The notes beneath the pieces were generated by a model. It had not been told where the DNA came from, did not search any database, and was given only the letters and a program-made list of their open reading frames with translations. From the NCBI GenBank assembly GCA_029558535.1, contig JAKQEK010000362.1, positions 1 to 64,000 on the forward strand: DNA of 64,000 nucleotides. Direction: 5' to 3'. This document shows positions 1-64,000 of this stretch, one piece after another. How positions within the stretch are numbered: position 1 is the stretch's first letter; every line of letters starts with the position of its first letter. Position numbers and translations under genes: made by a program. This DNA is from Bacteroidota bacterium. GTDB lineage: Bacteria; Bacteroidota; Bacteroidia; Bacteroidales; ML635J-15.

Positions 1-1
1 C

Positions 2-2140
2 TCATGTAATTTTGAATACTGTTACTCTACAAATGGCGGATCATCATACTCTGCATGGAGTACATCCCTTCCTTCTTTTGCTGCTACAGGAACTAATAAT
101 AGAATTAAGTTAAGAAAAAACTGTAATGGAAGTGGTTGTGATATAAGTCCTGAAACTACATATACATGGGCTGTTGATGCTGCCTCTGTTGGCGGAACTG
201 CAAGTGCAAATCCCTCAACTGCTATTTGTGCTGGCGAAACTGCAGATTTATCGGTTTCAGGTTATACCGGGAGTATTCAATGGCAAACTAATGCAAGCGG
301 TTCTTGGGCAAATATTCCGGGAGCTACATCAAATACTTATACTACACCCCAACTACCAGTTACTACTTCATACCAAGCTGTGGTTACAAATGGTGTCTGT
401 TCAAGTTCTGCTAATTCAAATATTATTACTGTTACAGTTATTACACCAATTACCACAGGTCTTTCCGGAAATGACTATATTTGGACAGGAGCAACTTCTC
501 AAACATGGAATGGTGCCACGACAACTAACTGGTTAAAATTTATTAGTGCTTCAGTTTTTGAAATTCCAGCACAAGTACCTGATATTACAGATAATGTTTT
601 CATAAGATCCAATGGGTCATGCTTTGGTACAATACCAGTAGTAACAACAACCAATGTGGCAGAATGTAACAACTTAACTATAGACCCGGGATGTGGTCTT
701 AATATTAGTGCAACCGGTAATTTGAAAATATATGGAAATCTTACAAATAACGGAACCTTATCAGTATTTTCAACAGCACCAATAGAAATCAAGGGAAATT
801 GGAATAACTCAGGAGATTTTAATGCCGGTTCAGGAAATGTTTTATTCTCAGGATCCAATATTCAATCAATCAAGTCAAATAATGACAGTTTCTATGGTAT
901 TGAATTTAACAACTCACATGCTGGGAATTATGATTTAACACTAACTGATAATTTAACTGTTACATACAATGCAAAATTTGTAAATGGAATTGTAAATACA
1001 GGCTCTAACAAATTTATTTTTACTGCACCTGCAACAACAACAGTTGGTACTACAACAAGTTTTGTTGATGGTTTAGTCGAAAAACTAGGTTGCGTAAAAT
1101 TTACTTTCCCAACTGGAAATGTTAATCCTGCCAGAGATATTAGTGCTGGACCACAATATTATAGAATTTGGGCACCTTTAACTGCTACAGTTTTTTCACC
1201 TCCTGCAACTGTTAATGTTAAATATTTGTTCACGAATGAAAATCTTAACCCATGGTGGTATCATGTATGGACTCACGAAGCTCCGCTCACTCATACAAGT
1301 GATAGAGAATACTGGTTAGTAAATTCACCATCTAATCTCGAAGTAGAATTGTTCTGGAATAATAATAACCCCTGCAGTATTCATGATTTTTGTGCTCCGG
1401 GCCCAACAGACTTCTTACAAGATGAACTTACTGTAGCTTATTGGAATGGAATCTGGAAAGACGCCGGTGGTAGTCCAACCGGAACTTATAATACAGGTGA
1501 CATTACATCAACAATATATATTCCATTTGGTGCTAAAGGTGAAAGACAAATTACTTTCGGAGCAAAAGATACAGAATTACCTTTACCTGTAGATTTAATT
1601 AAATTTTATGCAGAATGTGACAATAATTCAGCTATTATTTCCTGGGAAACAGCTTCTGAAACAAATAATGACTATTTTATCCTTGAGAAATCAAATGATA
1701 TGATAAGTTTCTTCGAGCTTGCAAGAATAGAGGGTGCAGGAAACTCAAACACTCTTCTATCCTACTCAAATGTTGATAATGAGCTTTTTAGCGGAAACAA
1801 CTACTATCGCCTAAAACAGGTTGACTATGACGGTCGTACAAGAACCTACAACACTATTTCTATAAATTGTGATAAATCAAGTTCAGAATTACCAAGTTTA
1901 ATAGCCTATCCTAACCCATTTACTAATGAATTAAATGTTGTTATCGATAACATACAAGAAAGCGATTTTGTTCTAGAATTGTACGACAACATTGGAAAAC
2001 TTATTTTTAGCCAAGAATATACTACAGAAGAAACAAGTTTCCATACCGTACTTGATTTAACAAATCTACTTCCGGCTGTATATAATTTAAGAAGTCGTTC
2101 TGAAGGTTGTGTAATGAATGTGAAGGTCGTGAAGAAGTAA
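2..2140 (+). CDS. T9SS-exported Ig-like/adhesin-type protein, 5' end outside the window
   Basis: The frame is open from base 2 without a stop, so this is the C-terminal 712 residues of a longer protein and the first ATG at 380 is internal. An Ig/PKD-like stretch lies near visible residues 70-140 (motif SIQWQT, then SYQAVVTNGVC). A beta-rich region follows that resembles surface-protein filler with repeated N, G and T. The segment from LPLPVDLIKFYAEC to YYRLKQVDYDG, followed by YPNPF about 75 residues from the end and a final VKVVKK, is the usual type A T9SS tail of Bacteroidota. It should be exported across the outer membrane and anchored or released. The function of the body is unknown. A close relative of the tail is in the protein at 32575-35823. 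Confidence 0.85.
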   Translation, partial: SCNFEYCYSTNGGSSYSAWSTSLPSFAATGTNNRIKLRKNCNGSGCDISPETTYTWAVDAASVGGTASANPSTAICAGETADLSVSGYTGSIQWQTNASGSWANIPGATSNTYTTPQLPVTTSYQAVVTNGVCSSSANSNIITVTVITPITTGLSGNDYIWTGATSQTWNGATTTNWLKFISASVFEIPAQVPDITDNVFIRSNGSCFGTIPVVTTTNVAECNNLTIDPGCGLNISATGNLKIYGNLTNNGTLSVFSTAPIEIKGNWNNSGDFNAGSGNVLFSGSNIQSIKSNNDSFYGIEFNNSHAGNYDLTLTDNLTVTYNAKFVNGIVNTGSNKFIFTAPATTTVGTTTSFVDGLVEKLGCVKFTFPTGNVNPARDISAGPQYYRIWAPLTATVFSPPATVNVKYLFTNENLNPWWYHVWTHEAPLTHTSDREYWLVNSPSNLEVELFWNNNNPCSIHDFCAPGPTDFLQDELTVAYWNGIWKDAGGSPTGTYNTGDITSTIYIPFGAKGERQITFGAKDTELPLPVDLIKFYAECDNNSAIISWETASETNNDYFILEKSNDMISFFELARIEGAGNSNTLLSYSNVDNELFSGNNYYRLKQVDYDGRTRTYNTISINCDKSSSELPSLIAYPNPFTNELNVVIDNIQESDFVLELYDNIGKLIFSQEYTTEETSFHTVLDLTNLLPAVYNLRSRSEGCVMNVKVVKK

Positions 2141-2204
2141 GTAGTAAGTAGTAAGTAGTAAAAAAATGTATAGCACCGATTACCGATTACTTCAACACCG
2201 ATTA
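2137..2204. repeat. Short tandem repeats at the end of the exported-protein gene
   Basis: A 7-bp unit (GTAAGTA) is repeated just over three times at 2137-2160, starting at the stop codon of the upstream gene. It is followed by three copies of ACCGATTA at 2175-2182, 2182-2189 and 2197-2204. Seen directly. The stop lies in the first unit, so changes in copy number would not alter the protein. Confidence 0.8.
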
Positions 2205-2208
2205 TCCC

Positions 2209-2270
2209 GTTAAAATAGAAATTGCATGTAGTATTATATAAAAATGCAATTTGTAGTTTTAACAGATTTT
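2209..2270 (+). terminator. Long stem-loop, likely terminator of the exported-protein gene
   Basis: An outer 7-bp stem (GTTAAAA 2209-2215 with TTTTAAC 2257-2263) encloses a 9-bp stem (AAATTGCAT 2219-2227 with ATGCAATTT 2244-2252). A short T-rich run follows at 2267-2271. The spacing and T-run are loose for a classic intrinsic terminator, so its role is inferred. Confidence 0.5.
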
Positions 2271-2591
2271 TGACTGAAATTACTGAGCAATTTCTTTTTT
2301 TTTTATACCTATTAATTAATAGAGACTCGCAAATAAACCGTAATTCTGATAATATAAAATAATGATATTTTAAGATATTTTTCCAAATTTTGACGTTTCT
2401 TCAATTACAAGAACCTCTGAAGGCATTGATTTTACACATTTTTTAAAGATTATTAATAAAAACACACGCAATTCTGTTAAATCTTATCAACGAAAATGTT
2501 AAAAAACTAGCAATATCAACACTTTTAAGCCTTAGTTTATTAACAAAACCTATGAGATATCAACAATTCAGAAGATTTTTTATTTTAAGTA

Positions 2592-2621
2592 TTGCTACAG
2601 CCCTTATTATATCTATATTTG
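2592..2621 (+). promoter_or_regulatory. HU promoter, TTG-N19-TATATTTG
   Basis: TTG at 2592-2594 lies 19 bases before TATATTTG at 2614-2621, matching the Bacteroidota vegetative promoter (-33 TTG, -7 TAnnTTTG). It predicts a leader of about 38 bases before the HU start codon. Confidence 0.75.
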
Positions 2622-2663
2622 TAACGATAAGTTAATTTAATTACTAACCTAAAAAATTTAGAA

Positions 2664-2939
2664 ATGAACAAAGCACAATTAATTGACGCAATTGCAAAGA
2701 AAGCAAATTTAACTAAAGCTGACGCTAAAAGAGCATTAGACGCTTTTGTAGAAACAACAACCAAAACATTAAAAGGTGGTGACAAAATCGCTTTAGTAGG
2801 TTTTGGAACTTTTGGTGTAACTAAAAGAGCTGCTAGAAAAGGCCGTAACCCACAGAAACCAACTCAGGTAATCAATATCCCTGCTAAGAAAGTTGTTAAA
2901 TTCTCTGTTGGTAGCGAATTGAAAAAAGCTGTAAAGTAA
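2664..2939 (+). CDS. hup: HU family histone-like DNA-binding protein
   Basis: This 91-residue protein is the standard HU length. It binds and bends DNA without sequence specificity as a dimer and helps organise the nucleoid. The N-terminal helices (MNKAQLIDAIAKKANL), the GFGTFGV turn and the basic beta-arm around residues 54-70 (RAARKGRNPQKP) are all present, followed by the closing KVVKFSVGSELKKAV. It has its own strong promoter upstream and a terminator directly downstream, so it is probably a highly expressed single-gene unit. HU and IHF subunits cannot be told apart by this sequence alone, but the form is HU-like. Confidence 0.95.
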   Translation: MNKAQLIDAIAKKANLTKADAKRALDAFVETTTKTLKGGDKIALVGFGTFGVTKRAARKGRNPQKPTQVINIPAKKVVKFSVGSELKKAVK

Positions 2940-2959
2940 TTTCGTCAATGAAATTATTG

Positions 2960-2985
2960 AAAAAGGGAGCATGAGTTCCCTTTTT
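2960..2985 (+). terminator. Intrinsic terminator after HU
   Basis: A 9-bp perfect stem (AAAAAGGGA 2960-2968 with TCCCTTTTT 2977-2985) has an 8-base loop. It lies 20 bases after the HU stop codon. Confidence 0.85.
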
Positions 2986-3015
2986 CTATTTTACAAAAAA
3001 ATGTATCGTTGTGAT

Positions 3016-3696
3016 ATGAAACATTCAGAAATTATAAGAGTATTATCAGATATGGTTTTGGAACAAAGACTCTCAACATTTCACAGAGTTTTACAAAATC
3101 GAACCAGATACATTACAGTTGTCCTCGAAGACTTGTTTCAATCACATAATGCATCCGCAGTTATTCGTTCGTGTGACTGCTCAGGAATTCAGGATGTTCA
3201 CCTGATTGAAAACAATTTTGAGTTTGCAGAAAATCCAGACGTAGCATTAGGGGCTTCTCAATGGGTTAATCTTATCAAATATAACAAGGAAGCAAATAAC
3301 ACTCTTAATGCAATAAATAATTTAAAAAAACATGGGTATAGAATTGTTGCAACTACTCCACATACAAATGAGACTAAAATTCAAGATTTAGACCTATCAC
3401 AAGGTAAAATTGCATTGCTTTTCGGATCTGAATTACCCGGTCTTTCAGACATTGCCCTCCAAAACTCAGATGAATTTGTTAAAATACCTATGTTCGGTTT
3501 TACTGAAAGTTATAATATATCTGTTTCTGCAGCAATTTGTCTATATGAACTTGTTTCCAGATTGCATATGTCAGACATAAATTGGCAATTAAGCAACATT
3601 GAAAAGGAAATAATCCTATCAGACTGGCTAATGAAAAGTGTAAAAGACTCAGAAAATATTATTAAAACATTAAAGAAAAGAACTAATCAAGTTTGA
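3016..3696 (+). CDS. trmH: tRNA (guanosine-2'-O)-methyltransferase, SpoU/TrmH family
   Basis: The product (226 residues) methylates the 2'-O of guanosine, typically G18 in the tRNA D-loop, using SAM. The SPOUT motifs are clear: NASAVIRSCDCSGIQDVH (motif 1), LLFGSELPGLS (motif 2) and FTESYNISVSAAICLYEL (motif 3), which together form the knotted SAM site. I chose the ATG at 3016 because MKHSEIIRVLSDMVLEQR matches the usual TrmH N-terminus. An in-frame ATG at 3001 is possible. An earlier frame start at 2971 falls inside the HU terminator and is unlikely. The last 14 bases overlap the convergent protease gene. Confidence 0.88.
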   Translation: MKHSEIIRVLSDMVLEQRLSTFHRVLQNRTRYITVVLEDLFQSHNASAVIRSCDCSGIQDVHLIENNFEFAENPDVALGASQWVNLIKYNKEANNTLNAINNLKKHGYRIVATTPHTNETKIQDLDLSQGKIALLFGSELPGLSDIALQNSDEFVKIPMFGFTESYNISVSAAICLYELVSRLHMSDINWQLSNIEKEIILSDWLMKSVKDSENIIKTLKKRTNQV

Positions 3697-6523
3697 TAAA
3701 CTTACTATAATAAATATTGTTCTCTCCAATTAGTTTAATAAAATACATCCCCGATTTATAGTTTTCAATATTAATTAAACTTTGTCCATGAAAACTATCA
3801 CAATAAACCTTTTCTCCTAGTTCGTTTAATATTTCTATACTAGACGGCTTGCCTGATTCAACTTCAGATGTAATAATAATCATTTCAGTAGCCGGATTCG
3901 GGAATATTCTGATATTGGATAGATTTTCACTTTCAATAAGTTGAGGATGCAAAATTTGGTTGTATATATCAAGACAATTATTTAAGGCAATATTAATATT
4001 ATAAATACTTTCACAGGCAATAAGGGCAAACCCAATTGTTACAGTATCTTTGCTTGCAATGTCAACAGGCCCTGCTCCTGTAAATATAACAATATCCGTT
4101 GAATTCTCCGTAAAACCATCATTTGAATTGCTAATCATATAAAATTTCTCAATATCCGGAAATCCATCAGTAATATCTATTGTTCCATCTCCTCCACTAA
4201 CTTGAGGAAGTGCATAATTATTTACATCATGATTATTCAAAAGTTTAATACCGGCATACATAGTTTGGGCATTGTCACTTTTGCAATACATAAATTTATT
4301 ATTTTCATCAAGTATAGCAGAATTTATTCCGGATTCGACCAAATCCCAGTCGGTAAACAAGCCAAAATAAAAATCTTCAATATCATAAATGCTCTCATTA
4401 ATAATCTGATAATCAACTATTATAAAATCCTTATTACTAGCACCGAGCCATGAATATACATCTTCAATAATTCTCAATCCATACACTTGATAATCATTAG
4501 AATCAGTAAATTCCGTCTTAATATGGTAATCTGAAATTTCGGAACCTTCAACAAAATATGGATACACTGTTGTTTTAAAATCGGAAACCTGTCTAACAGA
4601 GCTATACAACTTGGTTGCTGATAGTCCTGAAATTATGCCACAATCATAAAACAACGAAAACACTTCTCCCAATACAAAACCATCTCCTACTCTACTATTT
4701 AAATCAGAGTAACCAAATCGTCCGGAAGGGGCCACAGACAATTCAAGATTATCTGTATTAATATTCTTATAACCCGGATTTACATATACTTCAATAATCT
4801 GTTGAGCCTGATACAAATCTGCATTATAAATGAGTTTTAAAACTAATTTATAATCATAAGGCATATTTGAATTACGAATGATTACAATATCTCCATCAGA
4901 ATTGTAGGTTTCTAAAGTTTGTAGCGAACCGGTATAGACAATATCATCATCTAAAACTGCATAACTTGATAATAATACAGCAGAAATAGTAAGATTTTCT
5001 GCATCAGACAAATAATTAGTAAAGTTTCCGTTAATGTAAATCATATTTTCTGATTGAGAAACTTCAATATTACTAAAAACAATTGCTGGTGGCGGCTCTA
5101 TTGTAAGAGCTTTGAATAAGTTTACTCTGCCTCCTCCTAATTTACCGGTATAAGGCACATTATATGGTATTGTATCAATAAGATCGGCACTAGCTTTTAA
5201 CAATTCTGCAATTTGATTTGCATTATAATCAGGATAATAGGATCTTAAAATTCCTGCACAACCCGCCACAATTGGTGATGCAAATGATGTTCCTCCCCAC
5301 ATAAGTGTATATCCATCTCCCGTTCCAGTTGATCTAAAATTTGTTGCAGGAGCACAAACATCCACATAATATGAATAGGATGAACCCTGACTTGAAATAG
5401 AATTATCGGGAGACCATTTCTGATCATCCATTTGCGTTCCTGCTACAGAAACAACATTCTCATAAGATGCAGGATAGTATTTTGTATCTGAATTGGTATT
5501 ACCTGCAGCCGAAACAACTAATACATCATTGTTAATTACAGCATAATTTACAACATCCTGACCCATTTTTTGATAATATGATCCTCCCCAACTGCAATTA
5601 ACAACATCACAACCACGATCAGCAGCATATACTATTGACTGATAACCATTAACAAGAATTCCTTCAGCATTCATTATTTTTAACGGAAGAATTTTACATT
5701 TAAAACCGGCACCTGACACTCCAATACCATTATCTGTATGAGCTCCGGCAATACCTCCTACCCACGCCCCATGATAATTAACATTAGCTTGTACAATATT
5801 ATTATCATCCCCAAAATTCCATCCCCGAAAATTATCTATAAAACCATCCAAATCATTGTCAACACCATCAGGCATATCATTATAGTTATACTTAATATTA
5901 TAAATCAAGTCGGGATGAGACAGTTCGATACCCGTATCAGATATTCCAATAACTATATTTGTATCTCCCTGATGAATATCCCAAGCATCAAAAGCTCTTA
6001 TAGAATTTAGCCAATATTGATCAGTCTGATTCATTGGATCGTCAGGTACATACAATAGCTCTATTTTATATAATGGTTCAACATACTCAAAATATCCGGT
6101 TTTTTCAAGAATAGAAATCAGATATGAAACATCCTCAACCTCATCAAAAGTTAAACGATAAATTACAGATAAATCAACTAATTCCGCTCCATATTCATTA
6201 TACTTTTCCATAGGTCTTATACTGAATGGAAACTCTTGTTTAAATTCAATACTGCCTTTAATGTCAGATTTCTCCTTTAAAATGTAGAATATTTTATTTT
6301 TATAAGCATCTATATCCTCTATCTCCTTTTTGAATTTCACAATAATAACTCCATCAAGATAAGAATTAGCATTTTTTTCTTGTGAGAAAACGGGAGAAAC
6401 ACAAATCATTAGGAAAATTATTATCGATATCCGACCAATTACTTTATATAAATCGAATAGCCTAAAATGTCCGTAATTTGTGTTACAAAATTTATTATTA
6501 AGATATTTATTAATCATTATCAA
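3683..6523 (-). CDS. T9SS-exported subtilisin-like serine protease (S8)
   Basis: A 946-residue secreted protease. The signal peptide ends near residue 48 (VSPVFSQ). A pro-region follows to about residue 160, then the S8 domain with Asp196 (GISDTGIELSHPD), His251 (NYHGAW), oxyanion Asn342 (AAGNTN) and Ser413 (GGTSFASP). The usual HGTH around the His is HGAW here, but all triad residues are intact. After a beta-rich middle, the C-terminus carries a type A T9SS tail (IFPNPATEMIII, ending in YYSKFIKLD). It therefore probably works at the cell surface or outside, degrading proteins. It converges on trmH with a 14-bp overlap. Confidence 0.92.
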   Translation of the reverse strand: MIMINKYLNNKFCNTNYGHFRLFDLYKVIGRISIIIFLMICVSPVFSQEKNANSYLDGVIIVKFKKEIEDIDAYKNKIFYILKEKSDIKGSIEFKQEFPFSIRPMEKYNEYGAELVDLSVIYRLTFDEVEDVSYLISILEKTGYFEYVEPLYKIELLYVPDDPMNQTDQYWLNSIRAFDAWDIHQGDTNIVIGISDTGIELSHPDLIYNIKYNYNDMPDGVDNDLDGFIDNFRGWNFGDDNNIVQANVNYHGAWVGGIAGAHTDNGIGVSGAGFKCKILPLKIMNAEGILVNGYQSIVYAADRGCDVVNCSWGGSYYQKMGQDVVNYAVINNDVLVVSAAGNTNSDTKYYPASYENVVSVAGTQMDDQKWSPDNSISSQGSSYSYYVDVCAPATNFRSTGTGDGYTLMWGGTSFASPIVAGCAGILRSYYPDYNANQIAELLKASADLIDTIPYNVPYTGKLGGGRVNLFKALTIEPPPAIVFSNIEVSQSENMIYINGNFTNYLSDAENLTISAVLLSSYAVLDDDIVYTGSLQTLETYNSDGDIVIIRNSNMPYDYKLVLKLIYNADLYQAQQIIEVYVNPGYKNINTDNLELSVAPSGRFGYSDLNSRVGDGFVLGEVFSLFYDCGIISGLSATKLYSSVRQVSDFKTTVYPYFVEGSEISDYHIKTEFTDSNDYQVYGLRIIEDVYSWLGASNKDFIIVDYQIINESIYDIEDFYFGLFTDWDLVESGINSAILDENNKFMYCKSDNAQTMYAGIKLLNNHDVNNYALPQVSGGDGTIDITDGFPDIEKFYMISNSNDGFTENSTDIVIFTGAGPVDIASKDTVTIGFALIACESIYNINIALNNCLDIYNQILHPQLIESENLSNIRIFPNPATEMIIITSEVESGKPSSIEILNELGEKVYCDSFHGQSLINIENYKSGMYFIKLIGENNIYYSKFIKLD

Positions 6524-6551
6524 AATTTGTTTCTAAATAATAATGCAATAT

Positions 6552-6582
6552 AATAAAAAAAATGGTCGGATATTTCCGACCA
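6552..6582 (-). terminator. Intrinsic terminator of the DUF1573 pair
   Basis: An 8-bp perfect stem (TGGTCGGA 6563-6570 with TCCGACCA 6575-6582) has a 4-base loop. Read on the minus strand it is followed by a run of eight T. It lies just downstream of the two-domain DUF1573 gene. Confidence 0.88.
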
Positions 6583-6604
6583 TCATTATAAATTTATAAT
6601 TTAA

Positions 6605-7717
6605 CTAATTATTTACTTCTTCAACATTTCCAATAATTTTTAAAACCACACTTGATTGTGAAGGATCGTTAGTAATTACAGTAATAGTTTTATTCTGACT
6701 GCCTCTTTTTCCGGCTGAATTAAATGTAGCTGTAATGTAACTTGATTCCCCGGGTTTAATAATCATTTTTTCAGGATTTGTAGCAGTACAACCGCAAGAA
6801 GCTTTAATCTTTCTTATTACTAAATCACTCTTACCTGTATTTTTAAAAACAAAATTAAAACTAGATTTTTCACCAGATTTAATTGTTCCAAATTCAAAAT
6901 CGGTACTTTCAAATTCAATCTTTGGAGCATTTGCTAATTCATCAGGTGTAAGATGTGAAAAATCCTCTTCAATTGTAGCACTAATTGACAATCTATTTTG
7001 AGTATTTTTCTCTCCGTTAATTACAAAATCAACCCTATCCATAATGAAGCCCCAATCGTTCTTCTTTTTACCATCATAAGTAACTGTAATAATGCCCATT
7101 TCACCATTTTTTTCGTTTGGTTTTTTACCTGCAAGTTTTTCAGGCTTTACAGAAATAGTTATATGAGAAGGCACATTCTCGAAAGTAATAGTCACAGGGT
7201 CTGCTCCCATATTTACGATTCCAATTGTATCTGTAACTGTTTGATTATTGTAAACTTTTGTAAAGGCAAGGTGTGATGTTCTTAATCTTACATCACCAAA
7301 AGCTTTAGGATAATAATCTTCTATTCCCTTTTCACGTGGTGTAACATCGCCTTCAATTCTTAACATCGTTGTAGGATTTTCAGTATTTGCCGTAACAGTT
7401 ATAGATTTATTAAATTTTCCCGGTCTGTTTCTCGGGTCATAAGTAGCTTTTACAAATCCTTTACCTCCGGGTTGAACAGGTTCTTTTGTATATTCAGTTG
7501 CAGTACAACCACAAGATGCCTTTACATTTGTTATGTACAATGGCATACTACCAGTATTTGTAAAAGTAAAAGTTGCCGTTTGAGTACCGGCCTCTTCTTT
7601 AAATGATCCAAAATTGTGAGTTGTTTTATCCCACGATATAGCAGGTTGTTGAGTTTGTGCCACCATTACTATTGAAAATACTAATGATAATGCACTAAGT
7701 AAAAATGTTCTTTTCAT
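6605..7717 (-). CDS. Secreted protein with two DUF1573 domains
   Basis: A 370-residue protein with a signal peptide (cleavage near residue 20, SIVMVAQ). One DUF1573 domain lies at about residues 25-130 and a second at about 265-368. Each holds the family hallmark KASCGCTAT. DUF1573 is an immunoglobulin-like (ASPM/SPD-2/Hydin related) domain very common in Bacteroidota, and its biochemical role is unknown. The middle region (130-260) is also beta-rich and may be a degenerate third copy. The gene lies 35 bases downstream of a single-domain paralogue, probably in one transcript, and is followed by a strong terminator. Confidence 0.88.
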   Translation of the reverse strand: MKRTFLLSALSLVFSIVMVAQTQQPAISWDKTTHNFGSFKEEAGTQTATFTFTNTGSMPLYITNVKASCGCTATEYTKEPVQPGGKGFVKATYDPRNRPGKFNKSITVTANTENPTTMLRIEGDVTPREKGIEDYYPKAFGDVRLRTSHLAFTKVYNNQTVTDTIGIVNMGADPVTITFENVPSHITISVKPEKLAGKKPNEKNGEMGIITVTYDGKKKNDWGFIMDRVDFVINGEKNTQNRLSISATIEEDFSHLTPDELANAPKIEFESTDFEFGTIKSGEKSSFNFVFKNTGKSDLVIRKIKASCGCTATNPEKMIIKPGESSYITATFNSAGKRGSQNKTITVITNDPSQSSVVLKIIGNVEEVNN

Positions 7718-7752
7718 AATTTAACGATTTTAATTTTATATTTTTCTAAACA

Positions 7753-8148
7753 TTACTCCTGCACAGCTTTTGGTGTAACATCCCCAGTAATCCTTAAAAC
7801 AGACGTAGGCTGGAATTCGTTGGTAGTAACAGTTATAGATTTATTAAATTTACCGGGTCTGTTTGCAGGATTATAAGCAGCAATAACATAACCTTTTCCA
7901 CCGGGTTGAACAGGCTCCTTTGAATATTCAGTAGCAGTACAACCACAAGATGCTTTAACATTAGTAATATACAATGGTTCATTACCGGTATTAACGAATT
8001 CGAATTTTGCTTTCTGTAATCCGTCTTCTTCCTTAAATGTACCAAAATCGTGAACTGTGTTTTCCCAAGAAATAGCTGGTCCCGATTGTTGTGCGAAAAT
8101 TGCTGTTGAAAATGCAATTGTAAAAACTAAAAAAATTAACCTTTTCAT
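7753..8148 (-). CDS. Small secreted DUF1573 protein
   Basis: A 131-residue protein: a signal peptide to about residue 19 (TAIFAQ) and then one DUF1573 domain with KASCGCTATEYSKEPVQPGG. It is nearly identical in long stretches to the first domain of the downstream 370-residue protein (shared PVQPGGKG and RPGKFNKSITVT), so the two arose by tandem duplication. Family function is unknown. Domain identity is clear. Confidence 0.87.
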   Translation of the reverse strand: MKRLIFLVFTIAFSTAIFAQQSGPAISWENTVHDFGTFKEEDGLQKAKFEFVNTGNEPLYITNVKASCGCTATEYSKEPVQPGGKGYVIAAYNPANRPGKFNKSITVTTNEFQPTSVLRITGDVTPKAVQE

Positions 8149-8239
8149 AATAATATAATTTAAAACATTAAATAATTTCTAAAACCATCCCTTTTTTACA
8201 AATTTCAGACCAAAGTAGCACATTAATTTTCAATTCAGA

Positions 8240-8247
8240 CAAAATTA
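8240..8247 (-). promoter_or_regulatory. -7 element (TAATTTTG) for the DUF1573 pair
   Basis: The plus strand reads CAAAATTA, which is TAATTTTG on the coding strand. It lies about 92 bases before the DUF1573 start codon. No clear -33 TTG is at the expected spacing, and chance matches are frequent in AT-rich DNA. Confidence 0.4.
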
Positions 8248-8257
8248 AATAAAATTT

Positions 8258-9280
8258 TTATAAAACTATTCTTGCTTGTGGAGAAATATCCAAACTGTCT
8301 GTTTTTCCATCCAAATAGTAATAATATCCAATCAAAGCTACCATCGCTGCGTTATCAGTCGTGAACCTCTTTTCAGGCAAATAAATATTCCAATCGTTTG
8401 CTTCTCCGATTTCAGACAGTTTGCTTCTTAAACAGGAATTTGCTGATACACCACCTGAAACTGAGATTTCTGTAATTCCTGTCATTTTTACAGCTTTAAT
8501 AAGTTTATCAATTAATATTTCGATTATTTCTGATTGTAAAGACGCACAAAGATCAGAAAGGTTGTCTTGCACAAAATCTTTATTTTGCCTTATATGATCG
8601 CGTAAAAAGTAAAGAAATGATGTTTTTATTCCGCTAAAACTATAATCCAATCCGGCAATTTTTGGTTTACCGAATTTAAATCTGTCACTGTTTCCATCTT
8701 TTGACAAATTGTCAATATCCACCCCACCCGGATAACCTAAACCCAAGACTTTGGCACATTTATCAAAAGCCTCTCCTGCAGCATCATCTATTGTTGTTCC
8801 AATTACCTCAAAATCTGTATAATTATTTACTCTAATAATTTGCGTATGACCTCCAGAAACAAGCAGACATAAGAAAGGGAATTTCGCCTCAAACTCCAGT
8901 TCGTTCTGATTTCTTAAAAAATGTGTAAAAATATGACCATGTAAATGATTAACTCCAATCAAAGGTTTTGAAATTGCAACCGACAAAGCCTTAGCAAATG
9001 AGGATCCAACAAGTAACGAACCTAACAATCCGGGACCTTTTGTAAACGATATAGCCGAAATATCTGACAATTTTTTATTTGCTTTAGACAAAGCTTCTGC
9101 AACAACAGGAATTATATTTTGTTGGTGAGCTCTACTCGCTAGTTCAGGAACGACTCCTCCATATTTTGAATGAATTATTTGAGTATTAATAACATTGGAT
9201 AGCACTATTCCATCGCACAAAATTGATGCTGAAGTGTCATCACATGAAGATTCTATTCCTAAAATACAAATACTCATCAA
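8258..9280 (-). CDS. tsaD: tRNA threonylcarbamoyladenosine synthase subunit TsaD
   Basis: The 340-residue catalytic subunit transfers the threonylcarbamoyl group to A37 of ANN-decoding tRNAs (t6A), working with TsaB and TsaE, which are not in this window. The start (ILGIESSCDDTS), the metal-binding HLHGH (His112, His116) and the ASKHA-fold motifs LLVSGGHTQI, GLGYPGG and VSGGVSANSCLR are all present. Translation could begin at either of two adjacent Met codons. It is divergent from tamB with 97 bases between them, an arrangement common in Bacteroidota. Confidence 0.95.
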   Translation of the reverse strand: MMSICILGIESSCDDTSASILCDGIVLSNVINTQIIHSKYGGVVPELASRAHQQNIIPVVAEALSKANKKLSDISAISFTKGPGLLGSLLVGSSFAKALSVAISKPLIGVNHLHGHIFTHFLRNQNELEFEAKFPFLCLLVSGGHTQIIRVNNYTDFEVIGTTIDDAAGEAFDKCAKVLGLGYPGGVDIDNLSKDGNSDRFKFGKPKIAGLDYSFSGIKTSFLYFLRDHIRQNKDFVQDNLSDLCASLQSEIIEILIDKLIKAVKMTGITEISVSGGVSANSCLRSKLSEIGEANDWNIYLPEKRFTTDNAAMVALIGYYYYLDGKTDSLDISPQARIVL

Positions 9281-9302
9281 TTTCTTAACAAATCAAAGTT
9301 TA

Positions 9303-9310
9303 CAAAAGTA
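9303..9310 (-). promoter_or_regulatory. -7 element (TACTTTTG) for tsaD
   Basis: CAAAAGTA on the plus strand is TACTTTTG on the minus strand, 22 bases before the tsaD start. This is a typical box-to-start distance in this window. Confidence 0.5.
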
Positions 9311-9377
9311 TATTTTCTTGACAGCAAATCAGCTTTTTTTTTTTAATATTTGCATTTATGACTAATTTAGAATAATT

Positions 9378-12300
9378 GTGTCCCGAATTAAGTTTAAAAG
9401 AATATTAGCCATTTTAACTTGTCTGATAATCAGAGACTTTATTATTTTGGTCATTTTTCTAAACTCATCATTTCTACAAAGCTATCTGACAAAACAAATT
9501 ATTATCTTCTTTTCTGATGCTTATGATATTAATCTTTCCGTTGAAAATGTTTACATAAAACTTCCTAATACTATAGCATTATCAGGTGTTTATGTCAAAG
9601 ATTCTATCGGCGATACTTTGGTCTATTCCGAAGAAATAAATTTAAAAATTTCTGCTGTAAAATTTTTTGACAAAAAATTATATATTGATCAAATTTCATT
9701 GAATAAACCTTTTATAAATATAATTATTGATACAGCCGGTAATTCAAATTATCAATACATATTAAACAAATTTATATCAGAAGATAAGGACACTTCTAAG
9801 ACTCAAAGTTTTGACATATTTTGCAATAAATTTGAAATTCTAAACGCAAGATTTAATTATAAAGATTTAAGATACCCCGAAAATCAGGATGGATTTAATC
9901 CATCGGATATAAGTATATCAGGATTTAGCATCACACTACAAGACATCCAGTATTTTAACGATTCCATTGCTGTGAAAATAAATAATTTTAAAGTTGACGA
10001 AAAATCCGGACTCAACATTAAAGAATTTTCGACCGAAATACTATATTGCAATAGTGGAGTATTCTTAAAGGATTTTGTTATTAAAACAAAAAATTCTGAA
10101 TTTATTAGTTCTGAAATTAGCATAGAAGGTATTGAAGAAGATTACTTATCTGACCCGCTGAACAAAATGAAAGTTAAAATTGTCATTGACACTTTGGTAT
10201 TTGATGTGGCAGATTTAGGACCCTTTATGCCCGAATACCGTTACTTGCATGAGAAAATATACCTGTCTGGTGATTTTTCGGGCAAATTGTCAAAATTTAA
10301 GTTTAAAAACTTTAATATAGCGTATGGCAACGATACAAGACTGATAACAAATCTTTCGGTAGATGGATTGCCCGATTATGATATGACTTTTATTTTTGGC
10401 GATGTTTCCAAACTAACAACATCGAGTGCAGATGTAAGAAAAATGATGAGAATCTTCTCTCCCAAAGATCAGATTATATTACCTACTATGGTGGAAGATT
10501 TGGGCTATTTATCATTTACAGGAAACATTACAGGTTTATTTAATGATCTTGTTGCATACGGCGAGTTTAACACAGGTCTGGGATCTATCAGAACAGACAT
10601 GGCTATAATAACCGATTTTGATAGTTTTGATATTTCATATCATGGGAAACTTCAGGCAAACAAAATAAATCTTGGAACAATCACAGGTTATCCTGACACA
10701 TTTGGTATGCTTAGTTTAAATTCAACATTGCATGGAACTCTAGATTCTGTTGGTAATTTCCAGACACAAATAGATTGTAATATCAGTGAATTAGGAATTT
10801 TAAATTATAATTACTCAGGCATTAGAATTATCGGAGATGTTTCTAATAGTTTCTTTAATGGAGAATTGTATATTAATGACCCAAATTTGAAAGTTGAGTT
10901 TATAGGGAAATATGATTACGGTACAGATAACCAAGAAATTGATTTTTCAACAGACATTTACGCAAATCTTAATAATCTTCAGATTACTAACGACACACTT
11001 CCATCTGAAATAAAACTCGTGGTAGCAGCAGATTTAAAAGGAGACTTACTCAATACACCTGAAGGTAATGTATTTATTAGTAATCTAGCTTATACCTCCA
11101 ACGGTCAAACTTTAAAACTAAACCAGCTCAGTTTAAACAGCTACAGAGACGAATTCGAACAACAATTTTTGACTATCAGATCAGATTATGCAGACATTAA
11201 TTTATATGGTATTTTTGAGTATGGTGAACTAGGTTATACTGTTTACAATATGCTTGCAGGGTACACTCCAACATTTATAAATAAAATTGAAGTAGAAGAA
11301 TCAACTAGTGATAATATTGCCAATTTTGACATCAGATTAAAAGCTCTTGAAAATTTAACTAACGTTTTCATACCAAATTTAAGCATTGAAGGAGAAATAT
11401 TTGCCGAGGGTAAAATATCAGGGCGAAATCATGAATTAGATGCAATCTTCAGTATTCCTGTTATTAAATATGATAGCATTTACCTATGGGGTTCTGAATT
11501 AAATATTACTGCGTATAAAGATTCGCTGGATTTATATTTAACTGTACAAGAAATCAGTACTAAAAGTTTTCCATGGTTCGAAAATATGTTGTTCAAACTA
11601 GACGTTCAAAATGACTCTGTTTTTATGGACATTAACTGGGACAATTATGATATAAATAGGAATTCAGGGAAAATTGGCATAAGTACAAAATTTATTCCTA
11701 TTGCAGGGCAAAATTTCCCAAAAATCGAAAACATAATTCATGAATCAGAGATTATTGTTGAAAACAGAATTTGGAATATTAAAAGAACTCCAATAATTGT
11801 TGATAGTACAAATATTAAAATTAGTAATTTCTCTCTCTCACACGACAATCAAATTTTAAACATAGATGGCGAAATCTCAGAAGATCCCTCAAAACTATTA
11901 AGATTTCTAATTAGCAATGTTGATATAACAAATTTCAATCCATATATAGAGTCTACAGGCTATCATCTTAGTGGAATTTTGTCGGGTAATGGTAGAGTTG
12001 CGAATATATATTCAAATCCTGTGTTCAGATCGACATTAAGTATAAAAGATTTTAAAATAAATGACGAAGATTTTGGTAGATTTGATTTGTCTGCAATTTG
12101 GGAAGACAATGCAAACGGTTTAAAAGTTGACGGGGTAAACAAATACATGAAAATAAGAGGTAGTTATTTACCGGAAATTGATAGTATAGACGTTAACTTT
12201 ACTGTTGACAACTTTAAGCTTGACATTCTTCAGCCATATTTGGTAGAATATGAAGTGAGCGAATTAACCGGTTTTGTTGACATTGAATTAAAAGTTTCTG

Positions 12301-13808
12301 GCTATTTGTCTGACCCTGATATTGATGGATATATTGATTTCGAGAAAGCGGAATTTGTATATGATTTTCTTAAAATAAAAGCCAACACTGACGATAAAAT
12401 TTTAATTACAAATGATGCCATACTTTTTAAAGACTTCAAAATATATGATGAATTTAAAAATCCTGGTATTATTAAAGGAGGTGTTTATCATAATAAATTC
12501 AGTGATTTCAGATTCGACTTACTTATAATGGCCGACAAAATGAAATTGCTTAATACATCTGAAAAGGATAATAGCTTATATTATGGAACAGCTTATGGAA
12601 CAGGAACAGTAAAAATTTCAGGAAATCTTGACAAATTTGGAATTGATGTTGTTGCTAAAACAGAGCCAAATACTGTTTTTGTTCTGCCTATGACCGAATA
12701 CTATGAATCGAGCTCAATCAGTTATGTAACATTTATAAAAAGAGAATCAGACTCAACAGGTCTAAAAATCATGCATGCTCCGGAATCTGAAATGGATTAC
12801 TATTTTAAAATGGACGTTGAAGTAACTCCTGATGCTGAAGTACAAATAGTCTTTGACCCAAAAGTTGGAGATTTAATGAGAGGTTTTTGTTCAGGAAATC
12901 TAAAGATGGAATACACTTCTGATGAAGAGTTTTATATGTATGGAGAATTAGTTATTATTGAAGGAGATTATTTGTTCACACTCGAAAATATTATCAATAA
13001 GAAATTTCATATAAAACCAGGCGGTACAATTCTGTGGTCGGGAGATCCATATGAAGCACTGCTTGATTTGGATGCTATTTATTATGCAAAAGCTCCTCTG
13101 ATTGACTTGATGGCCGAAATAGCGGATTCAAGTGATACATATACTAAACCGGTAAGTGTCGAATGTAAGATGCATATGTCAGGTAGTCTTATGGCTCCTG
13201 ATATTTTATTCAGTATAAACATTCCAAATGCTTCAGATAAAGTTAAGACGCTGCTTGCAAATCTTTCTCAAGATGAAATAAATAAGCAATTATTATATTT
13301 ATTAATACTTAATAAATTCTATTCCTCAACTCAATCAACAACTGTAGGACCTCAATTAGGCAACACTACTAATGCGTTTGGAGTAACTTCTGCCGAACTT
13401 CTCTCAAATCAGCTTAGCAACTGGCTATCACAAATTAGTAAAGACTTTGACATAGGTTTCAATTATCGTCCTGGAACTGATGTCTCAGGTCAAGAACTTG
13501 AAGTTGCCCTTTCGACACAAATATTAAATGACAGAGTATTAATAAATGGTAATGTCGGAGTAGGTGAAAACAAGTCGAGTACAAGTAATCTTATTGGAGA
13601 TATCGAAGTACAATTAAAAGTAAATAAGAGTGGTTCATTCCGCGTAAAAGGATTTACAAGAGCTAATGATGATATGCAGGCTGAATTTGGGCCATATACA
13701 AATGGAGTAGGTCTCTTCTACACACAGGACTTCAATACTTTCGGGGAATTATTCACAAAACTTTGGGAAGCGATCAGCTTTAAAAAGTATCGAAAGAAAC
13801 AACAATAG
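9378..13808 (+). CDS. tamB: Translocation/assembly module TamB-like protein
   Basis: A 1476-residue protein anchored by one N-terminal membrane helix (about residues 10-33) and otherwise made of long beta-rich AsmA/TamB-type repeats spanning the periplasm. The C-terminal DUF490 region (about 1130-1440, including VIIEGDYLFTLENI and the closing IGFNYRPG barrel-like stretch) identifies TamB. TamB-type proteins bridge inner and outer membranes and are thought to carry phospholipids or help outer-membrane protein assembly. The start is a GTG at 9378, and no ATG upstream is in frame. The divergent neighbour tsaD is the usual partner in Bacteroidota. Confidence 0.9.
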   Translation: MSRIKFKRILAILTCLIIRDFIILVIFLNSSFLQSYLTKQIIIFFSDAYDINLSVENVYIKLPNTIALSGVYVKDSIGDTLVYSEEINLKISAVKFFDKKLYIDQISLNKPFINIIIDTAGNSNYQYILNKFISEDKDTSKTQSFDIFCNKFEILNARFNYKDLRYPENQDGFNPSDISISGFSITLQDIQYFNDSIAVKINNFKVDEKSGLNIKEFSTEILYCNSGVFLKDFVIKTKNSEFISSEISIEGIEEDYLSDPLNKMKVKIVIDTLVFDVADLGPFMPEYRYLHEKIYLSGDFSGKLSKFKFKNFNIAYGNDTRLITNLSVDGLPDYDMTFIFGDVSKLTTSSADVRKMMRIFSPKDQIILPTMVEDLGYLSFTGNITGLFNDLVAYGEFNTGLGSIRTDMAIITDFDSFDISYHGKLQANKINLGTITGYPDTFGMLSLNSTLHGTLDSVGNFQTQIDCNISELGILNYNYSGIRIIGDVSNSFFNGELYINDPNLKVEFIGKYDYGTDNQEIDFSTDIYANLNNLQITNDTLPSEIKLVVAADLKGDLLNTPEGNVFISNLAYTSNGQTLKLNQLSLNSYRDEFEQQFLTIRSDYADINLYGIFEYGELGYTVYNMLAGYTPTFINKIEVEESTSDNIANFDIRLKALENLTNVFIPNLSIEGEIFAEGKISGRNHELDAIFSIPVIKYDSIYLWGSELNITAYKDSLDLYLTVQEISTKSFPWFENMLFKLDVQNDSVFMDINWDNYDINRNSGKIGISTKFIPIAGQNFPKIENIIHESEIIVENRIWNIKRTPIIVDSTNIKISNFSLSHDNQILNIDGEISEDPSKLLRFLISNVDITNFNPYIESTGYHLSGILSGNGRVANIYSNPVFRSTLSIKDFKINDEDFGRFDLSAIWEDNANGLKVDGVNKYMKIRGSYLPEIDSIDVNFTVDNFKLDILQPYLVEYEVSELTGFVDIELKVSGYLSDPDIDGYIDFEKAEFVYDFLKIKANTDDKILITNDAILFKDFKIYDEFKNPGIIKGGVYHNKFSDFRFDLLIMADKMKLLNTSEKDNSLYYGTAYGTGTVKISGNLDKFGIDVVAKTEPNTVFVLPMTEYYESSSISYVTFIKRESDSTGLKIMHAPESEMDYYFKMDVEVTPDAEVQIVFDPKVGDLMRGFCSGNLKMEYTSDEEFYMYGELVIIEGDYLFTLENIINKKFHIKPGGTILWSGDPYEALLDLDAIYYAKAPLIDLMAEIADSSDTYTKPVSVECKMHMSGSLMAPDILFSINIPNASDKVKTLLANLSQDEINKQLLYLLILNKFYSSTQSTTVGPQLGNTTNAFGVTSAELLSNQLSNWLSQISKDFDIGFNYRPGTDVSGQELEVALSTQILNDRVLINGNVGVGENKSSTSNLIGDIEVQLKVNKSGSFRVKGFTRANDDMQAEFGPYTNGVGLFYTQDFNTFGELFTKLWEAISFKKYRKKQQ

Positions 13809-13877
13809 GATTTAATTTTGCTTGTCCATGTAATCAAAAATTCACTAGACTAATTTCATCGGTGGTATTCAAAATTT

Positions 13878-15137
13878 TTACCTGCCTTTTGATGAAGCTG
13901 ATTTTCTATGCAATTTTTTTGCATTTCCTTGTTTTGGTTTACCTGAATTAAAATTCCCAGGTTTCTTCCTGCGTTTCTCGACACTATTCATAAGTGTGTA
14001 TTTAGGAGCTTTCTCAAAACCCACAGGAAGCGATATTTTATCAATACTTCTGCCCAAAAGTTTTTCAATTCGATTGAATTTCAATATTTCAAATTCACTT
14101 ATAAAACTAATGGCAAGCCCCAATTTACCAGCCCTAGCAGTTCTTCCAATTCGATGGACATAATCTTCAGGTTTTTCGGGAATATCATAATTTACAATTA
14201 GATTTACATCTTCAATATCAATTCCTCGCGACAAAAGATTTGTGGCAACTAAAATATTAACCTGACCACTCTTAAAGGATAATACAGTTTCATTTCTCTC
14301 GTTTTGAGTAAATGATGAATTAATTGCACTGTTTTTTATCCCATTTGAATTTAAATAGGCAGAAACTTTACCAACATTAATTTTAGTGGAAACGAATATT
14401 AAAATTTTTTGATTATTATAGTCTTTTAGTAAAGTTTTTAACAAACGCTGTTTGTCAGACTCATAAACTAAATATACCTTTTGCTCAATTTCTTCAGCCG
14501 GTTTTGAAAAATTTAAGTCTATTATTTTAGGATTAACAAGAATTTCTGAAGCCAATTTTCTTATTGCATGTGGCATAGTAGCCGAAAATAAAAGATTTTG
14601 TCTTTTATCCGACAATTTTGAAATAATACTAATAATATCAGGATAAAAACCCATATCCAACATTTCGTCAGCCTCATCTAGTACCAAGAAATCCAAAGCA
14701 GATAAATCAACATAACCTAAATTGAGATGTGACATCAATCTACCGGGAGTTGCAACAATAATATCTGCTCCATTTGATAATGCATTCTTTTGTCTGCCAA
14801 AGCCATCCTGATCATTACCTCCATAAACAGCCAGATAAGATATGTCAGTATAATACCCCAAACCGGAGATTTGTTCTTCAATTTGCATACAAATTTCTCT
14901 TGTTGGAGTTATTATAAGTGCTTTAGTTCCTTTATTTTCAGATGTCAATATCTTTTGCATTATTGGAATTAAAAAAGCTGCTGTTTTTCCTGAACCTGTT
15001 TGTGAACATGCCAGCAAATCATTTCCGGAAAGAATCAAAGGTATTACAATCTCCTGTACCTTTGTAAGGTGTTCATAATTGAAACTATTTATTCCATCTT
15101 TTATTCTCTGATCTATTTCTAGTTCTTCAATTTTCAT
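13878..15137 (-). CDS. DEAD-box ATP-dependent RNA helicase
   Basis: A 419-residue RNA helicase of the RhlE/CsdA-like group. Motifs in order: Q-motif region (LTKVQEIVIP), I (SQTGSGKTAAF), Ia (ITPTREICMQI), Ib (ATPGRL), II (LDEADEML), III (FSATMP), IV (ILIFVSTK), V (ATNLLSRGIDI) and VI (HRIGRTARAG). The C-terminal tail after residue 370 is Lys/Arg-rich, as in RNA-binding extensions. It unwinds RNA duplexes in ribosome assembly or mRNA turnover. It starts 3 bases after the DUF2179 gene, so the two are surely co-transcribed. Assignment to a named helicase is not possible by eye. Confidence 0.93.
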   Translation of the reverse strand: MKIEELEIDQRIKDGINSFNYEHLTKVQEIVIPLILSGNDLLACSQTGSGKTAAFLIPIMQKILTSENKGTKALIITPTREICMQIEEQISGLGYYTDISYLAVYGGNDQDGFGRQKNALSNGADIIVATPGRLMSHLNLGYVDLSALDFLVLDEADEMLDMGFYPDIISIISKLSDKRQNLLFSATMPHAIRKLASEILVNPKIIDLNFSKPAEEIEQKVYLVYESDKQRLLKTLLKDYNNQKILIFVSTKINVGKVSAYLNSNGIKNSAINSSFTQNERNETVLSFKSGQVNILVATNLLSRGIDIEDVNLIVNYDIPEKPEDYVHRIGRTARAGKLGLAISFISEFEILKFNRIEKLLGRSIDKISLPVGFEKAPKYTLMNSVEKRRKKPGNFNSGKPKQGNAKKLHRKSASSKGR

Positions 15138-15140
15138 TTA

Positions 15141-15707
15141 TTATTTACCTTTCCTTTGAAACAACTTCCATTTGCCGGCCTGGTTTTGCTGAAATACGCC
15201 TTTATTCACAAAACGAATATCTTCTATTGTATAAAACGCCCCTGGATTAAACCTGTTTAGAATTTCTATTAACTCTGACAGATTTTTACGACTTATTGTG
15301 ATAAATAAAACATGAACATGACCCACAGTTCCAGATGCATCATGATGAGTAAGGCCATATCCATTTTCTGTAAGATAATTTATTAATTCGTCAGCAGGCT
15401 TCCCTGTAATTAACCTTAATCCAACTATCCCCATCGCTATTTTTTCCTCAATTACCATTCCGACATAGTTACCAGTAGCAAAACCTGCAGCATAAAATAA
15501 ATAGCAAACCCAATTATCAAGATTTTCCATAATTTGACCTATGGCAATTATCCATATCAAAACTTCAACGAAACCTAATAATGGAGCAATAACCTTTTGG
15601 CCTCTTGCAACAAGTATTATTCTTAAAGTTCCAATAGTTACATCACAAATTCTGGCACAAAAAATCATTAATGGCAGCCAAACATAAGCAAACATATCAA
15701 ATTCCAT
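15141..15707 (-). CDS. DUF2179/UPF0316 membrane protein
   Basis: A 188-residue protein with about three N-terminal transmembrane segments (residues 5-75, including MIFCARICDVTIGTLRII) and a C-terminal cytosolic DUF2179 domain (about 95-175). This matches the UPF0316 family. The DUF2179 domain is also at the end of the YitT protein at 27511 in this window. Function is unknown. It is co-transcribed with the DEAD-box helicase downstream, a pairing without an obvious explanation. Confidence 0.82.
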   Translation of the reverse strand: MEFDMFAYVWLPLMIFCARICDVTIGTLRIILVARGQKVIAPLLGFVEVLIWIIAIGQIMENLDNWVCYLFYAAGFATGNYVGMVIEEKIAMGIVGLRLITGKPADELINYLTENGYGLTHHDASGTVGHVHVLFITISRKNLSELIEILNRFNPGAFYTIEDIRFVNKGVFQQNQAGKWKLFQRKGK

Positions 15708-15730
15708 AAATTCAATTTTTAAAATTTCTG

Positions 15731-15738
15731 CAAAGATA
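15731..15738 (-). promoter_or_regulatory. -7 element (TATCTTTG) for the DUF2179-helicase operon
   Basis: CAAAGATA on the plus strand is TATCTTTG on the coding strand, 23 bases before the DUF2179 start. No -33 TTG was found at standard spacing. Confidence 0.5.
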
Positions 15739-15837
15739 TCTCAAATTTCATCATAAAAAAATTCAGGTTTTGAACAATTATGTATAATTTAGGTTTATTA
15801 AATAATAATACTTATTTTAAACTAAAAACTATTTAAA

Positions 15838-16251
15838 ATGGAAAAATTATATACTGCAAGTGTTAAAGTTCAGGGAGGTAGAAATGGGCACGTAACAAGC
15901 GATGATGGGGTAATAGATATGGATGTAAGGATGCCAAAAGGGTTAGGTGGTGATGGTGATTCTTACACAAATCCAGAGCAATTATTTGCTGCTGCATATT
16001 CTGCATGTTATGATGGTGCATTAAATCTCGTAGCAAGAATGAATAAACATAAAATAGAAAGTAAAACAACTGCAAACGTATCAATTAATAAACAGGCTGA
16101 CGGTGGTCTTGCAATCAGTGTTGTAATGGAAATTGAAGTCAATGGCGTAGAAAGACAGGTAGCTGAAGATTTGATTCAAAAAGCACATCAGGTTTGCCCA
16201 TACTCAAAAGCCATTCGCAATAACGTTGAAGTAGAACTAAAGCTAGTATAA
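15838..16251 (+). CDS. ohr: Organic hydroperoxide resistance protein (Ohr/OsmC family)
   Basis: A 137-residue thiol peroxidase. It reduces organic and lipid hydroperoxides using two cysteines: Cys57 in the helix (AAAYSACYDGAL) and Cys120 (HQVCPYSKAIRNN). The spacing and PEQLFAAAYSAC form the Ohr signature rather than OsmC. It acts in the cytoplasm, with lipoyl-protein as reductant in known members. It stands alone between divergent and convergent neighbours, with no adjacent OhrR regulator gene. The upstream region is AT-rich without a perfect -7 box. Confidence 0.93.
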   Translation: MEKLYTASVKVQGGRNGHVTSDDGVIDMDVRMPKGLGGDGDSYTNPEQLFAAAYSACYDGALNLVARMNKHKIESKTTANVSINKQADGGLAISVVMEIEVNGVERQVAEDLIQKAHQVCPYSKAIRNNVEVELKLV

Positions 16252-16283
16252 TAAAAGTTATACGCTTGAATAAGGTTGTTATG

Positions 16284-17099
16284 CTATTCTGAATTTTTCA
16301 CTAAGGTATAACACCAGTATCCCATAGAACTGTTGTCAAAGGAATTAAAACGTTCACTTCCTTCAACACCTGCAAATTCGTAAAAAGATTTGCGGAATAT
16401 TCTTGGCACACCTTTATCAATTGCTGATTTGCGACTCGCGGAATCTTTTATCAATGCGTTGACAACATTTTGACGAATATTCTCGCATTCCAATATTTTA
16501 AAACCTGCTTTTTGAAGTTTATCGTTAATTATGTCAATATCTTCTTTTTTTATCATATCGGCATACAAAAACTTACCATCAGGTTTTAAAACACGATATA
16601 CTTCAGAAAAGAACTTACCGATATTTGGATAACATCTTGCAGATTCTACATTTAAAACAGCATCAAAAGATGAAGCCTCAAATGGTAATTTCTCCGCTTC
16701 AGCTCTTACGAATTTTAAGCCTTCAACACTATGATGCTTATTACAAAACTCAATAGTTTTCTTTGCAATATCAACAGCAGTATAAGAACGAGGTTTTAAG
16801 TATCTGGTTAAAAATGAAGCACCTCCACCCCTACCGCTTCCAACCTCCAGTATGTCAGTATCCGGAAAATTATGATTACGTGCAACATGATGATATAACT
16901 GAATACTATAACGATTAATTTCATCTTCAGGCAGTAAATTCAGAGTTTTGAATTCACCATTTTCTGATTCAAATCCATAATTCAAAAAAGTAGTTTCTTT
17001 ATTCTTGTCATAAGAAATTATCATATTATGCCAAACACGCCATAATGGTTTACGTACACTTTTCGGAAGCTCGCAATATTTTTCTACATAATTATTCAT
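16284..17099 (-). CDS. Class I SAM-dependent methyltransferase
   Basis: A 271-residue Rossmann-fold methyltransferase. Motif I is DILEVGSGRGGGASF (about residue 80), motif II the acidic TAVDIAKKTIEF, then AEKLPFEASSFDAV (motif IV) and YRVLKPDGKFLYADM (post-motif). This is the Methyltransf_11/25 type. The layout resembles small-molecule or lipid methyltransferases such as the phthiotriol/phenolphthiotriol group, but substrate cannot be predicted. It is convergent with ohr (32 bases between). Confidence 0.85.
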   Translation of the reverse strand: MNNYVEKYCELPKSVRKPLWRVWHNMIISYDKNKETTFLNYGFESENGEFKTLNLLPEDEINRYSIQLYHHVARNHNFPDTDILEVGSGRGGGASFLTRYLKPRSYTAVDIAKKTIEFCNKHHSVEGLKFVRAEAEKLPFEASSFDAVLNVESARCYPNIGKFFSEVYRVLKPDGKFLYADMIKKEDIDIINDKLQKAGFKILECENIRQNVVNALIKDSASRKSAIDKGVPRIFRKSFYEFAGVEGSERFNSFDNSSMGYWCYTLVKNSE

Positions 17100-17190
17100 C
17101 TGATCCTAACTCTCTAAATTAATATATTTTATTCAATTTTAGTACAAATTATAACAATTCAACAGCATAAAATATAACTAAAATTCGGCT

Positions 17191-17220
17191 CAAAGATAAG
17201 ACTTTTTTATTATCAACAAA
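17191..17220 (-). promoter_or_regulatory. Promoter (TTTG-N18-TATCTTTG) for the methyltransferase
   Basis: On the minus strand TTTG (plus 17217-17220) lies 18 bases before TATCTTTG (plus 17191-17198). It sits 91 bases ahead of the methyltransferase start and just beyond the tRNA terminator. Confidence 0.5.
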
Positions 17221-17246
17221 TCATATATTTAGAATAGTATATGTCA

Positions 17247-17277
17247 CAAACAAAAAGGCAGCTGAATTTGCTGCCTT
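17247..17277 (-). terminator. Intrinsic terminator of tRNA-Pro
   Basis: An 8-bp perfect stem (AAGGCAGC 17255-17262 with GCTGCCTT 17270-17277) has a 7-base loop and a T-rich tail on the minus strand. It ends 9 bases beyond the tRNA 3' end. Confidence 0.85.
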
Positions 17278-17285
17278 AAATTTGT

Positions 17286-17358
17286 CGGGGTGAGTAGACT
17301 CGAACTACCGACTCCTGGTCCCCCAGACCAGTACTCTAACCAACTGAGCTACACCCCG
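17286..17358 (-). tRNA. tRNA-Pro (anticodon GGG)
   Basis: A complete cloverleaf reads on the minus strand: acceptor CGGGGTG/CACCCCG, D-arm GCTC/GAGT, anticodon stem CTGGT/ACCAG with loop CTGGGGG (positions 34-36 GGG), and T-arm GGTAG/CTACT with TTCGAGT. It is 73 bases long and the 3' CCA is not encoded, as is usual here. Fragments resembling its 5' half lie just upstream at 17358-17370 and 17529-17542. Confidence 0.95.
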
Positions 17359-17706
17359 TACTCTAACCAATCCCAAAAAATAGAAAATTTTACTTCAAAA
17401 TTTTCTTCATTTTTTGAGGACTCTCGATTTTTAACGAAAAAATCTAACTCCCTTCTAAAAAAATATTATTTCAAACAACTTCTATAATTAAAACTCAGCT
17501 TAATCTGATTTTTTCTAAAAATCGGAGCTGAGCTACACCCCGCACATTAAAGTTCACAAAAATAATAACAATATTACTTCTGACAAATCTTTTTTAACGT
17601 ATTATTTACCTTTTTCACCGATTCTAATTATTGTGAATCAAAAAATAAATCTATTTTTAAGGCTGTTTAATTTATAATATATTTGCACTTTGTTTGTTCA
17701 CAATTT
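17359..17706. other. Gene-free stretch with tRNA-like remnants and a hairpin
   Basis: A 13-bp direct repeat of tRNA D-arm sequence (17331-17343 and 17358-17370, GTACTCTAACCAA) abuts the tRNA 5' end. A 14-bp copy of the tRNA 5' end (TGAGCTACACCCCG) recurs at 17529-17542. Between them a hairpin pairs CTCAGCT (17494-17500) with AGCTGAG (17526-17532) and an inner 9-bp AT stem. A small frame at 17290-17487 is tRNA-derived noise. The TonB receptor promoter lies at the right end. Confidence 0.7.
17678..17685 (+). promoter_or_regulatory. -7 element (TATATTTG) for the TonB receptor operon
   Basis: TATATTTG at 17678-17685 lies 21 bases before the ATG at 17707. Its last bases form a TTG that opens a longer reading frame, but the ATG starts a proper signal peptide, so the TTG is promoter and not start codon. 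Confidence 0.65.
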
Positions 17707-20082
17707 ATGAAGAAGTCTTTTTTTCTGGTTTTATTATGTTTACTTTACTTTAGTAACTATGCTCAAAAAGTAACTTTAAGCGGTTATATTAAGGATAAAG
17801 ACACAGGTGAGGAACTACTTGGAGCAAATGTAATAATTAAAAATACTAATACCGGAACTACAACAAATGCTTACGGCTTTTATACTTTATCCCTAGCTCC
17901 GGGACAATATGATATAGTTTTTTCGTTTATTGGTTACAAAGAAAAAATTGAAAAAGTAGATTTGAAAATAAATAAGTCTCTGAACATTTCACTTGAAAGT
18001 TCAGCAATAATGACTCAGGAAATAGTTGTAAGCGGAGAAAAGAAAAGCAATGTGCAAGACAGCAAAATGAGTGTAATCAAGTTGCCTGTTGAAGCAGTAA
18101 AAGCATTACCAGCATTTATGGGAGAAGTGGATATATTAAAAACAATACAATTACTTCCAGGCATACAATCTTCGGGTGAAGGAAATTCGGGTTTTTATGT
18201 ACGAGGTGGAGGACCGGATCAGAACTTAATATTACTAGATGAAGCAACAATTTACAATGCTGCACATTTATTTGGTTTCTTCTCTGTATTTAATGCCGAT
18301 GCAATTAAGGATATGGAAATCTTTAAAGGTGGAATGCCGGCACAATACGGTGGTCGTGTAAGTTCTGTGCTGGATATATCAATGAAAAACGGTAATATGA
18401 AAGAATTGGAAATTGACGGTGGAATAGGCACTATTTCTTCACGACTTACTGTTCAAGGACCAATAAAAAAAGACACATGTTCTTATCTGTTTTCTGCAAG
18501 GCGTACTTATATAGATGTATTAATTAAACCTTTTGTTAAAAAAACTTCGCCGTTTAAAGGTTCCGGTTATTATTTTTATGACTTAAATGCCAAACTTAAT
18601 TATAGGTTTTCTGATAAAGACAGATTATACTTAAGTGCCTATTACGGAAAAGATATTTTTGATTTTAAAAGCACAGACGCCGGCTTTGATATGAAAATTC
18701 CATGGGGAAACGGAATGGCAAGCCTCAGGTGGAATCACTTGTTCAACAGTAAATTCTTTTCAAACACAACTCTTGTTGCTTCAGATTATAAATTTAAAAC
18801 TGATGTTACAATGAATGATACTGAAGAAGGCAGTACATTAATGAGATTCGTTCAAAGATCAGGCATTAGAGATTATTATTTGAAACAAGATTTTACTTAT
18901 ATCCCTAATCCAAAACACACAATAAAATTCGGAGCAAATTATATTTATCATATTTTTTCTCCTAATTCTGTCAGTGCCGAATATTATGCTATGTATATTG
19001 ACGATTCAGATATAATGAAGCAATATGCACATGAAGCGGCTATATACATTGGCGATGATTTTAAGATAAATAACAGATTTACACTTTATGCCGGAATACG
19101 TGGTGCCGCTTATATGCAGGTTGGACCGTTTATCAGATATGTTAAAGATGATTTATTAATGCATAATATTGATACTATTAATTACTATAAAAACGAAAAA
19201 GTAGCTTTTTACAAATCACTTGAGCCAAGACTTTCTCTTAAAATTGGTATTGATGATAATTCTTCGTTTAAAGCTTCTTTTAATCAGAATAAACAATTTG
19301 TTCACCTTGCATCACTATCTGCCTCTACTCTACCAACTGACTTATGGGTACCATGCAGTGAAGTGGTTAAGCCACAAGAAGCCAGACAATATGCAATAGG
19401 GTATTTTAGAAATTTCTATAACGATCATTTCGAGACATCAGTAGAATTTTATTATAAAGATTTATTTAATCTCATCGAATATGCTGATGGTGCAATGCCT
19501 GGAGATGATGTTGGAAATAACGCTGATAATTACTTTATCTTTGGTAATGGCTACTCATATGGAATGGAATTATTTATAAAAAAACAAACCGGAAGGTTTA
19601 CAGGATGGATTGGTTACACATTATCAAAGACAGAAAGAATATTCGATGATGTTGATAATGGAGAGCCTTTCCCTGCTAAATATGACAGAAGACATGATTT
19701 ATCCTTAACAGCTACATATAATATAAATGAAAAGTGGTCTGCATCAATGATTTTTGTTTATGCTACAGGAAACACAACTACATTACCAGTGGGTGTTTTT
19801 ATGACAGATGGAGACTTGGTTAGTGAGTACGGCAGAAGGAACTCATACCGAATGGACCCATATCACAGACTAGATTTATCTGTAAATTATTTGCATAAAA
19901 AAACTGACAAATGGGAATCATCTTGGAATTTTTCTGTTTATAATGCTTATAATCGTAAAAATCCATATTTCATATACTTCTACCACGAAGGTTCAATATC
20001 CAATGGAGATTATACAGCAAAAGCAAAACAGGTTTCTCTTTTCCCGATTTTACCTTCTATAACATGGAATTTTAAATTTTAG
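17707..20082 (+). CDS. TonB-dependent receptor with carboxypeptidase-like regulatory domain
   Basis: A 791-residue outer-membrane receptor. The signal peptide (MKKSFFLVLLCLLYFSNYAQ) is followed by a CarboxypepD_reg-like domain (about 22-105), a plug (about 110-225, with GFYVRGGGPDQNLILLDEA) and a 22-strand barrel to the C-terminus, which ends in the aromatic ITWNFKF. It imports a substrate using energy from TonB/ExbBD, which are not in this window. The gene for a DUF4249 lipoprotein follows after 2 bases, the usual partner of this receptor subtype. It is not a SusC/SusD pair. Substrate is unknown. Confidence 0.92.
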   Translation: MKKSFFLVLLCLLYFSNYAQKVTLSGYIKDKDTGEELLGANVIIKNTNTGTTTNAYGFYTLSLAPGQYDIVFSFIGYKEKIEKVDLKINKSLNISLESSAIMTQEIVVSGEKKSNVQDSKMSVIKLPVEAVKALPAFMGEVDILKTIQLLPGIQSSGEGNSGFYVRGGGPDQNLILLDEATIYNAAHLFGFFSVFNADAIKDMEIFKGGMPAQYGGRVSSVLDISMKNGNMKELEIDGGIGTISSRLTVQGPIKKDTCSYLFSARRTYIDVLIKPFVKKTSPFKGSGYYFYDLNAKLNYRFSDKDRLYLSAYYGKDIFDFKSTDAGFDMKIPWGNGMASLRWNHLFNSKFFSNTTLVASDYKFKTDVTMNDTEEGSTLMRFVQRSGIRDYYLKQDFTYIPNPKHTIKFGANYIYHIFSPNSVSAEYYAMYIDDSDIMKQYAHEAAIYIGDDFKINNRFTLYAGIRGAAYMQVGPFIRYVKDDLLMHNIDTINYYKNEKVAFYKSLEPRLSLKIGIDDNSSFKASFNQNKQFVHLASLSASTLPTDLWVPCSEVVKPQEARQYAIGYFRNFYNDHFETSVEFYYKDLFNLIEYADGAMPGDDVGNNADNYFIFGNGYSYGMELFIKKQTGRFTGWIGYTLSKTERIFDDVDNGEPFPAKYDRRHDLSLTATYNINEKWSASMIFVYATGNTTTLPVGVFMTDGDLVSEYGRRNSYRMDPYHRLDLSVNYLHKKTDKWESSWNFSVYNAYNRKNPYFIYFYHEGSISNGDYTAKAKQVSLFPILPSITWNFKF

Positions 20083-20084
20083 AA

Positions 20085-21041
20085 ATGAAAAATGTTTATT
20101 ATATATTATCTCTTGCGTTGTTTTTGATTTGCATTTTGTCTTGCGAAAAAGATATCACTGTTGATTTACCAAAAGCAGAAAAGAAACTTGTTGTAGAAGG
20201 AACTATTGATTTAAACGAATATGCTTTGGTTATTCTCACAAAAAATGCATCCTACTTTGATGTCATAACTACCGAAACTGTAGAAAATTCAATTATACAT
20301 GGTGATCAGGCAACTGTAATTGTCAGCAATGGTAATATTTACGACACCCTTCAACCTACAGCTATAGACAAATGGCCACATTATGCTTATGTCGGTAATA
20401 AAATAAAAGGTGAAATAAACGAAGTATATAATTTAAAAATTCTTTATGATAATAAAGAATACTTTGCCACGACACTAATCCCTGATACAATTGGTATTGA
20501 TTCTGTTTGGTTTGAAAAAATGAACGGATTTGAGGGGCTGGGCTTTTTGGGTATAAGATGGACAGACCCTTCGCAAATCGGTAATAATTACCTGGTTACA
20601 ACAAAAAATCACGGCGAACAAAAATATTTTTTCAGACCATACTTTGGGATGCATATAATGGATGATATTCTTTTTAATGGGCAACCAATGACATACACAC
20701 CAATAGTTAAAGGGTTCGAACATAATGATTACTACAATGATTACTATGACCCTAATATTATTGATACTCCTGAAGAAGATTCGTTATATTTTGTAAACGC
20801 ATTTTTCTTCAAATATGGAGATACTGTTTCTATAAAACTATCAAGCGTAGATGCAAATTCATACAATTTTTGGAGCTCATGGTATAGAAATTATATGACT
20901 GAGGGAAATCCTTTTACAAATCCGGCAAGTATTAAATCAAATATTGAAGGTGCACCGGCAAACGGATATTGGATTGGTTCTGGCTCTTATATCAGAACAG
21001 TTTATATTGTTGACAGCGTGAATGTCGAAATTATCCGTTAG
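20085..21041 (+). CDS. DUF4249 lipoprotein, partner of the TonB receptor
   Basis: A 318-residue protein with a lipoprotein signal (FLICILSCEKD, lipidated Cys near residue 20). The mature region begins ITVDLPKAEKKLVVEGTID, the DUF4249 hallmark. It is likely a surface lipoprotein that sits on the TonB receptor, as SusD does on SusC. It lies 2 bases after the receptor stop codon, so the two are one operon. It converges with the oxidoreductase gene, with 8 bases between. Confidence 0.85.
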   Translation: MKNVYYILSLALFLICILSCEKDITVDLPKAEKKLVVEGTIDLNEYALVILTKNASYFDVITTETVENSIIHGDQATVIVSNGNIYDTLQPTAIDKWPHYAYVGNKIKGEINEVYNLKILYDNKEYFATTLIPDTIGIDSVWFEKMNGFEGLGFLGIRWTDPSQIGNNYLVTTKNHGEQKYFFRPYFGMHIMDDILFNGQPMTYTPIVKGFEHNDYYNDYYDPNIIDTPEEDSLYFVNAFFFKYGDTVSIKLSSVDANSYNFWSSWYRNYMTEGNPFTNPASIKSNIEGAPANGYWIGSGSYIRTVYIVDSVNVEIIR

Positions 21042-21049
21042 AGAATAGA

Positions 21050-22126
21050 CTATTTTTCTTTTCTCGACGAATATTCAACCAAAATATCATCAAAGGTTTG
21101 CTTAACGCTTATTATTTTTTCAGCTAAATAAGCATTTGTTCCGGCAAAAGCATACCCATTTTTAAATTTTCCCTTAAATGCATTATAAAGAGCAGAAATA
21201 ATACAATAAGGACTCGATGAAATATCGCAAGTCTTAATACATTGGAATGGACATCGCATCGGAATTTTATTACCAAGTTTTACCTTGTCGAGAAAGCTAT
21301 TTTTTATTGCGCGACCTGGCATACCAACAGGGCTGTTAATAATTTCAATATCACTCTGTTTAGCATTTAGATAAGTTTGCTTAAATTCATCTGATGCATC
21401 ACATTCGGTAGTAGTGACAAATCTTGAGCCCATTTGCACGCCTGAGGCACCAAGGCCAATAAAATCAGAAATATTTTGCCCTGTATAAACCCCGCCTGCA
21501 GCAATTATGGGTATTTTAACACTATAAATATTTTCAAAATCTTTGACAACTGCAACGACTTCGGGAATAAGGCGTTCGAGAGAATAGTTATCATCAGTAA
21601 TCTGATTTAACTTAAATCCGAGATGACCACCGGCTTTAGGTCCCTCCACAACTATTGCATCGGGCAAATAATCAAAATCATGTTTCCATTTTTCGCAAAT
21701 CAATTTGGCAGCACGAGCCGAAGATACAATAGGTACAAGTTTAGTTTCACTATCTTTTGTTAAAAATGAAGGTAAATTTAACGGCAATCCTGCTCCACAA
21801 AAAATAATATCAGCCTTCTCAGAAATTGCAGTTTTTACCATGTCAGCAAAATTTGACATCGCTACCATTATATTAATTCCTATAATTCCTCGTGTTTTCT
21901 CACGTGCTTTACGCAACTCTTCTTTTAAGCCCCTTATACTGCTCTCAAGAAAATCAGAACCAGCCTGACGGTAGAGCATTCCTAATCCTGCACTCGCTAT
22001 AACACCTACACCACCCTGATTTGCTACAGCAGAAGCTAATCCTGATAGTGAAATACCAACACCCATTCCCCCCTGAATAATCGGAATCCGAATCTCCAGA
22101 TTTCCAATTTTTAATGAATTAATCAT
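21050..22126 (-). CDS. Nitronate monooxygenase (2-nitropropane dioxygenase family)
   Basis: A 358-residue FMN-dependent TIM-barrel oxidoreductase. Motifs seen: IIQGGMGVGISLSGLASAVA, GVIASAG, VVEGPKAGGHLG (with the catalytic-type His), IIAAGGVYTGQ and GVQMGSRF. The C-terminal CPFQCIKTCD cysteine-rich stretch is typical of the Bacteroidota/Clostridia members. The enzymes oxidise alkyl nitronates, protecting against propionate-3-nitronate. Related proteins include enoyl-ACP reductase FabK, so FabK-like activity cannot be excluded. Confidence 0.83.
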   Translation of the reverse strand: MINSLKIGNLEIRIPIIQGGMGVGISLSGLASAVANQGGVGVIASAGLGMLYRQAGSDFLESSIRGLKEELRKAREKTRGIIGINIMVAMSNFADMVKTAISEKADIIFCGAGLPLNLPSFLTKDSETKLVPIVSSARAAKLICEKWKHDFDYLPDAIVVEGPKAGGHLGFKLNQITDDNYSLERLIPEVVAVVKDFENIYSVKIPIIAAGGVYTGQNISDFIGLGASGVQMGSRFVTTTECDASDEFKQTYLNAKQSDIEIINSPVGMPGRAIKNSFLDKVKLGNKIPMRCPFQCIKTCDISSSPYCIISALYNAFKGKFKNGYAFAGTNAYLAEKIISVKQTFDDILVEYSSRKEK

Positions 22127-22173
22127 TTTTACAAACTATTATACTATCGGGATTTATCTCCGGAAAGTTGCTA

Positions 22174-22205
22174 CAAAGTTAATCATTATAATGAGACCCA
22201 AACAA
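22174..22205 (-). promoter_or_regulatory. Promoter (TTG-N21-TAACTTTG) for nitronate monooxygenase
   Basis: On the minus strand TTG (plus 22203-22205) precedes TAACTTTG (plus 22174-22181) by 21 bases. The box is 47 bases before the start codon. Confidence 0.45.
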
Positions 22206-22234
22206 TTTAAATGATATTTGCACTTATGCCTAAA

Positions 22235-24199
22235 TTATTGTACAAAAATCTTTCTCGTTTCTAAATATTCAAATTTACTGTTATAAAACTTCACAAAATA
22301 AATTCCGGATGAAGGTAAATTAACTTTAATACAATTATTGAAAGAGGATTCTTCAAAACAATAATCCAATATTTTTTTGCTCGTTAAATCATAAACTTCC
22401 ATAAAACCAATTTCATGCTCATTAGATAACATAAAAATTTCCTGACCATTAGGTACCGGATTAGGATAAATGGTAAAATCACTAATTTCCAAATCATTTT
22501 CATAAACAATCATGTCTGTTAAAACCACTTGCCTGACTGCCTCTATCTTATTTTGGTCAATAGTATTGTCACACATTGTTACCCTGATATTATAATAACC
22601 TGGATCTAATCCGACAGTATTCCAAACACATAATTCATCAGAAAAAACCTCACTATAAACAGTATCACAAACAGTAAGCCACTCATTAGTACCAACAACC
22701 TGATAATCAACAATATACCATTCAAATTCTGTAGAATAATAATCAGATGCTTTTTCAATCCAAGCAGATCCACTTACTGATATCTCTGATTCGGTATTTC
22801 CCTGTTCAGGACCATCTAAATATAAATACCACATCATAGCATCATCATAATAAATAGGTTGCTGCACAAGATTTGCCTGAACCAATATCATTATAGATTT
22901 TTCCAAAGCTATACATTTTCCCATATTTTGGCCTCCATAAGCCATTATTCCAAAAGCATTGCCACTAGATTGGAAATTGCAATTCAAATATGAGAATGCA
23001 CTCATTAACACAGATGTATCGGTTGCAAAAAGATATCCTCCGGAGCCATCAATCAAGCAGTTTTGCATAGTACATTCAGAGTTTCCCATAGTTCCTATTT
23101 CGCCGAGAATACAATTAGATGCATTGCCAACAGCTCCATGAAACATATATAAACTCCATGTCTGAACATCCGAATTAATAAAATGGATACTATGATCGCT
23201 TAAGGGTGCAACAAAATCCGAATAATGCGAATTATTTACTAGCCCTGAAACCTCGTATTCAGGTTGATTACAAAACCAAACACCTACGGTTCTTATTTTG
23301 GAATCTGATATAGTAAGTTCGCTTTCCGGCTCCGGCATAAGCCCCCACATTACATCATTACAGTTCTCAATTGTATATGAATATTCTATACCTGATACTC
23401 CGGGATTTATATCACTGAATTCATTATTCGAAATACTTGTCCCATTTGGAAAAACAATATCAAGACTAGCAGTTGACGGAATGTGATGCCAAACAAGTAA
23501 AGTAGCGGCATTGCTAAAATTTGCCGTTGCATTATCCATCATAATAAATTCACCAGCCTGATTAGTTCCATCAATATTAATACTTGCGTTTGATGATAGA
23601 CCACAAGTTGTGAATCCTATTTTTGTTACATCAGTCCAATTCACAATTGCGTTATCGGCAATTACCAAGTCATGTGATAAGCCATAGTAATCAAGAGTTG
23701 TATTTACTATTGTAAGTTCGGCAGATCCGGCAGCAATTATTCCGCGTTGATAAATGAAACTCTGCGGAAAATGCATTGTAGAATTTAACATCCATACTTT
23801 TGCTTCTTCGCCAAAAATTAAAATATCACCATTTATTACTGCTTCACAATCCTCAAAAACCAATTTACCATCATTGACGACTAAAATAGTACCATTGAAA
23901 CTGTAATCACCGGATATATTAATAGAATCGCCCGGCGTTAGTCCAATAAATAATGTATCTACCGACTTAACGTAAAACTCAATACTTTTTAATTCATCAA
24001 TCCTTTTTTGCAGCCTTAAAATAGAATTACCCGACACATTAAATTGATCAAAAATGCTTACGTTTTGAATTTCATCTAAAAGATCATTAATATAAGTCTG
24101 AGCTGAAATATTATTCAATTTCTCATTTGGGAATTGTCTCTGTGCAAAGGAATTTTCAAAAATCACTGCAATTAGCACAAATATTAAAACTAATTTCAT
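22235..24199 (-). CDS. T9SS-exported beta-rich protein (probable beta-helix)
   Basis: A 654-residue protein with a signal peptide (IFENSFAQ, cleavage near residue 19). The body holds repeated short beta segments such as NISGDYSF, TLDYYGLS and HSIHFINSDVQTWSLY, resembling a right-handed beta-helix. The C-terminus has the type A T9SS tail (IYPNPVPNGQEI, then GIYFVKF and RKIFVQ). No catalytic motif was recognised. A run of 13 A lies directly before the start codon on its coding strand. Confidence 0.8.
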   Translation of the reverse strand: MKLVLIFVLIAVIFENSFAQRQFPNEKLNNISAQTYINDLLDEIQNVSIFDQFNVSGNSILRLQKRIDELKSIEFYVKSVDTLFIGLTPGDSINISGDYSFNGTILVVNDGKLVFEDCEAVINGDILIFGEEAKVWMLNSTMHFPQSFIYQRGIIAAGSAELTIVNTTLDYYGLSHDLVIADNAIVNWTDVTKIGFTTCGLSSNASINIDGTNQAGEFIMMDNATANFSNAATLLVWHHIPSTASLDIVFPNGTSISNNEFSDINPGVSGIEYSYTIENCNDVMWGLMPEPESELTISDSKIRTVGVWFCNQPEYEVSGLVNNSHYSDFVAPLSDHSIHFINSDVQTWSLYMFHGAVGNASNCILGEIGTMGNSECTMQNCLIDGSGGYLFATDTSVLMSAFSYLNCNFQSSGNAFGIMAYGGQNMGKCIALEKSIMILVQANLVQQPIYYDDAMMWYLYLDGPEQGNTESEISVSGSAWIEKASDYYSTEFEWYIVDYQVVGTNEWLTVCDTVYSEVFSDELCVWNTVGLDPGYYNIRVTMCDNTIDQNKIEAVRQVVLTDMIVYENDLEISDFTIYPNPVPNGQEIFMLSNEHEIGFMEVYDLTSKKILDYCFEESSFNNCIKVNLPSSGIYFVKFYNSKFEYLETRKIFVQ

Positions 24200-24322
24200 G
24201 TTTTTTTTTTTTGCAATTTATATATTTTTTTGTTTCGGAACAATTTTTGAAAAGCTTTACCAAAAAAATATATTTTGTTTGTAACAAGAATTTTATTATT
24301 TTTTCCGCAGAAAATTTTTAGT

Positions 24323-25243
24323 ATGAGAAAAACATTTTTATTAGTAATTATTATTTCGATAGCCCAGATGTCCTTTGCACAAGTTGTTGGCGGTAAACAA
24401 AAAAAACTTGAAAATTATTATAAAAACGAACAGTGGGAAGACTGCAATTTTAAGGCAGACAGAATGATCTTACAAGAAAAATATGCTAATGATGCAGAAG
24501 TATATTTATATTTAGCCAGTTCTTATTCCAAGATTTTTTTAATGGGATTAAAAGACACTATGCTTATTTATAAAGTTCCACAATATGTTGATGCTTATAA
24601 ATTAGCATTAAAATACTCTGTAACTGCAAAGAAAAAAGACAAAAAAGCAAAAATCTATTTCCCCGCAAACAATTTCATGCTTGAAGAAATTGCTATTACA
24701 GGGATTTATTATATTGATCACTATGTTTCTGTGAATAAATTATCAAAAGCGAGCTCTTTTATGAGAAAAATACTCAAGACTTATTCTGATGTCAATCTTT
24801 ATTTTATGCAAGGAGTATTGTGTTCGATGACAGGAGATACAGCTACAGGGAATCCTATAATCAGAGATGTATTTAAAACTATGGATACACAAAGGCCTAC
24901 AACAGTTGAAAAAACCGAATTTATTATGATTGATGCTTTCGATTTGTACACAAGTTTTTTATTAAAAAAAGACCCGCCTTTAACAGACAGTGCCAGAAGT
25001 GTTATTACCAGAGCACTTAGATATTATCCGGGAGATGAATTATTAAGCTATTATCTTAAGCTTATTGAAAATCCGGAATTGAATATTGAAAAACCTGCAA
25101 ACTCAAAAAAGCTTGCACAACTTAAACAAATTGAGGTAAGAATGCCAGGTGATCCGGAAGAAGAAGATGATGATTCTGAAGATGATGAATCCGAAGATGA
25201 TGAAAAAAGTGGCAAGAAAGAAGACAAGAAAAAAAATAAATAA
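24323..25243 (+). CDS. Secreted helical protein with charged C-terminal tail
   Basis: A 306-residue protein of unknown function. The signal peptide ends near residue 20 (IAQMSFAQ). Residues 20-260 are alpha-helical and TPR-like in pattern (paired helices, YLYLASSYSKIF). The last about 35 residues are an acidic run (PGDPEEEDDDSEDDESEDD) and then Lys-rich (KKEDKKKNK). The start is the ATG at 24323; an upstream TTG at 24275 lacks a signal-like beginning and is rejected. The next gene begins 8 bases after its stop, so the two may be co-transcribed. Confidence 0.7.
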   Translation: MRKTFLLVIIISIAQMSFAQVVGGKQKKLENYYKNEQWEDCNFKADRMILQEKYANDAEVYLYLASSYSKIFLMGLKDTMLIYKVPQYVDAYKLALKYSVTAKKKDKKAKIYFPANNFMLEEIAITGIYYIDHYVSVNKLSKASSFMRKILKTYSDVNLYFMQGVLCSMTGDTATGNPIIRDVFKTMDTQRPTTVEKTEFIMIDAFDLYTSFLLKKDPPLTDSARSVITRALRYYPGDELLSYYLKLIENPELNIEKPANSKKLAQLKQIEVRMPGDPEEEDDDSEDDESEDDEKSGKKEDKKKNK

Positions 25244-25251
25244 TTTAGTTC

Positions 25252-25992
25252 ATGATAGGCATAATTGGAGGGACAGGGCTCGAAAAGAGCAATTTCTTAA
25301 AAAATACAGAAACAATAAATTTTAAAACTAATTTTGGTAATCCTTCATCTCAAATAATAACAGGATACATTGAAAACAAAAAAATAGCCATTATTTCCAG
25401 ACATGGAACTGAACATACAATTACTCCAACACATGTGAATAATCGGGCAAATATTTCAGCACTTAAAGAAATTGGTTGTAATTGTATTATTGCCACATCT
25501 GCTTGTGGAAGTCTAAGAGAAGATATTAAACCGGGAGATTTTGTTATTCCTGATCAGTTTATTGATTTTACTAAACATAGAATTAATACATTCTATGATT
25601 GTTTTGAACCGGGGCAAATGCAACACTGTCCAATGGCAGACCCATTTTCCGCTGAATTAAGAAAAACAATTGAAATTGCTTCAAAGCAATTAACAGTGAA
25701 ACTGCATACAGAAGGAACTATTCTGACAATTGAAGGACCGAGATTCTCAACAAGAAGCGAATCTCACATGTTTAGATTATGGGGAGCTGACATTATCAAT
25801 ATGAGTACCGCACCCGAAACAGCCCTTGCAAATGAAGCGAATATACCCTACGCAGTTATTGCTATATCAACAGATTATGACTGCTGGAAGACAGACGAAG
25901 AACCTGTTTCAATTGATATTGTCTTGAAAAATTTCGCTAAATCAGTTTCTAAATTAGTCGAACTGTTAGTTTATACTGTTAAACTTATTTAA
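25252..25992 (+). CDS. mtnP: S-methyl-5'-thioadenosine phosphorylase (PNP/MTAP family)
   Basis: A 246-residue enzyme that splits methylthioadenosine (from polyamine and SAM metabolism) into adenine and methylthioribose-1-phosphate. It shows the family start (IGIIGGTGL), phosphate-binding ISRHGTEHTITPTHVNNRANI, and NMSTAPETALANEA with STDYDCWK. The Asp pair in TDYD favours an adenine-type base, hence MTAP over guanosine-type PNP. The stop is 1 base before the aminotransferase start, so the two are one operon. Confidence 0.86.
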   Translation: MIGIIGGTGLEKSNFLKNTETINFKTNFGNPSSQIITGYIENKKIAIISRHGTEHTITPTHVNNRANISALKEIGCNCIIATSACGSLREDIKPGDFVIPDQFIDFTKHRINTFYDCFEPGQMQHCPMADPFSAELRKTIEIASKQLTVKLHTEGTILTIEGPRFSTRSESHMFRLWGADIINMSTAPETALANEANIPYAVIAISTDYDCWKTDEEPVSIDIVLKNFAKSVSKLVELLVYTVKLI

Positions 25993-25993
25993 T

Positions 25994-26749
25994 ATGAGTG
26001 ATATAATTATTGCTTATGATGTTTTGCGGGTTATAAATGCAAAACCGCTCTTTGCTAAAGACCACTATATCAGATTATCCAATTCCGTTACATCTGTTGA
26101 CCCAACAATTAACTTTTCGGAAGAATTATTTTTATCTCATATATTAAAGGTTATTAAATCAAACAATTTAATAAATGGGAATATCAAGACTATAATTCAA
26201 ATTGATAAAAGAAAAAAGTCATATACAATTGATTGTAAAGAAATCCCTCATCATTATCCCTCTGATAATGATTATCAAAATGGAATTAATACTATTACAT
26301 ACACATTTACCAGAGAAAATCCACATAATAAAATCTGGAATCAGGAATTAAGAGAAATTACTGATAAAATGATTGCTGCAAATAACATTTTTGAAGTTTT
26401 ATATGTGAATAAAGAAGGTCATTTAACGGAAGGTAGCCGTTCAAATTTGTTTTTTATTAATAATAATGAACTTATTTCTGCACCATCAACAGAAATTCTT
26501 CTTGGAGTTACGAGAAAATTCATTATCGAAGATGCAATTAAAACAGGTTTAAAACTTATTGAAAAGAAAATATCTTTAGACGAAATCAGTAATTACAAGT
26601 CAGCATTTATATCAGGGACTTCTCCAAAAATACTGCCTGTAAAAAAGATCAATAAAATTAAATTTGATGTTAAAAATGTTCTGTTGGAAAGGCTTATGTA
26701 TAATTTTGATATTCATATAAAAAAGGACATTGATAATTTTGTCTTTTAA
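25994..26749 (+). CDS. Class IV PLP-dependent aminotransferase/lyase
   Basis: A 251-residue fold-type IV PLP enzyme. The signature LTEGSRSNLFFI and the PLP-phosphate region LLGVTRKFIIEDA are clear. A candidate PLP lysine is in NKIWNQELRE (about residue 115). Family members include branched-chain/D-amino-acid aminotransferases and aminodeoxychorismate lyase (PabC), and the sequence alone does not separate them. Position 1 base after an MTA phosphorylase gene allows a role in the last step of methionine salvage, but that is inference. Confidence 0.78.
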   Translation: MSDIIIAYDVLRVINAKPLFAKDHYIRLSNSVTSVDPTINFSEELFLSHILKVIKSNNLINGNIKTIIQIDKRKKSYTIDCKEIPHHYPSDNDYQNGINTITYTFTRENPHNKIWNQELREITDKMIAANNIFEVLYVNKEGHLTEGSRSNLFFINNNELISAPSTEILLGVTRKFIIEDAIKTGLKLIEKKISLDEISNYKSAFISGTSPKILPVKKINKIKFDVKNVLLERLMYNFDIHIKKDIDNFVF

Positions 26750-26980
26750 CATCTTTCCATCTGTTAAATCTTATTAAATCACTAATAATCAACGAATTAT
26801 CTTTTATAAATATTTAATCATCTCGAATTGTGTGCTATTTTTTGCTCATAGGAATTTCATATTCTGTAATTATTTAGGTGTCATCCATTATTCGCTTTTG
26901 TCATGGTATTTGTATCCTCCCGAAATGCCCCAAATTTGACAAATACAATTCCAAAAGCTATTGTTCCAGCCTGTGAACCC

Positions 26981-26996
26981 CCGACTTTAAAGTCGG
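26981..26996. repeat. 16-bp perfect palindrome
   Basis: CCGACTTTAAAGTCGG reads the same on both strands. It lies in the repeat island just before the first direct repeat. Confidence 0.85.
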
Positions 26997-27007
26997 AGTT
27001 ACTAATA

Positions 27008-27072
27008 TTGAGCCCTCTGGGCTCAGAATATTGAATTACCTAAATAATTATGTTAAAATAAAGATTTCTCAC
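27008..27072. repeat. 65-bp direct repeat, copy 1
   Basis: Starts TTGAGCCC and ends TTTCTCAC. It differs from copy 2 at about six positions. The core ATTGAATTACCTAAATAATT is identical in both copies. The two copies are 170 bases apart. Confidence 0.85.
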
Positions 27073-27177
27073 GTTGCACTCCAGTGCGAGTTACTCGCGT
27101 TGGAGTATTCTATCATCCCTGACTGGCTCTGAAGCGAGAATTACTCAGATTGCAGTGTTGGACAAATTCAACTCTAG

Positions 27178-27242
27178 TTGAGCCCGTTGGGTTCAGAGTA
27201 TTGAATTACCTAAATAATTATGTTAAAAAAAGGATTTCTCAC
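27178..27242. repeat. 65-bp direct repeat, copy 2
   Basis: Second copy of the repeat at 27008-27072. Its end runs into the left arm of the nested inverted-repeat element. Confidence 0.85.
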
Positions 27243-27389
27243 ATTCGTTAGAAATGACCGAGACGTATGTCTAGGTGTAACAGTCGGCGACAAGAAAAAA
27301 GTAGGAATAAAACCGAAGTTTCAGTCGCCGACTGTTCTTACTATTTAAATGAGTCATTTCGAACTCTGACGCAGGAGGAGTGAGAAATC
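27233..27389. repeat. MITE/REP-like element with nested inverted repeats
   Basis: The outer arms are GATTTCTCAC...GAAATGAC (27233-27257) and GTCATTTC...GTGAGAAATC (27353-27389), imperfect inverted repeats. Inside, AACAGTCGGCGAC (27279-27291) and GTCGCCGACTGTT (27324-27336) are a perfect 13-bp inverted repeat separated by 32 bases. No transposase is encoded. The outer arm matches the type of GTCATTTCGAA/GAGAAATC repeats widespread in Bacteroidota intergenic DNA. Confidence 0.75.
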
Positions 27390-27462
27390 TGTTATAAATA
27401 CACACTATATTTTGTTTATGTACATTTCTTACAAATAGTTACATCAATTTTCAATTTTATTA

Positions 27463-27492
27463 TTGATTATCAGTCTATAAGATATAATTTTG
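27463..27492 (+). promoter_or_regulatory. YitT promoter, TTG-N19-TAATTTTG
   Basis: TTG at 27463-27465 lies 19 bases before TAATTTTG at 27485-27492, exact Bacteroidota spacing. The start codon at 27511 is 18 bases beyond. Confidence 0.75.
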
Positions 27493-27510
27493 CATTTTAA
27501 AACTTTCATT

Positions 27511-28398
27511 ATGAGTTTCTTAACTAAAGAAAAAATATTTTCCGGAAAATGGTTTAAATCCGTTTTATTAATACTTTGCGGAACATTCATTATGGCTGCA
27601 GGATTTGTTTATTTTATTTCTCCTTATCGCATTGTCCCCGGAGGTGTGTATGGAATTGCAATTGTTTTGCACCACATGTTAAATTTACCGACAGGGATGA
27701 TTGCTCTCGCAATGGATATTCCGTTGACGTTAATCGGAATTAAGATTCTTGGTCCTAAGTTCGGATGGAAAACGGTACTCGGTTTTATTTCCTTAGCTGT
27801 ATTTGTCGATCTCTTAACCTATTTTCATGGAGATACACCTTTGGTAGAAGGTGATGCGTTACTTTCAGCTATTTTTGGAGGAGTACTTATTGGAGTTGGC
27901 TTAGGACTGGTTTTTAAATCTAAGGCCACATCGGGTGGAACTGATATTGTAGCAATGATTTTTAACAAATACACAAAAATCCCTCTTGGCCAATTAATGA
28001 TTTATATTGATTCTGTAATAGTACTTATCGGATTGGTTGCATTCAAAGATTGGAAAATCCCACTATACTCTTGGATAGTTATATATATTACAGGCAAAGT
28101 TGTTGACTTAATTCTTGAAGGTGCAACTTATAATAAAGCTCTTTTTATTATTTCGGACAAGTACGAAGAAATAAAAACAAAAATCATAGATGACCTAGAA
28201 AGAGGTGGAACTTTCTTTGACGGGCAGGGTATGTACAGCGAAGACAAAAAGCGGGTCATCTACACTACTGTCAACAGGAGAGAATTTGAGATATTAAAAG
28301 AATATATCTACGAAATAGACCCAAAGGCATTTATTTCTGTTATGAATGCAAATGAAATTTTGGGCGAGGGGTTTAAACCCTTAGGAGGTTCGGATTAA
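27511..28398 (+). CDS. YitT family membrane protein with DUF2179 domain
   Basis: A 295-residue membrane protein with about five transmembrane segments (residues 15-195, including FVYFISPYRIVPGGVYGIAI) and a C-terminal DUF2179 domain (about 215-285, GGTFFDGQGMYSEDKK). It is the YitT/DUF161 family; transport of an unknown substrate is suspected. The ATG at 27511 follows the promoter well, whereas the TTG at 27490 lies inside the -7 box and is not the start. Confidence 0.87.
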   Translation: MSFLTKEKIFSGKWFKSVLLILCGTFIMAAGFVYFISPYRIVPGGVYGIAIVLHHMLNLPTGMIALAMDIPLTLIGIKILGPKFGWKTVLGFISLAVFVDLLTYFHGDTPLVEGDALLSAIFGGVLIGVGLGLVFKSKATSGGTDIVAMIFNKYTKIPLGQLMIYIDSVIVLIGLVAFKDWKIPLYSWIVIYITGKVVDLILEGATYNKALFIISDKYEEIKTKIIDDLERGGTFFDGQGMYSEDKKRVIYTTVNRREFEILKEYIYEIDPKAFISVMNANEILGEGFKPLGGSD

Positions 28399-28424
28399 TT
28401 TTACATTACATTCACTTTAAATAC

Positions 28425-28432
28425 TAATTTTG
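28425..28432 (+). promoter_or_regulatory. -7 element (TAATTTTG) placed 4 bases before the TauE start
   Basis: TAATTTTG is followed by TAAA and then ATG at 28437. With the usual distance from box to transcription start, the transcript would begin at or next to the ATG, so a leaderless mRNA is predicted. Confidence 0.6.
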
Positions 28433-28436
28433 TAAA

Positions 28437-29246
28437 ATGTCAACAGAAATAATATCCGGTTTTGGAATTGAACTATGGCAGGTTTATCTTATCATAGTAG
28501 TTGTCGGTTGTTTGCAAGGTATTATTAATACAATTGCCGGTGCCGGCACTGCTGTTATGTACACAACGCTATCATTTTTCGGGATGCCTGTAAACATGAT
28601 TAACGGAACTGTCAGACTTGGCATTTTATTTCAGACCGGTGCGTCTTCAATAAAATTTTACAGAAACAACAAATTGTCAGTCAGAAAAGGTCTTATCCTT
28701 GGTATTCCAATGATTATTGGATCAATCGCCGGAGCTTTTATGGCAGTATCAATAAACAAAGAAGTTTTTGAAATAATTGTGGGTGTCGTCTTACTTTGCA
28801 TGCTGTTCCTGATATTTTACGATCCTCATAAGTGGATTGAAGGGCAATCAGAACAAAAACAACAGAAAACGGGTTTATGGCAAATTTTGCTATTTATGGC
28901 TATAGGCTTTTATGGGGGTTTTATTCATATAGGAATAGGTATCTTTCTATTATCGGCACTTGTTCTAAATGCAGGTTTTGACTTGGTGCATGCTAATGCC
29001 CTAAAAGTGTTTTTAGTATTAATGTATGCTCCTGTAGTATTACTGATTTTTTTTCTAAATGGTCAGGTTGACTTGTGGGTAGCCTTTTTTGCAACTATAG
29101 GAAATACAATTGGAGGATTGGTAGGAACAAATCTGGCGATAAAAAGAGGTGCAAAATTTATTCGTATTTTTCTTGTAATTGTTATTGTAACATTTTCGCT
29201 CCACTTGTTTGGATTATGGAAATATTTAGCAGAAATATTTATCTAA
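28437..29246 (+). CDS. TauE/SafE family sulfite/anion exporter-like permease
   Basis: A 269-residue permease with seven to eight transmembrane segments. The first is VYLIIVVVGCLQGIINTIAG, with the family's internal repeat of GAGTAV and later GIGIFLLSAL. The TauE/SafE (DUF81) family moves anions such as sulfite or organosulfonates out of or into the cell. It lies 38 bases after the YitT gene, yet with its own -7 box. Substrate is unknown. It is not next to the sulfate-assimilation genes. Confidence 0.85.
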   Translation: MSTEIISGFGIELWQVYLIIVVVGCLQGIINTIAGAGTAVMYTTLSFFGMPVNMINGTVRLGILFQTGASSIKFYRNNKLSVRKGLILGIPMIIGSIAGAFMAVSINKEVFEIIVGVVLLCMLFLIFYDPHKWIEGQSEQKQQKTGLWQILLFMAIGFYGGFIHIGIGIFLLSALVLNAGFDLVHANALKVFLVLMYAPVVLLIFFLNGQVDLWVAFFATIGNTIGGLVGTNLAIKRGAKFIRIFLVIVIVTFSLHLFGLWKYLAEIFI

Positions 29247-29263
29247 ATATAGTTTATATTTAT

Positions 29264-29271
29264 TATATTTG
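29264..29271 (+). promoter_or_regulatory. -7 element (TATATTTG) for the TPR kinase operon
   Basis: TATATTTG ends at 29271, 20 bases before the GTG at 29292. The GTG at 29271 begins with the last base of the box and is therefore unlikely to be the start. Confidence 0.6.
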
Positions 29272-29291
29272 TGCTAAAGCATTTAGCCAAG

Positions 29292-31346
29292 GTGAAGATT
29301 TTTAGTTTAAAAAAATACATTTCTTTTTTATTTATAATTATTTGTTTTAATGTAAACGGGCTCTATAGTAATGATTCCATAAAGCTTTTCGGTAATAACA
29401 CTAAACTTTCCAACTATAATCAGGATATGGCAACTGCTTTTTATCTTGAAGCCGAGAAACTGTTAAATGAATATAAACTATCCGAATCTGGAATACTATT
29501 TCGCAAAGCATTAAAATCTTTCTTAGCTGAAATGAAATTCAAAGAAGCCGGAGATTGTTACAGTAATCTTGGGATTATTTGCGAAATGAATTCTAAAAAC
29601 CAAGAAGCTATTGAAAACTATTTTTTAGCTATTGAATTTTATGAAAAAGCCGAATTTAAGCCAGGATTAGCAGATTCTTACAACAATCTAGGGATAGTGT
29701 ATTGTATAAATCAACAATATGAAGAGGGGCTTAAATTCTATCTAAAATCACTTAAAATTGAAGAAGAACTTGGTAATGAAGAGGGCATTTCTTATTCTTA
29801 TGGGAATATCGGATTAGTTTATAGAAAAATGGGCAACATACCAAAGGCAATTGAATATTACAATAAATCCTTATCTATAAAAACCAGATTAAATGATAAA
29901 AAAGGGATGGCTATTACTTATGGCAATTTAGGTAGTATTTATGTGAAAATGGATAGTATAAGTAAAGCTATGATTCTCTTCGAAAATGCCCTTAACCTAC
30001 ATGAACAAATCGGAAATAAAGAAGGCCAGGGTTATGCTTTGCATAATATCGGAGATGCGTTAATTATTGAAGGAGAATATTCCAGAGCCGTTGATTATCT
30101 TAACAAATCTCTTAGTATTAGAATTGAAATAGGAGATGAAAAAGGTCAAACTTCAAGCTTGTATTCATTAGCTGAAGCTTATTATAAAATGAGCAATCGT
30201 GTAGAATTCTTACACAAAGCACAAGAATGTTATAATCATGCCCAAACGGCAGATCAAAAAGAAATTTTGCTAAAACTAATTTTTCTGTATTATTTGTTTT
30301 ACCAGTCGGAACAAAATCTAGAGCAAGCATTAGAATTTTTAGAACAATATACTGAACTGAAGTCAGAAATAGACGAACAGATAAGAGCTGAACAGATTCT
30401 TGAAATGCAGGCAAGATTTGATACAGAAAAAAAAGAACTTGAAATAGCTGAGAAAGATACACGAATACTTTACCTTGAACAAGAAAAACAAATTCAGTCT
30501 CTTAAAATAAAAAATGACAGGTTGCTAAAAATCTTTTTAGTTGTAATACTTTTATTTATATGTGTAATCACCTATATTTTATTTAAGCGAAATAGATTTA
30601 AGACAAAAATGAACGTTTTACTTAATTCTAAAAATAAAGAACTAGAAGAAGCGAATTCTACAAAAAACAAGTTTTTTTCAATAATTTCACACGACCTAAG
30701 TAATTACGCTTCTGTTATGGATACTGTTTCGGGCATGATAAAACGCAAATACAAAATGATGGATGCTGAGATGCTTGCTAAAAACATGGAAATCCTTAAT
30801 AATTCTGCTATATTGAACAAAAAAGTAATCAAAAATCTTCTTGATTGGGCAATGGCTCAAAACAGAAGAATAAGTCTTAATCCTGATTATCACAATTTAT
30901 TAAACTTATGCTCAGAACTTATCGAATCACTACAAAGTATTGCTGCATCAAAATCAATTAAAATAACAACCTCAATTGAGTCTAATATAACTGTATTCGC
31001 AGACATTAACACAGTTAAAACAGTTTTACGTAACCTTATCTCAAATGCTATAAAGTTTTCCCCGGAGAATTCAGAAATTCATATTCTTGGAAGTATAATT
31101 AATGACAAAGTTGAAATAATTGTAAGAGATTTTGGACAAGGTATAAAAGCTGATGAACTAGTATTGCTATTTAAACCGGATGTTAACACAAAACGTATCG
31201 GAACTCCCGAAAATAAGGGAACAGGTTTTGGTTTGATACTGTGTAAAGAATTTGTTGAAATGAACAATGGCGAGATTTATGCTAAATCAGAATTTGGCAA
31301 AGGAACCGATTTTATTTTCACATTACCAATAAAATATGAAAAATGA
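29292..31346 (+). CDS. TPR-containing membrane histidine kinase
   Basis: A 684-residue sensor kinase. A signal/membrane segment (about 8-26) is followed by about six TPR repeats in the periplasm (residues 45-320), a coiled coil (about 350-410) and a second membrane helix (about 412-432, IFLVVILLFICVITYILF). Next come a HisKA domain with phospho-His about 467 (FFSIISHDLS) and a HATPase with N (NLISNAIKF), G1 (VRDFGQGI) and G2 (NKGTGFGLILC). It autophosphorylates and passes the phosphate to the NarL-type regulator, whose start overlaps this gene's stop by 4 bases. I prefer the GTG at 29292; an earlier GTG at 29271 overlaps the promoter. Confidence 0.92.
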   Translation: MKIFSLKKYISFLFIIICFNVNGLYSNDSIKLFGNNTKLSNYNQDMATAFYLEAEKLLNEYKLSESGILFRKALKSFLAEMKFKEAGDCYSNLGIICEMNSKNQEAIENYFLAIEFYEKAEFKPGLADSYNNLGIVYCINQQYEEGLKFYLKSLKIEEELGNEEGISYSYGNIGLVYRKMGNIPKAIEYYNKSLSIKTRLNDKKGMAITYGNLGSIYVKMDSISKAMILFENALNLHEQIGNKEGQGYALHNIGDALIIEGEYSRAVDYLNKSLSIRIEIGDEKGQTSSLYSLAEAYYKMSNRVEFLHKAQECYNHAQTADQKEILLKLIFLYYLFYQSEQNLEQALEFLEQYTELKSEIDEQIRAEQILEMQARFDTEKKELEIAEKDTRILYLEQEKQIQSLKIKNDRLLKIFLVVILLFICVITYILFKRNRFKTKMNVLLNSKNKELEEANSTKNKFFSIISHDLSNYASVMDTVSGMIKRKYKMMDAEMLAKNMEILNNSAILNKKVIKNLLDWAMAQNRRISLNPDYHNLLNLCSELIESLQSIAASKSIKITTSIESNITVFADINTVKTVLRNLISNAIKFSPENSEIHILGSIINDKVEIIVRDFGQGIKADELVLLFKPDVNTKRIGTPENKGTGFGLILCKEFVEMNNGEIYAKSEFGKGTDFIFTLPIKYEK

Positions 31347-32002
31347 ATAAAAAGAAAGTGATTATTGTTGATGACCATGCTATTGTGCGTAATGGAATAA
31401 AAGTTTTATTGTCTGTTTTTAACGATATAAAAGTCATTAATACTGCCTCTAATTATTCAGAACTTGAAAATCAAATTTCGACCGAATTACCTGATATTAT
31501 CCTCCTTGATATCGAAATGCCCGAAATGGATGGAATCTCGATAGCAGCAATCTTACAAGACAAATATCCAGAAATCAAAAAAATCATTCTTTCTGCTCAA
31601 ATTACAGAACAAAACATTTCTGATGCAATTGAAGCCGGTGTTTTAGCATTATTGCCTAAAGATACTGACGAAGACGAATTATATTTGGCAATATGTAAAG
31701 CATACGTTGGAGATCATTATTACAGTAATTTTGTCCAAGAACTCGTCCTTAAAAATTATCTCTCTAATCACAAAAAAGACACTGACAATAATCAAAAAGA
31801 TGTAGAAAGTCTGAGTAGCAGGGAAATCGAAATTATTCAGGAATTTGGTAATGGTTTAAGCTATAAAGAAATTGCAGATAAACTATTTATAAGTCCACGT
31901 ACTGTAGAATCCCACAAAAACAGAATATTAGAAAAACTTAACCTTAATACCATAATAGATTTAGTTAAATACGGAATTAAAAATGATTTAATAAAAATTT
32001 AA
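31343..32002 (+). CDS. NarL/FixJ-family response regulator
   Basis: A 219-residue regulator: receiver domain (1-120) with the acidic pocket IVDDH and phospho-acceptor Asp56 (IILLDIEMPEMDG), and a LuxR-type helix-turn-helix (about 155-215, LSSREIEIIQEFGNGLSYKE then ISPRTVESHKNRI). Phosphorylation by the upstream TPR kinase should let it dimerise on DNA. Start and stop overlap as ATGA with the kinase gene. A palindrome 6 bases after its stop codon is a possible target. Confidence 0.93.
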   Translation: MNKKKVIIVDDHAIVRNGIKVLLSVFNDIKVINTASNYSELENQISTELPDIILLDIEMPEMDGISIAAILQDKYPEIKKIILSAQITEQNISDAIEAGVLALLPKDTDEDELYLAICKAYVGDHYYSNFVQELVLKNYLSNHKKDTDNNQKDVESLSSREIEIIQEFGNGLSYKEIADKLFISPRTVESHKNRILEKLNLNTIIDLVKYGIKNDLIKI

Positions 32003-32007
32003 TGCCG

Positions 32008-32025
32008 TTAGGTAAAATCACCTAA
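32008..32025. promoter_or_regulatory. Palindrome TTAGGT-N6-ACCTAA, candidate operator
   Basis: TTAGGT at 32008-32013 and ACCTAA at 32020-32025 are perfect inverted repeats with a 6-base spacer. The centre lies about 67 bases before the transcription start predicted from the -7 box at 32071-32078. Whether the regulator encoded just before it binds here is inference. Confidence 0.45.
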
Positions 32026-32070
32026 TAAAATTGAAGTAAATTTACGCCAATAACAACTAAAATAAAGCTA

Positions 32071-32078
32071 TAAATTTG
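32071..32078 (+). promoter_or_regulatory. -7 element (TAAATTTG) for the DUF3592 gene
   Basis: TAAATTTG lies 24 bases before the start codon. There is no TTG at the -33 position, which fits an activator-dependent promoter. Confidence 0.55.
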
Positions 32079-32102
32079 TATTGTAACATAAAATAAATTG
32101 AT

Positions 32103-32564
32103 ATGAAAAAGAAATTAAATCCAAGTCTTGCAGCAATTTTGATAGGTATAGGTATGATTATTATGTCTGTTTATACATTTAATAAAACCGACAAATTTCT
32201 AGACAAAGCAACTGAAACAAAGGGAGTTGTTGTGGATGTATATATAAAACAACATTCCAAGACTGATTCTGACAAGAAAAATCACAAACCCGAGTATTGC
32301 CCGGTAATTAAATTTGCCACAGAAGATGGAGATACCATAGAATTCAAATCGACTTCAGGAAGCACGAATTTTGATTACTATAAAACTGGAAAAGAAGTAG
32401 ATGTTTTATACGATCCTGACAACCCATCAAATGCAAGAATTAAGATTTCGAAACAAACCAATAAAACGAGCAGTTTTATAATGATAGGTGTAGGAATATT
32501 AGTTATTGTTGGAGGGATATTCAAGTTTATATACGACAGAAAAAAGAATAAGGGAAATATTTAG
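32103..32564 (+). CDS. DUF3592 membrane protein
   Basis: A 153-residue protein with an N-terminal helix (about 8-25) and a C-terminal helix (about 120-142, FIMIGVGILVIVGGIFKFIY). The extracytoplasmic domain (about 40-115) has the DUF3592 pattern (VVVDVYIKQ, YCPVIKFATEDGD, VDVLYDPDNPSNARI). Function is unknown. It lies directly downstream of a two-component system and has its own promoter with a palindrome, so it may be a target of that system. Confidence 0.8.
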   Translation: MKKKLNPSLAAILIGIGMIIMSVYTFNKTDKFLDKATETKGVVVDVYIKQHSKTDSDKKNHKPEYCPVIKFATEDGDTIEFKSTSGSTNFDYYKTGKEVDVLYDPDNPSNARIKISKQTNKTSSFIMIGVGILVIVGGIFKFIYDRKKNKGNI

Positions 32565-32574
32565 GCATTGAAAA

Positions 32575-35500
32575 ATGATTATAACGCTATTACATAAATT
32601 GTCAAAAGGATTTATTATATTTATAATAGCGGGATTTTTATGTCTGAATCTTAAATCTCAAATTGTTTTACCATGGACAGAAGGATTTGAAAGTATAGGA
32701 AGTGTTAAGACCTATACTACTTCTACAGATTCAATAAATGGTTTGTACGATTGGAGCTTTGAACAATCAACAACAGGTCAGGTAAGATTTAACTTTGGTT
32801 CAGGATTTTATCATACAGGTAATGCAGCAGCTACTTTGGGGACATCAACAGATGGCTCCGGCGATATTAGTAAAATAATATTAGAATTGGATTTAAGCTT
32901 GTATCGTAATAGTACTGACTTAGAACTTAGCTTTTATTATATGGACCATGGTGATCCTACAAGTTCAACAGATGCTGTTTACATAAAAAGTGGAACATCT
33001 GATTATGTTTTAGTTTATTCTTTAATTCCCGGGTTAAGAACAGATGGAACATATACTTATGTAAATATTGATTTAGACCAGGAATTTGCCAATGCCGGTT
33101 TAAAACTTGGTTCTGAGGTATTTATTAAGTTTAGTGTTAATTCAAAGTATAGAACATATTCAACAACCACCCAGGGAGGAATTACTTTTGATGATATTAG
33201 CATAACAGGTTCCATGCCTCCTGTTTTATTACCATGGATTGAGGGATTTGAAGGAATCAAGGATAATTTAACATTAACAAGCAATAAGACAAATATTAAT
33301 GGTCGTGGAAACATCAGTTATCAGAAAACTTTAAATGGGAGACTACGATTTAATGCAGGATCAGGTTTTTGTCATTCGGGAAGCAGAGCTGCAACTTTAG
33401 ATTGTGATGCCTATAATTCACTCCTACCAAACAATATGTTACTAATCACTTTAAATATGTCAAGATATGTTGACTATACAGACTTAGAGCTAAGTTTTAG
33501 TTATATGCAACATGGAGAAGAACCGCACATGTTTGATAAGGTTTACATTAGAGGGTCGTCGAGCAATACCTGGGTCGAAGCTTATGATTTGTATGCTAAT
33601 CGAGAAGCAGCCGGAACTTGGAAAGATGTTACCGATATTGATATAGATGCATTACTTTTAGCTGCAGGGCAGTCAATTTCCTCTACTTTTCAAATTGCTT
33701 TTTCACAAGTTGATGATTACCCTGCTGCTACAACTACAGGATCGGATGGTATTACTATTGATGATATTAGAATAACAACTAATGACAGATATTGGATTGG
33801 GACACATGGTAGTTATTTAGATGATGCAGATAGTTGGTATCCTCTAATAGGAACTGAGGGATCTTTTTCAAACACAGATTTAATAATAAGGTCAATAATT
33901 TTAGCTGAAGCAGAAGCTATGCCAAGAACCAAAGATTATTGCTTGTCACAATACTTTCAAACTCTAATAATTGAAGAGGACGCAGAACTCTTACTTTATA
34001 GAAATCCGACAATTATTCATCAGATAATTATCGAAAATGATTTCGTTATAAACGGTTGTCTAAAGAATTATGATTACTATCCTGGCAACTTTATATATAT
34101 TTATGGAGACTTAATTGTAAATGGATCAGTTATAACTTTAGGAGGGTATAATTATGGTGATTCATTCAAACTATATGGCAACTTTTATAATAATGGATAT
34201 TTTGACCCTCAAAATAGTGGAATTTCTTTTTATGGACCAGATAAAAAAGTTATTGGTGGTACTGCTCCGATTGGAATGCGATTTATGGGAATTAATGTAG
34301 GTAATTCTGACTTTGATGCCGTTGAGTTTACGAATTCTTCAAACGAATTAAGTGTTAACTTTTTAGCGATTGAAAGAGGTTGTCTTGAAATTAATTCCAA
34401 TGCTAATTTAAAAATTGGGTATTTGTATTTGCTTGCAGACGCCGGACTTAATCTAAATGATGGGAATATTAGATTTACATTGACAAAAAGATTGAATAAC
34501 TATAATACTAGTGTTTCAATAACAAATGGTATATCTTCGTCAGTTACAAATAATTTTTGCTTTGACTTTGAGGATAACGAAAATTATAATTGGTTAATGT
34601 TTGGCAACGGCACTCATGCCGGTACTCAACTTTATAATGTAAAATTTTTAAATACTGCCGGGGAAAGTGAGCCGAAATTTGAATTAAGATCCGACATGTT
34701 GGTACAAAATAATCTTTATCTTGATGGAGCGATAATAGTTGCAGATACCAATGAAGTTATAATTCAAAACACTGCTTCTGATGCTATTAAAACACATGGA
34801 ACAACAAGTTATGTTTACGGCAATTTACGTAGATACGTGAGCACAGGCTCTTACGATTTTCCTGTTGGTTCTGATACTCATTATCAGCTTGCTACAGTAG
34901 ATATTGCATCAACTTCGGGTGGATTGACTTATCTCGATGCCAGATTCACTGCCACAGATGAAGAAACACCTCCGCCCGGATTAAATGTTAACGACTCCGA
35001 AATTACCGAATTTCTAAACAGTGGTTACTGGACAATTACTCCAAATGCAGGTTTTGCCGAATATAATATTACTCTTACATCAAGAGGACATACTAACGGC
35101 GGAGGAATCCCAGAGCAACATGCTGCATTTAAAAGAAGCATTGGCGACTGGGAAAGTATTGGCGTGCACGATAATGCGACCCAAACAGGCTCAGGCTCAG
35201 AGCCAATAACTGTTGAAAGAGCTTCATTAACAGGATTTAGTGATTTTATAATAGGCAAAAGTCTAAAATCATTTCCTTTGCCGGTTGAACTTGTTGAATT
35301 CTCCGCTTCCTGTATTGATAATAGTGTCAAAATATCATGGAAAACTTTAAGCGAAGTAAATAATGATTATTTTACTATTGAAAAAAGTTCAAACGGCAAA
35401 GACTTCTTCGAAATTCACAGAACAAATGGTTGTGGAAATTGTAATCAGCCAATATCATACGAATATATGGACAACAGTGATAATAATAATTTCTATAGGC

Positions 35501-35823
35501 TAAAGCAGACTGATTTTGACGGCTCTGTCAACTATTCAGAAATTATATACGCCAACTGCACAACATCATTTTATAATGAAATAAATTGCTTTACGTCAAA
35601 TTCAGGAAAACTATGTATTGAGTTCCAGATTCCCAATGATAATAAATATAAGTTAGCATTATTTGATTCGGCAGGAAAACTGGTTTTTAACGGAGAAATT
35701 TCAGATGATTTTAGTTCCTCGTATATATTTGACATTTCGGATTTAAGTTCCGGAATTTATTATCTAAACATTTATAATAATTTAAATTCTATTTCAAAAA
35801 AATTATCCTATTACAATTTTTAA
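32575..35823 (+). CDS. Large exported beta-sandwich protein, T9SS tail
   Basis: A 1082-residue secreted protein. A signal anchor (about 10-30) is followed by two tandem related domains (about 30-205 and 215-395), each opening with LPW(T/I)EGFE and holding GFxHxGxxAATL, like MAM/jelly-roll carbohydrate-binding domains. A beta-helix-like body (about 420-850) follows. The end has FPLPVELVEFSASC...YYRL-type pre-tail (NNFYRLKQTDFDG) and a short sorting tail ending in SGIYYLNIYN. The YPNP motif is absent, so the tail is degenerate. The pre-tail parallels the first gene in the window. The gene starts 10 bases after the DUF3592 stop. Confidence 0.78.
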   Translation: MIITLLHKLSKGFIIFIIAGFLCLNLKSQIVLPWTEGFESIGSVKTYTTSTDSINGLYDWSFEQSTTGQVRFNFGSGFYHTGNAAATLGTSTDGSGDISKIILELDLSLYRNSTDLELSFYYMDHGDPTSSTDAVYIKSGTSDYVLVYSLIPGLRTDGTYTYVNIDLDQEFANAGLKLGSEVFIKFSVNSKYRTYSTTTQGGITFDDISITGSMPPVLLPWIEGFEGIKDNLTLTSNKTNINGRGNISYQKTLNGRLRFNAGSGFCHSGSRAATLDCDAYNSLLPNNMLLITLNMSRYVDYTDLELSFSYMQHGEEPHMFDKVYIRGSSSNTWVEAYDLYANREAAGTWKDVTDIDIDALLLAAGQSISSTFQIAFSQVDDYPAATTTGSDGITIDDIRITTNDRYWIGTHGSYLDDADSWYPLIGTEGSFSNTDLIIRSIILAEAEAMPRTKDYCLSQYFQTLIIEEDAELLLYRNPTIIHQIIIENDFVINGCLKNYDYYPGNFIYIYGDLIVNGSVITLGGYNYGDSFKLYGNFYNNGYFDPQNSGISFYGPDKKVIGGTAPIGMRFMGINVGNSDFDAVEFTNSSNELSVNFLAIERGCLEINSNANLKIGYLYLLADAGLNLNDGNIRFTLTKRLNNYNTSVSITNGISSSVTNNFCFDFEDNENYNWLMFGNGTHAGTQLYNVKFLNTAGESEPKFELRSDMLVQNNLYLDGAIIVADTNEVIIQNTASDAIKTHGTTSYVYGNLRRYVSTGSYDFPVGSDTHYQLATVDIASTSGGLTYLDARFTATDEETPPPGLNVNDSEITEFLNSGYWTITPNAGFAEYNITLTSRGHTNGGGIPEQHAAFKRSIGDWESIGVHDNATQTGSGSEPITVERASLTGFSDFIIGKSLKSFPLPVELVEFSASCIDNSVKISWKTLSEVNNDYFTIEKSSNGKDFFEIHRTNGCGNCNQPISYEYMDNSDNNNFYRLKQTDFDGSVNYSEIIYANCTTSFYNEINCFTSNSGKLCIEFQIPNDNKYKLALFDSAGKLVFNGEISDDFSSSYIFDISDLSSGIYYLNIYNNLNSISKKLSYYNF

Positions 35824-35873
35824 TATCTTAGCAGTATAAATATTTGTTTAGATATGTTCAAAAATTTTGTCCC

Positions 35874-37379
35874 ATGAAAAAGATTGTTTTATTCACTATT
35901 TGTATTTTATTGTTTTCATTTTTATTTTCTCAACAGATTAACGGAGTTGTATATCACAACGAAGATAACTTTAAAATTATCAAAGTTTGGGGAACACATG
36001 AAGAACGTGGTTATGCAACAGGCTATTTATTAGCTGCCGAAACCGAAGATTTGTATATTAATTATCTATTGCCACAGTTTGGTTCATATTATCAAACAGC
36101 CCGAGATATACTAGCAACAGATGTACATTTGAAAATAGATTCTGTTTATATTTATGAAGCAATGGCTATGGCAGAAGGCTTAACTGATAGCGGAGAGTTT
36201 GAAGATGAACTAGATTATATTGATGTTTTACTTGCCAATTGCTTTTTGGATTTTCAGAATTTTGTAGGAAAAGGACTTGGATTAGAAAACGGTTGTTCTT
36301 CTCTGATTAGTTGGGGAGCAGCAACCGAAGGAACAGAACTTGGTGGTAAATCGGTAATGTCACGTCACTTGGACTGGTCAGCACATCCGGCAGTATTACG
36401 TACTCAGGTTATTGTTATTCATTTCCCTACCGAAGGAGGTGAGCAGCCATGGTTATTGATTGGATTCGCCGGACAAATGTCTGTACTTTCAGGAGTAAAT
36501 GCTTCAGGAGTTGGTGTAATGCAACATATGCTTTCTGATGTATCGGCAGGTGCTGTTACTTTTTCGTCTTACGAACCTATTTGGTTTAGTTTGCGAAAAG
36601 CTCTTGAAATTAACGATTACAATTCGGACGGAGTTAATAATTGCCTGGATATCAATGCTGTAATTAATGAAAACACTCATGGATATGCCGATAGCTATAT
36701 TATTACAGGTGTTGCTCCATCAACAAATACTGATAATGAAAAGATAGCAACAATTATCGAAGTAGCTCCCTCTGTCCCATATATCACCATTCGCAATACC
36801 GAATATGAAGATGGAATTCCGGGAGATAATTTATATGCTGCCAATTCTTCAATAGCAAGAAATGATGCACTAAATTACTGCATAAGATATAATTCGGTAA
36901 AATCACACATGGGCGATGGAACATTGATAGGAAAACATGAAAACTGGAGCATAATGAATGATTACAGCAGCTCTTGTGCATTTAGCTATACCGGGAATAT
37001 TCAGTTTATACAATTTGCTCCCGAACAAAATTATTTAAAGCTTTCAAGACATACCACAACAGGAGTTCAGGCTTGTGAAAATACTCCGGTGGAGTATAGC
37101 TTAAATCAATTGTTTGAGTGGCCTGTGGAAATTAAAAAACAAAAATCTGAATCTAAAATCGATATATATCCAAATCCAGCAAAAGATAAAATTTCGATTA
37201 TTGTTCCTGAAAACACACTTGGAGATATATTATCTGTTTATTCCGCAAATGGATTATTAATTTACAAAAATGAACTTACTTCTAAAGAACATACTATTGA
37301 TATTTCTAAACTTGAAGCGGGAATTTATTTTATAAAGCTTCAATCAACCGGGCAGAAAGCAAAGTTTATTGTTGATTAG
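35874..37379 (+). CDS. T9SS-exported Cys-nucleophile (C45/NTN-hydrolase-like) protein
   Basis: A 501-residue secreted hydrolase. A signal peptide (ILLFSFLFSQ) is followed by a region with GTHEERGYATG, and then GLENGCSSLISWG, whose Cys (about residue 141) would become the N-terminal nucleophile after self-cleavage. HLDWS and VGVMQHML follow. This layout matches the C45 acyl-CoA:6-APA acyltransferase/ceramidase-like group of NTN hydrolases, which cut amide bonds in acylated small molecules. The C-terminus is a type A T9SS tail (IYPNPAKDKISI ... IYFIKLQS). The ATG at 35874 begins a signal peptide; the TTG at 35844 is rejected. Confidence 0.72.
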   Translation: MKKIVLFTICILLFSFLFSQQINGVVYHNEDNFKIIKVWGTHEERGYATGYLLAAETEDLYINYLLPQFGSYYQTARDILATDVHLKIDSVYIYEAMAMAEGLTDSGEFEDELDYIDVLLANCFLDFQNFVGKGLGLENGCSSLISWGAATEGTELGGKSVMSRHLDWSAHPAVLRTQVIVIHFPTEGGEQPWLLIGFAGQMSVLSGVNASGVGVMQHMLSDVSAGAVTFSSYEPIWFSLRKALEINDYNSDGVNNCLDINAVINENTHGYADSYIITGVAPSTNTDNEKIATIIEVAPSVPYITIRNTEYEDGIPGDNLYAANSSIARNDALNYCIRYNSVKSHMGDGTLIGKHENWSIMNDYSSSCAFSYTGNIQFIQFAPEQNYLKLSRHTTTGVQACENTPVEYSLNQLFEWPVEIKKQKSESKIDIYPNPAKDKISIIVPENTLGDILSVYSANGLLIYKNELTSKEHTIDISKLEAGIYFIKLQSTGQKAKFIVD

Positions 37380-37382
37380 ACC

Positions 37383-37400
37383 TTATCATTTGATAATTTA
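37383..37400 (+). terminator. Weak stem-loop after the C45-like gene
   Basis: TTATCA (37383-37388) pairs with TGATAA (37391-37396) with a 2-base loop, followed by TTT. Too small to be sure of. Confidence 0.3.
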
Positions 37401-37460
37401 ATTCTACACAATAAAAAATTATAACCATTAACAAATAAGTGCAGTTATCATTGAAAAGTA

Positions 37461-37468
37461 TATTTTTG
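37461..37468 (+). promoter_or_regulatory. -7 element (TATTTTTG) 7 bases before the DUF454 start
   Basis: TATTTTTG followed by 7 bases and ATG at 37476. It predicts a leader of only about 2-3 bases. Confidence 0.55.
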
Positions 37469-37475
37469 CTTACTC

Positions 37476-37844
37476 ATGATAAAATCTATTTACATAATTC
37501 TTGGCTGCCTGTCAGTATTTCTCGGAGTTTTGGGCATGATAATTCCAGGATTACCAACAACGCCATTCTTATTATTGGCAGCTTGGTTTTTTCTCAGATC
37601 AAACAATAAATTACATAAACTACTGATTAATAACAATATACTAGGAAATTATATCCGTAAATATGAAAATAATAAAGCAATAAGTATAAGAACTAAAATT
37701 TATTCAATTGCCATAATGTGGATTATGATTTCACTTTCAACTATTTTCTTAATCGAATCAAATTTTATAAAAGTTATTGTACTTATTGTTGGATTAATTG
37801 GAACTGTTGTTATGGGATTCGTTATAAAGACGTTCAAGGAATAA
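37476..37844 (+). CDS. DUF454 (YbaN family) membrane protein
   Basis: A 122-residue protein with three predicted membrane helices (about 5-22, 24-42 and 75-117). The family signature IIPGLPTTPFLLLAAWFFLRSN is clear (residues 23-44, written here as the core PGLPTTPFLLLAAWFF). YbaN/DUF454 proteins are inner-membrane proteins of unknown role. It stands alone, with a -7 box very close to its ATG. Confidence 0.83.
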   Translation: MIKSIYIILGCLSVFLGVLGMIIPGLPTTPFLLLAAWFFLRSNNKLHKLLINNNILGNYIRKYENNKAISIRTKIYSIAIMWIMISLSTIFLIESNFIKVIVLIVGLIGTVVMGFVIKTFKE

Positions 37845-38230
37845 AAGTATTTATTTAGTTGGGATAAGAAAATTCATAATCATAGAGAGTCTTTCCAAAA
37901 AAGCATGGTGCATAGGGCTATCAATACTTTTTATTTAGTTTATATTTCTTAACTTAAGAATCAATAAAGTCTATTTATAACTTTTATCTCTAGGCAACAT
38001 GCCCTTTACTACATGATTTTAAACTATCAAAAACTCAAAAATTGTATTAAAAAAAACATCCACCTAAAAAAACACTAATAATCTTTAAATGTTGATAGAT
38101 ATCCTAATTCTTAAAAAATCACTTTGCTGCTATTTCTATAATAAAATGTTAATACGCCATTTTTATTCGAAATAAATGTTAATTTTGTAACAAATCAATT
38201 AAATATAATATAAACTAAAACAATTTAATC
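37845..38230. other. Gene-free AT-rich stretch ahead of the SPFH gene
   Basis: About 385 bases with no coding frame of note. A TATTTAGTT word occurs twice (near 37850 and 37932). The -7 box of the SPFH gene (38180-38187) lies at the right end. I see nothing else in it. Confidence 0.6.
38180..38187 (+). promoter_or_regulatory. -7 element (TAATTTTG) for the SPFH gene
   Basis: TAATTTTG lies 43 bases before the ATG at 38231. No -33 TTG at the expected place. Confidence 0.5.
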
Positions 38231-39118
38231 ATGGAACCACAATTTTATTTTATTATTGGCGCTGTAGTTTTTGTATTTCTACTTGCAGGTATAAAAATTA
38301 TCAGACCAACACACAGAGGCTTAATAGAACGTTTGGGAAAGTATTACAAATTTGCAAATCCCGGTTTTCACTGGATTATACCAGGAATTGACAAACTATA
38401 CAAGGTCAATACAACAGAACAAATGGTTGATGCACAACCTCAGGAAATCATCACTAATGATAATCTTAATGCAAGCGTTGATGCTCAGGTTTATTTCAAA
38501 GTAAACACTGATGAAGAAAGTGTGAAAAACTCTCAGTATAATGTAAATAACTATCAGTGGCAAATTGTAAACCTTGCACGTACTACTTTAAGAAATATAA
38601 TTGGTACTTTGACTTTAAAGTCAGCAAACAGCGAAAGAGGAAAAATAAATGCAGAATTACACAAAACCCTATGTGACGAGACTAGAACCTGGGGTATTGA
38701 TATAGTTCGTACGGAGCTGAAACAAATTGATCCTCCGCGTGACGTTCAGGAAACGATGAACAAAGTTGTTAAAGCAGAAAATGAAAAAATTGCAGCAGTT
38801 GACTATGCTACTGCTGCTGAAACATCTGCAGATGGAACAAAAAGATCAAAAATTAAAGAAGCAGAAGGTTACAAACAGTCTAAGATACTACACGCTGAAG
38901 GTGAAGCAGAAGCAATAAAGTTAGTTAATGAGGCAGCTAATAAATACTTCGTGGGAAATGCGCAGATTCTTAAAAAACTTGAGACTCTCGAGGCTTCGCT
39001 TAAAAACAATGCAAAAATCGTTGTTCCTACAGGTTCTGATTTAGTTAACGTTATCGGAGACATGGCCGGTGTTTTACCTATCGAAAAGAAGAATACAAAA
39101 ACTGAAAAATCAGAGTAA
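38231..39118 (+). CDS. SPFH/band-7 (stomatin/paraslipin-like) membrane protein
   Basis: A 295-residue protein: an N-terminal membrane helix (about 5-22), then the SPFH domain (about 28-190, IRPTHRGLIERLGKYY and NLNASVDAQVYFKV), then a coiled coil (about 185-265) rich in Ala/Glu (AAETSADGTKRSKIKEAEGY). These proteins form oligomeric membrane scaffolds. Many relatives sit beside a NfeD gene, which is absent here. A strong terminator follows. Confidence 0.9.
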   Translation: MEPQFYFIIGAVVFVFLLAGIKIIRPTHRGLIERLGKYYKFANPGFHWIIPGIDKLYKVNTTEQMVDAQPQEIITNDNLNASVDAQVYFKVNTDEESVKNSQYNVNNYQWQIVNLARTTLRNIIGTLTLKSANSERGKINAELHKTLCDETRTWGIDIVRTELKQIDPPRDVQETMNKVVKAENEKIAAVDYATAAETSADGTKRSKIKEAEGYKQSKILHAEGEAEAIKLVNEAANKYFVGNAQILKKLETLEASLKNNAKIVVPTGSDLVNVIGDMAGVLPIEKKNTKTEKSE

Positions 39119-39138
39119 TTTAAAATAAACTATTTTGT

Positions 39139-39196
39139 AGAGATATTTGTTGAACAAAATTTTGTGTTTCTCAAATATCTCTTATTTTTGTTTTTT
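39139..39196 (+). terminator. Intrinsic terminator of the SPFH gene
   Basis: An 11-bp perfect stem (39139-39149 with 39172-39182, inner core GATATTTG/CAAATATC) is followed by a T-rich run (TTATTTTTGTTTTTT). It overlaps the promoter of the next gene. Confidence 0.8.
39161..39190 (+). promoter_or_regulatory. Promoter (TTTG-N18-TATTTTTG) for the Ig-like lipoprotein
   Basis: TTTG at 39161-39164 and TATTTTTG at 39183-39190, 18 bases apart. It shares sequence with the SPFH terminator. The start codon is 57 bases beyond. Confidence 0.55.
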
Positions 39197-39247
39197 ATTA
39201 AGGAGAAACAATACTCCTGATGAGTTAGTAAACTAAAACTTTAAAGT

Positions 39248-40735
39248 ATGAGAAAAATTAATTTAAAAAATGTATTTGCAATTACAATTATTGCAGTAAT
39301 AGGAATTTCTCTTTCGTTAGGAATTAATTCCTGTAAAAAAGAAGAAGAGACGGCTGATAAGAATTATGTTCTTGTTATCGAAAACGGAGCCCAAAAGATA
39401 AATCCTGATCAATCAATAACTTATTCTGCTATTCTGATTGATAAAGAAGGCAATGTAACAGAACCTACAGGTGTAACATGGAGTACTTCAGATGCTGCAG
39501 TTGCATCAATTTCGACTGCCGGTGTCATTAGTGCTGCCGGAGAAGGTATGGTTACCATTACCGCCTCTGTAACAATTGACGATGTTACTCTGACAGCAAA
39601 AGCCCCTCTTGGCGTTTACCTGCCATCAATGTTTACTGTCGCTCCCTGTGCCATTCTTTACGAAGTAGGAGGCAGCATTCAGCTCGAAGCTATTTATCTT
39701 ACAACAACAGGGGTTACCGAGCCAACATGTACTTATACTTCGAGTGATGCAACAGTTGCATCAGTTTCTGCTACAGGGCTTGTAAGTTTTAATAAAGCCG
39801 GAAGTTGTTACATTACTGTTACGGCAACAAATCTTAACGGACAGCCAACAACAGTTGTTCCTGTTACTGTTATAGCTCCCTATGTTGTTCCTCTGCCGGT
39901 TGTAAGAGTTGAGGTTACGCCATCATCAAAAGACTTATTCCAGAACGAAACAGCTCAGCTAACTGCAAAAGCTTATGACATTGATGGAAATCAGGTAACA
40001 GGCAAAACTCCGGTATGGACTACTGCCAATGCAGGTGTTGTTACCGTAAACAGTTCGGGCTTAGTTACTCCTGTCAATCCGGGTGAAACTTTTGTATATG
40101 CCTCTGTTGACGGAATGATAGGTCAGGCAAATATAATTGTAAACCCTGACACACTGGTTGTTGTTGAACCGTTCTATGTAAACATACCTGCCGGCAGTAC
40201 AAGACAGTTTTCTGCAAAGGCATATCATCTTACAAGAACATCCGCAACCGAAATCACCGGAGTAAACTTCGTATGGGAAATTCCAACTTATGGTTTTGAT
40301 ATGTTTGACATTGCAACCGTAAACAGTACAGGTCTTGTTACCATGAAGACAGATGCAATGCCGGGAATGATGACACTGGTAATTGCTTATGATGCTCAGA
40401 ATCCATACGTTGGAGGAGCTTCTGCTGTTATTGCAGCAATTGCTGATGACTGCGAATGTGGAACAGGAAATCCATCTGTACATCATATCACTGTAAATCA
40501 GTCAACAGTAAATCTGAATATGATGACTTCCACAACTTTCACGATAAATGCTGTTGCTTATGATGCATCTAACAATCCTGTTGCAGTTGACCTTGTTTAT
40601 TGTTCAAATAACATTATGACTGCAAGCATTACGGAAGATGGTATTATTATGGCTGCAGGACCCGGAGAAGCTATTATTAAAGTTTGTGCAGGAAGTGTTT
40701 ACACCGAAATCGTTGTAAATGTTGCAATGATGTAA
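39248..40735 (+). CDS. Lipoprotein with tandem bacterial Ig-like (BIG2) domains
   Basis: A 495-residue protein with a lipoprotein signal (SLGINSCKKEEE, lipid Cys near residue 29). About five Ig-like repeats of some 85-95 residues follow, each with the BIG2 rhythm such as VTWSTSDAAVASISTAG, CTYTSSDATVASVSATG and PVWTTANAGVVTVNSSG. BIG2 domains are found in surface adhesins. Here they are presumably displayed on the outer membrane. No catalytic domain was seen. The repeats are richer in GC than their neighbours, consistent with recent internal duplication or transfer. Confidence 0.85.
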   Translation: MRKINLKNVFAITIIAVIGISLSLGINSCKKEEETADKNYVLVIENGAQKINPDQSITYSAILIDKEGNVTEPTGVTWSTSDAAVASISTAGVISAAGEGMVTITASVTIDDVTLTAKAPLGVYLPSMFTVAPCAILYEVGGSIQLEAIYLTTTGVTEPTCTYTSSDATVASVSATGLVSFNKAGSCYITVTATNLNGQPTTVVPVTVIAPYVVPLPVVRVEVTPSSKDLFQNETAQLTAKAYDIDGNQVTGKTPVWTTANAGVVTVNSSGLVTPVNPGETFVYASVDGMIGQANIIVNPDTLVVVEPFYVNIPAGSTRQFSAKAYHLTRTSATEITGVNFVWEIPTYGFDMFDIATVNSTGLVTMKTDAMPGMMTLVIAYDAQNPYVGGASAVIAAIADDCECGTGNPSVHHITVNQSTVNLNMMTSTTFTINAVAYDASNNPVAVDLVYCSNNIMTASITEDGIIMAAGPGEAIIKVCAGSVYTEIVVNVAMM

Positions 40736-40758
40736 GATATCTTAAAATCAAATATATG

Positions 40759-40787
40759 ATGGGACATTATTTCAGTGTCCCATTTTT
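40759..40787 (+). terminator. Intrinsic terminator of the Ig-like lipoprotein
   Basis: An 8-bp perfect stem (ATGGGACA 40759-40766 with TGTCCCAT 40776-40783) has a 9-base loop and a run of T at 40783-40787. Confidence 0.88.
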
Positions 40788-40815
40788 GTTTATATTTACA
40801 TAAATTATTTCGATA

Positions 40816-42006
40816 ATGGCACAAACAGATAATAAAGTTGTTTTTATAAATGAAATTTCAAGCAGCTTAAACGAAAACAGATTTGTAAAACTAACTCTCT
40901 CACATTACACCGGTGGTGAAGAGCAGCTTAAAAACATTTACATTAAAAGAATTTTAGTTAAAAATGAATACAGACTAAGTTTTACATACCGCTATACTAA
41001 AAAAGACATTGTAAAAAACTTTCCAATAGACGAAGGGATCCGCTTTGTTGACCAGTTGATAGGAAATCAATTTTATATTGCAAATCTTATGACTACGGAA
41101 AATGATTTCGTTTACGAAAAATTTAGAGATAAAACGCGATTAAAAGTTCTAAAGCCAACAACAAATCAGGTTCCATCACTTTCGCACGACAAAGAAAAAA
41201 ACCGGATGATAAAAACTGATGACTCGAAATTATACTTACATCTGTTAGGAATAACTGATAAAACAGGCAAAGTCATAGCAAAATCTCAAGATAAATACAA
41301 ACAAATAAACAATTATATTGAAATATTATCTCCAGTACTTAAAGAATTCAAACCGCAAAGTACTCTTCGCATTGCAGATATGGGTTCGGGAAAAGGATAT
41401 CTTACATTTGGGCTTTACGATTACCTGAAAAATGAGCTACATTTTGATGTGAAAATTACAGGAGTTGAATTTCGTAAAGAATTAGTTAATTTATGCAACG
41501 AGATAACAGCAAAATCCGGATTTGCTTCACTAAATTTTGTAGAAGGAGAAATTCAAAACTATAATGTTGAAGCTTTAGATGTTATTATTGCTTTGCACGC
41601 ATGCGATACTGCAACAGATGATGCCATAGCCAAAGGCATAAAAACAGGTGCCGGGTTAATTGTTACCGCCCCTTGCTGTCAGCACCAGATTAGACAGGAA
41701 ATAACAAAAAATAAAACACAAAATACTTTGTCGCCGATAACCAAACATGGTATTTTTCTCGAAAGACAGGCAGAACTTTTAACTGATGGAATCAGAGCAT
41801 TAATACTGGAATATTTCGGTTACAAAACCAAAATAGTAGAATTTATTTCAGATGCTCATACTCATAAAAATGTAATGATAATTGCCCGAAAAACGAGTAA
41901 GACGCCTTCGCAGGATGAAATAAAAAATCAAATCAAAGATATTAAAATACAATTTGGCATTTCTAATCATTACCTGGAAAAATTGCTATTCGAAACCCTA
42001 TTATAG
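40816..42006 (+). CDS. SAM-dependent methyltransferase (Methyltransf_32-like)
   Basis: A 396-residue protein. The N-terminal half (1-165) is a family-specific domain (FVKLTLSHYTGGEEQLKNIY). The C-terminal half is a Rossmann methyltransferase: motif I LRIADMGSGKGYLTF (about residue 190), EFRKELVNLCNE, DVIIALHACDTATDDAI, then APCCQHQIRQE. The CCQHQ stretch is typical of the Methyltransf_32/GSTCD-like group, suggested to modify RNA, so an RNA substrate is possible. It ends ahead of a terminator and the sulfate cluster. Confidence 0.78.
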   Translation: MAQTDNKVVFINEISSSLNENRFVKLTLSHYTGGEEQLKNIYIKRILVKNEYRLSFTYRYTKKDIVKNFPIDEGIRFVDQLIGNQFYIANLMTTENDFVYEKFRDKTRLKVLKPTTNQVPSLSHDKEKNRMIKTDDSKLYLHLLGITDKTGKVIAKSQDKYKQINNYIEILSPVLKEFKPQSTLRIADMGSGKGYLTFGLYDYLKNELHFDVKITGVEFRKELVNLCNEITAKSGFASLNFVEGEIQNYNVEALDVIIALHACDTATDDAIAKGIKTGAGLIVTAPCCQHQIRQEITKNKTQNTLSPITKHGIFLERQAELLTDGIRALILEYFGYKTKIVEFISDAHTHKNVMIIARKTSKTPSQDEIKNQIKDIKIQFGISNHYLEKLLFETLL

Positions 42007-42022
42007 TATTCCAATACTTAAT

Positions 42023-42056
42023 TACGTATTTTTACTAAGCAAAAAGCGTATTTTTT
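42023..42056 (+). terminator. Likely terminator of the methyltransferase
   Basis: TACG (42023-42026) pairs with CGTA (42047-42050), and inside TTTTT (42029-42033) pairs with AAAAA (42041-42045). A run of six T follows at 42051-42056. Two small bulges make it imperfect. Confidence 0.55.
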
Positions 42057-42107
42057 ATAATGTAAAATGGATTCGATTTGAGTTCTTTTGTATCGTTATT
42101 AAGTTTT

Positions 42108-42443
42108 ATGGCTGTTAAAAAGAAAAGAATAAAAGAATCAAGCGAAGTTAGGGAGCGTCCTATTAAAAGTATCATTAAAACCATTACATGGCGAGTAGTT
42201 GCTTCAATTACAACTTTCTTTTTAGCCTATTTCTTTTTTCAGGATGACCCACAAGCTACTGAAAAAGCAACAGGAGTTGCTTCTGTTGAAATATTTCTTA
42301 AAATGTTCTTGTACTTTGTTCATGAAAGAGCTTGGAATGTTGTACGTTGGGGCAAAATGAGAGTTTATGTGCGTCACTATAATATGATTAGGAGAAGAGT
42401 AATTCGCAGAATTTTTATTGCACCAACAGCAGTTTCTGATTAA
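42108..42443 (+). CDS. DUF2061 membrane protein of the sulfate-assimilation cluster
   Basis: A 111-residue protein. A basic N-terminus (MAVKKKRIKESSEVRERP) leads to the DUF2061 pattern KSIIKTITWRVVASITTF, one or two membrane helices, and then FLKMFLYFVHERAWNVVRWG. DUF2061 proteins are often found in sulfur-assimilation clusters, and this gene is immediately upstream of cysH (9 bases). Function is unknown. The ATG at 42108 is the start; a TTG at 42078 is less likely. Confidence 0.78.
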   Translation: MAVKKKRIKESSEVRERPIKSIIKTITWRVVASITTFFLAYFFFQDDPQATEKATGVASVEIFLKMFLYFVHERAWNVVRWGKMRVYVRHYNMIRRRVIRRIFIAPTAVSD

Positions 42444-42448
42444 ATTTG
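42441..42448 (+). promoter_or_regulatory. TAAATTTG box 4 bases before the cysH start
   Basis: The box overlaps the DUF2061 stop codon (TAA 42441-42443) and is followed by CAAA and the ATG at 42453. It could be an internal, leaderless promoter, or chance because the operon already covers cysH. Confidence 0.35.
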
Positions 42449-42452
42449 CAAA

Positions 42453-43154
42453 ATGGATATAAATGAATTATTAAAGAAAATTTCACTTCTTAATATAGAA
42501 GACACATTGAAAGCAATAGCCGATGAATTCACAGGACAGGTTGTTTTTACAACCAGTTTTGGTATTGAAGATCAGGTCATTACAGACATTATTTGCAAAA
42601 ACGATATTCCGATTTCTATCGTCAGTATTGATACAGGGAGATTATTTTCCGAAACCTATAAAGTCCATCATGCAACTCTCGAAAAGTATAAATGTAAAAT
42701 TAAGGTTTACTATCCAAATAATGGATCTTTGCAAAAATTACTGACAGAAAAAGGTCCTTACAGTTTTTACGAATCAGTTGAAAACAGAAAAGAATGTTGC
42801 AATATTAGAAAAGTTGAGCCATTGGGTAGAGCACTAAAAGAAATGAATTGTTGGATTACAGGTATTCGTGCCGAGCAATCACCGGAACGCACAAATATGC
42901 AAATAATTGAAGAAGACAAAGGCTACAACATTATAAAATTGAATCCTATTTTTGACTGGACTTTGGATCAGGTTGTAAGTTACTTGGATAAAAACAATGT
43001 TCCATACAATAGTTTACATCATAAAGGTTACATTAGTATTGGTTGTGAGCCGTGTACAAGAGCTATTAAACCAGGAGAAGATTTTCGTGCAGGCAGATGG
43101 TGGTGGGAAAATAACTCCGGCAAAGAATGTGGATTGCATACTCATGGCAAATAA
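42453..43154 (+). CDS. cysH: Adenylyl-sulfate (APS) reductase, [4Fe-4S] type
   Basis: A 233-residue enzyme that reduces APS to sulfite and AMP with thioredoxin as donor. The PP-loop fold shows FTTSFGIEDQV and SIDTGRLFSET. The iron-sulfur ligands Cys115-Cys116 (KECCNIRKV) and Cys198/Cys201 (GCEPCTRA), present only in the APS-type, are all here, and the catalytic Cys226 is in GKECGLH. So APS is the substrate and APS kinase is not needed. It lies between the DUF2061 gene and cysD with 9 and 12 bases of spacing. Confidence 0.94.
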   Translation: MDINELLKKISLLNIEDTLKAIADEFTGQVVFTTSFGIEDQVITDIICKNDIPISIVSIDTGRLFSETYKVHHATLEKYKCKIKVYYPNNGSLQKLLTEKGPYSFYESVENRKECCNIRKVEPLGRALKEMNCWITGIRAEQSPERTNMQIIEEDKGYNIIKLNPIFDWTLDQVVSYLDKNNVPYNSLHHKGYISIGCEPCTRAIKPGEDFRAGRWWWENNSGKECGLHTHGK

Positions 43155-43166
43155 AGTATAAGAAGA

Positions 43167-44078
43167 ATGAATAATATTAAAATTGACACAAGACATTTAA
43201 GGCAACTCGAAAACGAATCTATTTTCATTATGCGTGAAATAGTTGCACAATTCGAACGTCCTGCTTTATTGTTTTCGGGGGGAAAAGATTCTATCGTTTT
43301 AGTACATTTAGCAAAAAAAGCTTTTTGGCCAGGTAAAATACCCTTCCCACTTTTGCATATTGACACAGGTCATAACTTTCAGGAAACCCTCGATTATCGT
43401 GATAATCTGGCAAAAGAACTTGGTTGTGAACTCTTAATTGCTTATGTCCAAGAGTCAATAGATAAAGGCAGATGTGTTGAAGAAAAAGGGGTAAATGCAA
43501 GCCGAAATAAACTTCAAACAGTTACTTTACTTGATGCTATAGAAGAATACAAACTCGATTGTGCAATAGGTGGTGGCAGGCGAGATGAAGAGAAAGCACG
43601 TGCCAAAGAAAGATTTTTCTCTCACAGAGATGAATTTGGACAATGGGATCCTAAAAACCAACGCCCGGAACTTTGGAATATTTTCAACGGACGTAAAAAT
43701 ATGGGAGAACACTTTAGAGTCTTTCCAATTAGCAATTGGACTGAACTTGACGTGTGGCAATATATTATGCAGGAGAAAATTGTAATGCCAAATTTATACT
43801 ATACACACCATCGCAAAGTTTTTAATCGGGATGGAGTATGGTTGGCATGGGCTCCTTTTATGCAGCTAAAAGAAACAGAAGAAATTGTCGAATTAGATGT
43901 GCGTTGCAGAACCATTGGAGATATTACATGTACAGGTGTAACTCTATCTACTGCAGATAATTTAAATGATATAGTTTCTGAAATAGCAGCATCAAGAATT
44001 ACCGAGCGTGGAGGACGCTCTGATGACAAACGTAGCGAAGCAGCTATGGAGGATAGGAAGAAGGAGGGTTACTTTTAA
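43167..44078 (+). CDS. cysD: Sulfate adenylyltransferase subunit 2
   Basis: The 303-residue catalytic subunit of ATP sulfurylase makes APS from sulfate and ATP together with the CysN GTPase. The PP-loop SGGKDS is at residues 37-42, followed by PLLHIDTGHNFQET, GGGRRDEEKARAKERFFS and LDVRCRTIGDITCTG, all family hallmarks. Length is normal. It follows cysH by 12 bases. Unusually, 160 bases with a large inverted repeat separate it from cysN. Confidence 0.96.
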   Translation: MNNIKIDTRHLRQLENESIFIMREIVAQFERPALLFSGGKDSIVLVHLAKKAFWPGKIPFPLLHIDTGHNFQETLDYRDNLAKELGCELLIAYVQESIDKGRCVEEKGVNASRNKLQTVTLLDAIEEYKLDCAIGGGRRDEEKARAKERFFSHRDEFGQWDPKNQRPELWNIFNGRKNMGEHFRVFPISNWTELDVWQYIMQEKIVMPNLYYTHHRKVFNRDGVWLAWAPFMQLKETEEIVELDVRCRTIGDITCTGVTLSTADNLNDIVSEIAASRITERGGRSDDKRSEAAMEDRKKEGYF

Positions 44079-44079
44079 G

Positions 44080-44120
44080 AAGTGCCTAGAGTGCACTAAA
44101 GTGTCTAGAGTGCCTAAAGT
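44080..44120. repeat. Left arm of the cysD-cysN inverted repeat
   Basis: A 41-base array of 9- to 10-base units of the form GTGCCTAGA/GTGCACTAAA begins two bases after the cysD stop. It can pair over about 27 bases, with one mismatch, with the right arm at 44192-44232. Confidence 0.85.
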
Positions 44121-44191
44121 AGTTATGAGGAATTAAAATAAAAATAAAAATTGGATTATTAACAAATATATAAAATTACAGAAGCCCAGGT

Positions 44192-44232
44192 ACTCTAGGC
44201 ACTTTAGTGCACTCTAGGCACTCTAGGCACTT
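44192..44232. repeat. Right arm of the cysD-cysN inverted repeat
   Basis: A 41-base array of the reverse-complement units (TCTAGGCAC, TTTAGTGCAC) ends 7 bases before the cysN ATG. A 71-base AT-rich spacer separates it from the left arm. The fold would bury the cysN ribosome-binding region. Confidence 0.85.
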
Positions 44233-44238
44233 AAAATT

Positions 44239-45504
44239 ATGAACAACACAAAACCAGAAATAGGACTATTAAGATTTACCACCGCAGGGTCGGTTGATGA
44301 TGGAAAAAGCACTCTAATTGGTCGCTTGCTATACGACAGTAAATCAATTTTTGAAGATCAACTCAAAAGTATTACTGAAACATCAAAGCGTCGAGGTAAT
44401 GATGAAGTTGATTTATCTTTACTTACAGATGGTCTTCGCGCCGAACGTGAACAAGGAATTACAATTGACGTAGCATACAGATATTTTTCTACTCCAAACC
44501 GGAAATTCATTATTGCTGATACTCCGGGACATATTCAGTACACCAGAAACATGGTAACCGGTGCTTCAACTGCAGATGTTGCAGTTATTCTCGTTGATGC
44601 ACGTAACGGAGTAATCGAACAAACTATAAGACACACATTTATAGCTAGTCTGCTCAATTTAAAACATATCATTTTCTGTGTAAACAAAATGGATTTAATA
44701 AATTTTAGTCAGGAAAAATTTCTGCAAATCGAGACAGAAATAAAATTACTGGCTAAAAAAGTTGGAGCAAACAATATTCATATTATTCCTATCAGTGCAA
44801 AATTTGGGGATAATGTAGTAGATAAATCAAATACGCTAAGTTGGTTCGAGGGAGAAACTTTGCTTCAATTGTTAGAAACTATTAGAATTGCTGATGATTA
44901 TTCGGATAAATGTGCAAGATTTCCTGTTCAGTACGTTATTCGTCCCCATGACGATAAATATCACGATTACCGTGGTTATGCCGGAAGATTATCGGGAGGA
45001 AAAATGTACCCCGGTGAGCTTGTAACAATTTTACCCTCGATGCTGGTTTCAAGAATTAAGAGTATTGATGTTTTTGAAAAAAGTTTACCTGAGGCTAAAT
45101 CAGGTGATTCGGTAACGATTGTTTTAGAAGATGACATTGATGTATCTCGCGGGAATATGATTGTTCCTTCCGAGAACATTCCACAAGTTACAAAGGATCT
45201 AGAAATTATGATGTGCTGGTTTAACGAAAAACCGCTAATGATAAGGGGAAAATACGTTTTGCGTCACTCATCCAGCGAAGTCAAATGTATGGTTATGGCT
45301 GTAAATCATAAAATCAACATAAATACTTTGGAGCCTGATTACAAAGACCAGAATGTTAAGATGAACGATATTGCAAACATTACAATTAAAACGACCGCCC
45401 CAATTTTCATTGACGACTACAAAAAAAACCAGGTTTCAGGCAGCCTTATACTAGTTGATGAAGCTACAAACGAAACTGTTGGAGCGGGGATGGTTGTAAA
45501 ATGA
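44239..45504 (+). CDS. cysN: Sulfate adenylyltransferase subunit 1 (GTPase)
   Basis: A 421-residue EF-Tu-like GTPase that drives APS formation by CysD. G1 GSVDDGKSTL (17-26), G2 within EREQGITIDVAYRYF, G3 ADTPGHIQYTRNM and G4 VNKMD are intact, followed by two beta-barrel domains. There is no C-terminal CysC kinase domain, which fits the use of APS reductase. A 41-base inverted repeat arm ends just before its ATG. A promoter for the next gene overlaps its last codons. Confidence 0.95.
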   Translation: MNNTKPEIGLLRFTTAGSVDDGKSTLIGRLLYDSKSIFEDQLKSITETSKRRGNDEVDLSLLTDGLRAEREQGITIDVAYRYFSTPNRKFIIADTPGHIQYTRNMVTGASTADVAVILVDARNGVIEQTIRHTFIASLLNLKHIIFCVNKMDLINFSQEKFLQIETEIKLLAKKVGANNIHIIPISAKFGDNVVDKSNTLSWFEGETLLQLLETIRIADDYSDKCARFPVQYVIRPHDDKYHDYRGYAGRLSGGKMYPGELVTILPSMLVSRIKSIDVFEKSLPEAKSGDSVTIVLEDDIDVSRGNMIVPSENIPQVTKDLEIMMCWFNEKPLMIRGKYVLRHSSSEVKCMVMAVNHKININTLEPDYKDQNVKMNDIANITIKTTAPIFIDDYKKNQVSGSLILVDEATNETVGAGMVVK

Positions 45505-45523
45505 TAAGAGTTTTTTATTTTTG
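45494..45523 (+). promoter_or_regulatory. Promoter (TTG-N19-TATTTTTG) for the HD-domain gene
   Basis: TTG at 45494-45496 lies 19 bases before TATTTTTG at 45516-45523. It overlaps the end of cysN, and the ATG at 45538 is 14 bases beyond. Confidence 0.7.
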
Positions 45524-45537
45524 CAAAAACAATTTGT

Positions 45538-46092
45538 ATGGATAAAGAATCTGCCTTAAAGCTTCTCGAAAAACACGTCAAAAATCCTCGTATGATTGCT
45601 CATTGCATTGCTTCAGAACTCATAATGAGGAAGTTGGCACAACATTTCGGAGAAAATGAAGAAGAATGGGGACTGGCAGGATTGCTACATGACATTGATG
45701 TCGAAATTACCGAAGGAAACCCAAAAACTCACGGACAACAGTGTATTCCAATTTTACTAGAAGCAGGTATTCCTGAAAATGTAATTGAGGCAATTTCGCT
45801 GCATAACGAAGAATCTGCACCTGTTCCCAGAACCACAATTTTCCATTATGCACTTTCCGCAGGAGAAACTCTTAGCGGAATGATTTTCGCTACTGCCCTT
45901 GTTTATCCTGACAAAAAAATATCTTCGGTAAAAGTAAAATCCGTTACTAAAAGAATGAAAGACAAAAGATTCGCAGCCTCTGTTAAACGTGAAAATATTC
46001 TTGAATGCGAAAAAATCGGACTTCAACTTGACGAATTTGTTGGACTATGTCTGGCAGCGTTAATTGAAAAAGAAAATGATTTGTTATTTTAA
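45538..46092 (+). CDS. HD-domain (HDIG) phosphohydrolase
   Basis: A 184-residue metal-dependent phosphohydrolase of the HDIG type. The metal ligands are visible as His20-region (MIAHCIASE), HDID (GLLHDIDVEI, about residue 50) and later His (SLHNEES, about residue 87). The C-terminal region (AASVKRENILECEKIGLQL) is family-conserved. The substrate is unknown; relatives hydrolyse nucleotides. It has its own promoter and is not part of the cys operon despite following it by 33 bases. Confidence 0.82.
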   Translation: MDKESALKLLEKHVKNPRMIAHCIASELIMRKLAQHFGENEEEWGLAGLLHDIDVEITEGNPKTHGQQCIPILLEAGIPENVIEAISLHNEESAPVPRTTIFHYALSAGETLSGMIFATALVYPDKKISSVKVKSVTKRMKDKRFAASVKRENILECEKIGLQLDEFVGLCLAALIEKENDLLF

Positions 46093-46158
46093 ATAAATAT
46101 CAACATTTATCAAATATTCTTTCCATTATCAAAAATAGTTTATAAGTTTACAAGCCAT

Positions 46159-46166
46159 TAAATTTG
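46159..46166 (+). promoter_or_regulatory. -7 element (TAAATTTG) for the ion-channel gene
   Basis: TAAATTTG lies 10 bases before the ATG at 46177. No -33 TTG at standard spacing. Confidence 0.45.
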
Positions 46167-46176
46167 AAATAAGATT

Positions 46177-48078
46177 ATGAGAAAAAAGATTACACTAATG
46201 GACAGATTCAGGTATCGCTTCGACAACATAATGAGTCGTGGCACGGGAGCTATGATTGGATTTCTTGGAATTTTATCTTTGCTTATTATTGTTAGCGCGG
46301 GACTTATTTTTTGGGGTTTAGCAATCACACCTGATGAAACGGAACCTATGAGTTTTGCAGAAGGTTTATGGCAAGGATTAATGCGTACAATGGATCCCGG
46401 AACTGTAGCAGGAGATTCGGGATGGACTTTCAGATTCATTGCTATTTTAATTACTCTCGGTGGAATATTTATTTTGTCAACTTTAATTGGTATCTTGAGT
46501 TCAGGCATTGAAACGAAATTGGAACAACTACGAAAAGGAAAAAGTTTTGTAATAGAAAAAGATCATACGTTAATACTAGGATGGAGCACAAAAGTTTACA
46601 CTATCATTTCTGAGCTAATAGTTGCAGGAGAAAACCAAAAATCTCCACGTCTTGTAATTCTGTCCGAAAAAGATAAAGTAGAGATGGAAGATGAAATTAG
46701 AGAAAGAATCCCCTGCATGAAAAACATGAAAGTTATTTGCAGAACCGGTTCTCCATCAGATTTAACCAGCTTAGCGATTGTCAATCCACATCAAGCCAAA
46801 TCTATAATAATTTTATCGCCCGAAGAAGGAGATCCTGATGCCCAAGCAATAAAGACAATTTTAGCAATTACTAATAATCCTGACAGAAGAAAGAACCCTT
46901 ATCATATTATAGCAGAAATTAAAAATTTCAAAAACATGGAGGTGGCTAAAATGGTAGGCAAAGATGAAGTAGAGCTAATTCTTGCTGACGATATTTTTGC
47001 CCGAATAATGGTACAAACAAGTCGCCAAAGTGGTTTGAGCATTGTTTATCAGGAATTGATGGATTTTGACGGTGACGAAATTTATTTTAATGAAGAGCCT
47101 AAACTGGTTGGAAAAACATTTGCAGAATCTTTGTTTGCTTACGATAAATCAGCTGTAATGGGGATTCAGTATAAAAATGGACATTGTCAGGTTAATCCGC
47201 CAATGGATTATATTTTACAAGAAGGTGATAAAATTATTGCTATTACCGAAGATGATGACACTCTAGTCATTTCTGAAAAAAAGAATTCCTTAATTTCAGA
47301 AGAAAACATAGTAAATAAAGTGGAGTCTAAAAAAGGACCTGAAAGAACACTGATTCTAGGCTGGAATAACCGTGGACCCATACTTATTAGAGAATTAGAC
47401 CAATATGTTGAAAAAGGATCATATATAAAAATAGTTTCGGATTATGATTTAGATATTGATGAAATTGAAACCTTGAATTCTACATTAACAAACATAAGTT
47501 TTGATTTTGTTAAAGCCGAAACTACATCAAAAGAAATAATTGACAATCTTGATGTTACATCATTCGACAATGTTCAGGTTTTATGCTATAACGATAGGTT
47601 ACCTCAACAAGAAGCAGATGCAATAACATTAATTATTTTACTTCATTTAAGAAGAATATCTGCTGAAAAAAATACTGAAATCAAAATTGTAAGCGAAATG
47701 CTTGATATAAGAAACAGAGATTTAGCTTCGGTAACAAAAGTAAATGATTTCATTGTAAGTGATAAAATAATTAGTTTAATGATGAGCCAGATTTCGGAGA
47801 ATAAGAATCTGATGAGAGTATTCGAAGATCTATTAAGATCTGAAGGCAGTGAAATATATCTGAAACCTGCAGAAAATTATGTGAAGCTTAATTCTGAAAT
47901 TGATTTCTATACTATCTTGGAATCAGCAAAAAGAAAAAAGGAAATCGCAATCGGTTATAAAATTGCAGAATTTGTTGGAGACAACAGTCAATCTTTTGGA
48001 GTGGTTGTTAATCCTGACAAAACTAAAATGCTAAACTTTAAACCAGATGATAAAATTATTGTTTTAGCCGAAGATTAA
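46177..48078 (+). CDS. CASTOR/POLLUX/SYM8-like ion channel
   Basis: A 633-residue channel subunit. Two membrane helices (about 25-50 and 85-112) flank a pore segment with TMDPGTVAGDSGW, the filter pattern of the CASTOR/POLLUX family. Two large cytosolic RCK-like, NAD-binding domains follow: the first opens HTLILGWSTKVYTIISEL, the second RTLILGWNNRGPILIREL. In plants, such channels are nuclear cation channels, and bacterial members gate monovalent or divalent cations by ligand. Bacterial roles are little known. It is followed after 4 bases by a small PH-like protein. Confidence 0.86.
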   Translation: MRKKITLMDRFRYRFDNIMSRGTGAMIGFLGILSLLIIVSAGLIFWGLAITPDETEPMSFAEGLWQGLMRTMDPGTVAGDSGWTFRFIAILITLGGIFILSTLIGILSSGIETKLEQLRKGKSFVIEKDHTLILGWSTKVYTIISELIVAGENQKSPRLVILSEKDKVEMEDEIRERIPCMKNMKVICRTGSPSDLTSLAIVNPHQAKSIIILSPEEGDPDAQAIKTILAITNNPDRRKNPYHIIAEIKNFKNMEVAKMVGKDEVELILADDIFARIMVQTSRQSGLSIVYQELMDFDGDEIYFNEEPKLVGKTFAESLFAYDKSAVMGIQYKNGHCQVNPPMDYILQEGDKIIAITEDDDTLVISEKKNSLISEENIVNKVESKKGPERTLILGWNNRGPILIRELDQYVEKGSYIKIVSDYDLDIDEIETLNSTLTNISFDFVKAETTSKEIIDNLDVTSFDNVQVLCYNDRLPQQEADAITLIILLHLRRISAEKNTEIKIVSEMLDIRNRDLASVTKVNDFIVSDKIISLMMSQISENKNLMRVFEDLLRSEGSEIYLKPAENYVKLNSEIDFYTILESAKRKKEIAIGYKIAEFVGDNSQSFGVVVNPDKTKMLNFKPDDKIIVLAED

Positions 48079-48082
48079 TAAT

Positions 48083-48433
48083 ATGACAGATATAGAAAAA
48101 GTACTTAAACAAGATAATGTAACTTATCTTAAATCGAAACGAATAAGTAAAAATGCTACTTTGTATATTACTGATGAAGAATTGGTTATTGAATCTGAAG
48201 CTACTATGATTAAAGGTATGAATCTCTTAAATTCGGCTTTAAAATCTAGTTTTTTAAAAACAAATAAGAAAATAGTTATTCCAATCAACAGTATAAAATC
48301 TGTAAAATACAATCCTCAAGAAAACACAATCGAATTTGTAGATTTAAAAAATAAGGATTTCTGCATAGAATTTAAAAAAACAGAAGACTGGATTGCAATG
48401 ATAAACAGCAAAATAAGGATAATAAACAATTAA
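48083..48433 (+). CDS. Small PH-like protein, partner of the ion channel
   Basis: A 116-residue soluble protein that I do not recognise. The pattern of about seven beta-strands (ATLYITDEELVIESEA, NKKIVIPINSIKSVKY, NTIEFVDLKNKDFCIEF) followed by a C-terminal helix (TEDWIAMINSKIRII) resembles a PH or GRAM-like domain, which binds lipids or proteins. It starts 4 bases after the channel gene, so the two are co-translated. Confidence 0.6.
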   Translation: MTDIEKVLKQDNVTYLKSKRISKNATLYITDEELVIESEATMIKGMNLLNSALKSSFLKTNKKIVIPINSIKSVKYNPQENTIEFVDLKNKDFCIEFKKTEDWIAMINSKIRIINN

Positions 48434-48486
48434 CATCATTTTACATAATCAGTACATTTTCAAAGGTTTAGTAATAATATAAAAAC

Positions 48487-49887
48487 ATGGAAATTCAATT
48501 CATTGGAGCGGCTCACGAAGTTACCGGGAGCAAACATTTAATAACTACCGAATCGGGCAAAAAAATCTTGCTTGATTGTGGCATGTTTCAAGGAAAAGGT
48601 CAGGAAACTGACGAAATGAATAGAAATTTGGGTTTTGAACCCAGAGAAATTGATCATATAATTTTGTCACATGCACATATTGACCACTCAGGATTAATTC
48701 CCTATTTATTTACATTAGGATTTGAAGGCTCAGTTATTTGTACAGATGCTACACGAAATTTATGTTCTTTGATGCTACCCGATTCAGGCTTTATACAAGA
48801 ACATGATAATAAGTGGTACAACAAAAAACTTGCAAAAAAGGGGCTCCCTCCTATTAAGCCAATATATAATAGCGAAGATGCCGTAAAAGCAATGAAACTT
48901 TTTATTGGAGTATCTATTGACAGGAAATTTAAAATTGATGATAATATTACTGTAAAATTCACCAGCAGTGGTCACATGTTGGGCGGGGCTGTTGTAAATT
49001 TGAGTATCCGCGAAAACGGAAGAATAAAAAACATTGCTTATACCGGCGATATCGGAAGACCATATAATAGGATAATAAAACCACCTGCCCCATTTCCACA
49101 GGCTGACATATTAATAACCGAGAGTACTTATGGAGACAGAATTCACGATCCTAATCATGAATCAGAATATGCTTTGCTCGATATTGTCAAAGACACTTGC
49201 GTAAAAAAGGGCGGTAAACTTATAATTCCATCTTTTAGCGTCGGACGTACCCAAGAAATTGTTTATATATTAAACAATTGGTTTAATCAAGGCATACTTC
49301 CAAAAATTGATATTTATGTTGATAGCCCATTATCAGTAAATGTTACAGAAGTATTTAAACTTCATCCCGAATGTTATAATAAAGATGTTCTTGAAGTTAT
49401 GAAGACTGACTCTGACCCTTTTGGTTTTGAGCAATTACATTATATTAAAAACATAAATGAGTCGAAAAAACTCAACAAGACAAAAAAACCTTGTGTTATT
49501 ATTTCAGCATCAGGAATGGCAGAAGCCGGTCGTGTAAAGCACCATATTGCAAATAGTATTGACGATCCAAGAAACACAATTTTAATTGTTGGATACTGCG
49601 CCCCAACAACTCTGGGTGCCAGATTGCAACAAGGTGATGCAAGGATTTCTATCTTTGGACAAGAGCATTACATTAAAGCTGATATTAAAAGATTAGAATC
49701 ATTCAGTGGACACGGCGATTATACCGAAATGGCTGATTTTCTGGAATGTCAGGATAAAGAACTTTTACAAGGAATTTATCTGGTACATGGGGATCTTTCC
49801 AGTGCTGAACAATATAGAAAATATCTCTTGCAAAAAGGATTTAAAAACATCGAAATACCTGCTCCCTTAGAGCGAATCACAATATAA
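48487..49887 (+). CDS. Metallo-beta-lactamase/beta-CASP RNA nuclease (CPSF-like)
   Basis: A 466-residue RNA nuclease of the CPSF73/YSH1 group. The zinc-site motifs are SHAHIDHSG (about residue 57), SGHMLGG, TGDIG, and C-terminal HGDY and VHGDLS. The beta-CASP domain (about 205-380) includes FSVGRTQEIVYILN and SASGMAEAGRVKHH. These enzymes process or degrade RNA as endo- or exonucleases. The role in this organism is inferred. It stands between the channel pair and the ATP-grasp pair with its own spacing. Confidence 0.9.
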   Translation: MEIQFIGAAHEVTGSKHLITTESGKKILLDCGMFQGKGQETDEMNRNLGFEPREIDHIILSHAHIDHSGLIPYLFTLGFEGSVICTDATRNLCSLMLPDSGFIQEHDNKWYNKKLAKKGLPPIKPIYNSEDAVKAMKLFIGVSIDRKFKIDDNITVKFTSSGHMLGGAVVNLSIRENGRIKNIAYTGDIGRPYNRIIKPPAPFPQADILITESTYGDRIHDPNHESEYALLDIVKDTCVKKGGKLIIPSFSVGRTQEIVYILNNWFNQGILPKIDIYVDSPLSVNVTEVFKLHPECYNKDVLEVMKTDSDPFGFEQLHYIKNINESKKLNKTKKPCVIISASGMAEAGRVKHHIANSIDDPRNTILIVGYCAPTTLGARLQQGDARISIFGQEHYIKADIKRLESFSGHGDYTEMADFLECQDKELLQGIYLVHGDLSSAEQYRKYLLQKGFKNIEIPAPLERITI

Positions 49888-49963
49888 TTTCTCCGAATTA
49901 TATGAATTCAACATTATTATTATTGTAAAATAAAATACTAATTTCGCTTAATAAATTAATTAT

Positions 49964-51433
49964 ATGCGTAAGGTTTTAATTTTGCTTGACACCATAAACG
50001 AGTGGAAACCGTTTTATGAAACAAAAAGTGTCCTTACCGTTTCTGAATATTTAAAACATCCATATTTTGGCAATGAACTGAACTTGGTAATCAATCTAAG
50101 CAATAATTTTTCATATAATTCGGAAGGTTATTATTGCTCGTTACTTGCTCAGGCTAGAGGACATAAAGTGATCCCCGGTGTTGAAGTTTTAAATCGTTTA
50201 GAATCTGGCACAGGTGTAAGAATGGACAAGACCCTGCAAAAAATTTGTTATCAGTGGATACAAAAGAACAATATAACTACACCTAATTGGTCAATTAATA
50301 TTTATTTCGGCACATGCAAAGAAAAAGGCTTGGAAAAAATTGCCCGTTATATTTTTGAAAACTACCCAAGTCCTATGCTAAAAGTGTGTTTTAATACTAA
50401 CTACCGCAATCAACTTGAGTCAATTTCTTCACTATCCTTATCAGAACTAAATGATGAAGAGCAAAATTGTTTTGCAGAAGCTCTTGATAATTTCAATAAA
50501 AAAGTTTGGAGGATACCTAAATCTCCGAAATCATCAAGGTATAGTCTCGGCATTTTCCACAATCCCACGGAAGAATTTCCACCCAGCGACAAAAAAGCTT
50601 TAGGCAAATTTATGGATATCTCTAAAAAGATGAACATTCACACCGAGCTTATTACAGAAGATGACATAACTCGTCTGATGGAATTTGACGCTTTATTTAT
50701 TAGAGCTACAACATCTCTCAACCATATAACATTTCACTTGTCTCAAAAGGCAAAACTTGCCGACATGGTTGTAGTTGATGATCCTTTGTCAATAATTAGG
50801 TGTACCAATAAAGTTTTTTTGGCGGAATTGCTCTTAAGAGAAAAAATTCCTGCTCCGAGATACAGATTGATTTTTAAGTCAAATATCAACACTTTTGACG
50901 AGATATGTCAATATTTAGGAAATCCGTTCGTATTGAAAATTCCTGACGGATCTTTTTCTCATGGAATTAAAAAAATAAATAATCAGACCGAGTTAGATAC
51001 TACTATGTCTGATTTATTTGAAAAATCAGATATACTACTTGCACAAGAATATATACCGACAGATTTCGACTGGCGTATAGGAATTCTTAACGGAGAACCA
51101 CTATTTGCATGTAAGTATTTCATGGCAAAAGGTCATTGGCAAATATATCGTCATTCGGATAATGGTAAATCCAGCTGTGGTAATTTCGAAACTGTACCGA
51201 TATATCAAGTCCCTAAAAATGTTTTAAAAACGGCAATTAAAGCGACATCATACATAGGAAAAGGACTGTATGGTGTAGATATTAAATTGATTAACAATAA
51301 AGCATACGTGATTGAAATCAATGATAATCCAAACATAGATTACGGAGTTGAGGATGCCGTACTAGGTGACGAACTTTATTACAGAATTCTGAGTTTTTTC
51401 CTTAGAGAACTCGAACTCAAACATATAAAGTAA
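49964..51433 (+). CDS. RimK-like ATP-grasp ligase with RLAN N-terminal domain
   Basis: A 489-residue protein. Residues 1-260 are an N-terminal domain of the RLAN type (RimK-like ATP-grasp N-terminal; VLILLDTINEWKPFYETKSV, KWRIPKSPKSSRYSLGI-like region). Residues about 280-485 form the ATP-grasp: LLREKIPAPRYRLIF, PFVLKIPDGSFSHGIKKI, LLAQEYIPTDFDWRIGIL, and the metal-binding end VIEINDNPNI. ATP-grasp ligases join a carboxylate to an amine, as in RimK, which adds glutamate to ribosomal protein S6. The substrate is unknown. The GNAT gene starts 1 base after its stop. No target peptide was seen. Confidence 0.85.
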   Translation: MRKVLILLDTINEWKPFYETKSVLTVSEYLKHPYFGNELNLVINLSNNFSYNSEGYYCSLLAQARGHKVIPGVEVLNRLESGTGVRMDKTLQKICYQWIQKNNITTPNWSINIYFGTCKEKGLEKIARYIFENYPSPMLKVCFNTNYRNQLESISSLSLSELNDEEQNCFAEALDNFNKKVWRIPKSPKSSRYSLGIFHNPTEEFPPSDKKALGKFMDISKKMNIHTELITEDDITRLMEFDALFIRATTSLNHITFHLSQKAKLADMVVVDDPLSIIRCTNKVFLAELLLREKIPAPRYRLIFKSNINTFDEICQYLGNPFVLKIPDGSFSHGIKKINNQTELDTTMSDLFEKSDILLAQEYIPTDFDWRIGILNGEPLFACKYFMAKGHWQIYRHSDNGKSSCGNFETVPIYQVPKNVLKTAIKATSYIGKGLYGVDIKLINNKAYVIEINDNPNIDYGVEDAVLGDELYYRILSFFLRELELKHIK

Positions 51434-51434
51434 T

Positions 51435-51887
51435 ATGATTAGCCTAAAATCAGCAGAAAAAAAAGATATTAGAGAGATCCTCGAAATAGAAAACTCGAGT
51501 TTTTCTTCCGACAGGTTTTCAGAGTCACAGTTTATTTATTTGCTTTTTAAAGCTAAAGCAGAGTTTAAAGTAATTAAAATAAATGGTAGTGTAAGAGCTT
51601 ACCTTATTTTATTGTTTCGCAACAATTGTAAAGGTTTAAGAATATATTCAATAGCTGTACACACACAAGCAAGAGGATTAGGTTTAGCTTCAAAACTTTT
51701 AGAATTTACAGATAATTATGCCAATAAAAATAAATATACTCACATACATTTAGAAGTAAGGGCAGATAATGATTCGGCAATAAATCTATACCAAAAATCA
51801 GGCTTTAAGATTTCAGGCAAAAAAGATACATTTTACAAGGATGGTTCAGATGCAATTATAATGATAAAAAAGACCTCATCTACATAA
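51435..51887 (+). CDS. GNAT N-acyltransferase coupled to the ATP-grasp gene
   Basis: A 150-residue GNAT. The acetyl-CoA-binding motif A is seen at about residues 78-100 (IAVHTQARGLGLASKLL), and motif B at about 115-140 (NDSAINLYQKSGFKISGKK). It resembles RimI-type protein or amino-acid acetyltransferases. The start is 1 base after the ATP-grasp stop, so the two probably act in one pathway, for example modifying the same peptide or metabolite. The last 8 bases overlap the convergent argS gene. Confidence 0.82.
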   Translation: MISLKSAEKKDIREILEIENSSFSSDRFSESQFIYLLFKAKAEFKVIKINGSVRAYLILLFRNNCKGLRIYSIAVHTQARGLGLASKLLEFTDNYANKNKYTHIHLEVRADNDSAINLYQKSGFKISGKKDTFYKDGSDAIIMIKKTSST

Positions 51888-53664
51888 CTTCAGGAACATC
51901 TATTCCCAATAAATCCATGCAGTTTTTAATCACTTGGGCAACATTTCTTGACAGTAATAACCTCAACTGCATTATTTTGGAGTCTGTTTCTTTTAAAATA
52001 GAATATTCGTGATAATACTGGTTATATTCTTTAACTAGACTATAAACGTAATTAGCAATCATTCCCGGATCGAATTTCTGAGCAGCTTCAACCACAACAT
52101 CATTATATCTTGTCAAATATGAAATTAACTCTATTTCTTGATCAACCATATTTGTTTCAGCAGATACTTTACCGTTAAACTTAATTTTCATTTTTTCGGC
52201 ATTTCTCAAAACAGAACAAATTCGAGCATGAGTATATTGAATAAAAGGTCCGGTATTTCCGTTAAAATCTATCGATTCATTAGGATTAAACACCATTTGC
52301 TTTTTAGGATCAACTTTAAGAATATAATATTTTAAAGCTCCCAATGCAATAATCTTAATAATTCTTTGCTTTTCGTCTTCAGCAAGTTCATGGATTTTAC
52401 CATTTTCTTCTGATATTTTAGCAGCAGAATCTACCATTTCTGCAATTAAATCATCTGCATCAACAACAGTTCCTTCTCTCGATTTCATCTTACCTTCAGG
52501 TAATTCAACCATTCCATAAGATAAATGCTCTATCTTTTCTGCTCTTTCTTTATCAAAACAAGCAATTATATTTTTCAATACATTAAAGTGATAGTCCTGC
52601 TCATTACCCACGACATAAACCATTTTATCAGGATTAAAATCGTCAAATCTTTGCATTGCAGTACCAATATCTTGAGTCATATAGACAGTAGTCCCATCCT
52701 TTCTGAGAAGGATTTTTCTATCCATTCCCAAATCTGTCAAATCAATCCAAATCGAAGAGTCCGGATCTTTTACAAATTTCCCCTCACTTAGTCCTTTCAA
52801 AACAATATCTTTACCCAATAAATAAGTCTGAGATTCATAATACACTTTATCAAAACTAATGCTTAGACTATTGTATGTTTCTTCAAATCCTTCATAAACC
52901 CATGAATTCATCATATTCCATATCTGTAAGACTTTTTTATCTCCATTTTCCCACTTTTTCAACAATTCGTGAGCTTCAACAATTAGAGGAGCTTCTACTT
53001 TAGCCTCATCTTCAGTTTTACCTGATTTTATTAATTCGGAAATCTGACTTCTATATTTCTTTTCAAACAAAACATAAAAATCGCCGACAAACTTATCCCC
53101 TTTTAAACCGGAATCCTGCGGAGTCTTGTTCTTTCCCCATTTTATCCACGCTAACATAGATTTGCAAATATGGATGCCCCTATCGTTAATTAGATTTACT
53201 TTTATAACTTTAATTCCTGCTGCTTTGCAAATCCTGGAAACAGAATCTCCAAGTAAATTATTACGAATATGCCCTAGATGAAGAGGTTTATTGGTATTAG
53301 GCGATGAAAACTCAATAACCATTGTATGATTTTGAGAGTTTTGAGAAATCGGGTTCTGAATATCGTAATTCAATTGATTTAGTCTATTAATCCAATATTC
53401 AGGCGACATCCTGATATTTAGAAACCCTTTGATTATATTATAGGATGCAATATCTTCAAATTTTGACTTAATAAATACGCCCAAATCTTTTGCTGTGTCT
53501 TCAGGGCTTTTTTTACTGAATTTTGTAAAAGGATAAACTACAACCGTAAAATCGCCCTCTATACCTTCTCTTGTAATTTCAACCGGAACATTGATTTTTG
53601 TTGTATCAGTAGAATATATGGATGACAGTGCTTCTTTAATATATTTAACAATGCTTTTTTCCAT
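51880..53664 (-). CDS. argS: Arginyl-tRNA synthetase
   Basis: A 594-residue class I synthetase that charges tRNA-Arg. Residues 1-110 are the Add1/Arg-N domain. The HIGH-type motif is HLGH in SPNTNKPLHLGHIRNN (about residue 123). The DALR anticodon-binding region is at the C-terminus (about 460-590). Bacterial ArgS has no canonical KMSKS, and its LPEGKMKSREGT (about residue 387) is the equivalent. It overlaps the GNAT gene by 8 bases. Confidence 0.96.
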   Translation of the reverse strand: MEKSIVKYIKEALSSIYSTDTTKINVPVEITREGIEGDFTVVVYPFTKFSKKSPEDTAKDLGVFIKSKFEDIASYNIIKGFLNIRMSPEYWINRLNQLNYDIQNPISQNSQNHTMVIEFSSPNTNKPLHLGHIRNNLLGDSVSRICKAAGIKVIKVNLINDRGIHICKSMLAWIKWGKNKTPQDSGLKGDKFVGDFYVLFEKKYRSQISELIKSGKTEDEAKVEAPLIVEAHELLKKWENGDKKVLQIWNMMNSWVYEGFEETYNSLSISFDKVYYESQTYLLGKDIVLKGLSEGKFVKDPDSSIWIDLTDLGMDRKILLRKDGTTVYMTQDIGTAMQRFDDFNPDKMVYVVGNEQDYHFNVLKNIIACFDKERAEKIEHLSYGMVELPEGKMKSREGTVVDADDLIAEMVDSAAKISEENGKIHELAEDEKQRIIKIIALGALKYYILKVDPKKQMVFNPNESIDFNGNTGPFIQYTHARICSVLRNAEKMKIKFNGKVSAETNMVDQEIELISYLTRYNDVVVEAAQKFDPGMIANYVYSLVKEYNQYYHEYSILKETDSKIMQLRLLLSRNVAQVIKNCMDLLGIDVPEVM

Positions 53665-53679
53665 AATTATTTATTAGTA

Positions 53680-53687
53680 CAAAAATA
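53680..53687 (-). promoter_or_regulatory. -7 element (TATTTTTG) for argS
   Basis: CAAAAATA on the plus strand is TATTTTTG on the coding strand, 15 bases before the argS start. It suggests argS can be transcribed apart from nth. Confidence 0.5.
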
Positions 53688-53708
53688 CAATCTAGTAGTC
53701 AAAAAAAA

Positions 53709-54353
53709 CTATTTATTCGCATTTTGTTGATAAAATTTACAAAATGCTGATATTCCGCAACTTGAACATTTTGGATTTCTGGCTGTGCAAACATAACGAC
53801 CATGCAATATTAACCAATGATGAGCATCAGGAATATCATTTTCAGGGATATATTTTACTAACTGCTTTTCGGTTTGCAAAACATTTTTTGCATTATTTGT
53901 TAATCCTATCCTTGCCGAAACTCTAAAGACATGAGTATCTACAGGCATTTTTGGCTGACGAAACAATACCGCAGCAATAACATGAGCCGTTTTTCTTCCT
54001 ACTCCCGGTAATTTCTGCAATTCATCAACATCATCAGGAAGTTTGCCATTATACTTTTCTACAAGCATTCTGGATGTTTCGGATAAATGCTTTGCTTTAG
54101 AATTAGGATAAGTGCATGATTTTATATATTCGTATATAACTTCGGGCTCTGCACAACTCATTTTCTGTACATCAGGATAATCAGCAAATAATTTTGGGGT
54201 AATTAAATTAACTCTTTTATCTGTACATTGTGCTGAAAGCATTACAGCAACAAGCAATTGAAAATCATTATTATAGTCTAATTCAGTTTCGGCAATTTTC
54301 ATATTTATCCTAAACCAATTAAGTACATAGTTATATCTATCTCGAATAGTCAT
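53709..54353 (-). CDS. nth: Endonuclease III
   Basis: A 214-residue DNA glycosylase/AP lyase that removes oxidised pyrimidines. The helix-hairpin-helix (LQKLPGVGRKTAHVIAAV) with its catalytic Lys (about residue 120), the catalytic Asp in VDTHVFRV, and the four-Cys iron-sulfur loop at Cys189, 196, 199 and 205 (C-X6-C-X2-C-X5-C) are all present. It lies 54 bases after trxB and 44 before argS on the same strand. Confidence 0.95.
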   Translation of the reverse strand: MTIRDRYNYVLNWFRINMKIAETELDYNNDFQLLVAVMLSAQCTDKRVNLITPKLFADYPDVQKMSCAEPEVIYEYIKSCTYPNSKAKHLSETSRMLVEKYNGKLPDDVDELQKLPGVGRKTAHVIAAVLFRQPKMPVDTHVFRVSARIGLTNNAKNVLQTEKQLVKYIPENDIPDAHHWLILHGRYVCTARNPKCSSCGISAFCKFYQQNANK

Positions 54354-54407
54354 TTATTTTATATAGAATAAAAAAAGTAGTATTAAATAAAAACAAGATT
54401 GATAGAA

Positions 54408-55337
54408 TTATACTTCGGATAAAAACCTTTCGGCATCTTTTGCAGCCATACATCCTGAACCTGCAGCAGTTACAGCTTGCCTGTACATACTATCCTGAAC
54501 ATCGCCACAGGCAAATACTCCCGGCACATTAGTTTTTGTACTACCCTTAATAGTTTTTATATAACCGGCTTCATCTGTTTCCAAATACTCTTTAAAAAGG
54601 CCGGAAACGGGCGTGTGACCAATTGCAACAAAAAATCCATGAATATCAATAACCTTTTCTTCATTGGTTTTATTATTGAGTAGCTTTACTCCTGTAACAC
54701 CTGCACTGTCACCAAGAATTTCGACAGTATTGTGGTTCCAGAGAACTTCAATTTTAGGATTAGCGAGAACTCTATCCTGCATAGCTTTTGATGCTCGTAA
54801 TACATCTCTGCGTACAACCAAATATACTTTGTTGCAAATACCTGCTAAATAGCTTGCTTCTTCAGCTGCAGTATCACCACCACCTACAACAGCGACATCA
54901 CGGTTGCGATAGAAAAACCCATCACATGTTGCACAAGCCGACACTCCTAATCCTTTAAATTTTTCCTCAGATTCAAGTCCCAAATAGTTTGCTGTAGCAC
55001 CGGTAGCAATAATTACAACTTCTGCTTCAATTTCATGCACATTATCGGCGACTACTTTAAATGGTCTTTTAGAAAAATCAACTTTTGTTATATAACCAAA
55101 CCTTACATCAGTTCCAAATCTTTGTGCTTGCTTTTTAAACTGTTCCATCATGATTGGCCCTGCAACACCATCAGGGTATCCCGGAAAATTATCAATTTCA
55201 GTAGTAATTGTCAATTGGCCACCCGGTTGTAAACCTTCATAAACAACAGGACTCATATTTGCTCTGGCTGCATAAATAGCAGCTGTATATCCTGCAGGAC
55301 CTGATCCAATGATCAGACATTTAATTTTCTCACTCAT
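54408..55337 (-). CDS. trxB: Thioredoxin-disulfide reductase
   Basis: A 309-residue flavoenzyme that reduces thioredoxin with NADPH. FAD-binding GSGPAGYTAA, the redox Cys135-Ala-Thr-Cys138 and NADPH-binding VVGGGDTAAEEA, then the C-terminal GVFACGDVQD, are all present. Length is normal. It lies 29 bases after a small DsbD-alpha-like gene, so the two may be co-transcribed, and it supplies reducing power that APS reductase elsewhere in the window would also need. Confidence 0.96.
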   Translation of the reverse strand: MSEKIKCLIIGSGPAGYTAAIYAARANMSPVVYEGLQPGGQLTITTEIDNFPGYPDGVAGPIMMEQFKKQAQRFGTDVRFGYITKVDFSKRPFKVVADNVHEIEAEVVIIATGATANYLGLESEEKFKGLGVSACATCDGFFYRNRDVAVVGGGDTAAEEASYLAGICNKVYLVVRRDVLRASKAMQDRVLANPKIEVLWNHNTVEILGDSAGVTGVKLLNNKTNEEKVIDIHGFFVAIGHTPVSGLFKEYLETDEAGYIKTIKGSTKTNVPGVFACGDVQDSMYRQAVTAAGSGCMAAKDAERFLSEV

Positions 55338-55366
55338 ATTTATACGTAAATTTAATTTAGATTATA

Positions 55367-55819
55367 CTATTCGAATATTTCACAGGAAATATTTTCGGAA
55401 ATCTGAATACACATCCCGTTCTTCTTATTACATGCCTGTCCCTCAATAATAACATTTAACTTTGTAATATCTTTTTTTAGCATAAAATTACACTTAAAAT
55501 CTGCTTTATGAGTGTAACTCATCACATCCATACCAAAAACATCGTCAAACATTTTGTCGGCTACAGAAATCTCTGAAAAAGAAAATGTAAAAACTTTATT
55601 TTCGCTGTCTTCAATACTAAACTCAAGTGGTAATGGACCGCCTTCTCCTATATTCATTCCGTATATATACCAGTCAGAATCTATATCAGCATTAATGACT
55701 AGATTGTAAGATCCATCATCAATCCTACTCACGCTGGTTTTCCATTCAACAATATTTTCCTGTGAAAAGGAAATTAAATAAGCAAAAACAATAATCAGAA
55801 AAAAAACACATCTTTTCAT
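55367..55819 (-). CDS. Stand-alone DsbD-alpha-like secreted protein
   Basis: A 150-residue protein with a signal peptide (YLISFSQ, about residue 20). The mature domain (about 22-150, VEWKTSVSRIDDGSYNLVI, SDWYIYGMNIGEGGPLPLEF) is the N-terminal, periplasmic domain of DsbD, normally fused to a membrane and a thioredoxin domain, here alone. Cys130 and Cys137 (ACNKKNGMCI) correspond to the active pair (spacing 6 residues here; 5 in E. coli DsbD). It may pass electrons to periplasmic partners. It lies 29 bases upstream of trxB on the same strand. Confidence 0.75.
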   Translation of the reverse strand: MKRCVFFLIIVFAYLISFSQENIVEWKTSVSRIDDGSYNLVINADIDSDWYIYGMNIGEGGPLPLEFSIEDSENKVFTFSFSEISVADKMFDDVFGMDVMSYTHKADFKCNFMLKKDITKLNVIIEGQACNKKNGMCIQISENISCEIFE

Positions 55820-55865
55820 AAAGTAAAATTTTGTTTTATAACTGTAAAGATAGCAAATTGTTTAC

Positions 55866-55873
55866 CAAAAATA
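55866..55873 (-). promoter_or_regulatory. -7 element (TATTTTTG) for the DsbD-alpha-like gene
   Basis: CAAAAATA on the plus strand is TATTTTTG on the coding strand, 46 bases before the start. The -33 part was not recognised. Confidence 0.4.
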
Positions 55874-55969
55874 CAAAAAATTAATATTCTAATTTTGAGC
55901 AAACTCAAAACAAACCTGTTAAAAATTAAATATTAGTTTGTAGAAATTCCATAATATCTCATCTTTTCT

Positions 55970-55977
55970 TATATTTG
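55970..55977 (+). promoter_or_regulatory. -7 element (TATATTTG) 5 bases before the AlbA_2 gene
   Basis: TATATTTG followed by CCACC and ATG at 55983. It predicts a transcript starting at or next to the start codon. Confidence 0.6.
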
Positions 55978-55982
55978 CCACC

Positions 55983-56933
55983 ATGAATTTGCCCGATAAA
56001 ATATCAAAAGAGTTTTACAAGGATCTTGTTACCAACAATACTCGTATGCATTCTTCCTTGTTGTTTTTTAGAGGTTCTGATTTTGATTCGGGTTTAAAAA
56101 GCATGACCAAACTGGCAAAAACAATTAGCTCAGTTGCAAACTCAGGGGGAGGCGATATTATTTATGGAATTTCACAAAAAAGAGGCAGAGCTGTAAAATT
56201 TGATTTGGTAACAAAATTCAGTAAAACCTCCGAATGGCTGTTTCATGAAATTCAATCTCAGATAGACCGACCTATTAAAGACATGATTATTGACATATCT
56301 GAATTTGAAAATGATTCAAATTCAAAAATTATACATATTCAAATTCCTGCTAATAATGATCAGCCTCATATGTTTGCTGATTCGAGGTATTACAAATGGC
56401 AAAAAACCAAATGTGTTGTTCTTGATGAATCAGAAGTGAGAATGCTATATGGAAAGCTTAGTGCCTGTGAACTTGAGTTTTTAGGTATTTATAACACTAA
56501 CGGGCTTCCTATTTTAAATGCCGGAAAATATACTGCAATGAGTTTTTATCCAAAATTGCTCATTCGTAATGCAGGAAATATTGTAGAAAAAGACTATAAA
56601 ATTGAAATTTCTTTCCCTGCAAAACTTTATGAAGAAAGTTTCCAGCCACTTCAGGCTCTATTCATAAGACATGATGGCTCGCATGTTGTTTTTGGGAATA
56701 ATGGTAATCATCCTTTGTTTCAGCAGGAAATTTCGACAATGATAGAAGCAAAGATTTCTGTAAATACTGAAAATATTGATATTTTTCTCAAAGAATATAT
56801 GAATATTACATTATATTTCAGCAATGGAATTAAAAAGCACAGCCTAAAACTAAGCGATACCTTAACTTACAATGGGAAAGCTATCCGCAAGGAAGATTTT
56901 ACGACTATTCGTACGTTAACGATGGAGTTATAG
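55983..56933 (+). CDS. AlbA_2 (Schlafen-type) domain protein
   Basis: A 316-residue protein. Residues about 15-160 match the AlbA_2 domain: ISSVANSGGGDIIYGISQKRG with HIQIPANNDQPHMF and RYYKWQKTKC downstream, the usual fold of putative nucleic-acid-binding AlbA_2 proteins. Residues 160-316 are beta-rich (FLGIYNTNGLPILNAG, PKLLIRNAGNIVEKDYKIEI), resembling an Ig-like or receptor-like domain. Many AlbA_2 proteins have an added ATPase or winged helix, absent here. Function is unknown. A short-leader promoter precedes it. Confidence 0.76.
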   Translation: MNLPDKISKEFYKDLVTNNTRMHSSLLFFRGSDFDSGLKSMTKLAKTISSVANSGGGDIIYGISQKRGRAVKFDLVTKFSKTSEWLFHEIQSQIDRPIKDMIIDISEFENDSNSKIIHIQIPANNDQPHMFADSRYYKWQKTKCVVLDESEVRMLYGKLSACELEFLGIYNTNGLPILNAGKYTAMSFYPKLLIRNAGNIVEKDYKIEISFPAKLYEESFQPLQALFIRHDGSHVVFGNNGNHPLFQQEISTMIEAKISVNTENIDIFLKEYMNITLYFSNGIKKHSLKLSDTLTYNGKAIRKEDFTTIRTLTMEL

Positions 56934-57194
56934 GCGGAATTACCTCAGACATTTTTATTAAAATCAGGAGCTTTTGGCGCATATATTTGCTGGTGAGCCT
57001 GCTTTTTGTGGGGGCTGCAAATATTGTGACAAAAGCGACCTCAACGATTGAATTATTTTTATCGATTTTATAAACACTGTTTTATAAACACTGTAAAATA
57101 TAATTATTAAGAAAAAAGACCTCCGCAATACCGAAGGTCTATGTAAACCGTGATTTAAGGATTTATTTTGCCCAAACTCCTTTTTTGGGCCGGT
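56934..57194. other. Convergent intergenic stretch with repeats and hairpins
   Basis: A 14-bp unit (TTTTATAAACACTG) is tandemly duplicated at 57066-57079 and 57080-57093. Downstream of the DPP4 gene there is a 7-bp hairpin (GCCCAAA 57170-57176 with TTTGGGC 57184-57190) and a second hairpin with a T-run (57112-57140), described as a terminator. Confidence 0.65.
57112..57140 (-). terminator. Intrinsic terminator of the DPP4 gene
   Basis: AGACCT (57117-57122) pairs with AGGTCT (57135-57140), with an inner CG/CG pair. On the minus strand it is followed by a run of T (57112-57117). It lies 55 bases past the DPP4 stop. Confidence 0.7.
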
Positions 57195-59384
57195 TTATAA
57201 ATTATTTAAAATAAAGGCTGTCATTTTTCTGTAAAGATGATTGCGTGTATTCCCTCCATAAATTCCATGATCGCAATTCGGATAGTACATAGTTTCAAAA
57301 TCAACATCTGCAGCAATGAGTTTATCAATTATATCTACAGAATTCTGAAAATGAACATTATCATCTGCTGTTCCATGAACAAGCAAAAACTTTCCTTTCA
57401 TCATTTTAACATGATTTATAGGCGAATTATCATCATATCCCGAAGCATTATCCTGAGGTAAGCCATTATATCTTTCAGTATAAATAGAATCATAATAACG
57501 CCAGTTTGTAACAGGAGCAACTGCTATACCTAACTTAAACCATTCGGCACCTAATGTCAGACAAAGACTAGACATATATCCACCATAGCTCCATCCGAAT
57601 ATGCCAATTCTATTTTTGTCAACATATTTCAAACCTCCCAGATATTTTGCAGCTTCAATCTGGTCTAAAACCTCGTATTTACCTAACTGTTCATAGGTAA
57701 CTTGTCTGAATTCTTTGCCCCTTGCTCCCGTTCCTCTATTATCTACAGAAACAATAATATAACCTTTCTGTGCAAGCATTTGCCACCATCCCATATCCCT
57801 GTCCCACGAATTCGTTACCGTTTGAGAACCCGGACCTCCGTATACATACATGAAAACCGGATTATTTTTGCTCTTCATTTTATTTGGTTTTATCATCCAA
57901 CCATTAAGCTCTACTCCATCTTGTGTTTTAAATGTGAAAAATTCTTTTCGGGCAAATTTATAATCTTCGCTTATCTTTTTTACTAATGATTTGTTGGTTT
58001 CAAGTTCACGAATAACCTTGCCGGAATTATCGCAAAGAGTTGTTATATTTGGAGTGTTTGCATCGCTCCAGTCATTGATAAAATATTTAAATCCTTTACT
58101 GAAAGTTGCTTCGTTAGTACCTGTTTTTTCTGTTAAGAGTTTCATATTTTTCCCATCTAAACCAACAGAATAAATTTCACGATTTAGAGGCGATGATTTT
58201 GCAGCCTGAAAATATAACAAACCGCTAACTTCATCTATCCCGTAAAATGCCGTAACTTCCCATTCACCGCTAGTAATTTGTCTAACCTCAGTTCCATTCA
58301 TATCATACAAATACAAATGACGATAACCGCTTGCTTCATGAGAATAAATAAAATGTGAATTATCCTTGAGAAATGTTAAGTCATCATTTATTTCCAAATA
58401 TTTCTCGTCTTCTAAAGTCATAGAAACATCAGATACCCCAGTTTCAGCATTTATTAAATACAATTCATATTTATTTTGTAGTCTATTTAGTTTTACAGCA
58501 GCCAACAAATTAGCATCATTTGTAAACATTAGCCTCGGAATATACATGTCATTTAAATCCCCCATATCGGCAGTTACAGTATTTCCTGTTTCAATATCAA
58601 CAACATGCAAACTAACTTTCGAATTATCCTCCCCGGCTTTTGGATATTTATAATCATAATTAACCGGATATAATTCTCCGTATTGGACAAAACTGAACAT
58701 TTTTACCTCGGATTCATCTGTTTTGAGAAATGCAATTTTCTTACTATCGGCCGACCAATCATAAGCTTTATTATAACTAAACTCTTCTTCATATACCCAA
58801 TCAGGAGCTCCATTAATTATTTTGTTCCATTCGCCGTCCTTGGTTAATTGCAATTCAGGTGCATTTTCTACAGTAATGTCTTTTACATAAATGTTGTTTT
58901 CTCTAACGAATGCAATTTTATTACCATCAGGAGAAAATGAAGCTAATTGCTGTTTTCCGTTTTCAGACAATCTGGTTAAGGTCTTATCAGATAAATTATA
59001 AATAAAATACTCAGCTTTAAACGAGTTTCTATAAATTGGTTCATATTGAAAACTAATAAGCATTTTGGATTCATCTGAACTAAATTCATAATCTAAAATC
59101 CAGTCTAATTCAGGATATTCAAAATCCTTCATAGCAAAAAGAGTTTCAATTTTTTCACCGGTTTCGTAACTGTATTTCACAATTGCGTTTCTGGTCATAT
59201 TAAGATTAGTGTAATGTATCCCGTCATTCATAGATACAATTCCATACACATAATTCTGTCTGAATGTCCCTTTTTTATATAAATCTTCAACAGTAATTTC
59301 TGTTTGAGCAGACACTAAAACTGGAAAAACAATAAAAGCAACAAATATTGCTATGCTTACATTTAAAATCAGACTTTTCTTCAT
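57195..59384 (-). CDS. Dipeptidyl-peptidase IV (S9 family)
   Basis: A 729-residue secreted serine peptidase that removes X-Pro dipeptides. A signal peptide (VLVSAQ, about residue 26) leads to an eight-bladed propeller (about 40-470, with DWVYEEEF, the DPP4 signature). The alpha/beta-hydrolase domain carries Ser599 (GWSYGGY), Asp674 (HGTADDNVH) and His706 (NCDHGIYGG). It lies 11 bases after a DUF4268 gene in the same direction and is followed by a terminator. It probably works in the periplasm, handling peptides from secreted proteases. Confidence 0.95.
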   Translation of the reverse strand: MKKSLILNVSIAIFVAFIVFPVLVSAQTEITVEDLYKKGTFRQNYVYGIVSMNDGIHYTNLNMTRNAIVKYSYETGEKIETLFAMKDFEYPELDWILDYEFSSDESKMLISFQYEPIYRNSFKAEYFIYNLSDKTLTRLSENGKQQLASFSPDGNKIAFVRENNIYVKDITVENAPELQLTKDGEWNKIINGAPDWVYEEEFSYNKAYDWSADSKKIAFLKTDESEVKMFSFVQYGELYPVNYDYKYPKAGEDNSKVSLHVVDIETGNTVTADMGDLNDMYIPRLMFTNDANLLAAVKLNRLQNKYELYLINAETGVSDVSMTLEDEKYLEINDDLTFLKDNSHFIYSHEASGYRHLYLYDMNGTEVRQITSGEWEVTAFYGIDEVSGLLYFQAAKSSPLNREIYSVGLDGKNMKLLTEKTGTNEATFSKGFKYFINDWSDANTPNITTLCDNSGKVIRELETNKSLVKKISEDYKFARKEFFTFKTQDGVELNGWMIKPNKMKSKNNPVFMYVYGGPGSQTVTNSWDRDMGWWQMLAQKGYIIVSVDNRGTGARGKEFRQVTYEQLGKYEVLDQIEAAKYLGGLKYVDKNRIGIFGWSYGGYMSSLCLTLGAEWFKLGIAVAPVTNWRYYDSIYTERYNGLPQDNASGYDDNSPINHVKMMKGKFLLVHGTADDNVHFQNSVDIIDKLIAADVDFETMYYPNCDHGIYGGNTRNHLYRKMTAFILNNL

Positions 59385-59395
59385 TTTTTTAGTTT

Positions 59396-59860
59396 TTATT
59401 TATTTTGTTTAATATAATCATCCATTAAAGGTTTAACTTCATTAAAAACATTTTCAAGTTTTAGCATTTCCGTTGCAAAAAAATTAAAAATCTTTGACCA
59501 ATCGTTTTTATTATAAATATTAACATCATCAAGTTGTGTAAATAATGAACATACCGTTTTACCATTTTCTAGTATCATTTGTTCATCCCAAATCCAATTT
59601 CCGGTCAAATTATCCGCAAACAATGACTCATAATCTTTTAATTTAACAAAAATATCAAATCTCTTTTCCTCACTCCTATTTTCCACACATAACATCACTC
59701 TTGCAAATTCGCGTGTAACATCAAATTTTAATGCAAAATCTTTTATACCTGTATTATAAGTTATCCACTTTCGTTTTGTTCCAATAGATTTGCGAGAAAA
59801 GACATCAAATGCTATCCAAAACTCTTTTCGAATTAATATTGCTTCCTGTTTACTATACAT
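59396..59860 (-). CDS. DUF4268 domain protein
   Basis: A 154-residue soluble protein of the DUF4268 family (KEFWIAFDVFSRKSIGTKRKWITYNTGIKD core and FAREFARVMLC-type helix, here VTREFARVMLCVENRS). Function unknown; homologues are seen alone or in restriction/modification contexts. The ATG at 59860 fits the promoter; a longer frame to 59908 has no support. It is co-transcribed with DPP4 by position. Confidence 0.78.
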   Translation of the reverse strand: MYSKQEAILIRKEFWIAFDVFSRKSIGTKRKWITYNTGIKDFALKFDVTREFARVMLCVENRSEEKRFDIFVKLKDYESLFADNLTGNWIWDEQMILENGKTVCSLFTQLDDVNIYNKNDWSKIFNFFATEMLKLENVFNEVKPLMDDYIKQNK

Positions 59861-59876
59861 TATTTTTTCGTTAAGA

Positions 59877-59884
59877 CAAAAATA
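59877..59884 (-). promoter_or_regulatory. -7 element (TATTTTTG) for the DUF4268-DPP4 operon
   Basis: CAAAAATA on the plus strand is TATTTTTG on the coding strand, 16 bases before the ATG at 59860. Confidence 0.55.
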
Positions 59885-59972
59885 ATTATTCTCTGCAAAT
59901 ATTACCACATTACAACTTAAAGAAAACTTAAAGTTTATTTGTTTTGCTTTATGTTTTTTAAACTGATTAGAC

Positions 59973-59980
59973 TATTTTTG
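59973..59980 (+). promoter_or_regulatory. -7 element (TATTTTTG) for the PBP1C gene
   Basis: TATTTTTG lies 16 bases before the TTG start at 59997, a normal box-to-start distance, which supports that TTG as start. Confidence 0.5.
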
Positions 59981-59996
59981 ATTAATAAAATAAATT

Positions 59997-62372
59997 TTGA
60001 AAAACAGAGCCAAAATAATATTAGTTTCTGCAATTACTTTTTGGGTAGTAGTAATTACACTATTCATTTTTTGTCTGCCCAGGCCACTGTTTGACGATCC
60101 ATACTCTACAGTTGTGCTTGACCGACATGGTGAACTTTTAGGAGTTAAAATATCCCCTGACGGTCAATGGAGATTTCCGGAAACAGCAAAGGTCAGCGAT
60201 AAATTTGAAGCTTGTATTATTGCTTATGAAGATAAGAGATATTATCATCATCCGGGATTTGACCCAATTGCAATAGCAAGAGCTATCAGACAAAATATCA
60301 GCCGAGGAGAAACAGTAAGTGGAGGCTCGACTCTAACTATGCAAACAATCAGACTTTCGAGAAAAGGCAAAGCAAGAACGATATTTGAAAAAGGTATTGA
60401 AGTTATTTTGGCAATTCGTCTCGAACTGGGATATTCGAAAAAAGAAATTCTTAATTTATACGCTTCTCATGCTCCGTTTGGAGGAAATATTGTAGGTATA
60501 GAAGCTGCTGCGTGGAGATATTTTGGTCGCAGTCCTGAAGAATTATCCTGGGCAGAGAATGCTATGCTTGCTGTTCTTCCTAATTCTCCATCAATGATAC
60601 ATACAGCAAAAAATAGAGATTTACTTAAATTAAAAAGAGATAATCTGCTTAACAAGTTATATCAGAATGGTACCATAACAAAAACAGAGTATCAACTAGC
60701 AATTGATGAAGATATTCCCGAACATCCTTTAGCATATCCAATGCATGCTTATCATTTGGTTTGTAGAGCATCAGCCGAATTTTCACATGCTCAATACAAA
60801 ATAAAAACCAGTATTGACTTGTCTATGCAAAAACAAGCAAATGAAATAGTCAATCAATACAATCAGCGATACATTAAGAATAATATTAATAATATCGCCT
60901 GTTTAATTATTGAAGTTGAAACAGGAAACGCAGTAGTATATGTCGCAAATGGTGATATAAATTCTGACATTCCTGAAAAAGCAGTTGATATGATTACTGC
61001 ACAACGAAGTACAGGAAGTATATTAAAGCCATTTCTCTATGCTGCCTCTCTAAGTGCCGGTGAGATTCTCCCCAAAATGCTCTTAAAAGATATCCCTACA
61101 AAAATGGGCAGTTTTTCTCCGGAAAACTTTGAACACGAATATGCCGGAGCGATACCTGCCAACGAAGCATTAGCAAGATCGCTTAATATACCTTTTGTAT
61201 ATATGCTTAAAGAATATGGGATAATGCGATTTTTATACATTCTTAAATGTCTTGATTTGAAATCCATCAACAAAAGTTCTGAACATTACGGACTTTCTCT
61301 GATTTTAGGAGGTGCTGAATCAAGTTTATGGGATATTTGTTCAGCATATGCTTCAATGGCCAGAAGTCTAAAGCACTTTAATTTATTCCAGTCAAGATAT
61401 TCATCATCGGATTATCATACTGCAACTTACCTTAAAGTAGATAAAGAGGATGAAGGTGAAATTAATTTAAAAGAAACAAGTTTTTTATCTGCAGCATCTA
61501 TTTGGTTTAGTTTTGAGGCAATGTCTTCTGTAAATCGTCCGGGACAAGAAAAACAATGGCGTACATTTACATCAAAGCAAAAGGTCGCATGGAAAACGGG
61601 AACAAGTTTCGGTTTTAAAGATGCCTGGTCAATTGCTGTTACTCCCGATTATGTAGTAGGAATCTGGGTAGGAAATGCAACAGGTGAAGGAAGAAATGGA
61701 ATTACAGGATTAAAAGTTGCTGCACCTGTTTTATTCGAAGTATTAAATATTCTACCAAATTACAAATCATGGTTCGAAATGCCTTATGATGAAATGATTT
61801 ACACTACTGTTTGCAAAGAAAGCGGACACTTGGCAGGGCAATTTTGCAACAATATTGATTCAGTGTGGATACCGAAAGCAGGGATTAACTCAGAGGCATG
61901 TCCATATCACAGACTTATAAACCTTGACGCTTCGGGCACAATGCGTGTTAATTCAGATTGCTACCCAATTGAATTGATGCAACAACAATCTTGGTTTATA
62001 TTACCTCCTATTATGGAAGCATATTATCGTATTTCAAATTCTTGGTATCAAACACTTCCCCAATTTCTTGATAATTGTGAAGAAATTACCTTTAAATCTG
62101 GCGAAATTATGGAACTTATTTATCCTAGTCAATTGTCAAGAGTTTATATTCCCGTTAACCTCAGCGGTGACACATTACCAGCAGTGTTTAAAGCAGCTCA
62201 CAGGAACTCTGAAGCTACTATTTACTGGTATATTAATACAAAATATTTCGGCTGCACCAAAAATTTCCATGAAATGGGTTTTAAATTGTCTCCTGGCAAG
62301 TATATATTAACTCTAATGGATGATAAAGGAAATAAAATATCTAAAGAGTTTGGAGTGGTGAGCAGAGAATAA
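59997..62372 (+). CDS. pbpC: Penicillin-binding protein 1C
   Basis: A 791-residue bifunctional peptidoglycan synthase. A membrane helix (about 8-27) is followed by a GT51 transglycosylase (about 55-215) with Glu78 (AYEDKRYY) and GGSTLTMQ. The transpeptidase domain has Ser341-Ile-Leu-Lys344, SLN (395-397) and KTG (533-535). A C-terminal BiPBP_C domain (about 690-785) marks the PBP1C type. The start is TTG: the next in-frame Met is well inside the glycosyltransferase. PBP1C is often beside an alpha-2-macroglobulin gene; none is visible here. Confidence 0.94.
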   Translation: MKNRAKIILVSAITFWVVVITLFIFCLPRPLFDDPYSTVVLDRHGELLGVKISPDGQWRFPETAKVSDKFEACIIAYEDKRYYHHPGFDPIAIARAIRQNISRGETVSGGSTLTMQTIRLSRKGKARTIFEKGIEVILAIRLELGYSKKEILNLYASHAPFGGNIVGIEAAAWRYFGRSPEELSWAENAMLAVLPNSPSMIHTAKNRDLLKLKRDNLLNKLYQNGTITKTEYQLAIDEDIPEHPLAYPMHAYHLVCRASAEFSHAQYKIKTSIDLSMQKQANEIVNQYNQRYIKNNINNIACLIIEVETGNAVVYVANGDINSDIPEKAVDMITAQRSTGSILKPFLYAASLSAGEILPKMLLKDIPTKMGSFSPENFEHEYAGAIPANEALARSLNIPFVYMLKEYGIMRFLYILKCLDLKSINKSSEHYGLSLILGGAESSLWDICSAYASMARSLKHFNLFQSRYSSSDYHTATYLKVDKEDEGEINLKETSFLSAASIWFSFEAMSSVNRPGQEKQWRTFTSKQKVAWKTGTSFGFKDAWSIAVTPDYVVGIWVGNATGEGRNGITGLKVAAPVLFEVLNILPNYKSWFEMPYDEMIYTTVCKESGHLAGQFCNNIDSVWIPKAGINSEACPYHRLINLDASGTMRVNSDCYPIELMQQQSWFILPPIMEAYYRISNSWYQTLPQFLDNCEEITFKSGEIMELIYPSQLSRVYIPVNLSGDTLPAVFKAAHRNSEATIYWYINTKYFGCTKNFHEMGFKLSPGKYILTLMDDKGNKISKEFGVVSRE

Positions 62373-62383
62373 TTAAAATATAC

Positions 62384-63100
62384 TTACAAAAATCTTTTCT
62401 CAACAAATTCCTTGAATGCATCCTTATATTGTTCACTAATCGGAACATATATTTTGTTGTAATAAATTATTCTATTTCGCTCGATAGTAGTAATATTATC
62501 AAGGTTTACAATGTATGAACGATGAACTCGCATAAATTTATCGGATGGTAAAGAAGCTTCCAGGCTTTTCATTGTCATAAGACTCATAAGTGGTTTCTCG
62601 CCGCTTACAAATATTTTTACATACTCACTTGCACTTTCTATAAAATCTATTTTTGAGAACAGCACTTTACAAATTCGACCTTCTGCCTTAACAAAAATAA
62701 AATCATTTCCGGCAGTAGTTTCCGAATGCTTTAGATTTTGACTTTCAAATTGAATGAGTGCTTTGTTAGCAGATTTTAAAAAATCAACATAACTGATGGG
62801 TTTTAATAAATAATCGAGAGCGTTTACTTTGTAACTTTCAACTGCAAATTCACTGTAGGCAGAAGTAAAAATCACTATAATATCCGATGGAAGTGACTTT
62901 ACCAAATCCATTCCAGACATTTCTGGCATATTTATATCAACAAAAACAAGATCGGGTTTTTCGTTCGAAGCAACTTGTAGAGCCTCAAAAGCATTCCTGC
63001 ATTCTGAAATCAACTTCAGGAAAGGCGTTTTTCGCACATAATCAGAAATCTGTTTTAAAGCAAAAGGTTCGTCATCAATGCAAATACATTTTATTTCCAT
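62384..63100 (-). CDS. LytTR-type response regulator
   Basis: A 238-residue regulator: receiver domain (1-120) with Asp55 (LVFVDINMPEMSG) and conserved Lys in YLLKPISY, then a LytTR DNA-binding domain (about 140-237, IDFIESASEYVKI, MRVHRSYIVNLDNI). LytTR regulators control export, adhesion or carbohydrate genes. It starts within the last 10 bases of the kinase gene, so the two are translationally coupled. Confidence 0.94.
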   Translation of the reverse strand: MEIKCICIDDEPFALKQISDYVRKTPFLKLISECRNAFEALQVASNEKPDLVFVDINMPEMSGMDLVKSLPSDIIVIFTSAYSEFAVESYKVNALDYLLKPISYVDFLKSANKALIQFESQNLKHSETTAGNDFIFVKAEGRICKVLFSKIDFIESASEYVKIFVSGEKPLMSLMTMKSLEASLPSDKFMRVHRSYIVNLDNITTIERNRIIYYNKIYVPISEQYKDAFKEFVEKRFL

Positions 63101-64000
63101 ATTTTCGGTATACTTATTTTCACTGTAAAATTATCATTTGTTTCTAAAATCTCACAACTATAATTATTCTTAAAAATTGCATCAAATCTGCGACGTGAGT
63201 TTTCAAGTCCAATTTTCTCATTTACCTCCTCAGGATTTTTTTCAGACTTTGAATTACTTACCGAGAAGAAAATATTATCATCTGACATTTTCATTTCAAT
63301 ATACACATACGAATCGCCCATTGCTCTAATGCCATGTTTAAACGCATTCTCTACAAAACTCACAAAAAGTAATGGCGGAATTTTCACCTCTCCAATATTA
63401 ATTGGATAATTAAATCTGATATCAACATTATCATTAACTCTAATTTTCATCAACCCTATATAATCATTTAGAAATTGAATCTCGCTTTTAATGCTATAAT
63501 TTTCATTATCACTGTCGTATAAAAGCACTCTCATAAGTTTTGACAATTTGACAACAGACTCTTTTGCTATTTCCTTGTCGTAATCTATCAGAGCGTGGAT
63601 ATTATTGAGAGTATTCATTAAAAAGTGAGGACTAATCTGATTTTTCAACACTTCGAGCTCCGTTTGCAGTTTTTCTTTTTGTAACTGTTCAAAATTTCGT
63701 TTATCATCAAACCAAATAGTTAAAATTTTGAATGCATTATTAAATCCAAGTACTAAAATTGAAAATATGACATTATAGAAAAATCTATTGAAAAATTCAA
63801 CTAGTTGATTTTCTTGATGATGTGGGACTAACAGTGGTTTTGGATTAAGCGGACGTGGAATATCAAGAATTCTAAATATTTCTACATTAAAAGATGCGAT
63901 AAAGCTAAAAACGACCACAGTAATCAGAATAAAAATAGAATAGTTAATATACTGTTTGTTCTTAAAAAACCTGAACAGGATGAAATTATTAAGTAAAAAA
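63091..64000 (-). CDS. LytS/YehU-type histidine kinase, N-terminus beyond the window
   Basis: The frame is open to the window edge, so only the C-terminal part (about 300 residues) is visible; the Val codon at 63918 is internal. Membrane helices are seen at the N-terminal side (INYSIFILITVVVFSFI). The His_kinase domain has QISPHFLMNTLNNIHALID (phospho-His) and LLFVSFVENAFKHGI, and the end is a HATPase-like region with IGLENSRRRFDAIF. It partners the overlapping LytTR regulator. Confidence 0.92.
   Translation of the reverse strand, partial: FLLNNFILFRFFKNKQYINYSIFILITVVVFSFIASFNVEIFRILDIPRPLNPKPLLVPHHQENQLVEFFNRFFYNVIFSILVLGFNNAFKILTIWFDDKRNFEQLQKEKLQTELEVLKNQISPHFLMNTLNNIHALIDYDKEIAKESVVKLSKLMRVLLYDSDNENYSIKSEIQFLNDYIGLMKIRVNDNVDIRFNYPINIGEVKIPPLLFVSFVENAFKHGIRAMGDSYVYIEMKMSDDNIFFSVSNSKSEKNPEEVNEKIGLENSRRRFDAIFKNNYSCEILETNDNFTVKISIPKIWK

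Follow-up and report, generated by a model that had tools for sequence, protein, structure and literature searches.

Iyer et al. reportedly defined the RLAN domain in 2009, predicted RLAN/ATP-grasp systems and noted their association with GNATs, and the existence of the Pfam family PF14401 and its name confirm that RLAN has already been described as a domain, although that name was given by position only. According to a passage in PMC10318531 that refers to Iyer et al. 2009, fusions of DUF3335 to GNAT domains are frequent, and a passage in PMC4431377, citing the same work, states that operons joining ATP-grasp proteins with GNATs or with COOH-NH2 ligases were noted earlier; there the authors propose, for other ATP-grasp families, that ligation may be acyl-capped by the associated GNAT. 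An ATP-grasp protein is also described in a phase-variable surface cluster, with no link to the RLAN family found in the portion of that paper concerned (PMC12118408). Among systems of known chemistry, Ngg (TIGR03103, of the NAGGN osmolyte pathway) is described in an excerpt of PMC8070244 as N-acetylating one glutamine and joining it to a second.

Here we describe a gene pair found in a 64,000-nucleotide stretch of a Bacteroidota contig (JAKQEK010000362.1, assembly GCA_029558535.1), the whole of which is called the window below. Its ligase belongs to the same family as those of the RLAN/ATP-grasp amidoligase systems (PF14401), but the clade to which it belongs differs from them in having a GNAT alone, with no C39-like peptidase, GCS2 or FGase linked to it. 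The pair resembles Ngg in bringing a GNAT and an ATP-grasp enzyme together, for N-acetylation and peptide bond formation in Ngg (same excerpt of PMC8070244) and putatively here, and the fused order of Ngg, GNAT then ligase, recurs in an RLAN relative (locus L096). Unlike Ngg, the window ligase has an RLAN half and no match to TIGR03103 at E 0.01; the GNAT alone scores 31.5 bits against that model (cut-off 569), and no asparagine-synthase-like match was found among the nearest neighbours scanned. Full-text literature searches returned, among the matches listed, no experimental study of the RLAN-ligase family. The proposal of an earlier, sequence-only reading that this is an under-described pathway is thus upheld as regards experiments, but is weakened by the earlier notice of DUF3335-GNAT fusions and ATP-grasp/GNAT operons. 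As far as these searches go, what is new is that GNAT and GCS2 exclude each other and have been exchanged on the ligase tree, that the GNAT separates from RimI although its score passes the RimI cut-off, and that RLAN yields an ATP-grasp-like model.

Results

The ligase gene (49964..51433, + strand; ATG at 49964, stop codon taa at 51431-51433) encodes 489 aa, in which an RLAN domain at residues 27-173 (50042..50482, + strand, Pfam bounds; PF14401, 136.6 bits, cut-off 25) precedes a RimK-type ATP-grasp domain at residues 282-459 (50807..51340, + strand; PF08443, 40.2 bits, cut-off 21), as in members of the RLAN/ATP-grasp family, each domain scoring over its Pfam cut-off. At the junction (51431..51437, + strand), the stop codon is followed by a single base and then by the ATG, at 51435, of a gene for a 150-aa GNAT N-acyltransferase (51435..51887, + strand; Acetyltransf_1, 56.6 bits, cut-off 20.7), which we regard as a dedicated partner of the RLAN ligase and which scores as RimI but falls in a separate clade. 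Both the position of the two ORFs, one base apart, and their assignment to RLAN, RimK-type ATP-grasp and GNAT families agree with what the sequence-only reading had reported. The spacing suggests that the two genes may be translationally coupled. Upstream, on the same strand and 76 bases off, lies a gene for an MBL/beta-CASP protein, and downstream, on the opposite strand, an arginyl-tRNA synthetase gene.

The linkage of the two genes is conserved: in a Bacteroidota clade that includes the window and is composed mostly of Bacteroidales by record title, the ligase is followed directly by a GNAT in 26 of the 28 loci (25 of 28 when loci are grouped by BLAST), which answers in the affirmative the question raised by the sequence-only reading. 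Of the two loci without an adjoining GNAT, one (L040) lies near a contig end, and the other (L066) has a gene of a different family in the next position. Of the 25 spacings outside the window, 23 fall between -44 and +36 bases, so that the short junction is shared by most relatives in the clade; the exceptions are L039, with 307 bases, and L059, where the mechanically called ORF start lies far upstream. Every other neighbour family (≥80 aa) occurs in at most 3 of the 28 loci. Because the two genes are kept together while their surroundings change, they very probably form a functional unit. RLAN has a patchy distribution, being found in 11 of 149 genomes of the window's order and missing from one genome of the same genus, as expected for an accessory pathway.

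That no obvious substrate peptide lies beside the pair had been noted from the sequence, and the clade shows the same: among 236 intergenic ORFs (20-90 aa, within ~1.5 kb), no family recurs in more than 3 of the 28 loci. A graspetide-type RiPP with a nearby precursor was rejected on this result, which speaks against a dedicated ribosomal precursor gene in the vicinity but has no bearing on a protein substrate whose gene lies elsewhere.

To the window we added 99 loci, giving 100 ligases, with MAG contigs, which may be chimeric or broken, among the sources. Named genomes contributed 79 of these loci, which come from the 80 of 144 relatives most similar to the window ligase. Of 296 genomes drawn evenly across the phylum, 35 have RLAN; 20 of the 35 were taken with long flanks, and 30 loci were later classed at ~3.4 kb. 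Neighbour-group models, with Pfam checks of examples, revealed four arrangements. In the first, which is that of the window and is also seen in Desulfobulbaceae and some Gammaproteobacteria, the ligase is accompanied by a separate GNAT; in the second, by a GNAT fused to a DUF3335 C39-like domain; in the third, GNAT and ligase are one fused protein with the GNAT at its N-terminal end; and in the fourth, the ligase stands with a C39-like gene and GCS2, often with FGase as well. The 100 ligases comprise 33 with GNAT alone, 19 with GNAT-DUF3335, 5 fused, 37 with GCS2, 6 with neither and none with both; the GNAT model was first built from 32 ORFs, and a 29-ORF model that omits the three ORFs from L064, L071 and L087 changed no class. 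In the phylum draw, all 35 RLAN ligases have exactly one partner, GNAT or GCS2, either nearby or fused: the 30 loci of ~3.4 kb divide into 23 with GCS2 and 7 with fused GNAT (both, 0; none, 0), and the other five are the window, the fused loci L132, L133 and L135, and L134, a GNAT-DUF3335 locus with a weak RLAN hit. Because 10 of the 19 GNAT-DUF3335 genes are encoded on the opposite strand, the linkage is not simply a product of shared operon structure.

Six ligases lack both partners in the flanking sequence retrieved: L040, L066 and four loci of the Porticoccus group (L078, L079, L080 and L083). Separately, an RLAN ligase (L151; NZ_CP133752.1, 3908-5497) lies close to pagP and to genes for amino-acid transporters on a Pseudomonas aeruginosa plasmid of 180 kb; in this record, the one inspected of 19 plasmid records, no GNAT is annotated within 4 kb.

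A C39-like gene is present in 34, and FGase in 28, of the 37 GCS2 loci, some of which are cut by contig ends. The absence of a peptidase beside the pair, claimed from the sequence, therefore describes the window's clade, since a linked C39-like peptidase is likewise absent from the 32 other GNAT-alone loci, but it does not extend to many relatives, which have a C39-like domain, either next to the ligase or as part of a GNAT fusion. Neither GCS2 nor a C39-like gene lies beside the window pair. DUF3335, GCS2 and FGase also have no match elsewhere in the window's own genome (88% complete), so unlinked partners of these kinds were set aside; seven C39_2 matches were found there, all on other contigs. 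The window version may thus need only two enzymes.

On a careful ligase tree of 56 of the 100 rows, pruned of long branches and near copies (L132, L133, L134, L040, L066 and three of the four Porticoccus rows among them), the window type forms one clade (100/99), and the GCS2 ligases together with three GNAT-fused ligases form another (100/100), within which the fused ligases are nested among the GCS2 ligases (97/90). A quick tree of all 100 rows agrees, and the bootstrap trees inspected all require two changes of the GCS2 label. This nesting shows that partners were exchanged: either GCS2 was lost and GNAT gained, or GCS2 was gained twice, and on both accounts one partner replaced the other. 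In the fused loci L096, L135 and L136, no C39-like, GCS2 or FGase gene lies in the fetched flanks, and the minimal content of GNAT plus RLAN ligase is therefore found in separate lineages. GNAT and GCS2 would then play equivalent parts, in that each turns an amino group into an amide, either ahead of the RLAN step or following it.

The ligase should be active, to judge from its sequence, because K283, K325, D439, E451 and N453, which we take to be the catalytic positions of RimK/ATP-grasp enzymes, do not vary among the 53 ligases aligned. Its full-length model (pLDDT 85.1, pTM 0.65) resembles D-Ala ligases, RimK with S6 (5zk6) and ArgX with LysW (3vpb), mostly over ~300 columns, so that fold matches as well as Pfam identify the ATP-grasp domain. 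It shares this fold and the catalytic residues with RimK, LysX and ArgX, but it has an extra N-terminal half and scores far under the equivalog cut-offs of that group, as it does under those of the MptN, glutathione synthetase and D-Ala ligase models. A phage origin was dismissed when the ligase had no match in 50,697 phage records.

In the GNAT, E107 and Y119 are invariant in 22 of 22 aligned sequences; E107 aligns with the Glu of the RimI LEVR motif and Y119 with the Tyr after it, both of which are presumably catalytic in RimI. Among proteins of known structure its relatives are Ard1 (4pv6), RimI (9mto) and further N-terminal acetyltransferases, Naa50 among them, and the acceptor is for this reason likely to be an alpha-amino group.

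Modelled alone, the RLAN half (residues 1-189; pLDDT 88.1, pTM 0.84) matches whole ArgX, LysX and RimK, with a Foldseek E of 3.1e-5 for 3vpb_A and 4 matches at E ≤0.001; all 50 matches listed are, judging by their titles, proteins of the ATP-grasp fold. VIA-align superposes residues 2-184 of the model on residues 1-282 of 3vpc_C (Z 11.1, 169 residues, rmsd 3.8), and, since that chain has 275 residues, about 100 of them are left without a counterpart. RLAN could on these models be a decayed ATP-grasp copy that has lost the nucleotide-binding middle, the order of helices and strands being what suggests which part is missing. Comparison of sequence profiles, on the other hand, gives no evidence that RLAN is such a copy: RLAN scored 17.6 against the ATP-grasp half with clean cuts, where 30 column shuffles reached a maximum of 21.2. 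The idea of a dead copy accordingly stays a structural lead.

Discussion

The identity of the two genes, their linkage, their fusion in relatives, the mutual exclusion of GNAT and GCS2, the exchange of these partners on the ligase tree and the distinctness of the GNAT from RimI are direct observations. Where the sequence-only reading had the pair building or capping a conjugate, linkage, fusion and partner exchange make a functional pair very probable, but the chemistry of the product is a matter of deduction. The reading we favour, and hold tentatively, is that the pair may well constitute a minimal two-enzyme, Ngg-like amide-forming pathway for an N-acylated, amide-linked amino-acid compound. 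The GNAT would acylate, and most likely acetylate, the alpha-amino group of an amino acid or short peptide, and the RLAN ligase would use ATP to activate a carboxylate as an acyl phosphate and then join it to an amine, yielding the N-acylated, amide-linked compound; the logic would be that of Ngg, run by a different ligase lineage. It is the chemistry of this pathway, the order of its two steps and the small-molecule nature of its substrate that we infer. Sister lineages have a GCS2-type ligase in the place of the GNAT, usually with a C39-like peptidase and often with an FGase-type hydrolase, and there the GCS2-type ligase would be expected to add a gamma-glutamyl group, so that the N-terminal group would be exchangeable while the RLAN step was kept. 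Counting against the pathway reading are the lack of any ligase match to the Ngg model at the E value given above and the ligases that have no such partner nearby, six of the 100 and the one on the Pseudomonas aeruginosa plasmid; moreover, the C39-like domains seen in relatives are no less compatible with a peptide or protein substrate than with a small molecule.

More broadly, one could envision the RLAN ligases as a widespread capped-metabolite pathway in two forms, with either an acyl cap from GNAT or a gamma-glutamyl cap from GCS2, and with the RLAN half as a dead, RimK/ArgX-like tandem copy serving for docking; we consider this combination possible but rather unlikely as a whole. Such a copy would dock the capped substrate or the partner enzyme. 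Whichever is true, the exclusion and exchange of GNAT and GCS2 distinguish the shared step from the variable one and narrow the chemistry that need be assayed. Bacteroides and Parabacteroides are genera common in the human gut. Because named genomes of both carry the pair, an amino-acid-derived compound may be made in gut genera.

Alternatively, the pair could modify a ribosomally made peptide or protein, with the GNAT acting on its N-terminus, the ligase adding amino acids at its C-terminus and, in relatives, the C39-like enzyme trimming it. RimI and RimK both act on ribosomal proteins. In favour of this, the structures related to the GNAT belong to enzymes that acetylate protein N-termini, and those related to the ligase half include RimK with S6 and ArgX with LysW, its carrier protein; a C39-like gene is present in 34 of the 37 GCS2 loci, and the 19 long GNATs contain a C39-like domain. 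Against this, no small-ORF family accompanies the pair in more than 3 of the 28 loci, no peptidase of the C39-like kind is linked to it in the 32 other GNAT-alone loci, and GCS2 enzymes of known function have small molecules as their substrates. We therefore regard a protein substrate as a somewhat unlikely alternative, though the strongest of those considered.

A different role for the GNAT would be protective, in that it would acetylate and so disarm the product of the ligase, or an analogue, rather than take part in biosynthesis. GNATs frequently serve in the detoxification of amines, and the GNAT is less conserved than its partner (33-71% identity to the window protein, as compared to 45-93% for the ligase, in loci present in both alignments). 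A direct fusion of GNAT to RLAN and ATP-grasp, together with exclusive alternation with GCS2, an amide-forming family, favours a biosynthetic step, and a protective role seems improbable.

Could the GNAT simply be RimI, the S18 acetyltransferase, standing beside the ligase by chance? It scores 92.4 bits against the NCBIfam rimI model TIGR01575 (cut-off 86.4) and is the only match over the cut-off in the window's genome, so to this extent the description of it as RimI-like was apt, and a RimI label on such genes is to be expected because they pass the NCBI equivalog cut-off. Across the 149 genomes of the order, however, TIGR01575 is matched over its cut-off in 3, each time beside RLAN, and in none of the 138 genomes without RLAN; the fourth-best match (80.4 bits) is likewise beside RLAN, and the best found elsewhere reaches 67.9 bits. 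In the 23 genomes of the Bacteroidota clade that were reached (L041, L046 and L066 excluded), the linked GNAT is in every case the best match to the RimI model. Seven other genomes with a linked GNAT (Proteobacteria and Desulfobulbaceae) contain a second, unlinked strong match, which scores higher or about equal in six and slightly lower in G323. On a quick tree, drawn without the three non-partner ORFs from L064, L071 and L087, the 57 linked GNATs separate from the 7 unlinked RimI proteins at 100% SH-aLRT, with 53 of the 57 but none of the 7 carrying the motif R-hydrophobic-Y-[STA]-hydrophobic. The window GNAT shares with RimI the GNAT fold and the conserved Glu and Tyr positions, but it belongs to a separate clade with a signature of its own, and we argue from these sequences that it probably lies outside RimI despite its score. 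Identity with RimI is thus very unlikely, and we would argue that the RimI label on GNATs of this type would be wrong and that they are a likely source of mislabelling in the order.

That the ligase is RimK and glutamylates ribosomal protein S6, the identity against which the sequence-only reading had set its own, is the least credible proposal of all, for in spite of a RimK Pfam domain over its cut-off and a RimK-like fold the ligase scores 58.2 bits against TIGR00768 (cut-off 143.4) and 28.1 against PRK10446 (cut-off 331), carries the extra RLAN half and has different partners.

Our preferred reading, a two-enzyme amide-forming pathway, concerns the pair itself; three genes upstream of it deserve mention in their own right. 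The MBL/beta-CASP protein (48487-49887, + strand) scores 392 bits against the type VII CRISPR Cas14 model NF045584 (cut-off 800) and 301 bits against aCPSF1 (cut-off 580), and to judge by these scores is a relative that falls below both cut-offs. Before it lies a 116-aa ORF (48083-48433, + strand), the sole match of which is weak, GRAM-like and below the cut-off. Three ORFs before the pair, at 46177-48078 (+ strand), is a gene for a bacterial Castor/Pollux-type ion channel with RCK/TrkA domains, which scores 124 bits against PF06241.
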